A stretch of DNA of 33,952 nucleotides from Eubacterium sp. (lineage in GTDB: Bacteria; Bacillota; Clostridia; Lachnospirales; Lachnospiraceae): positions 1 through 33,952 of the forward strand of contig JAETSX010000039.1 in NCBI GenBank assembly GCA_021769425.1, written 5' to 3'. The position numbers were made by a program, and so were the translations under genes. The notes beneath the pieces were generated by a model. It ran no database searches, was not told the DNA's origin, and saw only the letters and a list, made by a program, of their open reading frames with translations. Each line of letters opens with the position of its first letter. Positions within the stretch are counted from its first letter, which is position 1. This document shows, in pieces, positions 1-33,952 of this stretch.

Positions 1-102
1 CTGTCAAAAGTAAGTGCTCTGGAACTTTCTCTTTCTATATGCTGATGTCATTATATCGGTTAATTTTGTGACAATCAATCAGATTTATTAGAAGTCAGAA
101 TA

Positions 103-170
103 AACGGGCAGCAACATTATTGCCGCCCGTTACTCTGGGCATATAGGTATGCCCTTGCGGCGTTTCTTTT
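103..170. terminator. Stacked hairpins followed by a T-rich tract
   Basis: A long inverted repeat (103-112 with 122-131, one mismatch, 6-nt loop) is followed directly by a second hairpin (137-143 with 148-154) and then by the T-rich run at 162-172. Read on the plus strand this looks like a strong intrinsic terminator, or an attenuator, upstream of the regulator gene. The two hairpins share bases around 122-131 with a further pairing (122-126 with 157-161), so alternative folds are possible. The gene it would terminate lies left of the window. Confidence 0.5.
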
Positions 171-263
171 TCTAAGCGTTTTTGCTTAATCCATAATACT
201 AAACATTTTTGCTACTGTCAATAGGTTTGCAAGAAAACATTAAACTTTTTTGTTTCACTTCTC

Positions 264-293
264 TTGACTTCTATTAAGCATATATGCTATACT
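264..293 (+). promoter_or_regulatory. Promoter of the XRE-type regulator gene
   Basis: A TTGACT -35 box (264-269) and a TATACT -10 box (288-293) are separated by 18 bp. They lie 33 bp upstream of the start codon at 327, with an AAGGAGTG ribosome-binding site at 312-319 between. An overlapping TATGCT is badly spaced. Confidence 0.65.
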
Positions 294-326
294 CCTTATA
301 AACATAGGAACAAGGAGTGAAACATC

Positions 327-857
327 ATGGCGATTGGCGAAAGAATACATTTTTTCCGCATCATGCGGGGCATGACACAGAAATATCTTGGTATGCTTGT
401 CGGGTTTCCCGAACGGAGCGCAGACGTGCGTCTGGCACAGTATGAAACAGGCTCTCGTAAGCCAAAAGCAGAGCTTACCGCTGCACTGGCACAGGCTTTG
501 GACGTTGCACCACAGGCTCTGGACATACCAGACATTGACAGCTACATTGGTCTTATGCACACCCTGTTTACCCTTGAGGACATTTACGGTCTGACCATCA
601 GCGAAACAGACGGTGAAGTCTGCTTAAAGGTCAACAAAGACAAAAGCAAGGCTGCTGCCGAATTGCTGATAATGCTCTGCGCTTGGAAAGAGCAGGCAGA
701 CAAACTCTCTGCTGAAGAAATCAGCAGGGAAGATTACGACCAGTGGCGGTACAATTACCCGAAGTTTGATAATTCGCAACATTGGGCGAAAGTTCCCTCT
801 AAGGAATTGAGCGATTCCCTAGACGAAGTATTCAAGGACAAACTTAAAACCGATTGA
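327..857 (+). CDS. XRE-family helix-turn-helix regulator
   Basis: This 176-residue protein starts with a Cro/CI-type helix-turn-helix of about residues 5-70; the recognition-helix region reads MTQKYLGMLVGF, then RLAQYETGSRKPK. The remaining 100 residues are a predicted helical domain of unknown role. The start is fixed by an AAGGAGTG site eight bases upstream and by a good promoter. The gene is followed at once by an intrinsic terminator, so it is monocistronic. Regulators of this build are, from general knowledge, frequent in integrative conjugative elements of Firmicutes. Its position beside the 3' end of guaA suggests it belongs to an integrated element rather than to core chromosome. Its target is unknown, and self-regulation is only a guess. 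Confidence 0.75.
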   Translation: MAIGERIHFFRIMRGMTQKYLGMLVGFPERSADVRLAQYETGSRKPKAELTAALAQALDVAPQALDIPDIDSYIGLMHTLFTLEDIYGLTISETDGEVCLKVNKDKSKAAAELLIMLCAWKEQADKLSAEEISREDYDQWRYNYPKFDNSQHWAKVPSKELSDSLDEVFKDKLKTD

Positions 858-867
858 CAAGCACGAC

Positions 868-913
868 AAAACGCCCTTAGCCATGAGTTCCTACCCACAG
901 CTAAGGGCGTTTC
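868..913. terminator. Intrinsic terminator after the XRE regulator
   Basis: A 13-bp perfect stem (869-881 with 900-912) encloses an 18-nt loop. The left arm is A-rich and the right arm ends in TTT, so it could work in both directions. It begins 11 bp after the stop codon of the regulator gene. Confidence 0.75.
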
Positions 914-1084
914 TAATATGGATTTATGCCAGTCATCCAAACCTCTTGCAAATCATTCTGCCACCTATAAACCATCAGACAGCAAGAATAACCGCACTCA
1001 AATGACTGTTATCAATTTGTTGTCAAAAGACCTTTTTAAATGCTGCAACCCCGCATAAATACTGGATTTGCTAAGCATTTTTGT

Positions 1085-2065
1085 TTATTCGAACTCAATC
1101 GTCCCGCAGGGCTTCGGCGTCAAATCATACAAAACACGATTCACCCCCGGCACTTCTGTTGTAATTCTTTCTGTGATATGCTCCAAAAGCTCAAAGGGCA
1201 CATTCTCCACTGTCGCTGTCATTGCATCTACCGTATTCACTGCGCGCAGGATTACCGGATAAGCAAATGTTCTTGCGCCGTCCTTTACACCCACCGAACA
1301 GAAATCCGGCACTGCCGTAAAGTACTGCCATACTTTTCCTTCCAACCCGTTCTTTGCAAATTCTTCCCGCAAAATCGCATCTGATTCACGTACAATCTCC
1401 AAACGGTCACGAGTGATTGCGCCAAGGCACCGCACACCCAGCCCCGGTCCCGGAAACGGCTGACGATAAACCATGCTGTCCGGCAGTCCAAGGGCCTTTC
1501 CTACCACACGCACCTCGTCCTTATACAAAAACTTCAGCGGTTCCACCAACTCAAACTGCAGATCTTCCGGCAGTCCCCCCACATTATGATGGGCTTTCAC
1601 GCCGTCGCTTTCGATAATATCCGGATAGATTGTTCCCTGAGCCAGAAATTCAATTCCTTCCTGTTTCCGCGCCTCTTCTTCAAATATACGGATAAATTCC
1701 GCTCCGATGATCTTGCGCTTTTTCTCCGGATCAGCCACATCTGCCAGCTTGTCCAGAAAGCGATCCACTGCGTCCACATAGATTAAATTTGCATCCATCT
1801 GATTGCGGAATACCTCCACTACCTGCTCCGGCTCGCCCTTTCGCAGCAAACCATGATTTACATGCACGCAGACAAGCTGTTTTCCAATTGCTTTGATCAA
1901 AAGCGCTGCCACTACGGAAGAATCCACGCCGCCTGATAATGCCAGCAACACTTTCTTATCTCCCACCTGTTTGCGAATCGCAGTTACCTGCTCCTCAATA
2001 AACGGCTCCGCAAGAACCGCCGTGGTGATACGCTCCATATTCTCCGGTCTCTTATTATTTTCCAT
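1085..2065 (-). CDS. guaA: GMP synthase, ATP-pyrophosphatase half only
   Basis: GMP synthase converts XMP to GMP using ATP and ammonia. The protein has 326 residues. It opens almost directly with the ATP-pyrophosphatase domain (PP-loop SGGVDSS at residues 44-50, then [11 protein letters not shown]) and ends in the C-terminal dimerisation domain (ending [11 protein letters not shown]). The N-terminal class I glutamine amidotransferase domain of about 190 residues, present in ordinary bacterial GuaA (about 510-520 residues), is absent. No reading frame for it lies upstream, where a promoter and the divergent acetyltransferase gene sit. It therefore resembles the archaeal two-subunit arrangement. 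An internal start at Met10 is possible. Ammonia would have to come from a separate glutaminase subunit or from free ammonium. The catalytic half looks intact. Confidence 0.85.
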
Positions 2066-2118
2066 GATTCATCACTCATTCCTTTCACTTCACTCAGTCA
2101 CCAAACGTCCATTCCCAC

Positions 2119-2173
2119 GCTGCAGTCAGCTTTTTCATGCGCTGCAGTCAGCTTTTCCATGCGCTGCAGTCAG
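2119..2173. repeat. 22-bp tandem repeat in the guaA leader
   Basis: Two full 22-bp units (2119-2140 and 2141-2162, one mismatch) and half of a third (2163-2173) stand in direct repeat. They lie in the predicted 5' untranslated leader of guaA, between its promoter and start codon. Each unit contains the palindrome CTGCAG. Confidence 0.85.
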
Positions 2174-2202
2174 AGGCCAGTCAGGCCATGAACGATAACA
2201 AT

Positions 2203-2231
2203 ATCTTAACAAATTCGGGCTCCTTCGTCAA
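2203..2231 (-). promoter_or_regulatory. Promoter of guaA
   Basis: Read on the minus strand, a TTGACG -35 box (2226-2231) and a TAAGAT -10 box (2203-2208) are 17 bp apart. The transcript would carry a leader of about 130 nt that includes the 22-bp repeats. No purine riboswitch pattern was recognised in it. Confidence 0.6.
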
Positions 2232-2256
2232 TAAAAGTTACAACTTCCGCAAAAAT

Positions 2257-2272
2257 GATATTGGTCAATATC
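2257..2272. promoter_or_regulatory. Palindromic operator candidate between divergent promoters
   Basis: A 7-bp perfect inverted repeat (GATATTG, 2 bp, CAATATC) sits 2 bp upstream of the acetyltransferase -35 box and 25 bp upstream of the guaA -35 box. The position suits a repressor or activator acting on one or both promoters. The regulator is not identifiable. Confidence 0.5.
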
Positions 2273-2274
2273 GG

Positions 2275-2303
2275 TTGACACTTTTCTCCAAAAGAGATAA
2301 GAT
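2275..2303 (+). promoter_or_regulatory. Promoter of the acetyltransferase gene
   Basis: A consensus TTGACA -35 box (2275-2280) is followed after 17 bp by TAAGAT (2298-2303). The ribosome-binding site AAAGGAG (2328-2334) and the ATG at 2344 follow. Confidence 0.6.
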
Positions 2304-2343
2304 AAGATAAAAATCAACCGTTCCCACAAAGGAGAATCCCAAA

Positions 2344-2952
2344 ATGCCAAAGACAAATAATAACCTCAAAATCCGCACCGCTTCTGCTGACGATGCGCCG
2401 GAACTTCTGAATATCTATAAGCCCTATGTTGAAAAAACAGCCATCTCTTTCGAATACCAGGTTCCCAGTACCGAAGAATTCCTTGCACGCTTACAGAAAA
2501 CATTGAAAAAATATCCTTTCCTTGTGGCAGAGTCAAACGGCGAGCTTCTGGGTTATGCCTGCACAAACCCGTTTGTAGGCCGGGCCGCTTACAGCTGGTC
2601 AGCAGAAACAACCATTTACTTGAAAGAGAATAAGCGAAACATGGGAATCGGCAAAATGCTCTATCATACTCTGGAAGAAATCTCAAAAGCCCAGAATATT
2701 TTTAACCTCAATGCCTGCATTGGATATCCCGAGAAAGACGATATTTATTTAACGAAAAACAGCGTCCGTTTTCACGAACGCTGCGGATATGCCTTTGTGG
2801 GAAAATTTCACAATTCCGGATATAAATTCGGCAACTGGTATCACATGGTATGGATGGAAAAGATTTTAGCTGTACATCCAGCCCAACCGATGCCTGTAAT
2901 TCCATTTCCAAATCTGGGTCAAGATTTACTGCAGTCTATTGGCAAATCCTGA
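2344..2952 (+). CDS. GNAT acetyltransferase, phosphinothricin-type
   Basis: This 202-residue protein is a GNAT-fold N-acetyltransferase, transferring acetyl from acetyl-CoA to an amine. It reads best as the phosphinothricin acetyltransferase/MnaT branch. The opening IRTASADDAPELLNIY is followed by the acetyl-CoA loop KRNMGIGK at residues 97-104 and the typical closing block NSVRFHERCGYAFVG with GNWYHMVWMEK. Members of this branch acetylate methionine sulfone, methionine sulfoximine or phosphinothricin; the substrate here cannot be read from sequence. The gene stands alone, divergent from guaA, with its own promoter and a possible shared operator. The last 25 or so residues, rich in proline, extend past the usual family end. 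Confidence 0.85.
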   Translation: MPKTNNNLKIRTASADDAPELLNIYKPYVEKTAISFEYQVPSTEEFLARLQKTLKKYPFLVAESNGELLGYACTNPFVGRAAYSWSAETTIYLKENKRNMGIGKMLYHTLEEISKAQNIFNLNACIGYPEKDDIYLTKNSVRFHERCGYAFVGKFHNSGYKFGNWYHMVWMEKILAVHPAQPMPVIPFPNLGQDLLQSIGKS

Positions 2953-2993
2953 AATTTATTAATTGTCCTGACCATCATGCGGTTCATCTGATT

Positions 2994-4256
2994 TCATCCT
3001 ACTGTCAGCGTGATATCCGTTTCCCCTTCTCCCACTGCTTCTACTGTGGCATATATGCTTCCCGGCGAAAATCTTTCCACCGTGACCACGCTCTCATTCC
3101 CACTTTTCCATATTGCCTCATGATACTTTCCTGCATCCGCCGGACTGACATAATATGATAGTGTGGCTCTTTCATCCGGCTTCAGATTCAGGCTGTCCTC
3201 GTCCAGCGTCAGCTCTGTCACTACGGGTTTTACCACTGTAACGCAGCATTTTGCTGTTACGCCGCCAATGGAAACAGAAACCTCAGCGTTTCCTTCTTTT
3301 TCCTTGCTCCACAATGAAACCGTATTCTCATAGTCATCCTGAAAAACCTCCACAATAGAAGTATCTGAGGATTTTACAGAAACATCATAATATCCCATAG
3401 CATTTGACGGCATGGTACTGATTTTTAATTCTTTCTCGCTTCCGTATTCCATCTGCAAGGAGTCTTCTCCCAAAATAATCTTCTCCACTTTGGGCTTTTT
3501 CACCGTAACCTTGCAGGTAAATTTTTTTCCATGCACTTTTGCCGTGATTTTAGCGGAGCCTACCCGTCTGGCAGTTACTTTTCCTTTGCTGACTTTGGCA
3601 ACAGAAGAATTACTGGAAGTCCATTTGACAGAGTGTTTGCATCCGGACAATTTTAGCTTTCTGCTTTGCTTTAAATCCAGGGTAATGTTTGTTGCATTCA
3701 GCCTGGGTTCTTCCACAGTCACTTTGCATTTCTTCGTTCCGGCATTTGCCTTGGCTGTAATTACTGCACTGCCCTTTTTCTTTGCTGTCACTTTTCCATT
3801 CCCGGAAACGGACGCCACCGATTTCTTAGAAGAATTCCAGGTCACCGGCCCTGCTGCATTGCTGACCTTCAGTTTGAATGTCTGCCCTTTTACCAAAATG
3901 ACAGATGTTTTATTGATTTTCATAGGCTTCGGCGCAGGAGTTGGTTCCGGTTCCGGTGCGGGAGCCGGATCTGGATCCGGGGCAGGAGCTGGTTCCGGCG
4001 CAGGGGAATAATTGCTTCCGTAACATTTACTACAGGGCGTTAAACCCCGAGACAGCGCATCTGACAAAGTTGTCAAGGTATAAGTGCCGTTCCCGCATTT
4101 ATACGCATGATATTTGGAACCTGTGGGCGTCACATACACCATCGTCTCTGCCTGCGCCACGCTGGTATCACTGCCAATTGCGCCGCTTACTGACAGAAAT
4201 AATACTGCCGCCCATATCAAGAATCTGAATTTAAATTTTTCTTTTGTTTTTTCCAT
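2994..4256 (-). CDS. Secreted Ig-like (BIG2) repeat protein
   Basis: This 420-residue exported protein begins with a signal peptide (hydrophobic residues 12-28, likely cleavage after Ala36). Next comes a small cysteine module with H50, C54 and a CSKC pair at 75-78, which may bind a metal. A linker of alternating Pro with Ala, Glu or Asp spans residues 84-111. Four bacterial Ig-like units follow at about 112-182, 183-255, 256-342 and 343-420, the first two lysine-rich with the BIG2 pattern 'SVA-V-GKVTA-G-A-ITAK'. No sortase signal or C-terminal membrane segment is seen, so it is probably released or held by charge. The start at 4256 is chosen over one 51 bp upstream because an AGGAGGAG site precedes it. 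The role is likely surface binding or adhesion. Confidence 0.8.
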   Translation of the reverse strand: MEKTKEKFKFRFLIWAAVLFLSVSGAIGSDTSVAQAETMVYVTPTGSKYHAYKCGNGTYTLTTLSDALSRGLTPCSKCYGSNYSPAPEPAPAPDPDPAPAPEPEPTPAPKPMKINKTSVILVKGQTFKLKVSNAAGPVTWNSSKKSVASVSGNGKVTAKKKGSAVITAKANAGTKKCKVTVEEPRLNATNITLDLKQSRKLKLSGCKHSVKWTSSNSSVAKVSKGKVTARRVGSAKITAKVHGKKFTCKVTVKKPKVEKIILGEDSLQMEYGSEKELKISTMPSNAMGYYDVSVKSSDTSIVEVFQDDYENTVSLWSKEKEGNAEVSVSIGGVTAKCCVTVVKPVVTELTLDEDSLNLKPDERATLSYYVSPADAGKYHEAIWKSGNESVVTVERFSPGSIYATVEAVGEGETDITLTVG

Positions 4257-4358
4257 TTTACTCCTCCTCTTTTGTGTTTGGGAAAGACTGCCTTTCCTCC
4301 CTATCATCTGCCAGTCTCAAATTACTTTTCTCTCTACCTGTTTAACTGGATCAAGCCT

Positions 4359-5261
4359 CTAGCTCACTTTGCCAATCAACTCCCCAATATCTTTCACCCT
4401 GTTCTGTTCCATATACTCCCGAATCCCTTTTACAATCTCCATGGTAACCAGAGGATTATGGAAATTAGCGGTTCCCACAGACACAGCAGTGGCTCCGGCC
4501 AGAATCATCTCCAGCGCATCTTCTGCCGTGGCAATTCCGCCCATGCCGATAATGGGAATCTGCACAGCCTGGGCAACCTGATATACCATCCTTACAGCCA
4601 CAGGATGAATGGCCGGGCCGGAGAGTCCGCCGGTTTTATTGGCAAGGGCAAATGTTCTGCGGTGGATGTCTATTTTCATGCCGGTGATAGTATTGATTAA
4701 GGATAAGGCATCTGCCCCTCCCGCTTCCGCGGCCTTGGCCATCTCGGCAATATCGGTAACATTAGGGCTCAGCTTCATAATAATTGGCTGTTTCGCATAT
4801 TTTTTCACTTCTTTTGTGATAGCTTCCACTGATTTGGCATTTTGGCCGAAAGCAAGCCCCCCTTCCTCCACATTGGGGCAGGAAATATTGATTTCCAGCA
4901 TATCCACCGGCTGCTCCGCCAGACGTCTTACCACTTCACAGTAATCTTCCATGGTTCTGCCGCATACATTTACGATAATCCTCGTGTCGTATTTCGTTAG
5001 AAAAGGAATATCCCGCTCCACAAACAGGTCAATTCCCGGATTCTGCAGCCCCACTGCGTTGAGCATTCCGCCGTAAGTCTCCGCAATCCTCGGTGTGGGA
5101 TTTCCTTCCCAGGGCACATTGGCAACTCCTTTTGTCACCACCGCGCCCAGCTTATTCAAATCTACAAATTCCGCATATTCCGCTCCGGAGCCGAAAGTTC
5201 CTGACGCTGTCATTACAGGATTTTTCAATGTAACCCCTGCCAGATTCACTTTTGTGTTCAT
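4359..5261 (-). CDS. pyrDB: Dihydroorotate dehydrogenase B, catalytic subunit
   Basis: This FMN enzyme oxidises dihydroorotate to orotate in pyrimidine synthesis. At 300 residues it has the class 1B length. The catalytic base is Cys128 in the motif NISCPNV, as in class 1 enzymes, rather than the serine of membrane-bound class 2. Glycine-rich phosphate-binding segments (GMGGI and VSVGTA) are in place near the C-terminus. Its ATG shares one base with the stop codon of pyrK (TAATG), and its ribosome-binding site lies inside pyrK, so the two subunits are translationally coupled. The PyrK partner passes electrons to NAD+. It is the last gene of the pyr cluster. Confidence 0.96.
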   Translation of the reverse strand: MNTKVNLAGVTLKNPVMTASGTFGSGAEYAEFVDLNKLGAVVTKGVANVPWEGNPTPRIAETYGGMLNAVGLQNPGIDLFVERDIPFLTKYDTRIIVNVCGRTMEDYCEVVRRLAEQPVDMLEINISCPNVEEGGLAFGQNAKSVEAITKEVKKYAKQPIIMKLSPNVTDIAEMAKAAEAGGADALSLINTITGMKIDIHRRTFALANKTGGLSGPAIHPVAVRMVYQVAQAVQIPIIGMGGIATAEDALEMILAGATAVSVGTANFHNPLVTMEIVKGIREYMEQNRVKDIGELIGKVS

Positions 5262-6028
5262 TAAAATTCTACCTCCTCTGCACGAAATACCGGACCTTCC
5301 TTACAAATCCTTTTATTATTTACATTCGTATGGCTGTCTTTTTCCCTGGATTTGCAGACGCATCCCAGGCATGCGCCGATTCCGCAGGCCATACGCTCCT
5401 CCAGTGAAATCCAGCATTCGATTTTCTTTTCTCTGGCATAAGCTTTCACTGCCCGCAGCATAGGCGCAGGTCCGCAGGCATAAATAATTTCCGCATCCAG
5501 CCCGTTTTCCCGAATGGCGTCCAGTACATTTCCTTCCACGCCGTAACTTCCGTCTTCTGTGGCTACATACAATTTCCCCTGTTTTTTAAATTCTTTCTGC
5601 AAAAACAGGGAATCCCGGTATCCCAGAATAATCTGCTTCTCACACTGCAGTTCTTTTGCCAACTGAAGCATAGGAGGAATCCCAATGCCTCCTCCAATCA
5701 GAAACGCTTTTTTCTCTTTTAGGGGAAATCCGTTGCCTAAAGGCCCTACTGCTTCCAGGCTGCCTCCGGTTCTCATTCCGGATAATTCCTCGGTCCCTTT
5801 TCCTGCCACACGGTACACAATCCGAACCGCCTGATCCTCTCTGTCTATTTCGCACAGGCTGATGGGGCGGGGCAGAAGCCTGCTCCCTTCCCGACAATAA
5901 ATGGACAAAAACTGCCCCGGCTTTGCCTTGCTTGCAATCTGATCTGTCTTCAGCCACATGCTGTAAATTCCGTAGGATATCTCCTCCTGACGGATAATAA
6001 CTGCCTGTTCTTTAAATTTGTCTGCCAT
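5261..6028 (-). CDS. pyrK: Dihydroorotate dehydrogenase B, electron-transfer subunit
   Basis: PyrK carries FAD and a [2Fe-2S] cluster and moves electrons from PyrDB to NAD+. Of its 255 residues, RPIS at 54-57 is the FAD-binding motif, GGGIGIPP at 112-119 the nucleotide-binding loop, and the C-terminal CGIGACLGC with a later Cys in RICKEG provides the four cluster ligands. The start at 6028 (MADKFKEQ) is chosen over a frame extending to 6112 because AGGAGAAGG stands just upstream. The longer frame is simply the tandem repeat read through. The region upstream holds two further copies of the ribosome-binding site and start, described separately. Confidence 0.95.
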   Translation of the reverse strand: MADKFKEQAVIIRQEEISYGIYSMWLKTDQIASKAKPGQFLSIYCREGSRLLPRPISLCEIDREDQAVRIVYRVAGKGTEELSGMRTGGSLEAVGPLGNGFPLKEKKAFLIGGGIGIPPMLQLAKELQCEKQIILGYRDSLFLQKEFKKQGKLYVATEDGSYGVEGNVLDAIRENGLDAEIIYACGPAPMLRAVKAYAREKKIECWISLEERMACGIGACLGCVCKSREKDSHTNVNNKRICKEGPVFRAEEVEF

Positions 6029-6044
6029 AACCTTCTCCTGAACC

Positions 6045-6092
6045 TCATTCTGATGCAATATCACTTTTGGCATGCTTATATTTGCCTGCCAT
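6045..6092 (-). CDS. Mini-ORF A in the pyrK leader, 15 aa
   Basis: A 15-codon frame (MAGKYKHAKSDIASE) lies directly before pyrK. Its AGGAGAAGG site and ATG are a copy of those of pyrK, and its TGA stop falls 16 bases before the pyrK start, just ahead of the pyrK ribosome-binding site. It arises from the 64-bp tandem repeat. It could be a translated leader peptide that influences pyrK expression, or a by-product of duplication. No family is recognised. Confidence 0.4.
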   Translation of the reverse strand: MAGKYKHAKSDIASE

Positions 6093-6108
6093 AACCTTCT
6101 CCTGAATC

Positions 6109-6156
6109 TCATTCTGATGCAATATCACTTATGACATGCTTATATTTGCCTGCCAT
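6109..6156 (-). CDS. Mini-ORF B in the pyrK leader, 15 aa
   Basis: This is the second, upstream copy of the mini-ORF, encoding MAGKYKHVISDIASE. It has the same AGGAGAAGG site and differs from copy A by two residues in the middle. Both copies stay open with identical ends, but the repeats are so alike that this alone does not show selection. Confidence 0.38.
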   Translation of the reverse strand: MAGKYKHVISDIASE

Positions 6157-6191
6157 AACCTTCTCCTGAATCTCATTCTGGCGCAAAGCTA

Positions 6192-6216
6192 CTGCATAGG
6201 CCTGAGGCTTATGCAG
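6192..6216. other. Hairpin between pyrF and pyrK
   Basis: A 7-bp stem (6192-6198 with 6210-6216) extends through one mismatch into 3 more pairs around a 3-nt loop. It lies 17 bp downstream of the pyrF stop codon, has no T-run, and may be an RNA processing or stabilising element. Confidence 0.45.
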
Positions 6217-6232
6217 TATATCGTCAGGTAAA

Positions 6233-7162
6233 TCAAAGCATATTCTGCAATGCTCCGTCAATGTCTTTTTTCATATCTTCCACCGCCGCCCTGGACGCTT
6301 CTCCAAAGTGTTCCGGCCCGAACTTTTCATAAGCCTCCAGTTTGTAAGCCGCAATAATTCCTCTGGAAGAATTAACGATCGCTCCCAGTCCATCCTCGTT
6401 AAAAAAGTGTACCAAATCGGCTCCTTTTCCACCCTGTGCGCCGTATCCGGGCACCAGAATATAGCTTTTCGGCATAATTTTTCTTAAAATCTTGCCCATT
6501 TCCGGATAAGTGGCCCCTACCACCGCCCCGATATAACTATAAGATTCTCCCATACATTCTGCGCCCCACTGAGCTACCTTTTCCCCTACGTGCTCATACA
6601 GGGGCCTGCCGTCAATCAGCCTGTCCTGAAATTCTCCGCTGGAAGGATTGGAGGTTTTCACCAGAATAAACAGCCCCTTATGTTCTTTACGGCACACTTC
6701 CGCAAAAGGTTTTACCCCGTCTGTCCCAAGATAAGGATTGACCGTGATAAAGTCTTCCGCAAAAGGATGGTATGTTCTGCCGCCTACCGTTACGGTCCCG
6801 ATATGGCCTGCTGCGTAAGCGGCAGAGGTGGAACCGATATCTCCCCGTTTTACATCTCCAATCACCACCAGATCTTTCTCATGGCAGTAATCCACTGTTT
6901 TTTTGAAAGCCATAAGACCGGGGATTCCAAATTGTTCATACATGGCAATCTGAGGCTTAACCGCAGGAATCAAATCCCAGGTATGATCCACGATCTCCTT
7001 ATTAAACTGCCAGATCGCTTCTGCCGCACCCTCTAAAGTCTCTCCTTTCTCCTGAAATGCCTTTTTCTGAATGTGCTCCGGAATATAATCTAACATAGGA
7101 TCTAAACCTACCACAATGGGAGCATGGGTTTTCTGAATCTTTGCCGTTAATTTGTTAATCAT
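6233..7162 (-). CDS. pyrF: Orotidine-5'-phosphate decarboxylase
   Basis: PyrF decarboxylates OMP to UMP, the last step of de novo pyrimidine synthesis. At 309 residues it is the long (type 2) form. The catalytic motif appears as GDVKRGDIGST with D103, K105 and D108. The phosphate-binding end is VPGYGAQGGKGAD, followed by VNSSRGI. An AGAGAGG site precedes the ATG. It sits between pyrC and pyrK on the same strand and is probably part of one transcript, though a 164-bp gap with a large hairpin separates it from pyrC. Nothing is missing. Confidence 0.95.
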   Translation of the reverse strand: MINKLTAKIQKTHAPIVVGLDPMLDYIPEHIQKKAFQEKGETLEGAAEAIWQFNKEIVDHTWDLIPAVKPQIAMYEQFGIPGLMAFKKTVDYCHEKDLVVIGDVKRGDIGSTSAAYAAGHIGTVTVGGRTYHPFAEDFITVNPYLGTDGVKPFAEVCRKEHKGLFILVKTSNPSSGEFQDRLIDGRPLYEHVGEKVAQWGAECMGESYSYIGAVVGATYPEMGKILRKIMPKSYILVPGYGAQGGKGADLVHFFNEDGLGAIVNSSRGIIAAYKLEAYEKFGPEHFGEASRAAVEDMKKDIDGALQNML

Positions 7163-7220
7163 GTCGGACCTCTCTTTAATTTGAATCTAAAATATGAACG
7201 TGAAGTTATACCCGTGAGCG

Positions 7221-7272
7221 AAATGATTTGCCAACAAGTTTTCGCTACTTCAAGAAAACAAGCAAATCATTT
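7221..7272. other. Long hairpin between pyrC and pyrF
   Basis: An outer 10-bp perfect stem (7221-7230 with 7263-7272) and an inner 6-bp stem (7238-7243 with 7254-7259) form a two-step hairpin. No T-run follows on either strand, so it is not a normal terminator. I saw no PyrR-binding loop signature in it. It could mark transcript processing or partial attenuation. Confidence 0.5.
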
Positions 7273-7326
7273 GGCAAATAAGTATGTTCTTGCGTATTAA
7301 GCAGGGAAGCGAAGTACATTCGGATC

Positions 7327-8610
7327 TTACAGTTCTGTGCTTTCGTATACAATTTTGCCTGCCACAATGGTTGCCATCACCATTCCCTTTACCTTTTTCC
7401 CCGCAAAAGGCGTGTTTTTCCCTTTTGAGCGGAACTGGGCCGGATCAATGGCATATTCTTTCTCCGGATTAAAAATCACAAGATCCGCTGCTTTTCCTTC
7501 TTCCACCACGCCTTTGTCCAGTCCCAGAATCTGTGCGGGATTATAACTCATCTTCTCTGCCATCTGCATGACGGTAAGCCAGCCCTTGTCCACTAACTCT
7601 GTCATCGTCAACGCCGCTGCCGTCTCCAGGCCCACAATTCCAAAAGGAGCCTTACGGATTCCCACCCCTTTTTCAATGGCCGTATGGGGCGCATGGTCTG
7701 TGGCGATTACATCCATAATATCTGCTTTCAGCCCTTCCCGCAGAGCCTCCACATCCTCTTTGGTGCGCAGAGGCGGATTCATTTTATAATTGGCATCATT
7801 TTCTTTGATATCGCTGCTTGTCAATATAAAATGATGGGGACAGACTTCCGCCGTCACCCGGATTCCCTCTTTCTTGGCCATTTCAACCATTTTCACACTG
7901 CCCTTTGTGGAACAATGGCATAAATGAAGGGCTGCCCCTGTCTCCTTGGCCAGCACGATATCCCTGGCCGCTATGGTATCCTCCACTGCATTGCTGATCC
8001 CCTTTAAGCGCATTCTCTCAGTAACGTTATCTGCGTTCACCACGCCGCCGTTTACCAGATTGATATCCTCGCAGTGAGCCAGCACCGGAATGTCATATTT
8101 CATGGCAAGGGTCATGGCCTCCCGGTATAGCTGGGCATCCATGACGGATTTCCCATCTTCACTGATGGCCGGAATTCCCGCTTCCACCATTCCTTCAATA
8201 TCTGACAATTCCGTGCCCCGCTGCCCCTTTGTGACAGCCCCCGCCTGAAGCACCTGGGCCAGCCCGATATTTTTCGCCTTGTTATGCACATAATTCACCA
8301 CATCGGCATTATCCACCGCCGGCTTGGTATTGGGCATTGCCACCACTGTGGTAAAACCGCCGCGGACCGCCGCTCTCACCCCTGTATCCACCGTTTCTTT
8401 ATGCTCCATTCCGGGATCACGCAGGTGTACATGCATATCTATAAATCCCGGCATTACATAGCAATTTGCCGCATCTATCGTGCGGTCAGCCTTTATTGTC
8501 TGTTTGGGGGCAATTCTTTGAATCACTCCGTCTTCCACGAGAACATCCGCTTTTGCCTGCGTCTTGTCTCCCGGATTAATAACCGTTCCATTTTTAATTA
8601 GAAGCAACAT
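7327..8610 (-). CDS. pyrC: Dihydroorotase, type I
   Basis: PyrC closes carbamoyl aspartate to dihydroorotate. The start at 8610 gives 427 residues, the usual type I length; the longer frame to 8754 runs back over a terminator and into the preceding gene. The metal motif HVHLRDPG (His60 and His62) and the block TVVAMPNTKPAVDN are clear. The C-terminal ATDHAPH supplies the catalytic aspartate. The domain order is an N-terminal strand segment, the amidohydrolase barrel, then a closing beta segment. It has its own predicted promoter overlapping the upstream terminator. carA, carB, pyrB and pyrE are not in the window. Confidence 0.95.
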   Translation of the reverse strand: MLLLIKNGTVINPGDKTQAKADVLVEDGVIQRIAPKQTIKADRTIDAANCYVMPGFIDMHVHLRDPGMEHKETVDTGVRAAVRGGFTTVVAMPNTKPAVDNADVVNYVHNKAKNIGLAQVLQAGAVTKGQRGTELSDIEGMVEAGIPAISEDGKSVMDAQLYREAMTLAMKYDIPVLAHCEDINLVNGGVVNADNVTERMRLKGISNAVEDTIAARDIVLAKETGAALHLCHCSTKGSVKMVEMAKKEGIRVTAEVCPHHFILTSSDIKENDANYKMNPPLRTKEDVEALREGLKADIMDVIATDHAPHTAIEKGVGIRKAPFGIVGLETAAALTMTELVDKGWLTVMQMAEKMSYNPAQILGLDKGVVEEGKAADLVIFNPEKEYAIDPAQFRSKGKNTPFAGKKVKGMVMATIVAGKIVYESTEL

Positions 8611-8665
8611 ACCTGTCCCGAATCCTTTCTGAGAATTATTCCTTTGAATTTCTTTTTGTATCTCT

Positions 8666-8694
8666 ATTTTATCATAGAAAAAAAGGAGGGGCAA
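8666..8694 (-). promoter_or_regulatory. Promoter of the pyr genes
   Basis: On the minus strand TTGCCC (8689-8694) and TAAAAT (8666-8671) are 17 bp apart. The -35 box lies in the loop and right arm of the preceding terminator, so the two elements overlap. The leader to the pyrC start is about 50 nt. Confidence 0.5.
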
Positions 8695-8703
8695 CCTCCT
8701 TTT
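8681..8703 (-). terminator. Intrinsic terminator after the DUF1653 gene
   Basis: A 9-bp perfect stem (8681-8689 with 8695-8703) with a 5-nt loop is followed on the minus strand by a T-run. It starts 5 bp after the stop codon of the DUF1653 gene and separates it from pyrC. Confidence 0.75.
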
Positions 8704-8707
8704 CCTG

Positions 8708-9229
8708 TTATCGCAAGGTTCGCTCCACCTCATATTTCTGAAATGTGCGCACACAGGTTTTCAATTCCTCATAACGCTGATCCAGAGGGCCTTCTTCAAT
8801 TACCACATCCAGTACAACCGCCATATTATTAATCATCCGATCTGTCACATCCCCGCGCATTTCCAATAAAATCGAATATTTTTCTTCCATGGTTCCGGCG
8901 TCAAAAAATGCCATCATTTTCTCTTCCGCCGTGCGTTTCGGCACAGAAACCTTCTCCGCCCCCTGGGGTTCTTTCCCCTGTCCGGCATCCGGAACCGGCT
9001 CTGTCAGCTGAAACCGGTATTCCTGACGGACATCCGGATACTTCTCTTTATCCACCGGGCCCACAAACAGTTCAAAGGGCCTTGCATAAGTCTGAAAGCC
9101 GCCGTACAAAGCCTGATAAATCACCAGCTTTTCCCCGGTTTCCGAATGCTTTGCCACCGTAAGCACCTGATATAGCTTTTCTTTAAAATGTAAATAGATC
9201 TCTCCTGGTTTTGGATTTCCCTGGGGCAT
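8708..9229 (-). CDS. DUF1653-domain protein
   Basis: The N-terminal 65 or so residues match the DUF1653 pattern: a short beta domain with 'PGEIYLHFKEKLYQVL', 'ETGEKLVIYQALYG' and 'ARPFELFVGPVDKEKYP'. The C-terminal half of the 173 residues is helical and charged, after a linker rich in Pro, Gly and Glu. DUF1653 proteins are small cytosolic proteins of unknown function. A GAGGGA site precedes the start, and a perfect 8-bp inverted repeat (9256-9263 with 9272-9279) lies just upstream as a possible regulatory element. The terminator downstream makes it independent of the pyr genes. Confidence 0.8.
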   Translation of the reverse strand: MPQGNPKPGEIYLHFKEKLYQVLTVAKHSETGEKLVIYQALYGGFQTYARPFELFVGPVDKEKYPDVRQEYRFQLTEPVPDAGQGKEPQGAEKVSVPKRTAEEKMMAFFDAGTMEEKYSILLEMRGDVTDRMINNMAVVLDVVIEEGPLDQRYEELKTCVRTFQKYEVERTLR

Positions 9230-9303
9230 ATTTTTCCCTCTTTTCTCAATGATGCCGTAACTGTCCTGACCCAGTTACGATTATTATGTTATCTGTCTTT
9301 CCT

Positions 9304-9545
9304 GAATTACCGTCATGACATTGGCTGTTTCCCATTAGTGCCAGGAATATCCCTCTGATAAACGGCCTTTTTGAATTACCGCTATGACATGGCTGTTTTC
9401 CATTTCTGCCAGGAATATCCTTCTGAAAAACGGCCTTTTTGAATTGCCGCTATGACATGGCCGTTTTCCATTTCTGCCAGGAATATCCTTCTGAAAAACG
9501 GCCTTTTCGAATTGCAAGTCATGGCATTGGCTGTTTCTCATTCCT
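9304..9545. repeat. 68-bp tandem repeat at the end of the PAP2 gene
   Basis: Units begin at 9304, 9373, 9441 and 9509 (spacings 69, 68, 68 bp). The fourth, partial unit is the 3' end of the PAP2 gene itself, whose last codons and stop (9519-9521) align with the same place in each downstream copy. The repeats fill nearly all of the gap up to the DUF1653 gene. A frame reading through them is a repeat artefact. Confidence 0.9.
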
Positions 9546-10064
9546 GTCCCTGGTAATCCGCAGAGCACACACTGCCGCAAGAATGCCTATGAGAGCTCCG
9601 CAAACAACATCTGACGGATAATGAACTCCCACATACAATCTGGACAGGCAAATCAACACTCCTAAAATCATTGCAGGAATGCCGATTTTTTTGGGCGTCC
9701 GGCAAAATATCACCACAGCGGCAGCCATGGAACTGGTGGAATGCCCGGAAGGGAAAGACCAATCCGCGGCCGTTACCAGCGCATCCAATTCCGGTATGGT
9801 AACATAGGGTCTTGGACGGCACACCCAGTTTTTCAGCAGTATATTTGTCACCAGCAGCCCCAAAAGCAATGCAACTGCCATGGAAATTCCTGTTTTCTGA
9901 TATTTCTTCTGTACCAGAAACAATACCGCCAGCAAAATCCAAATCATCCCTGCATTTCCCAGGCTGGTGATGAATAAAACAATAGGATTCAGCCACTCAA
10001 AACGTAAAAATTCCTGGATAAACAGCAAAATCCTGCCGTCCAGTTCCGTGATAAATTGCAACAT
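9519..10064 (-). CDS. PAP2-family membrane phosphatase
   Basis: This 181-residue integral membrane protein has the full phosphatidic-acid-phosphatase type 2 signature. The first motif is K78 with RPRP at 83-86, the second PSGH at 105-108, and the third SRLYVGVHYPSD at 141-152 with the catalytic His148. About five or six membrane segments are expected. Small PAP2 proteins of this kind act on undecaprenyl pyrophosphate (BcrC-like) or on lipid phosphates; sequence alone does not decide. It follows ktrA on the same strand after a 55-bp gap. Its 3' end is the founding copy of the 68-bp tandem repeat. Confidence 0.9.
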   Translation of the reverse strand: MLQFITELDGRILLFIQEFLRFEWLNPIVLFITSLGNAGMIWILLAVLFLVQKKYQKTGISMAVALLLGLLVTNILLKNWVCRPRPYVTIPELDALVTAADWSFPSGHSTSSMAAAVVIFCRTPKKIGIPAMILGVLICLSRLYVGVHYPSDVVCGALIGILAAVCALRITRDRNEKQPMP

Positions 10065-10119
10065 ATGTTCTTTTCCTTTATCCTTCGTATATTATATGGC
10101 GCCTTCCCGACATTTAGTC

Positions 10120-10767
10120 TTATAAGCGTTTTAAAATCCGCTTAATGTCCTCATTCTCTCCAATAATCATCAGGTGTTCGTCCCGCTGGAATATATGATC
10201 TGCACTGGGAAGCAGGCTGCTTTTTCCATTCTGCTTGATGCTCAGAATATTGGCATTGTATTTGACACGGAAATTCATTTCCTTAATTGATTTACCAATC
10301 CACTCTTCCAACGGCTGTATTTCATAAATAGAATATTCTCCCAGCTCCAGATAATCGTACACATGGTTGGCGCTGACTTTCATTGCCATGCGCTTTGCAA
10401 TATCCCGATCTGGGTAAACCACCTCATCCGCTCCGTTCCGCAAAAGAAACTTTGCCTGGATATCTCTGGTAGCCTTGCTGATCACACAGGGCGCCCCCAG
10501 TTCTTTCAGCAGACTGGTAATTTCCAAACTGCTCTGAAAATTCGTTCCGATGCATACAAAGCAAATATCAAAATTCCGGACGCCGAAGCTTCTCAGCACA
10601 TCTTCTTTGGTACAGTCTCCGATTTTCGCACTGGTAACAATGGGCAGAATATCTTCCAGTTTTTCTTCTATTTGATCTACCGCCATCACATCATTGCCGT
10701 TTTTTACCAGATTTTCACATAAATGCTTTCCGAACCTTCCGATTCCGATTACAAGAATTGATTTCAT
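10120..10767 (-). CDS. ktrA: Potassium uptake regulatory subunit KtrA/TrkA
   Basis: This cytosolic gating subunit of a Ktr-type potassium transporter has 215 residues. An N-terminal RCK nucleotide-binding domain has the Rossmann loop GIGRFG at residues 8-13 and the acidic end of the second strand in AVDQ. A TrkA-C domain follows at about 140-215. The single RCK unit and the length fit KtrA of Firmicutes rather than the double-length TrkA of proteobacteria. The domain binds ATP/ADP or NAD(H) and, in many Firmicutes, the TrkA-C part binds cyclic di-AMP. A strong AGGAGG site precedes the ATG. It lies 192 bp after its partner ktrB, a gap made almost entirely of tandem repeat. Confidence 0.9.
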   Translation of the reverse strand: MKSILVIGIGRFGKHLCENLVKNGNDVMAVDQIEEKLEDILPIVTSAKIGDCTKEDVLRSFGVRNFDICFVCIGTNFQSSLEITSLLKELGAPCVISKATRDIQAKFLLRNGADEVVYPDRDIAKRMAMKVSANHVYDYLELGEYSIYEIQPLEEWIGKSIKEMNFRVKYNANILSIKQNGKSSLLPSADHIFQRDEHLMIIGENEDIKRILKRL

Positions 10768-10783
10768 TCTTTTCCTCCTATTT

Positions 10784-10985
10784 CACATGCAGCACAACCT
10801 AGGAAAATTTGCCGGGTTCCCATTGCTCCGATTCTAATTTGCTCCATTTTCACATGCAGCACAATCCAGGGTAAATTTGCCGGGTTCCCATTGCTCCGAT
10901 TCTAATTTGCTCCATTTTCACATGCAGCACAATCCGGGATAAATTTGCCGGGTTCCCATTTATCCGATCGTAATTCGCTCTATCG
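10784..10985. repeat. 68-bp tandem repeat between ktrB and ktrA
   Basis: Three units start at 10784, 10851 and 10919 (spacings 67 and 68 bp). The third contains the last codons and stop (10960-10962) of ktrB. The two others are diverged copies of that gene end, in which the stop codon has become GCA. On the minus strand the copies hold short frames of 21 codons (10850-10915) and 27 codons (10764-10847, its TGA overlapping the ktrA ATG), both beginning MEQIRIGAMGT but without a ribosome-binding site. Confidence 0.88.
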
Positions 10986-12294
10986 GCAATTGCACCAGCG
11001 ACCCACGTTTCTTTTCCGTAAATGACAGTGCAAAAGACATACTTCCGATTCGGCCGCTATACATCAGTAAAATCAGCAGATACTTGGACCATATGGTAAT
11101 ATCCCTGGTAATTCCCGTTGAAATTCCCACCGTTCCGATAGCCGAAAACACTTCCATCAAAACATCCGACATAGGCAGATTCGGTTCGAAACCGCTCATT
11201 AAAAGCGCTGAAACGGCGGCCAGCAGCAAATTGATGAAAAATACGGTACTGGCTTTCTTAATGGAATCCTCGTCCAATCTTCTTCCAAAGATATTAAGCC
11301 CTTTCTGGTTCCTCAGATTAGACCAGATATACAGGAGAATCACCATCATGGTAGTGGTTTTCACTCCTCCGGCTGTGGATCCCGGGCTTCCGCCGATAAA
11401 CATAAGGAGCGCCGTTAAAAGCCTTGTCCCTTCCGTATAAGCTCCCGTATCTACCGTATTAAACCCTGCCGTCCGGGGGGTGACTGCGCCGAATACCGAA
11501 GCCAGAATCTGGCCCTGAGCATCCATTCCTGCCAGAAGGTTATCCCGTTCAAAGATATAGAAACATACGCTTCCGCCTATGATCAGCGCCAGCGTCATGG
11601 TAAGGACAATCTTCGTATGCAGCAGATATTTCCTCACATCCCATCTATGCACTGAAATGTCATCCCACACAATAAACCCAATTCCGCCGATGATAATCAA
11701 CAGCATAATGACAAGGTTCACCAGAATATCATCACAGTATCTGGTAAGGGAGCCATAAGGTTCAAACTGCCCCATCAGATCAAAGCCTGCATTGCAGAAA
11801 GCTGAGATCGAATGGAAAATCCCATACCAGATTCCCTTTGCCCAGCCAAACTCCGGAATAAACCGTATCATTAAGAGCAACGCCCCAGTCCCTTCAATCA
11901 GGGCGCTGTAACAGATAATTTTTCTTACCAGGCGCACAGCTCCGCCAATCTGCAGCGTATTGACGCTTTCCTGAATCAAGTTCCTCTCTTTCAGCCCAAT
12001 CCGCCTTTTCAAAAATATGGAAAAGAACACGCCGATACTGATAAATCCCAATCCGCCCACCTGGATCAGCAGAAGAATCACAATCTGCCCAAACAGCGTC
12101 CAGTTGGTATATGTGTCAACCGTCACCAGCCCCGTTACACAAGTACTGCTGGTTGCCGTAAACAATGCATTTAACAATCCCACGCTTTTCCCGCTTCTGG
12201 AAGCAGCCGGCAGAAGCAGCAATATGGTCCCTGCCGCAATTATCAATAAAAATCCCAGGGCAATGGTCTGTACCCTGCTGAGTCTTCGCATCAT
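10960..12294 (-). CDS. ktrB: Potassium channel-like subunit KtrB/TrkH
   Basis: This membrane pore subunit of a Ktr/Trk potassium transporter has 444 residues. Four repeated membrane-pore-membrane units each carry a selectivity glycine: TCVTG in the first, CNAGF in the second, RTAGF in the third and GISTG in the fourth. The length and the partner KtrA point to the Ktr system, which is usually sodium-coupled. The start has GGAGACGAG just upstream; the second Met is an equally possible start. A consensus promoter lies 37 bp upstream. No cyclic di-AMP riboswitch was seen in the short leader. Confidence 0.92.
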   Translation of the reverse strand: MMRRLSRVQTIALGFLLIIAAGTILLLLPAASRSGKSVGLLNALFTATSSTCVTGLVTVDTYTNWTLFGQIVILLLIQVGGLGFISIGVFFSIFLKRRIGLKERNLIQESVNTLQIGGAVRLVRKIICYSALIEGTGALLLMIRFIPEFGWAKGIWYGIFHSISAFCNAGFDLMGQFEPYGSLTRYCDDILVNLVIMLLIIIGGIGFIVWDDISVHRWDVRKYLLHTKIVLTMTLALIIGGSVCFYIFERDNLLAGMDAQGQILASVFGAVTPRTAGFNTVDTGAYTEGTRLLTALLMFIGGSPGSTAGGVKTTTMMVILLYIWSNLRNQKGLNIFGRRLDEDSIKKASTVFFINLLLAAVSALLMSGFEPNLPMSDVLMEVFSAIGTVGISTGITRDITIWSKYLLILLMYSGRIGSMSFALSFTEKKRGSLVQLPIERITIG

Positions 12295-12330
12295 CTCGTC
12301 TCCTTCCTTCCTCTTTAAGCCCTGAGTATC

Positions 12331-12359
12331 ATTATATCCATAAAATGGCTGGTATACAA
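12331..12359 (-). promoter_or_regulatory. Promoter of ktrB
   Basis: On the minus strand a TTGTAT -35 box (12354-12359) is followed after exactly 17 bp by a perfect TATAAT (12331-12336). The start codon is 37 bp further on. Confidence 0.75.
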
Positions 12360-12459
12360 TGGAAAAATTATTAATTTTCTATAAAACAAGACACTATGGT
12401 TACTGTGAGCGCCGAAAGTATAGGCATAGTTGATAACACCCAAACAGGCAAAGTGACAG

Positions 12460-12720
12460 ATGGGCAAAATAATCCGCATAGCGAACAAACAGAGCCGACG
12501 GATTTACTTAATGAGCCGGGAAATAGGCAGGGCTTGTGAGCTCTCTTGTAATGAAGCCGCCATACGGAAACTTGACACAAAAGGTCGGCGGGCTTATGGC
12601 GATACCTTGCTAAAATCGATAGGGTTTGAAGGAAATTATAGGAATTCTCTTGTTTCTCCTACATTGAATGAAAGTAAGGAATTATTGAAAGAAAGATTAG
12701 ATGCAATTATGAATTTTTAA
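12460..12720 (+). pseudogene. Short unrecognised frame, probably a gene remnant
   Basis: An 86-codon open frame lacks a ribosome-binding site. Its second half (KLDTKGRRAYGDTLLKSIGF onward) looks protein-like, with an amphipathic helix at the end (ESKELLKERLDAI), while the first half reads as random, basic sequence. It lies directly before the decayed lipoprotein gene and is most simply the 3' part of a broken gene formerly in the same transcript. No family is recognised. Confidence 0.35.
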
Positions 12721-13450
12721 GAAAAAAATGGGGAATTTTTATATTCTTGTTACTTACGGCCATGCTCATTTGTGGATTTAGGCATGTGCGGTTAAGTACA
12801 AGCCAAACGCCAGCAAAAAAAACGTCTGTATCCGCAAAGCAAATTGAGCTATTTGTGTGAGGATTTGAACTGGCAGCCATAGATGGATTCCTGATTCCTT
12901 TGTAAGTTTTGAAGTATATGACCCGACAGGCAAAGCCGCCTATTCTTTTTATAAAGAGGGAATAGAGATACAAAATGCGGTTGACATATATAGATGGCGA
13001 TTAATTATCGCCATCTGCGCCGAGCACGGTCGCTTTACGGCATATACATATTTGTGCGAGTGCGCATCCCCCGGAGCTCTATATATTTGGCAGTTTTTAA
13101 TCGCCAAATATATAGATACCGAATTAGGAACTGCCGCAAAATAACATGCCCATATTGCGTAGGATTTTTCTTTGAGAGTGCAATGCAAAAATGGCGCGCA
13201 TAGCGGGCTATGTAAACGATTTTTGCATTGTGCTATCGAAGAAAAGGACAAGCAGGATGGGTATGTTATTTTGCGGCAGTTCCTTAGCCGTATATCCGGG
13301 AGAATGGCGGTATAAAATTTCTTTTGCATATACTACTAATGGAACCGATCTGTCTGACATGAAAATTTCATTACGGTATAAAACCATAAATGTTCAACAA
13401 CTGAAGATGTCAGTTATCAAAGAGCCAGACGCAGAGCCGATCATTCGCAG
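12711..13450 (+). pseudogene. Lipoprotein pseudogene split by a 300-bp insertion
   Basis: Three stretches join into one former protein. Positions 12711-12860 encode a lipoprotein signal peptide (KKWGIFIFLLLTAMLICG, lipobox LICG) and stop at TGA 12858. After a frameshift, 12893-12988 encodes DSFVSFEVYDPTGKAAYSF and onward to VDI. After the insertion at 12991-13290, the frame resumes exactly with YPGEWRYKISFAYTTNG. Removing the insertion with one TATA copy restores 'gac ata tat ccg' (D-I-Y-P) in frame. No start codon remains, and at least one stop and one frameshift are present. The protein looks like a small beta-rich surface lipoprotein of unknown function. The end is uncertain, because the third frame runs on past 13450. 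Confidence 0.6.
12991..13290. mobile_element. 300-bp hairpin-rich non-autonomous insertion (MITE-like)
   Basis: The element is bounded by TATA direct repeats at 12987-12990 and 13291-13294. It encodes nothing recognisable. It is built of three hairpins: a 9-bp stem at 12993-13015, a 12-bp stem at 13080-13114, and a long one at 13126-13284 (28-bp outer arms with one mismatch, and a perfect 12-bp inner stem 13181-13192 with 13219-13230). Its position within an otherwise continuous reading frame marks it as an insertion. Clear terminal inverted repeats shared by the two extreme ends were not found, so the class is open. Confidence 0.6.
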
Positions 13451-13583
13451 ATTAAAAATGCGGTTATCGGCCCTTTCTATACCGTCTGCACCATGCGCTC
13501 CATCAATCACAACCGTCCGGAGACGCCGTCCTGTTCGCTATCCAGAAGAAGATCCCGCACGTTGGAACCGGCTCTGTTTTGTC

Positions 13584-14837
13584 CTATTCATGCCGCAGCG
13601 CATCAATCGGATTCAGGTTCGCCGCCTTATAAGAGGGCAGCAGCCCGAAAATAATCCCAATAGCCATGGAAAACACCACTGCCAGGATGGAAGCCGGAAC
13701 GCTGATAGACACCAGCGTGCTGGTGACCCTGGAAATCACTTCTGCCAGCACAATTCCCACAATCACTCCTATCAGCCCGCCCAGGCTGGTCAATACAGCC
13801 GCTTCCGTCAGAAACTGCCCGAGAATCTTGCCCTTTCTGGCTCCGATTGCCTTCTTTAACCCAATCTCCTGGGTACGCTCTGTGACAGACACCAGCATAA
13901 TATTCATAACGCCGATACCGCCTACCAGCAATGAAATCCCCGCAATCCAAATCAGCATGGTATTGGTGGACTGGCTCAGTTTCTGGATATCCTCCGCCTG
14001 TTTTAAAAGATCAGCTGCCTTGTACTTCATGGTATCATCGGAAACATTCAGCCCGCTGTTTAAAATATTGGCCGCATCTTTTCCTGCAACCGTCATATTA
14101 TCCACTTTGTCCAGTTTCAAAATCAGAGACTGAGGCTCGTCATATCCATACAGAATGGGCCATGTGGTATCCGGAACATACACGGCGCCGCTGCTGGATT
14201 CCGCATAGGTATAATATTCATCAATAGTGTTAATCACCGGCTCAAACCTGGAAGATTTGGCAATTATGCCTATCACAATAAAAGGCTCCCGCTGAATTTC
14301 CACGGTCTTGCCGATGGGATCCACACCCTGGAATAATGTCTCCGCCGAATTCTCATCCAAAACTGCTACTTTCCGGAATTTGGTATAGTCAGAGTCGGTG
14401 AATCCTCTTCCCTGCTTAATAATATAATTGCAGGTATCCAGATAATTCTGGTCAATGCCGCAGACTTTTCCGCCGGACATTCCTGTATTCAGATAGTATA
14501 CCGCATTGTAGGTTTCCCTGGAAGTATACAGGGAAGCATTTTCAATATGATCCAGCTCCAGAATCTGCTTTCTGGTCTCTTCCGTAATGACCGGCACCCC
14601 GTCCGGCACTCCGTAATAATCTATCTCATAAATATTATCTCCCTGATAAAGCTGTACATTCACGGTATTGTCTCCGGAACCGATGAGATTTTCCTTGATC
14701 TGTTCATTGGTTCCCTTAATGGTGGAGACAATGGCTATTATGGCTGCGATACCGATAATAATGCCTAACATGGTCAGAAAGGAACGCATCTTATGCGACC
14801 ACAGTCCCTGAAAGGACAATCTGATATTTTCTAACAT
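13584..14837 (-). CDS. MacB/YknZ-type ABC exporter permease
   Basis: This 417-residue permease subunit has the MacB-FtsX fold: one N-terminal membrane helix (IIGIAAIIAIV), a large extracellular domain of about residues 45-280, and three C-terminal helices from about 285. The typical loop GIGVMNIMLVSVTERTQEIG and the ending NPIDALRHE are present. With the ATPase and adaptors upstream it forms a Gram-positive MacAB-like or YknXYZ-like exporter, which works by mechanotransmission rather than by passage through the membrane. Likely substrates are peptides, toxins or lipids at the cell surface. An AAGGAG site precedes the start, 33 bp after the adaptor gene. It is the last gene of the operon. Confidence 0.93.
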   Translation of the reverse strand: MLENIRLSFQGLWSHKMRSFLTMLGIIIGIAAIIAIVSTIKGTNEQIKENLIGSGDNTVNVQLYQGDNIYEIDYYGVPDGVPVITEETRKQILELDHIENASLYTSRETYNAVYYLNTGMSGGKVCGIDQNYLDTCNYIIKQGRGFTDSDYTKFRKVAVLDENSAETLFQGVDPIGKTVEIQREPFIVIGIIAKSSRFEPVINTIDEYYTYAESSSGAVYVPDTTWPILYGYDEPQSLILKLDKVDNMTVAGKDAANILNSGLNVSDDTMKYKAADLLKQAEDIQKLSQSTNTMLIWIAGISLLVGGIGVMNIMLVSVTERTQEIGLKKAIGARKGKILGQFLTEAAVLTSLGGLIGVIVGIVLAEVISRVTSTLVSISVPASILAVVFSMAIGIIFGLLPSYKAANLNPIDALRHE

Positions 14838-14870
14838 CTGTTTTTCTCCTTCATTTGCTATCCCTTCGGG

Positions 14871-16445
14871 TTACTCAGACTCTGTTACTTTCACGCCTTC
14901 TTTGGCGGTTTTGCCGTAAGGAAACGCAATTCTGTCTTCCATCGTCAGCCCTGACAAAACCTCCACGGCCTGCCCCCAAATCGTCTTTCCGGTCTGGATA
15001 TACTGTTTCACCAACAAATCGTTCTCATCCGCTTTCAGCACATATTTTCTGCCGTCTTCTTCCCTGACGTATGCCTTGTCCAGATAGATTCCGTCTCCTT
15101 CCTGAGTATTTGACATGGTCAAATCCACATATTCCCCGTTGCGTAACCCTTCCGTATCCTCTATATAAGCAGTATAAGGATAATAAGACACATTGGGATT
15201 TCCTTCTCCGTAAGCATTGCTGTTTTCCGTTGGATACTGGGAAATCTCTGTTATTTCGGCCTCAAAATTCTGTCCGCTTTCCCAGGAATTGGCATATACT
15301 TTCTGCCCTACCTTTATTTCCTCAAGCTGCAGTTCGCTTAAAGAACCGCTGACATACAATCCTTCTGAGCCGGACACCGTTAAAAAGGGTTCCCCGGTTG
15401 GGGGATCATCCTTGTCGGCAACGCCTTTTACCACACCGTTAAAGGCTGCCTTTACCACACCGTCCCCGGAAACCTTCTTCATCTGTTCCAGTTCCAGTTC
15501 TTCTTTTCGTTTGCTCAAATCCAAATCCCGGATCTCTTCTTCTTTTTCCTTTATCATAGAAGATAATTCTTCTGCCGTATAACCTTCCGGCTCCTCCGGC
15601 TCTTCCGGTTCTTCCGAAATATCGGGCTCCTCTGGCTCTTCCGGTTCCTCCGGCTCTTCCTCTATCATCTGAGAACGGGTCCGGACTGACCATCTGGAAT
15701 CCTCCTCCAGCCTGGGGAAACCGCTTTCGCCGCTGATTTCCCAAGAAGTGATTAATTTTCCTGCAAATTCATTGTTCTTATGTATTTCCAGGCTTACATA
15801 TATGGGCTCATCTTCGTCTGCAGAAAGGCTGTTAATAAATTCTCCTAATACAAAGCATTCCTGCGTGCACAGATAAATATATGGTTTTTCCTCGGTTCCT
15901 TTCCCTTTGTTCGGTTTGGAACTGCTGGTAATGTAATTATAGGCATTTTTCGTCTTCTGGGGCGGAAGCGGCACAGGCGTAGGTTCCGGATCCGGCGTGG
16001 GCTCCGGTTCCGGCTCTTCCGGTTCTTCCGGCCGGGGCGTGATTGGAGTGGTGGATTTCAGCTTTGCAAGCTGCTGGTTGGCTGCTTCCAGCCGGCTGGT
16101 TACCGTGGCAACATCCAGCTCTTTCATTTCCAGCTCCAGATTTGACATAGTCATGTCGTAAGTAATCAGGGGATCTCCTGCTTTCACCTCTTGCCCTTCT
16201 TCCACATGGACTTCAGAAATGGTTTTATCTTCTAACACATATACATCCTGTGACGAGTCATTGGTCACAATACCGGAACTGGTCATTTCATTTTCATAAT
16301 AATACATATTCAATTCTGACACATAATGCACTTCCGCTTTCTGGTTCTTGCTCTGGTAATTCTGATATGCTTTGATTCCACCGAAAACTGCGGCGCCGAC
16401 AGCGCCAAGGGATACCACTGTAATGATAACTGCTTTTTTACTCAT
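14871..16445 (-). CDS. HlyD-type exporter adaptor with an inserted domain
   Basis: This 524-residue periplasmic-adaptor-type protein has an N-terminal membrane anchor (residues 5-23) and half a lipoyl-like domain at about 75-97. The first arm of a coiled-coil hairpin spans about 98-131, the second about 287-325. The second lipoyl half and beta-barrel follow from 326. Between the arms, where a hairpin would turn, stand about 155 extra residues: Pro/Glu-rich spacers (132-160 and 262-287) around a globular core of roughly 100 residues with two cysteines (YLCTQECF). The start overlaps the end of the ATPase gene by 8 bp and has an AGGAGG site. It ends 33 bp before the permease gene. The insertion is unusual for the family; its function is unknown. 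Confidence 0.85.
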   Translation of the reverse strand: MSKKAVIITVVSLGAVGAAVFGGIKAYQNYQSKNQKAEVHYVSELNMYYYENEMTSSGIVTNDSSQDVYVLEDKTISEVHVEEGQEVKAGDPLITYDMTMSNLELEMKELDVATVTSRLEAANQQLAKLKSTTPITPRPEEPEEPEPEPTPDPEPTPVPLPPQKTKNAYNYITSSSKPNKGKGTEEKPYIYLCTQECFVLGEFINSLSADEDEPIYVSLEIHKNNEFAGKLITSWEISGESGFPRLEEDSRWSVRTRSQMIEEEPEEPEEPEEPDISEEPEEPEEPEGYTAEELSSMIKEKEEEIRDLDLSKRKEELELEQMKKVSGDGVVKAAFNGVVKGVADKDDPPTGEPFLTVSGSEGLYVSGSLSELQLEEIKVGQKVYANSWESGQNFEAEITEISQYPTENSNAYGEGNPNVSYYPYTAYIEDTEGLRNGEYVDLTMSNTQEGDGIYLDKAYVREEDGRKYVLKADENDLLVKQYIQTGKTIWGQAVEVLSGLTMEDRIAFPYGKTAKEGVKVTESE

Positions 16446-17130
16446 TCTCCGCCTCCTCGCTGTCTCCTTCTGTGATCATGCCGTCAATAATGTGTACAAT
16501 CCGTTTCGCTCTGGAGGCAATCTTCGGGTCATGGGTAATCATTACAATGGTTACCCCTTCCTCGTTCAGCTTCTGAAACAATTCCATAATCTGTTCTCCC
16601 GATTTGGAATCCAATGCTCCGGTAGGCTCGTCTGCCAAAAGAATCTTGGGATTGTTCACCATGGCTCTGGCAATGGCTACCCGCTGTTTCTGGCCGCCGG
16701 AGAGCTGAGTGGGCTTAAATGTCACACGCTCTCCCAGACCTACCCGTTCCAGAGCCTGGGCAGCCCTCTCCTTTCTCTCTTTTTTCTTAATTCCGGCATA
16801 GCTTAAAGGCAATGCCACATTTTCCAGGGCAGACTGTCTGGCAAGAAGCTGAAAGCTCTGAAACACAAATCCGATACTGCGCAGCCGCAGATCAGACATG
16901 TCCCTATCCTTGCATTTGAGCACGTCTTCTCCGGCAAGCTGATAGGTTCCGGAAGTAGGACGGTCCAGACAGCCGATAATATTCATCAGCGTTGTTTTCC
17001 CGGAACCGGAAGGGCCCATGATTGCCACATATTCCCCTTCTTCCACCTGCAGAGACACATCTTTCAATACCGGAACCACCAGCTTATCCTGCTGGTAATC
17101 TTTAAATATATTCTGTAAATCCAATATCAT
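16438..17130 (-). CDS. MacB/LolD-type ABC exporter ATPase
   Basis: This 230-residue ATP-binding subunit carries all ABC motifs: Walker A GPSGSGKT at 39-46, Q-loop Gln91, signature LSGGQ at 143-147, Walker B ILLADE at 163-168 followed by the family-typical PTGALDS, and the switch histidine in MITHD. The LolD/MacB/YknY branch is clear from the segment after Walker A (MNIIGCLDRPTSG). It pairs with the permease downstream. The gene lies 21 bp after the first adaptor gene and overlaps the second by 8 bp, so the four genes form a tight unit. The C-terminus ends in an acidic tail (GDSEEAENE). Confidence 0.96.
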   Translation of the reverse strand: MILDLQNIFKDYQQDKLVVPVLKDVSLQVEEGEYVAIMGPSGSGKTTLMNIIGCLDRPTSGTYQLAGEDVLKCKDRDMSDLRLRSIGFVFQSFQLLARQSALENVALPLSYAGIKKKERKERAAQALERVGLGERVTFKPTQLSGGQKQRVAIARAMVNNPKILLADEPTGALDSKSGEQIMELFQKLNEEGVTIVMITHDPKIASRAKRIVHIIDGMITEGDSEEAENE

Positions 17131-17151
17131 TCCTGTTCTTCCCTCCGGTTC

Positions 17152-18681
17152 CTATTCTTCACTCTCTCCGTCTTCTGATCCGCCGTCTGCAGAATCTCCC
17201 TCTCCGTCTTCTGATCCGCCGTCTGCAGAATCTCCCTCTCCGTCTTCTGATCCGCCGTCTGCAGAATCTCCCTCTCCGTCTTCTGATTCGCCGTCTGCGG
17301 AGTCTCCCTCTCCGTCTGCGGAGCCTTCCTCTCCATCCATCAAATCTTTGTCAAATCTTCCCTCAGATAGATCGTCCATCAGCTCATTGGGCGCCTCTTC
17401 GGATAAATCATCTGACAAATTCTCTTCATCCGGCATCTCTCCGTCTTCTGAGCCTTCGTCACCCTCTCCCTCTTCTCCTTCCTGGTTATACAGCGGGGAA
17501 GAGTAGTCCACTTCTGAAACATCTGTCACGGTAGTTACACCTTCATACAGCCCTTCCATCGGAAATGCAATGGCGTCTTCTCCGGTCAGTCCTCCGGTTA
17601 TCTCATAAGCTCCCAGGTTTTCATCGTACTCTCCCAGCTCCACAATTCTCTTTTCCAGCTTATTTTTGTCATTGGAAGCCCATACATAAGCTTCTCCTTC
17701 TTCCTGGACGATATATCCCTCAAACAGCCAGAGCCCTTCCTTTGTCTCAGTCTGACCTTCATCCATCTCAATAAAAAGATGCTGCCCCATCATAAGGCCC
17801 TCTGTGGATTCCAATGTGATATAGAATGGATATTTCGTGGCTTTCTCTGCACCGCTTCCGGAATCCATATACATATCATTGTCACTTTTTTCCTCATTCT
17901 GGGTATCAATCTTACTGATTGTCCCATTCCAGGTCTGTTCCTCATTCACTCTGGAACGGAGAATCACCGGCTGCTCTTCGGAGAGAAACTGCACATTTGT
18001 CTCGCTGACAGTGCCCTTCACCCGATAGTCGCCTACGGCAAGAACCGTCATATAAGCCGCAGTTTCCCCGGACATATCGGTTCCGGATTCATTGATGGCT
18101 TTCACCACGCCTGCAATCTTACTGGTAACCACTGCTTTTTCCAAAGATTCCTGTTTCTTCTGAATTTCAGCTTTTTTGCTCTCAATATTGTATTCTGTCT
18201 GCTTAATGGTGTTCTGTTTTTCCTGGATATCCGCCGTATACTCGAACTTTTCTCCTTCCGGAGCGGCATTTTTCTCCCGGGAAAGCTGATTAATCTGGCT
18301 CTGCAGATTGGTGATGTCATTCTGCATTCCTTCCAGTTCAAGCTGCGCCTGCTGGATCTCTCCCTGTACTTCCTCCATATCATATTCAAACAGAGGAGTT
18401 CCCTCTTCTACGGAATCTCCTTCTTTGACAAAGACTTCCTTAATCTCACGTTCCGAATCCTTATTCACATCCCAGGTTTCCTGTGCTTCAACAATGCCGG
18501 AATAACGGCTCTGGCTTCCGGAATTGGCAGAAAGCAGGGATGAAACCGTCTCCACGTATACTTTATCCGCACTGTTTCCTGCCACGCCGTTTCCCTTCAG
18601 GTAATACCACGCCGCTGCTCCGGCCACTGCAAGAGCCACTGCCGCTGTTCCGGCGATAATACCCACTTTCTTTTTGTTCAT
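17152..18681 (-). CDS. HlyD/YknX-type exporter adaptor with acidic repeat tail
   Basis: This 509-residue adaptor is anchored by residues 6-28. A lipoyl half (EVFVKEGDSVEEGTPLFEYD) leads into a long coiled-coil hairpin rich in Gln and Glu (about 100-190). The second lipoyl half (AVVTSKIAGVVKAINESGT) and beta-barrel domains run to about 395. From about residue 400 on the chain is extremely acidic and low in complexity. It ends in four copies of a 12-residue unit of the type DGEGDSADGGSE, encoded by a 36-bp DNA repeat. The tail may lie in the cell wall and bind cations or partner proteins. It is the first gene of the exporter operon, with an AGGAGG site. Two adaptors in one exporter operon are uncommon. 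Confidence 0.88.
   Translation of the reverse strand: MNKKKVGIIAGTAAVALAVAGAAAWYYLKGNGVAGNSADKVYVETVSSLLSANSGSQSRYSGIVEAQETWDVNKDSEREIKEVFVKEGDSVEEGTPLFEYDMEEVQGEIQQAQLELEGMQNDITNLQSQINQLSREKNAAPEGEKFEYTADIQEKQNTIKQTEYNIESKKAEIQKKQESLEKAVVTSKIAGVVKAINESGTDMSGETAAYMTVLAVGDYRVKGTVSETNVQFLSEEQPVILRSRVNEEQTWNGTISKIDTQNEEKSDNDMYMDSGSGAEKATKYPFYITLESTEGLMMGQHLFIEMDEGQTETKEGLWLFEGYIVQEEGEAYVWASNDKNKLEKRIVELGEYDENLGAYEITGGLTGEDAIAFPMEGLYEGVTTVTDVSEVDYSSPLYNQEGEEGEGDEGSEDGEMPDEENLSDDLSEEAPNELMDDLSEGRFDKDLMDGEEGSADGEGDSADGESEDGEGDSADGGSEDGEGDSADGGSEDGEGDSADGGSEDGESEE
17165..17326. repeat. 36-bp in-frame tandem repeat in adaptor gene
   Basis: Units lie at 17165-17200, 17201-17236, 17237-17272 and 17273-17308, with a degenerate half unit to 17326. 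The first three are essentially identical. The unit length is a multiple of three, so copy number can vary without breaking the frame. Confidence 0.92.
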
Positions 18682-18732
18682 ATTCGTCCTCCTAAAATTT
18701 ATGTATCAGATCTTTTCTCTTTTTGTCCCGCA

Positions 18733-18790
18733 ATTATCTTATCACAAAACCTTGTTAATTCCTAATAAAATTTCTTAAATTTTTCTTAAA
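18733..18790 (-). promoter_or_regulatory. Candidate control region of the exporter operon
   Basis: On the minus strand two TTTAAG boxes (18785-18790 and 18774-18779) stand exactly 11 bp apart, about one helical turn. They are followed 35 bp later by a GATAAT -10-like box (18733-18738) without a good -35. Direct repeats at this spacing are typical of OmpR/PhoB-type response regulators that activate transcription. No two-component genes are in the window. Confidence 0.4.
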
Positions 18791-18839
18791 AGAGCGTCGC
18801 AGGGCCTTTTATTTCCATATATAAATTTGCATTTATGGG

Positions 18840-18868
18840 TTGAAATTTCTTCCTTATTTCTGTAAACT
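18840..18868 (+). promoter_or_regulatory. Promoter of the chemoreceptor gene
   Basis: A TTGAAA -35 box (18840-18845) and a TAAACT -10 box (18863-18868) are 17 bp apart. This is a vegetative-type promoter; no flagellar sigma-factor pattern (TAAA then GCCGATAA) was found. The start codon is 63 bp downstream. Confidence 0.5.
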
Positions 18869-18931
18869 GGTATTTATAACACTAATTTAGGCACTGTAAA
18901 ACATTTGGTACACACCGGGAGGAACACAACT

Positions 18932-20617
18932 ATGAAGAAAACCATCAGCCAATCCATGTTATCCTTTATTTTAAATGGAATTTCAATCCTGGCGCTTTTA
19001 TTTCTGATGATCTCACTTTTGTTTGACGGCAGCGTAAGCCGGAAATTAAATACTGCCAATGAACAGCGTTTCAACCTGACATACAATGCAAACCGATTTA
19101 TGAACGGCTCTGCTTACCTTACCAATGAAGTGCGGGCATTCGCTTCCACCGGCCAGCAGGAGCACTATGACAATTACTGGAATGAAGTAGACAATTTACA
19201 AAACCGCGACAAAGGCGTTGATGCCATGCAGAAAATCGGCATCACATCCGAAGAACAGGCCATGATTGACCAGATGTCCGATTTATCCAACACGCTGGTT
19301 CCTTTAGAAGACGAGGCCATGAAAAATGTACAGTCCGGAAACATGCAGGCAGCCATCGATTACGTTTACGGCTCGGATTACAGTTCCTCCATCGCCCAGA
19401 TTAATTCTCTTAAGGAACAATTTCTTTCTGCTCTGGATACCAGAACGATGGCACGGGTGGAAACTTTGGAACGGAATGCCAGATCCATTGAAACAGCCAT
19501 GTTCGTTGCACTTTTTGTCATTATCGTCATGCAGCTTATCAACATGATAACGACTAAGAGGCGGGTACTGCGTCCGGTTATCACCATACGGGATCAGATG
19601 GGGGAAATCTCACAGGGAAATCTTTCCGCAGACTTTCCTTTAACCCCCAACACTTCTGAAATCGGAATGCTGGTGGCCTCCATTCATGAAACGAAACAGG
19701 AATTGAAAAAATATATTCATGACATTGATTCCAAACTCTCTGAAATGGCGGATGGAAACATGGATCTTGTCATCGGCGATGATTACAGAGGCGAATTCTT
19801 ACCCATACAAAATGCCATGCGCCAGATTGTGGACTCTTTGAATCTTGCACTGTCCCGGATTAACCTGACGGCGGAGCAGGTATCGGAAGAATCCCGCCGC
19901 ATGGCGTCAGACGCTCAGGTTCTTTCCAGCGGCGCAGTGGCACAGGCTTCTGCTGTCCAGGAATTATCCGCCAGCATTCAGGAATTATCCACCCAGGTGG
20001 ACCGCACCTCCGAAGATGCTGACAACGCTCAGAAATGTTCCACAGGCGCTGCTGCGCTCCTTATGGCAAGCAATGAGAAAATGACTGTTCTGGCTTCGGC
20101 AATGGAGGACATTTCCAATGCCTCCCAGGAAATCGGCGGCATTATCAAGACCATTGAGGATATCTCCTTCCAGACAAATATTCTGGCATTGAACGCCGCC
20201 GTGGAAGCCGCCCGGGCCGGAGAAGCGGGCAAAGGATTTGCGGTGGTTGCAGAGGAAGTGCAGAGCCTGGCTAACAAGAGTTCTTCTTCTGCCAAAGATA
20301 TTACGGAACTAATTGAAAATTCCATTAAGATGATTAAGCAGGGAACCTCCCTGACCACAGATACCACCAAATCTCTGGCAGACGTTATAGTAGGCGCAAA
20401 ACAGGCTACCGATCTGATTGAACAGATTGCCGGTTCCGCCACCCAGCAGGCCCAGGCCCTGCACCAGCTTACCGCCGGAATGGAACAGATTGCCGGAGTG
20501 GTTCAGACCAATGCAAGCACTGCGGAAAAATCCGCCGCTTCTGCGAAAGAACTTCAGACGCAGTCTGAGGAATTAAAGGTTTCTGTACATAAGTTCCGTT
20601 TAAGGAAACACAGATAG
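18932..20617 (+). CDS. Methyl-accepting chemotaxis protein
   Basis: This 561-residue transmembrane chemoreceptor has a first membrane helix at about 11-31, then an extracellular four-helix-bundle sensor of about 155 residues. A second helix lies at 188-206 and a HAMP domain at about 208-260. The long signalling coiled coil holds the highly conserved tip ([20 protein letters not shown] then EEVQSLAN), which contacts CheA and CheW. The start at 18932 is preferred over 18905 because GGGAGGA stands 8 bases before it. No pentapeptide tether for CheR is seen at the end. The gene stands alone between two transcription units with its own promoter and terminator. The ligand is unknown. No flagellar or che genes are in the window. 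Confidence 0.92.
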
Positions 20618-20656
20618 ACATTAATGACAGAACATACAGACAATCTTTCATTAACA

Positions 20657-20685
20657 AAGGGGCTGCCATTTCCCGGCAGCCCCTT
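20657..20685. terminator. Bidirectional terminator between chemoreceptor and glyA
   Basis: A perfect 11-bp GC-rich stem (20657-20667 with 20675-20685) with a 7-nt loop lies between two genes that converge, 39 bp after one stop and 12 bp from the other. The flanks are moderately T-rich on both strands. Confidence 0.75.
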
Positions 20686-20697
20686 CTTACAAGGGTT

Positions 20698-21936
20698 TTA
20701 AACCAACGGATATTTGTCCGTTAATTCTTTTACCATTCCGCGCACCTCCTGTGAAGCCGCTTCCCCTTCTTTAATCATTCTGGCAATGCACTCTGCCGTC
20801 TTGTCCATATCATCCTCTCCAAAGCCTCTGGAGGTAATTGCCGGCGTTCCGAGACGGATGCCGCTGGTGACAAAAGGAGACTTGGGATCGTTGGGAATCG
20901 TATTCTTATTGCTGGTAATATTGACAGAATCCAGTAATTTCTCCACAGCTTTTCCAGTCAACTCATAGGGGGTCAGATCCACCAGCATCAGATGATTGTC
21001 TGTTCCGCCGGATACCAGCTTAATTTCCCGGTTTATCAGTCCATTGGCCAGAGCCTGTGCATTTTTCACAATATTCTGCTGATATTCCTTAAAGCTGTCT
21101 TCTAATGCTTCTTTAAAGCATACTGCCTTGGCGGCGATTACATGCATCAGCGGGCCGCCCTGGATTCCCGGGAAAATGGCTTTATTAAAATTGAATTTCT
21201 CTGCCATTTCCTGACTTGCCAGAATCATGCCGCCTCTGGGTCCCCGCAGCGTCTTGTGGGTAGTTGTTGTCACCACATGGGCATAAGGAATAGGGCTTGG
21301 ATGAAGTCCTGCCGCCACAAGGCCGGCAATATGCGCCATATCCACCATCAAATATGCGCCTGCTTCATCGGCTATTTCCCGGAAACGCTTAAAATCAATG
21401 GTTCTTGCATAAGCGCTGGCTCCTGCAATAATTAATTTGGGCCTGCACTCCAGAGCAGTTTCCCGTACTTTCTCATAATCAATATATCCCTCGTCATTCA
21501 CTCCGTAAGGAACAATCTTGAAATAGGAGCCGGAAAAGTTCACAGGGCTTCCGTGGGTCAGATGCCCGCCGTGATCCAGATTCATTCCCATAACTGTATC
21601 GCCGGGCTCTAACATGGCAAACTGCACTGCCATATTTGCCTGGGCGCCGGAATGGGGCTGTACATTGGCATATTCACAGCCGAACAGTTCTTTTGCCCGT
21701 TGGATCGCCAGATTCTCCACCACATCCACACATTCGCATCCGCCGTAATAACGTTTGCCCGGATACCCTTCTGCATATTTATTTGTCATGGGGCTTCCCA
21801 TTGCCGCCATAACTGCCTTGCTGACCCAGTTTTCAGAGGCAATCAGTTCAATATGGCTGTTCTGTCTCTCCATCTCTGCCGTAATGGCGTCCGCCACCTG
21901 AGGATCTGCTTTCTTTACTTCATCAAATGAATACAT
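20698..21936 (-). CDS. glyA: Serine hydroxymethyltransferase
   Basis: GlyA interconverts serine and glycine while charging tetrahydrofolate with a one-carbon unit, using PLP. The start at 21936 gives 412 residues, the usual length, and has an AAAGGAAAG site; the start 24 bp upstream has none. The PLP lysine is Lys228 in the motif [14 protein letters not shown]. The substrate-site segments IASENW near the N-terminus and [13 protein letters not shown] are intact. It is the last gene of a five-gene minus-strand cluster, and also has a predicted promoter within the end of the preceding gene. No glycine or folate riboswitch was seen. Confidence 0.97.
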
Positions 21937-21981
21937 AGGTTCTTTCCTTTCTTTTGTCATATGGTGTTATTTATCTATATA

Positions 21982-22010
21982 TAAATAGCAGTTTACTGTG
22001 CAAATGTCAA
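21982..22010 (-). promoter_or_regulatory. Internal promoter for glyA inside DUF1294 gene end
   Basis: A consensus TTGACA (22005-22010) and TATTTA (21982-21987) are 17 bp apart on the minus strand. The -35 box is made of the last codons of the DUF1294 gene. This would let glyA be transcribed apart from the operon. Confidence 0.55.
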
Positions 22011-22289
22011 TAGCCAGGCCGCCGCTGCCTGCACTGCCAGGATCAGCGGCATTCCCACTGCAAAATACCAGCGCCTGGTCTTATGGCGGAACGCATACAT
22101 GCCGGCCCAGACCCCAAGGCTGCCGCCTGCAATGGCGATTCCAAAAAGCGTCCGTTCCGCAATCCGCCATTTCTTATGTTTCGCTTTCCATTTATCCAGT
22201 CCCATCAAAGCAAATCCAATGAAATTTACCAGAACCAGATACAGGATCAGCCCATATTCCACTTTGATCTCCTGCTGCCACGCGCCCAT
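21993..22289 (-). CDS. DUF1294 small membrane protein
   Basis: This 98-residue protein of the DUF1294 (YsdA-like) family has three predicted membrane helices. The family pattern appears in full: GLDKWKAKHKKWRIAERTLF, then GGSLGVWAGMYAFRHKTRR, then a closing hydrophobic helix. The function of the family is unknown. It starts 4 bp after the stop codon of the DUF368 gene, with only a weak ribosome-binding site, so translation is probably coupled. The pairing with an undecaprenyl-phosphate translocase hints at envelope work, which is only inference. Confidence 0.88.
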   Translation of the reverse strand: MGAWQQEIKVEYGLILYLVLVNFIGFALMGLDKWKAKHKKWRIAERTLFGIAIAGGSLGVWAGMYAFRHKTRRWYFAVGMPLILAVQAAAAWLLTFAQ

Positions 22290-22293
22290 TTTC

Positions 22294-23142
22294 TCACTCT
22301 TCCCCTAACTTCAGGGCTGCCACAATTCCTGCCGCTAATGCAGCAATTCCTGTGAGAACCGCCGTGAAATTAATCGCTCCAAAACTGTTCATCAGCAGAA
22401 TGGCAATGGGCGACGCTGCAATCAGCCCGATAATGGCCCAGTAAGCATGCTCCGGAAATCTCTCAAATATAATCTCAATCACCTTGGCAATGGCAAAAAT
22501 TCCCACTACCACTCCGATTCCAAAAGGCGCCAGCACCAGACATCCCTCCAAAAGTCCCTGGATATTAAAATCCAGCAGATTGTCAATAAAACGGTTGATC
22601 TCTGTTAAAATCGGATTATAATATCCCATCAGCATCAGCATCATGGAACCACTGACCCCGGGAATTACCATGGTGGCAGAAGCCACAACGCCCACCCCCA
22701 GAAGCTTTACCACATTCAGCAGGCTGAAACTTAAATCCGCAGCTGCGCCTTCCTGCTCTCCCATCAGCGCAAGCCCTGTCACAAGCACAAAAAACAGCAA
22801 AAATGACAAGAGATGGCCCAGCCTTATGGTTTTGCCTTTTACCTTTTTCGCCATGGCAGGCAGCCCGCCTACAATCAGGCCGATAAACAGAAGGTTTGTC
22901 TGAAAAGGCGCTTTTTCAAACATAATCTCAATAATCCGGGCCAATGCCACTACGCCGATGCCTGCCCCGATAATGATAGGAATCAGCACCTGCATGCTTT
23001 TCTTAAATTCAGACAAAAGATGGGTGGCCGCATGAATCATCTTGTCATAAATGCCCATAGACACTGCCATGGTGCCGCCGCTGACGCCGGGAATAATGTT
23101 GGCAATTCCGATTACGACGCCTTTTAAAATCATTCGAATCAT
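22294..23142 (-). CDS. DUF368 undecaprenyl-phosphate translocase, PopT-like
   Basis: This 282-residue protein with about eight membrane helices belongs to DUF368. The hallmark motif IIPGVSGGTMA near the N-terminus is repeated in the second half as VIPGVSGSMML, showing the internal duplication of the family. Published work on Firmicutes and Vibrio assigns DUF368 proteins (PopT) to the return of undecaprenyl phosphate across the membrane for reuse in cell-wall synthesis. The ATG overlaps the hisC stop by 4 bp (ATGA), so the genes are translated together. Such an operon link to aminotransferases is unexpected. Confidence 0.9.
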   Translation of the reverse strand: MIRMILKGVVIGIANIIPGVSGGTMAVSMGIYDKMIHAATHLLSEFKKSMQVLIPIIIGAGIGVVALARIIEIMFEKAPFQTNLLFIGLIVGGLPAMAKKVKGKTIRLGHLLSFLLFFVLVTGLALMGEQEGAAADLSFSLLNVVKLLGVGVVASATMVIPGVSGSMMLMLMGYYNPILTEINRFIDNLLDFNIQGLLEGCLVLAPFGIGVVVGIFAIAKVIEIIFERFPEHAYWAIIGLIAASPIAILLMNSFGAINFTAVLTGIAALAAGIVAALKLGEE

Positions 23143-24203
23143 AAGTTCTCTCCTAAATATTGTTCCAGAAAATGAATCAGAGCATCCATCTGCTGATCCG
23201 TTCCGATGGAAATTCTCAGATAATTATTGATTCTGGGTTTGTTAAAATAGCGCACATAAATATCCGCCTGCTTCAATGCCTCAAACAGCTCTCCTGCCGG
23301 ACGCTTTGGATGGGATGCAAAAATAAAATTGCTTTTGGAATCCAGACAGGAGAATCCAAGCCTGCGCAATTCTTTTTTTGTCCACTCTCTGGTATTGATT
23401 ATTTTCTGTAAGGTTTCCCTGAAATATGTATCATCTTTGATGGCTTCTGTTCCAGCCGCCAGAGCCGCCGCACTCATGGTATAGGAATTGAATGAATATT
23501 TAACGTCATTCAGATACCTAATCAGCTTTTCATTTCCTATGGCAAACCCGATTCTCATGCCCGCAAGGCTTCTGGATTTGGAAAAGGTCTGAACCACCAG
23601 CAGATTCTCATACTTCGGGAGTAATGATAACGCAGAAGTCCCTCCAAAGTCAATATATGCTTCATCAATTATTACAATTACTTCTGGATTTCCTGCAATA
23701 ATCTCTTCCAGTTCCGCCGGATCCTTCTCTATCCCGGTGGGCGCATTGGGATTGGGAATCACAATCCCGCCGCACTCTCTTATATAATCTTCCGTCCGGA
23801 TCTGAAACTCAGAATCCAGAATCGGACATTCATAGGGAATGCCGAACAGCCCTGCCCACACATCATAAAAAGAATAGGTGATATCCGGAAACAGAATAGG
23901 TTTCCCGCTGTTAAAAAAGGTCAGAAAACTCATGGCCAGCACATCATCGGAACCTACTCCCACAAACACCTGCTCTTTTGTGACGCCGCAGTAATCTGCC
24001 AGCGCCTGAACCAGAACCCCGGAAGCCGGATCCGGATATCTCCGCAGCCGGTCGGCGTCCAGTTCCTGAAGCGCTTTTGTGACGCCGGGAGCCGGTGGAT
24101 ATGGATTTTCATTGGTATTCAGCTTTATTATATTAGAGCGGTCGGGCTGCTCCCCGGGGGTGTAGGGGATTACCCTGCGTATATTTTTTTCCCAGGCGCT
24201 CAT
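23139..24203 (-). CDS. hisC: Histidinol-phosphate aminotransferase
   Basis: This PLP aminotransferase of fold type I has 354 residues, the usual HisC length. Its known reaction is imidazole acetol phosphate plus glutamate to histidinol phosphate. The opening (LNTNENPYPPAPGV) is characteristic, Lys209 in TFSKSRSLAGMRIGF is the PLP lysine, and the motif NPNAPTG and the C-terminal NYLRISIGT are present. HisC-like enzymes can also act on aromatic keto acids or threonine phosphate, and no other his genes are nearby, so the true substrate is open. It overlaps the preceding aminotransferase and the following DUF368 gene by 4 bp each. Confidence 0.85.
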   Translation of the reverse strand: MSAWEKNIRRVIPYTPGEQPDRSNIIKLNTNENPYPPAPGVTKALQELDADRLRRYPDPASGVLVQALADYCGVTKEQVFVGVGSDDVLAMSFLTFFNSGKPILFPDITYSFYDVWAGLFGIPYECPILDSEFQIRTEDYIRECGGIVIPNPNAPTGIEKDPAELEEIIAGNPEVIVIIDEAYIDFGGTSALSLLPKYENLLVVQTFSKSRSLAGMRIGFAIGNEKLIRYLNDVKYSFNSYTMSAAALAAGTEAIKDDTYFRETLQKIINTREWTKKELRRLGFSCLDSKSNFIFASHPKRPAGELFEALKQADIYVRYFNKPRINNYLRISIGTDQQMDALIHFLEQYLGENL

Positions 24204-25402
24204 AGTTGTCCCTCCTCCAACTGATATTCTTCTGCCAGTTTCTCAAAGGCAGGCAGGGAGCGTTTCAGCATCTCGTATGAAACGCAGTAGGCAAGCCTCA
24301 CATAGCCCGGACAGGAGAAGGCGCTTCCTCCTACCAGCAAAATATGGTGTTTTTTGGCGGCTTCCACAAATTTCTTTTCCTCTAGCTCCGGAGATTTAAG
24401 AAACAGGTAAAAAGCGCCCTGGGGCCTGACGCAGGTAAAACCAAGCTCTGTCAGCTTCCCATAAATTAACCTGCGGTTTCTGTCATAATAATCCACGTCC
24501 GTTCTGGCGTCCAAAGAAGTGATCAACGCTTTCTGCATCAGGGAAGGAGCATTGACAAATCCCAGAATCCGGTTGGCCACCGACAGCCCCTGTATGGCCT
24601 GACTGCAGTCTGCCATACGGGGATTTACTGCAATATAGCCGATCCGTTCTCCCGGTATGGACAGTGATTTGCTAAAAGAATAAGTGACAAAAGTATTGTC
24701 ATAATATTTTGTCAAAAATGGAACAGCGTTTCCGTCATAAACCAGCTCCCGGTATGGTTCATCGGATACCAGATAAATCTCATGTCCGTATTCCTTCTGC
24801 TTTTCCTCCAAAACAGCGGCAATTTTCCGTATGGTATCCTCGGAATAAATGACGCCGGTGGGATTTACCGGATTATTGATGATAATTCCTTTGGTCCGGG
24901 ACGTAAACTTTGCCTTTAAATCCTCCAAATCCGGTTGAAACGTGGCGGTATCCGGCTTCACTTCCCGCAACAATCCCTGATGGTTAGCCACATAACCCCG
25001 ATATTCTCCAAAATAGGGCGCCAATGCCAGTACCTCATCTCCGGGATCCAGAATGGTCTTAAACACTACATTCAATGCGCCTGCTGCCCCTACGGTCATC
25101 ACGATATGGCTATCATCAAATGCTGTCCCGAATCTCTGGTTCAGATTATCAGCCACTGCCCGGCGAGTCTTAGGATAACCTGCATTATCCATATATCCAT
25201 GAAGCTCCAGAGAATTTTCTGTCTGGACAGCCTCCACAATTGCCTGATTATATTGCTCCGGAACAGGGGTCATAGGATTTCCAAGGCTGAAATCGTACAC
25301 ATTTTCTGCTCCTACCCGCTTCGCCATCTCTTTTCCTTCCAGAAACATGGCGCGGATGGCAGAGCTTCCCGCTACTTCCTGCTGCATCTGTTTCGAAATC
25401 AT
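24200..25402 (-). CDS. PLP-dependent aminotransferase, aspartate-type
   Basis: This 400-residue class I aminotransferase has NPVNPTG at 177-183, the cofactor aspartate in SDEPY at 213-217, and the PLP lysine Lys245 in SFSKSLSIPGERIGY. An arginine for the substrate carboxylate lies in the C-terminal YVRLAYCVS. The closest type is the aspartate/tyrosine aminotransferase group of clostridia. The start has an excellent AAAGGAGGAG site. It heads the cluster aminotransferase-hisC-DUF368-DUF1294-glyA and follows the strong terminator of the galactan operon. Its exact keto-acid substrate cannot be read from sequence. Confidence 0.88.
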   Translation of the reverse strand: MISKQMQQEVAGSSAIRAMFLEGKEMAKRVGAENVYDFSLGNPMTPVPEQYNQAIVEAVQTENSLELHGYMDNAGYPKTRRAVADNLNQRFGTAFDDSHIVMTVGAAGALNVVFKTILDPGDEVLALAPYFGEYRGYVANHQGLLREVKPDTATFQPDLEDLKAKFTSRTKGIIINNPVNPTGVIYSEDTIRKIAAVLEEKQKEYGHEIYLVSDEPYRELVYDGNAVPFLTKYYDNTFVTYSFSKSLSIPGERIGYIAVNPRMADCSQAIQGLSVANRILGFVNAPSLMQKALITSLDARTDVDYYDRNRRLIYGKLTELGFTCVRPQGAFYLFLKSPELEEKKFVEAAKKHHILLVGGSAFSCPGYVRLAYCVSYEMLKRSLPAFEKLAEEYQLEEGQL

Positions 25403-25456
25403 AGATATCTCCTCCTTTACTGCGTTAGGAACTATTCCAAATCGCAGCCGTTTTCT

Positions 25457-25462
25457 ATTCTA
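25457..25462 (-). promoter_or_regulatory. Possible -10 box of the aminotransferase operon
   Basis: TAGAAT on the minus strand lies about 55 bp before the start codon and just after the galactan operon terminator. The place for a -35 box is only T-rich, so support is weak. Confidence 0.3.
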
Positions 25463-25476
25463 CCATTAATAACCGC

Positions 25477-25514
25477 AAAAAAAAAGAGGCTGTCCCAAGA
25501 AAGACAGCCTCTTT
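25477..25514 (-). terminator. Strong intrinsic terminator of the galactan operon
   Basis: A perfect 12-bp stem (25483-25494 with 25503-25514) with an 8-nt loop is followed on the minus strand by an unbroken run of T. It lies 180 bp after the GH53 stop codon. Confidence 0.85.
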
Positions 25515-25696
25515 GCAACAGTTCGGCCCAGAACTTTGCACTGGCTGCAAAGTCCGTAAAAACGCGCAAATTTAGCCAGAAGGAAACCTGCCCCTCGCTG
25601 CAGGGCGCTAAACGTCCGGGGGACGCTTCTTCGCCATTGGGCAGGCATACCCGTTTCCGTATGCCCAAAGACGGATAAGCCGTAAAAATGCCAATT
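25515..25696. other. Structured non-coding stretch before the terminator
   Basis: These 180 bp contain several inverted repeats, for example 25644-25650 with 25659-25665. There is no gene with a ribosome-binding site. The open frames crossing it on the minus strand look like chance frames. It could be a 3' structured RNA or one copy of a dispersed repeat family ending in the terminator. Confidence 0.35.
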
Positions 25697-26821
25697 TTAG
25701 AATTTTTTAATAACATCCAGTGCAGGCAGCGGTCTGCCCTGATAGTCAAACAACGCCTGGTTTGCCCACTCATTGCCGCAGGGCCCCGGATCTTTCATAT
25801 ATTTCAGAGAAGCTTCGGTGGCCCAGCCGCTTCCCGGCACCGGAATCCATGCCGGCTCCCAGTAGAAAAAGCCTCTGCCCAATCCTTTCGGGGTTTTGGC
25901 CACCCGCTTCATGAAATCCAGCATAAAATCCGACTGTCCCTGTTTTGTCATGGGATACTCAATTCTGGCCGCCAGTTCCGGTTTGGTGGCCATTCCCTTG
26001 CGCCTGGAAGGCTCCAGCTTCTCATAAGATGCGTAATCCTCCATAGTATACCCCATGGAAACCTCTGCCACCACCAGTTCTTTGCCGTAGCGGAGCGCCA
26101 GATCATGCATATTATACTCCAAATCTGCCAGAGAGCCGTGCCAGAACGGATAATAGGATAAGCCGATAAGCTCGAAATCTTCCCCGTCATTGGCAAAATA
26201 ATTGTCAAACCATTCCCGGTACAGTTCATTGTTCCCTCCGTTATCCAGATGAATCATAATCGGAATATCGGGATCGATATCCCGCACTCCATGGATTCCG
26301 GCATTTACTAATAATGCAATGGTCTCATAATCGGGCCGTTTTCCATCCGGCCATAGAAGCCCGTTGGACAGCTCATTGCCCACCTGTATCATATCCGGAA
26401 ATACCCCTTCCCGCTGGAATTCCCGCAAAACAGCCACCGTGAAGTCATACACCGCAGATTCCAGCCGTTTGCCGGTAAAATCCGCCCAGGCTTTTGGCTT
26501 GATCTGCTTGCCCGGATCTGCCCAGAAATCGCTGTAATGCAGGTTTAGCAGGATATCCATGCCCTGTTCCTGCACCCGTTTTGCCAGTTCCATGGCAGTG
26601 TCCAGATCATTGGTTCCGGCCCCGTAAGGCTCGCCTTCCGCAGAATAAGGATTATTCCAGAGACGGATGCGGACGGCATTGGTTCCATATTCCCGCAAAA
26701 CCGAAAGCAGATTTCTTTCATCCCCGTCTTTGTCATAAAAGACTGCTCCCAGCTTTTCCAGCTCCGGCAGGGAGGAAATATCCATTCCCTTAATAAATTT
26801 CCTGTTTGAAATACTTCCCAT
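25697..26821 (-). CDS. GH53 endo-beta-1,4-galactanase, cytosolic
   Basis: This 374-residue glycoside hydrolase of family 53 cuts beta-1,4-galactan, the side chain of pectic rhamnogalacturonan I. The barrel opens with FIKGMDISSLPELEKLG, and RIRLWNNPY and HYSDFWADPGKQ are family blocks. The acid/base is Glu150 in IQVGNE, the nucleophile Glu253 in VVAEVSMGYT. The end (GRGFFYWEPAWIP) is typical. There is no signal peptide, so it should act inside the cell on imported galacto-oligosaccharides; most characterised GH53 enzymes are secreted. The start at 26821 is set by an AGAGGGA site; the longer frame has no support. It is the last gene of the operon. Confidence 0.93.
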   Translation of the reverse strand: MGSISNRKFIKGMDISSLPELEKLGAVFYDKDGDERNLLSVLREYGTNAVRIRLWNNPYSAEGEPYGAGTNDLDTAMELAKRVQEQGMDILLNLHYSDFWADPGKQIKPKAWADFTGKRLESAVYDFTVAVLREFQREGVFPDMIQVGNELSNGLLWPDGKRPDYETIALLVNAGIHGVRDIDPDIPIMIHLDNGGNNELYREWFDNYFANDGEDFELIGLSYYPFWHGSLADLEYNMHDLALRYGKELVVAEVSMGYTMEDYASYEKLEPSRRKGMATKPELAARIEYPMTKQGQSDFMLDFMKRVAKTPKGLGRGFFYWEPAWIPVPGSGWATEASLKYMKDPGPCGNEWANQALFDYQGRPLPALDVIKKF

Positions 26822-26912
26822 ATTGATTCCCTCTAAATATGAATTTACAAACACTAAGATACTTTCCCTGTTCAGGGAGCCTGATCTTACAGCCCCCTGA
26901 ATAGTTATGACG

Positions 26913-27131
26913 TCAGTCGAAATCAAACTTGGTTATGCGCTCTGCCATAGCACGGTAGCGAAACCGCACCATTTCATTTTTCTCCAGCACGTCTTTTTCA
27001 TTACCGGTGTACTGGCAGCGGATGCAGTAATATTCATCCTTTTCTTTATCATAGAACATATCAATGTCCAAATCCCGCATAAAGCAAGAAGGGCATCTGT
27101 AATTTAATTTGCCTTTTCCAGCTTGAGCCAT
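26913..27131 (-). CDS. Small zinc-ribbon protein
   Basis: This 72-residue protein has two CxxC knuckles, C13-PS-C16 and C36-IR-C39, set in a short beta ribbon, followed by a charged helical tail. It should bind one zinc. The start overlaps the end of the 611-aa gene by 28 bp, but an AAGGAGG site at 27142-27148 with a 10-nt spacer strongly supports it. It may be a regulatory or nucleic-acid-binding protein or a partner of the large unknown protein before it; nothing in the sequence decides. No family is recognised. Confidence 0.75.
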   Translation of the reverse strand: MAQAGKGKLNYRCPSCFMRDLDIDMFYDKEKDEYYCIRCQYTGNEKDVLEKNEMVRFRYRAMAERITKFDFD

Positions 27132-28939
27132 GTTGCAAATACCTCCTTATCTGATATTGTTTTGGTGTAGCCTAAGGTGAACATGGGAGAGAATGCATAG
27201 CCTTCCTTCACATATCCAACTGCCTCTTTATTGGACGGGGCCATGGAAACCTTTGTCTCAATAGCAGGAATCACTGCGCTGACCGCATCGGCTCCGGCAA
27301 GCTGCTCTTCCCTGCATTTGTACTCATAGGAAATGGATTTCTCCTGCGCGCCTTCGCATTTCAATGTGATGCCCGTCATATCCTCAGGATATTCGGTAGT
27401 TCCGTAACATGCCACCATATATTCATTTAATTCTACTTTCGCTTCCGGATTGCTCATTTCCAGAATCGTGCGTTCCATCTTAATCTCAGAGCTTCCTTCT
27501 TCAAAATAAATCCTGGTCTGCAGCTTCACCGTCAGGTCATAGAATTCAATTTCCACGGGATCAAGAGTCAGAATCCTGGTTTTTCCCTCCTGTGAAAAAT
27601 GCGCTTTGGTACGGCACAGGCAGAGATCCACTTCTTCTCCCTGGTAGGAAAGCTTTGCGCTTCTTATGGTGCCCTCTCCCGCATAGTGGGTAAAATAGCC
27701 GGCACGGTATTTTTCCTGAATCAGAAACGGATAGGAAGCATCCTGCACATGCTTTGTTCCGATTCCCACCGGCCATTCCAGCTTGGCCGCATAGGGACGC
27801 AGATCCACAATGGCTCCGCCCTGATCCATATTCACACAGGCTCTCATATAGGGATCGCAGTACCAGAACAACTGCTTGTCCGACCCATAGAGGATATCAC
27901 GCCACAATGCGCATTCCGGTTCGGTATAGCTCTTTTTCTGCCGGTAGTAATCTGCAAACTCTGACATGGTCATATCAATGAGCTTGCCTTCTTTTTTCAG
28001 TTTGCCGTAATAAGCGCAGCCGTCGGAATAGGATTTTTCCAGCAGTTCATAGGGAGCCTCCCAGCGTCCCATTTTATTCATCCAGGCAGGCCCTACAAAC
28101 ATCATATTATAAGCATAGCCATTGTTGTATTTTTCCAGAGAACGGTACTGGTCAATCAGATTATACATATAGGGATATTCCCAGGTCTGGCTGTCATAAA
28201 TCATGCCCCGGAGCACATTCTGGGGATGGGTGCCGAAGTTGGAACCGTTTCCGTCGTAGCAGGCAATCAAATCTCTGGACAGATGGGGAATTGCCACAAT
28301 CCCGCTGTCCTCTGCCTCATTTGCCGCCGGCGCGTGAGTATTCTGTTTGGAAGGAATCCAGGGCGCCCAGGGGCCGCCATCAAATAAGGTATACCAGGAA
28401 TTGTTGCAGGTATGGTATGCCTTGGGGCCTTCCTCCCAGCAGGTTGCCACAGCGCATTTAACGGAAGGATAAGCTTCCTTGATATAATTGGTTAAATCTG
28501 CATCCAAATAATAAGATCCGGTGGATTCTGGATAAAATCCGAAAATATCATGGAATTTTGCAAAAATATCATCTACAATTGATTTTTTATCTTCCATGGA
28601 AAACATCCAGATGCAGAAATCCTTGGTTTTGTATTTCTCACGGAATTCCTTACAGGGCAGCCCCAGCAGGGAAAGAGCAATCTCATCTCCGTATTTCTCA
28701 TGATCTGCTTTGGCAAGGGCCACTGCTTCTTCATTAAATAAGCTTGCATATGTCATCTGAATAGTGGTTTTTAAGCCGTTTTCATGGGCCAGACGCTGCT
28801 GGGTTTTGAAAATGTCCAGCGACTCTGTCAGCAATGCTTTTCTTCCGATATCCTCCGTCTTGCCATGGCCGGTTACTTTTTCTGCATATTCCGGCACCAT
28901 TTCGGGACGGTGGATAATATTTACCACAAATTTGTCCAT
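27104..28939 (-). CDS. Large unrecognised protein in galactan operon, 611 aa
   Basis: I do not recognise the family. The start at 28939 has an AGGAGG site; there is no signal peptide or membrane segment, so it is cytosolic. Residues 1 to about 380 alternate helix and strand as in a (beta/alpha) barrel, with aromatic and acidic clusters typical of sugar-binding sites: CWEEGPKAYHTC (167-178), FDGGPWAPW (186-194) and IPHLSRDL (217-224). The part from about 400 on is beta-rich, as in the C-terminal domains of many glycoside hydrolases. It lies between a beta-galactosidase and a galactanase gene and overlaps the zinc-ribbon gene. A role as glycoside hydrolase or other galactoside-modifying enzyme is the natural inference, unproven. 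Conserved Asp/Glu pairs cannot be assigned without an alignment. Confidence 0.7.
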   Translation of the reverse strand: MDKFVVNIIHRPEMVPEYAEKVTGHGKTEDIGRKALLTESLDIFKTQQRLAHENGLKTTIQMTYASLFNEEAVALAKADHEKYGDEIALSLLGLPCKEFREKYKTKDFCIWMFSMEDKKSIVDDIFAKFHDIFGFYPESTGSYYLDADLTNYIKEAYPSVKCAVATCWEEGPKAYHTCNNSWYTLFDGGPWAPWIPSKQNTHAPAANEAEDSGIVAIPHLSRDLIACYDGNGSNFGTHPQNVLRGMIYDSQTWEYPYMYNLIDQYRSLEKYNNGYAYNMMFVGPAWMNKMGRWEAPYELLEKSYSDGCAYYGKLKKEGKLIDMTMSEFADYYRQKKSYTEPECALWRDILYGSDKQLFWYCDPYMRACVNMDQGGAIVDLRPYAAKLEWPVGIGTKHVQDASYPFLIQEKYRAGYFTHYAGEGTIRSAKLSYQGEEVDLCLCRTKAHFSQEGKTRILTLDPVEIEFYDLTVKLQTRIYFEEGSSEIKMERTILEMSNPEAKVELNEYMVACYGTTEYPEDMTGITLKCEGAQEKSISYEYKCREEQLAGADAVSAVIPAIETKVSMAPSNKEAVGYVKEGYAFSPMFTLGYTKTISDKEVFATWLKLEKAN

Positions 28940-28981
28940 TTGTTTTCCTCCTAATAATATGAAATGTTGGGGAAAGGGGCG

Positions 28982-29437
28982 AACCATTAGGGTTCTTCCC
29001 GGATTTCCTCATGTAGACCTTCAGGGTTCTATATTTTTAGGCTGGGGGATTCTGGGGAACCATTAGGGTTCTTCCCGGATTTCCTCATGTAGACCTTCAG
29101 GGTTCTATATTTTTAGGCTGGGGGATTCTGGGGAACCATCAGGACTCCTCCCAGCCTGGGGGTCTCTATATGCGCTCTGGTCTTTGACGGCTGGGTCCCT
29201 CCTCATGGTAAACCATCAGGGCTCCTCCCAGCCTCGTTTTCTCTATATGCGCTCTATTCTTTTGGAAGGCTGGGGATTCTGGGGAACCATCAGGACTCCT
29301 CCCAGCCTGGGGGTCTCTATATGCGCTCTAGTCTTTGACGGCTGGATCCCTCCTCATGGTAAACCATCAGGGCTCCTCCCAGCCTCGTTTTCTCTATATG
29401 CGCTCTGGTCTTTGTCGGCTGGGTCCCTCCTCATGGT
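28982..29437. repeat. About 76-bp tandem repeat array, six units
   Basis: Units begin at 28982, 29058, 29134, 29211, 29285 and 29362 (spacings 76, 76, 77, 74, 77 bp), each opening AACCAT. The first two are identical in core. The other four alternate between two types, so the array grew by duplication of a pair. It fills the whole 500-bp gap between the beta-galactosidase stop (29443) and the leader of the 611-aa gene. No gene is supported inside it. Confidence 0.92.
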
Positions 29438-29442
29438 AAAAA

Positions 29443-32400
29443 TCAATCCAACCCTTTGAAACTGAATGTAAACTTCATGGGGCTGCTCACATCTGCCAAA
29501 TACTCCGGATGCACTTTGGAGCCCCAGCTATCGTCTCCGCCCACACCCATCTGCCAGGAAGAGACGCGGACTACGGTATAATGAACCTGGGGCAGTTCAT
29601 AGGGATGCATTGCGGATTCCATTTCATGGGGGGTATAAGGCAACGCAGAGAAATTCATGTTATCTCCGGCAAAAAGTATGCCATTTCCTCTCTGATCTGT
29701 AATTTTAGCCCAACGCACATCCGTTTTATTGCCGCACTCCTGAGGCACTAAGTATTTTGCAAGATTATCGGTGACTTTATTCCGATATACTCCTAATTTT
29801 GCCCCATGTTTCCGATCAGCATAGGTCTCCGCCGGGCCGTTGCCATACCATTCCACATTTTCATAATCCGCGTTAAATTTAAACAGCACACCGAATTCCG
29901 GCATATCCCCCAGTTCTTTCACCGGATCATAGGAAAGCGTTACTGTGATGGCTCCGTCTCCGAATACTTCATAGGAAAGGCTGCATTTACTTACAGGAAC
30001 GGTCGCCATGGTATAATAATAAGTAATCACTGCACTGTGCTCTTTTTCTTCCAGAACCGGATTCTCTTTGGCTTCTTCATCCGGCCGCAGATACAGGCTG
30101 GCAAGCTTCCACTGCCCATACCGTCCCATCATATTGTTGCCCCAGTCATTGTCAATGGGCGCGCGCCAGAAATTGGGCATGGGAATCTGCTCGATCATTT
30201 CCTTTCCGCCATAACGGTAAGACACCAGTCCGCTCTTTAACTCGCTGAACATGCACTCAAAATTCTGTCCACGGACACCAATATTTAATTTACCTTTAAT
30301 TACTATAATTTCATCTGTAATCTTCGGACTTTCCGACGTTTTACTAAATGTACCCTGTCCCAATGCAGTTCCATGGGCCGTGAAGATTCCGCCTTCCGGA
30401 TTTCGGAATATTCCCTGGCCAAATGCAACTTCATAACCGATGGGAGCCCAATCCTCCGCTTCTTTTAACCGGAAAGAAACAGTAATTACATATTCTCCCG
30501 GCTGTTCTGGTATTTCCACCGGAAGATCGTAAGATTCCTCATGCAACGGCTCTACGCTGGTGAGAAGTTTTGTCTGTTTTAATACCTTTCCTTCCTTTTC
30601 CAGCACAACAATACATTCATATTGATCCGTATTGATAAATAAATTCTTATTTTTCACCAGTACTTTCTGTTCTGAAACCTCTGCGGTAATATTCTGATAA
30701 TTGAATTTCACCTCCTGCATCTTGGGAGATTCATCCCGTTCCCCGCCGTACACGATTCCATTTCCGCTGAAATTATAGTCACAGGGACGTTCCCCGAAAT
30801 CTCCGCCGTATGCCTGGAATTTCTTTCCATAACGATCTTTTTTCTCAATGGACTGGTCAATATAATCCCAGATAAACCCGCCCTGATATAAGGGCTCTGT
30901 ATCAGTCAAATCGGTATATTTATGCATTGCTCCGCAGGAGTTGCCCATGGCATGAGTATATTCACAGCAGATAAAAGGTTTGCTTCTGTCTTTAGCCAAA
31001 AAATCCTGAATACTCTTCACAGACGGATACATCTGGCTCTCCATGTCACTGGTATCGTTGAAACGCCTGTCATGGAATAACCCTTCATAATGCACCAGCC
31101 TGGTATCATCCAGTTTGCGGAATAACTGAGACATTTCATAAATGACGGATCCCCCAAAAGATTCATTTCCGCAGGACCAAATTACAATGGCCGGATGGTT
31201 CTTATCTCTCTGATAGCAGGAATTCACCCGATCCAGCATCATCGGCTGCCAGTCCATGCGATCCCCGGGAACAGCTGTTTCTATATCCGCTTTTCCTCTG
31301 ACAATGGGGTCCCAGGCGCCATGGCTTTCCAGATTATTTTCCGCAATCATATATAAGCCGTATTTATCGCAAAGCCTATAGATTCTGGAATCATCAGGAT
31401 AATGACAAGTTCGGACAGCATTGATATTATTCCGCTTCATAGTCATAATGTCCTGAACGATTTCTTCATCTGACACGGCACGTCCTGTTTTGGAACTGAA
31501 TTCATGCCGGTTAACCCCTTTGAATACGATCCGCTTCCCATTAATACACATGATATGGTCAATCATTTCAAACCGGCGGAATCCCACTGCCTGGGAAACT
31601 GCCTCCACCGCTTTGCCCTCTGCATTCTGCACTTCCAACAGCAATTCATAGAGATTGGGCTCTTCTGCGCTCCAAAGAGCCGGCCGCTCCACCGGAATCG
31701 TAACTGTAAGCTCTTCTGTCAAATCAGCGTCCTGTTTGGCCACAATGTTTTCTCCGTCTTTTAAAGTCAGAGCAACTTTTCCTTTCCCCATCCCCTTCAG
31801 ACAAATTTCCAGGTCTGCATTCTGATACTGATCATCTAACAAGGTCTTTATTCTGATATCCCAAATATGAACCTCAGGAACTGTATACAAAAAAACACTC
31901 CGGTAAATACCGGAAAAACGGAAGAAATCCTGGTCCTCGCACCAGCTTCCTGCGGTCCATTTAAATACCTGAACGGCCAGTTTATTCTCCCCTTCCACCA
32001 AAAAAGGCGTCAATTCAAACTCGGAGGGAGTGAAGCTGTCCTCACTGTAACCCACATAAATTCCGTTCAGCCACACCGCCATGCCGCTTTCCACACCCTG
32101 AAAAGAAATATAGACCGGCCGATTCTGCATCTGCTTGGGAACTGTAAAATATTTCACATAACTGGCAACCGGATTGAAAAAGGAAGGGATTTCTCCCGGC
32201 TCAATCTGTTCCCTCCCATCCCAGGGATACTGTACATTGGCATATTGGGGACTGTCATATCCCTCCATCTGGATATGGGCCGGAACTCTGATGTCCGCCC
32301 AGGATTTACAGTCATACTCTGCTGCTTCAAAACCCCGGATTGCAGACTCATAATTCCTGGCATAGGAGAACTTCCAAAGCCCATCCAATGAATGCCGGAA

Positions 32401-32523
32401 ACTGCTGTTTCCTTCTTTCAATTCCTCCATTGAACCATAACAGATATGATCCGAATGGGCCTCCAGGGTGTTCTCTTTAAAAATAAGGGGATTTTTTACT
32501 TTTTCAAAATCAAACTGCGGCAT
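29443..32523 (-). CDS. GH2 beta-galactosidase, LacZ-type
   Basis: This 1026-residue cytosolic enzyme removes terminal beta-galactose from lactose or galacto-oligosaccharides. It has the five-domain LacZ order: jelly-roll sugar-binding domain to about residue 215, Ig-like domain to about 320, the catalytic barrel (FKGVNRHEF at 334-342, Glu454 in CGNES as acid/base, Glu521 in CCEYTHAMGNS as nucleophile), a second Ig-like domain, and the C-terminal beta-sandwich with WYGNGPAETYADR. Length matches E. coli LacZ (1024). A GGAGGT site precedes the ATG. It sits behind two sugar-permease genes and before the unknown 611-aa gene, so import and hydrolysis are transcribed together. Confidence 0.95.
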   Translation of the reverse strand: MPQFDFEKVKNPLIFKENTLEAHSDHICYGSMEELKEGNSSFRHSLDGLWKFSYARNYESAIRGFEAAEYDCKSWADIRVPAHIQMEGYDSPQYANVQYPWDGREQIEPGEIPSFFNPVASYVKYFTVPKQMQNRPVYISFQGVESGMAVWLNGIYVGYSEDSFTPSEFELTPFLVEGENKLAVQVFKWTAGSWCEDQDFFRFSGIYRSVFLYTVPEVHIWDIRIKTLLDDQYQNADLEICLKGMGKGKVALTLKDGENIVAKQDADLTEELTVTIPVERPALWSAEEPNLYELLLEVQNAEGKAVEAVSQAVGFRRFEMIDHIMCINGKRIVFKGVNRHEFSSKTGRAVSDEEIVQDIMTMKRNNINAVRTCHYPDDSRIYRLCDKYGLYMIAENNLESHGAWDPIVRGKADIETAVPGDRMDWQPMMLDRVNSCYQRDKNHPAIVIWSCGNESFGGSVIYEMSQLFRKLDDTRLVHYEGLFHDRRFNDTSDMESQMYPSVKSIQDFLAKDRSKPFICCEYTHAMGNSCGAMHKYTDLTDTEPLYQGGFIWDYIDQSIEKKDRYGKKFQAYGGDFGERPCDYNFSGNGIVYGGERDESPKMQEVKFNYQNITAEVSEQKVLVKNKNLFINTDQYECIVVLEKEGKVLKQTKLLTSVEPLHEESYDLPVEIPEQPGEYVITVSFRLKEAEDWAPIGYEVAFGQGIFRNPEGGIFTAHGTALGQGTFSKTSESPKITDEIIVIKGKLNIGVRGQNFECMFSELKSGLVSYRYGGKEMIEQIPMPNFWRAPIDNDWGNNMMGRYGQWKLASLYLRPDEEAKENPVLEEKEHSAVITYYYTMATVPVSKCSLSYEVFGDGAITVTLSYDPVKELGDMPEFGVLFKFNADYENVEWYGNGPAETYADRKHGAKLGVYRNKVTDNLAKYLVPQECGNKTDVRWAKITDQRGNGILFAGDNMNFSALPYTPHEMESAMHPYELPQVHYTVVRVSSWQMGVGGDDSWGSKVHPEYLADVSSPMKFTFSFKGLD

Positions 32524-32672
32524 TTGTTACCTCCATTTTTTATAAGAATGGCTGCAGCACCAGGGGAGTGTCTGCAGGATATTGTCGTATCAACTACTCC
32601 TACGAAAAACCACATCCTGCACCTCTCACCCTTCATGCAACAGCCATCATCCGTTCATCAAATCATATTCAA

Positions 32673-33485
32673 TTATTTCACTGCACCTGTAATACCTTCT
32701 GCAAAACTCTTCTGCAATACGAAGAATATGATAATCGTCGGCAGACTGCAGAGCAGAACGGCCAACATCAATACACCGTAATCCGTTACATAACCTTCTG
32801 TCAGGTTGGCAACCAGCATCGGCATAGTAATACTCACATCATCCAGCATAATTACTTTCGGCCACAGATAATTGTTCCATGCATTCATAAAAGTAATTGT
32901 CATAGCGGCTGCGTAAGTAGAACGCATAGTAGGAATAAACATCCTGAAGAATATCTCCAATTCGTTTAACCCGTCAATTCTAGCCGCCTCTATGATGTCA
33001 TGTGGAAAACTTCGGGCGCTCTGCCGGAACATCATGATAATCATGGGCGTGGAAATCGTCGGCAAAATAAATCCCAATGTGGAATTCAAAAGGCCTACTG
33101 CAGAAACCATACGGAACAAAGGAATCATCGTTGCCACAAAAGGAACCATCATTGCCAAAAGCAAAACAGAAAATACTGCGTCCTTTCCTTTGTCATAGTA
33201 AATTTCAAATCCGTAACCTGCAAGGGAACAAATCACCAGGGAACAGATCGTCAATAATATCGCATATTTAAACGAATTCAACATCGCCTGCTGCACCGGC
33301 GAATTGGCAAACAAGGCTTTCCAGTTCTCCATAAAAGCTGTTCCAGGCAGCAGTTTTCCTCTGGTTACATCCACACTCTTATTGGTGGCTGCTATCAGCA
33401 TCCAATAAAGAGGAAACACTGATATCAGTGATACAATGATCAAAACAACATACATTAACGCATTGGCTCTTTTTGTTTTAGTCAC
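32673..33485 (-). CDS. Sugar ABC transporter permease, MalG-type
   Basis: This inner-membrane permease has 270 residues and six predicted helices. It carries the EAA loop (EAARIDGLNELEIFFRMFIP) that contacts the ATPase. It belongs to the CUT1 group (MalG, GanQ, LacG), which imports di- and oligosaccharides. The start at the GTG 33485 is chosen because AGGTGA stands 5 bases before it; a GTG 9 bp upstream is possible. It overlaps the preceding permease gene by 8 bp. The context implies a galactoside substrate. The binding protein and ATPase are not in the window. Confidence 0.92.
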   Translation of the reverse strand: MTKTKRANALMYVVLIIVSLISVFPLYWMLIAATNKSVDVTRGKLLPGTAFMENWKALFANSPVQQAMLNSFKYAILLTICSLVICSLAGYGFEIYYDKGKDAVFSVLLLAMMVPFVATMIPLFRMVSAVGLLNSTLGFILPTISTPMIIMMFRQSARSFPHDIIEAARIDGLNELEIFFRMFIPTMRSTYAAAMTITFMNAWNNYLWPKVIMLDDVSITMPMLVANLTEGYVTDYGVLMLAVLLCSLPTIIIFFVLQKSFAEGITGAVK

Positions 33486-33867
33486 GCTTATCACCTACTT
33501 TCATCTGTATAAATGCCAGAATTGCCACCAGAATAAAGATCAGGAAGGACATGGCTGCTGCATAGCCAAAGTTCGGCACATACTTAAAGGATACATTATA
33601 TATGTAGTGGGACATTGTAATCGTAGCGTTGGAAGGTCCTCCTTTCGTCAGGTTGTAAGACTCATCAAACAACTGCAATGTTCCGTTTGTTGACATAATC
33701 GCTGTCAGAAGAATTGTAGGTTTCAACAGCGGAACCGTAATCTTGAAGAAAGTTTGCAGGGGGCTCGCCCCGTCAATCTTGGCTGCTTCATATACGGAAT
33801 ACTCTATATTCTGTAATCCGGAAAGATAAAATACCATGTTATACTGGCGAGCAAAAAGATTTGCCAA
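33478..33867 (-). CDS. Sugar ABC transporter permease, MalF-type, 5' end lost
   Basis: Only the C-terminal part (about 125 residues) of a CUT1 permease is present: the segment YNMVFYLSGLQNI, the EAA loop (YEAAKIDGASPLQTFFKITV), and the last helices ending in KVGDKRD. A full MalF-like subunit has about 290 or more residues. Upstream of about 33850 the frame meets a stop (TAA at 33883-33885), and the last 85 bp do not encode permease-like sequence. The partner would be the MalG-type permease next to it. The gene is either disrupted by another sequence or affected by an assembly edge; it is annotated from its TTG at 33867 only for convenience. Confidence 0.7.
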   Translation of the reverse strand: MANLFARQYNMVFYLSGLQNIEYSVYEAAKIDGASPLQTFFKITVPLLKPTILLTAIMSTNGTLQLFDESYNLTKGGPSNATITMSHYIYNVSFKYVPNFGYAAAMSFLIFILVAILAFIQMKVGDKRD

Positions 33868-33952
33868 CTTATCATGCCGCAGTTACGCTGCCTTTATCTG
33901 CCGCAAACGTATTTTTGCATACAGAATGAAGCCCATCGAAAAGCTGTACCTT

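Follow-up and report, generated by a model that had tools for sequence, protein, structure and literature searches.

Here we have characterized X611, a 611-residue protein encoded in a 33,952-nt stretch of DNA from a Eubacterium sp. of the Lachnospiraceae (contig JAETSX010000039.1; hereafter, the window). Together with a 72-residue zinc-ribbon protein, X611 holds up as a conserved two-protein unit of a known-glycosidase fold class, tied to beta-galactoside use. With middling confidence, we take this unit to be a cytosolic carbohydrate-active enzyme of an undescribed family, as judged against Pfam, NCBIfam and PHROGs, with distant DUF3863 kin; most likely, X611 serves as a glycoside hydrolase for imported galacto-oligosaccharides. 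The pair is novel as a family but not in kind. The original prediction, made from the bare sequence of the window, had singled out X611 as its candidate for an undescribed carbohydrate-active enzyme, and our analysis supports that choice, with a putative catalytic role. The features of the locus, listed in the direction of transcription, are as follows.

33478-33867, minus strand: ABC sugar permease (PF00528, profile matched from position 66)
32673-33494, minus strand: ABC sugar permease (PF00528)
29443-32523, minus strand: GH2 beta-galactosidase of the LacZ/Bga2A type (NF052611, 1443 bits against a cut-off of 999; Pfam)
28940..29442, minus strand: 503-nt gap separating GH2 from X611 and carrying two 142-nt repeats (97%) and two 76-nt repeats (93%)
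27104..28939, minus strand: X611, 611 aa (open reading frame, Shine-Dalgarno sequence, models, fold searches, conservation)
27142..27148, minus strand: AAGGAGG ribosome-binding site of the zinc-ribbon gene, within the X611 coding sequence, with a 10-nt spacer
26913-27131, minus strand: zinc-ribbon protein, 72 aa, with CPxC and CxxC (sub-threshold zinc-ribbon matches only)
25697..26821, minus strand: GH53 endo-beta-1,4-galactanase, short form, no signal peptide (PF07745, E 3.3e-114)
25483-25514, minus strand: terminator-like hairpin and T run downstream of GH53 (consensus match)

The 611-residue frame and the neighbours first proposed for it are all recovered here: the frame has the same coordinates and length, running on the minus strand for exactly 611 codons from the ATG at 28939 to the stop at 27104, and it is accompanied by the two ABC permeases, the GH2, a small Cys-rich ORF and the GH53. 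The permease gene at 33478-33867 lies near the contig end and probably lacks its 5' part; the GH53 frame is open to 26926, with the ATG at 26821 as its likely start. The suggestion that these genes form one operon agrees with their shared strand and with the hairpin after GH53, but the repeat-bearing gap between GH2 and X611 (503 nt, compared with 17-249 nt in 10 relatives) calls for caution; a terminator scan listed none on the minus strand within this gap. An alternative X611 start is possible 16 codons further upstream (28987); we favor 28939 because AGGAGG stands immediately 5' of this ATG and because a Met is retained at this position in at least 90% of 76 orthologues. Of 397 genomes in the family of the window, 53 carry a clear orthologue, that of the window included, and X611 is therefore not a chance ORF; the gene is real. 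By a hydropathy heuristic with a cut-off of 2.0, above which 22 of 26 solute-binding proteins score, no hydrophobic N-terminus was found in X611 (0.74), in keeping with the cytosolic location proposed for it, nor in the GH53 of the window; the top N-terminal score among X611-type ORFs is 1.95.

By sequence, X611 falls outside the families searched. Against Pfam (24736 models, to 2025) it matched 0 families at E up to 1, including the models of GH2, GH42 and GH53 and those of GH38 (PF01074/PF07748), and there was likewise no match in NCBIfam (June 2026), in PHROGs or, for the single sequence, among PDB sequences; the earlier statement that no glycoside-hydrolase signature could be matched thus stands for Pfam and NCBIfam. 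No relative was found in the viral contigs scanned, and a plasmid search gave a single distant match, to a protein whose own relatives are confined to the same record. It is quite unlikely that X611 belongs to an existing CAZy family, e.g., GH165, that is absent from Pfam and NCBIfam: beta-galactosidases are reported in GH147, GH154, GH165 and GH173 in the accessible text of one study (PMC11739564), whereas the Pfam models to 2025 and the NCBIfam models of June 2026 gave nothing. The original prediction had allowed that a clear match to a family of unrelated function would speak against it; the sole family link found is to the uncharacterised DUF3863 and its solved structure, 3LM3. X611 itself stays below the Pfam cut-off for DUF3863 (PF12979) and has no match to DUF3864 (PF12980), and a distant relative (L033) scores 12.8 bits on PF12979, where the cut-off is 27. 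The ortholog profile A1, searched against the PDB, gave only a chance-level match (E 0.43) and did not find 3LM3. The X and distant clades are homologous at the profile level (hhalign probability 99.6), and the 20-row joint profile A6 gave one confident match among solved structures, 3LM3 (E 3.6e-8, hmmsearch); the X profile alone reached an hhalign probability of 82 against 3LM3, compared with at most 3.6 for 300 other ORFs. A search for DUF3863 in the window's family matched 0 of 150 genomes, a weak negative, as the controls gave no match anywhere either. No mention of DUF3863, DUF3864, PF12979 or BDI_3119 was found in the open-access literature; its mentions of 3LM3 are unrelated by title and the opening of the abstract, and no description of X611 was found in those parts of this literature that were accessible.

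Structure models carry the fold assignment. AlphaFold models built from a shallow alignment have a mean pLDDT of 63 for the full protein and 56 for residues 1-425, and are weak at the pocket, with pLDDT below 50 over much of 166-295 and 340-420. They suggest an N-terminal barrel (residues ~1-340), a poorly modelled stretch (~340-420) and a C-terminal beta-sandwich (~424-607). Despite its lower confidence, the model of residues 1-425 had 3LM3, titled "putative glycoside hydrolase/deacetylase", as its first Foldseek match (E 3.0e-5, TM 0.49), followed by deacetylase and GH57 entries and, from rank 8, methylenetetrahydrofolate reductases (TIM-barrel). For the full model, the GH57 enzyme 1k1x came first (E 2.9e-9, TM 0.22, rmsd 21), with sandwich proteins (YidC, galactose mutarotases) and NodB-type deacetylases below it, and 3LM3 was not among the 50 matches listed. 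Taken together, these low- to medium-confidence models favor a barrel of the glycoside hydrolase/deacetylase type with a mutarotase-like sandwich behind it, an arrangement shared with GH57 and GH38; this gives more definite shape to the barrel-like N-terminal and beta-rich C-terminal parts that had been proposed from sequence.

The same matches raise the prospect that X611 is a NodB/CE4-fold deacetylase or esterase that acts on acetylated galactan or pectin fragments after their import. Its N-terminal half does resemble the deacetylases 3qbu, 1z7a, 3rxz and PuuE by Foldseek, and deacetylase is part of the 3LM3 title. CE4/NodB enzymes carry the metal motifs TFDD and H[ST]xxH; among 12 members, H[ST]xxH was found in none (L147 and L148 have a plain HxxxH) and a TFDD-like motif in one (L031), the X611 of the window having neither. 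Furthermore, the top whole-model match is a GH57 enzyme, and it is GH38 and GH57, not CE4, that typically have a mutarotase-like C-terminal domain. A classical CE4 deacetylase is rejected for want of the NodB metal motifs, and a deacetylase or esterase of this fold appears a slim prospect.

Conservation points to candidate catalytic residues. Ten residues are invariant in 76 of 76 close orthologues (H10, E86, D146, E169, E170, H219, D223, H238, D263 and E327), and E86, E169, E170, D223 and D263 are still invariant in 15 more divergent sequences of the X and B clades, where D146 is replaced by Ser in L150 and E327 by Ala in L037. In the wider 20-row set, D223 is kept in 20/20 and D146 and E86 in 19/20, while E169 is E or D throughout and E170 is replaced by Gln in distant-clade sequences. 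The model places D146 after strand 4, E169 after strand 5 and D223 after strand 6; no invariant acid was found immediately after strand 7, and the pocket is poorly modelled. The most likely chemistry would be acid/base hydrolysis by D223 with E169 or D146, these being the residues we infer to act. The clusters that the original prediction had likened to sugar-binding sites are present in X611: CWEEGPKAYHTC at residues 167-178, FDGGPWAPW at 186-194 and IPHLSRDL at 217-224.

X611 is accompanied by the zinc-ribbon gene almost without exception. Among the best 80 loci of at least 544 matching stretches, the 72-aa gene stands directly behind X611 in 79, and at the remaining locus (L100) the contig stops 7 nt past the X611 match; it is also present in 22 of 22 additional loci from clades X and B, those without GH53 included, and in 0 of 13 distant-clade loci. 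Its ATG lies inside the X611 3' end, so that the two genes overlap by 28 nt in the window and in 82 of 85 cases, the exceptions being 19, 31 and 211 nt. The 211-nt value is perhaps an artefact of mechanical Met choice. Most bases of the AAGGAGG region before the gene are kept in at least 80% of 102 rows. The fixed overlap and the separate ribosome-binding site therefore indicate translational coupling and a fixed-ratio complex, in which the zinc-ribbon protein would be a subunit partner of X611. All four cysteines of its CPxC and CxxC motifs are present in 85 of 85 sequences, and again in 10 of 10 rows of a broader alignment that reaches down to 23% identity. The zinc ribbon is thus the strictest partner of X611, and the original prediction did not single it out.

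The occurrence of X611 is patchy. A search of the 397 family genomes matched 56; the 53 carriers exclude three weaker matches (G030, G003, G051) and include partial copies in G029, G347 and G365. Family orthologues other than the window's own are 72-95% identical to it, mostly above 80%. In a phylum sample, X611 was found in 1 of 299 genomes, that of the window itself, and in a class sample searched with profile A1, 17 of 291 genomes matched, of which 6 held X611 (the window's own included), 5 clade B and 6 distant relatives only. The 80 loci analysed from the species-genome scan are biased towards close relatives, being the best of at least 544 stretches; A3 omits five of them (L042, L045, L046, L063 and L117), and the X611 copy of L063 is intact. 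Within the best 80 loci, X611 is nearer the window copy than is GH53 in 61 of 61 pairs and than is GH2 in 30 of 30, with median identities of 85.9% for X611, 63.2% for GH53 and 62.3% for GH2, a lead that is inflated because the loci were picked by X611 similarity.

Where X611 occurs, genes for galactoside use tend to occur as well. GH53 is present in 65 of the best 80 loci of at least 544, and in 58 of these 80 it shares the strand of X611 and is no more than 1.5 kb away. Across the 397 family genomes, GH53 is found in 45 of 53 carriers, compared with 40 of 344 non-carriers (odds ratio 43, Fisher p 2e-27, kinship ignored). This association favors the shorter enzyme: among the 150 matches listed, which represent 81 of the 85 GH53 genomes, a GH53 copy of at most 411 aa occurs in 34 of 44 carriers with GH53 and in 4 of 37 non-carriers. 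By the hydropathy heuristic, a hydrophobic N-terminus is present in 0 of 66 short GH53 copies at X611 loci, compared with 4 of 4 long ones; the adjoining GH53 frames of L142 and L143 are longer, at 488 and 509 aa. For the 46 of the best 80 loci with at least 8 kb on each side of X611, the flanks hold GH53 in 40, an ABC importer in 34, GH2 or GH42 in 32, LacI in 29, AraC in 11 and GalK/GalT in 8; GH53 is absent from 6, and GH53, GH2 and GH42 are all absent from 2 (L064, L115). Same-clade loci outside the family hold GH53 in 4 of 5 (L141-L144), the fifth (L125) being a 3.4-kb contig. Neighbour counts for the 80 loci, L031 and L141-L150 take all frames, small and overlapping ones included. Homologues lying mostly away from galactoside genes had been named as an observation that would count against a galactoside role; in the survey of relatives, galactoside genes surround most same-clade homologues, and the orthologues lie mostly beside such genes. 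These data also bear on whether X611 could be a housekeeping protein merely located in galactan operons. Its very high conservation (median 86% in the best 80 of at least 544 loci) would suit such a role, but its presence is patchy (53/397), tracks GH53 and is repeatedly coupled to sugar importers; we find this account barely credible and reject it.

The loci of the eight carriers without GH53 were read from the longest non-overlapping frames only. Importer genes flank X611 in seven, with none seen at the partial copy L166; GH2 or GH42 is present in five of the loci (L163, L165, L167, L036, L166), and a melibiase-like gene stands next to X611 in L164. In L162 and L037, X611 adjoins a 2200-aa gene, with surface-type domains in that of L162.

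Beyond the orthologues, a tree of 51 rows, 25 randomly drawn X611 orthologues among them, separates X611 orthologues, clade B and a distant clade (SH-aLRT 99, 81 and 100); its branches are long, and the deep placements are accordingly unsure. The sister clade B is 32-38% identical to X611, and its loci (n=7) lack GH53 and retain the zinc ribbon. Their surroundings include PL8 (L147) and GH36-like (L150) genes and, at L145, ATPase and AMP-binding genes in which a sugar role is not evident; across clade B and the distant loci, the neighbours include PL8, GH36-like, GH38 or rhamnosidase-like genes, and the relatives at L145 and L152 adjoin genes without such a carbohydrate role. These differing neighbours suggest that functions may vary. 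As the zinc ribbon is retained in clade B amid other genes, it seems tied to the type of enzyme, and GH53 to the substrate.

Such variety, including the neighbours without a sugar role at L145 and L152, lends something to the idea that X611 and the zinc ribbon perform another reaction (as an epimerase, lyase or transglycosylase) or sense oligosaccharides rather than hydrolyse them, as do the likeness of the C-terminal half to galactose mutarotases in Foldseek and the fact that a small zinc ribbon beside a glycosidase is unusual. The conserved acids that the model places after barrel strands would nonetheless fit catalysis, as would a conservation above that of GH53 (61/61 pairs) and GH2 (30/30) in the best 80 loci, and we consider a non-hydrolytic role unlikely.

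Returning to X611 as a glycoside hydrolase, we propose the following pathway, its substrate being assigned by gene association. The importer would take up beta-1,4-galacto-oligosaccharides (fragments of galactan, arabinogalactan I or GOS), which cytosolic GH53 may trim; X611, with the zinc ribbon as a fixed-ratio subunit, would then hydrolyse a bond poorly handled by GH53 and GH2/GH42, possibly at a terminal beta-galactosyl unit, a substituent or a reducing-end sugar; and GH2/GH42 and GalK/GalT would complete the breakdown, passing galactose to the Leloir pathway. A bolder version, which we think rather less than likely to hold in full, has X611 founding a GH family as an exo-acting beta-1,4-galactosidase/galactanase with a GH57/GH38/deacetylase-type barrel that works as a two-subunit enzyme with the zinc ribbon, the latter supplied in fixed ratio by its overlapping gene, and has the DUF3863-like superfamily consisting of unrecognised glycosidases with differing glycan targets.

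Gut bacteria ferment galactan and galacto-oligosaccharides, both of them common as dietary fibres and as prebiotics. X611 outconserves the enzymes beside it, follows the cytosolic-type GH53 and has a near-obligate zinc ribbon, and it probably performs a step missing from present pathway models. Indeed, it links 3LM3, a DUF and unlabelled clades, so that one biochemical result would aid the annotation of many genes, represented here by at least 544 matching stretches.

One carrier has published growth data: Roseburia inulinivorans A2-194 (ACFY01, from which L083 comes) holds both X611 and GH53. In the accessible text of one study, R. faecis alone grew on type 1 arabinogalactan among 10 strains that included R. 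inulinivorans A2-194 (PMC5320581). As far as that text goes, the absence of growth counts against the proposed pathway and against X611 as an exo-acting beta-galactosidase; for this strain, GOS or short galactans are possible substrates.

Among known systems, the DUF3863/DUF3864 protein 3LM3 of Parabacteroides distasonis (PF12979 and PF12980) has profile similarity to X611 over much of the barrel; X611 differs in its larger C-terminal sandwich and in having no DUF3864. A Parabacteroides relative of X611 adjoins a DUF3863 protein gene in a Sus-type locus with GH2 genes, where, unlike at X611, a zinc-ribbon partner was not found; DUF3863 itself is uncharacterised. GH57 (4-alpha-glucanotransferase 1k1x, amylopullulanases) provides the top whole-model fold match and several N-domain matches. 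GH57 enzymes pair a barrel with a sandwich, target alpha-linkages, carry an HQP motif in conserved region 1 and use a Glu at strand 4 and an Asp at strand 7 as catalytic residues. Membership of X611 in GH57 is rejected, as the Pfam PF03065 cut-off is not reached and HQP is absent (0/12 members); one of 12 relatives matches PF03065 at E 0.084, and the alignment of the X611 profile to two GH57 sequences does not rise above 300 background ORFs. These failed signatures lower the likelihood that X611 is a GH57 enzyme, not that it is built like one. GH38 alpha-mannosidases have a similar fold class with C-terminal sandwiches, and one distant relative (L151) has a GH38 gene in its locus. NodB/CE4 polysaccharide deacetylases match the N-domain, to which X611 adds a C-terminal sandwich. 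Lastly, GH2/GH42 and GH53 share operons with X611 and presumably its substrates; the usual beta-galactosidases have a TIM barrel, whereas a GH57/GH38/deacetylase-type barrel is proposed for X611.

The gap that separates the GH2 beta-galactosidase gene from X611, the 611-aa candidate carbohydrate-active enzyme, spans 503 nt in the window, compared with 17-249 nt in 10 relatives; it owes this length to two pairs of repeats that lie within it:

28969-29413, within: 142-nt repeats, two copies, 97% identical, in the gap before X611
28969-29413, within: 76-nt repeats, two copies, 93% identical, in the gap before X611

When positions 29121-29413 were used as a query, 15 additional matches in the genome were listed, most of them short, and one of the 15 fell inside the same gap.

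Unusual copies of X611 were also encountered. Among the best 80 loci of at least 544 stretches, two genome bins labelled Alistipes (L059) and Muribaculaceae (L077) carry the gene, with 88% and 86% identity, respectively, to the Lachnospiraceae copy, reflecting either mis-binning or recent transfer. In one genome of the window's own family, X611 is spread across two frames (G205:C3:173432-175281), either because this copy is broken or because the sequence contains an error.

Gene neighbourhoods offered further observations. Where the GH53 galactanase gene is absent, X611 can be followed by a gene for a 2200-aa product (L037:9466-16068 and L162:10244-16885); the L162 product harbors FIVAR, Big_2 and F5/8C domains, but none that is recognised as catalytic at E 1e-5. 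A ~184-aa protein is encoded upstream of the solute-binding protein gene in several of the importer operons that contain X611 (one protein cluster covers 9 loci); of this protein, the L163 representative (L163:13831-14382) had no Pfam match at 1e-5 and no NCBIfam match.

In the sister clade of X611 orthologues (clade B) and the more distant relatives, the genes found at the loci differ: L147 has a PL8 lyase, L150 a GH36-like gene, L151 a GH38 gene, L153 a gene of the bacterial rhamnosidase type and L033 a GH106-like gene whose match was sub-threshold, whereas L145 and L152 instead contained ATPases, AMP-binding enzymes or an exchanger. On a Parabacteroides distasonis plasmid (L040:11812-14935), a protein of the uncharacterised DUF3863 family directly follows a distant X611 relative, and the locus is of the SusC/SusD type and also carries GH2 genes; here, two members of the superfamily adjoin each other.
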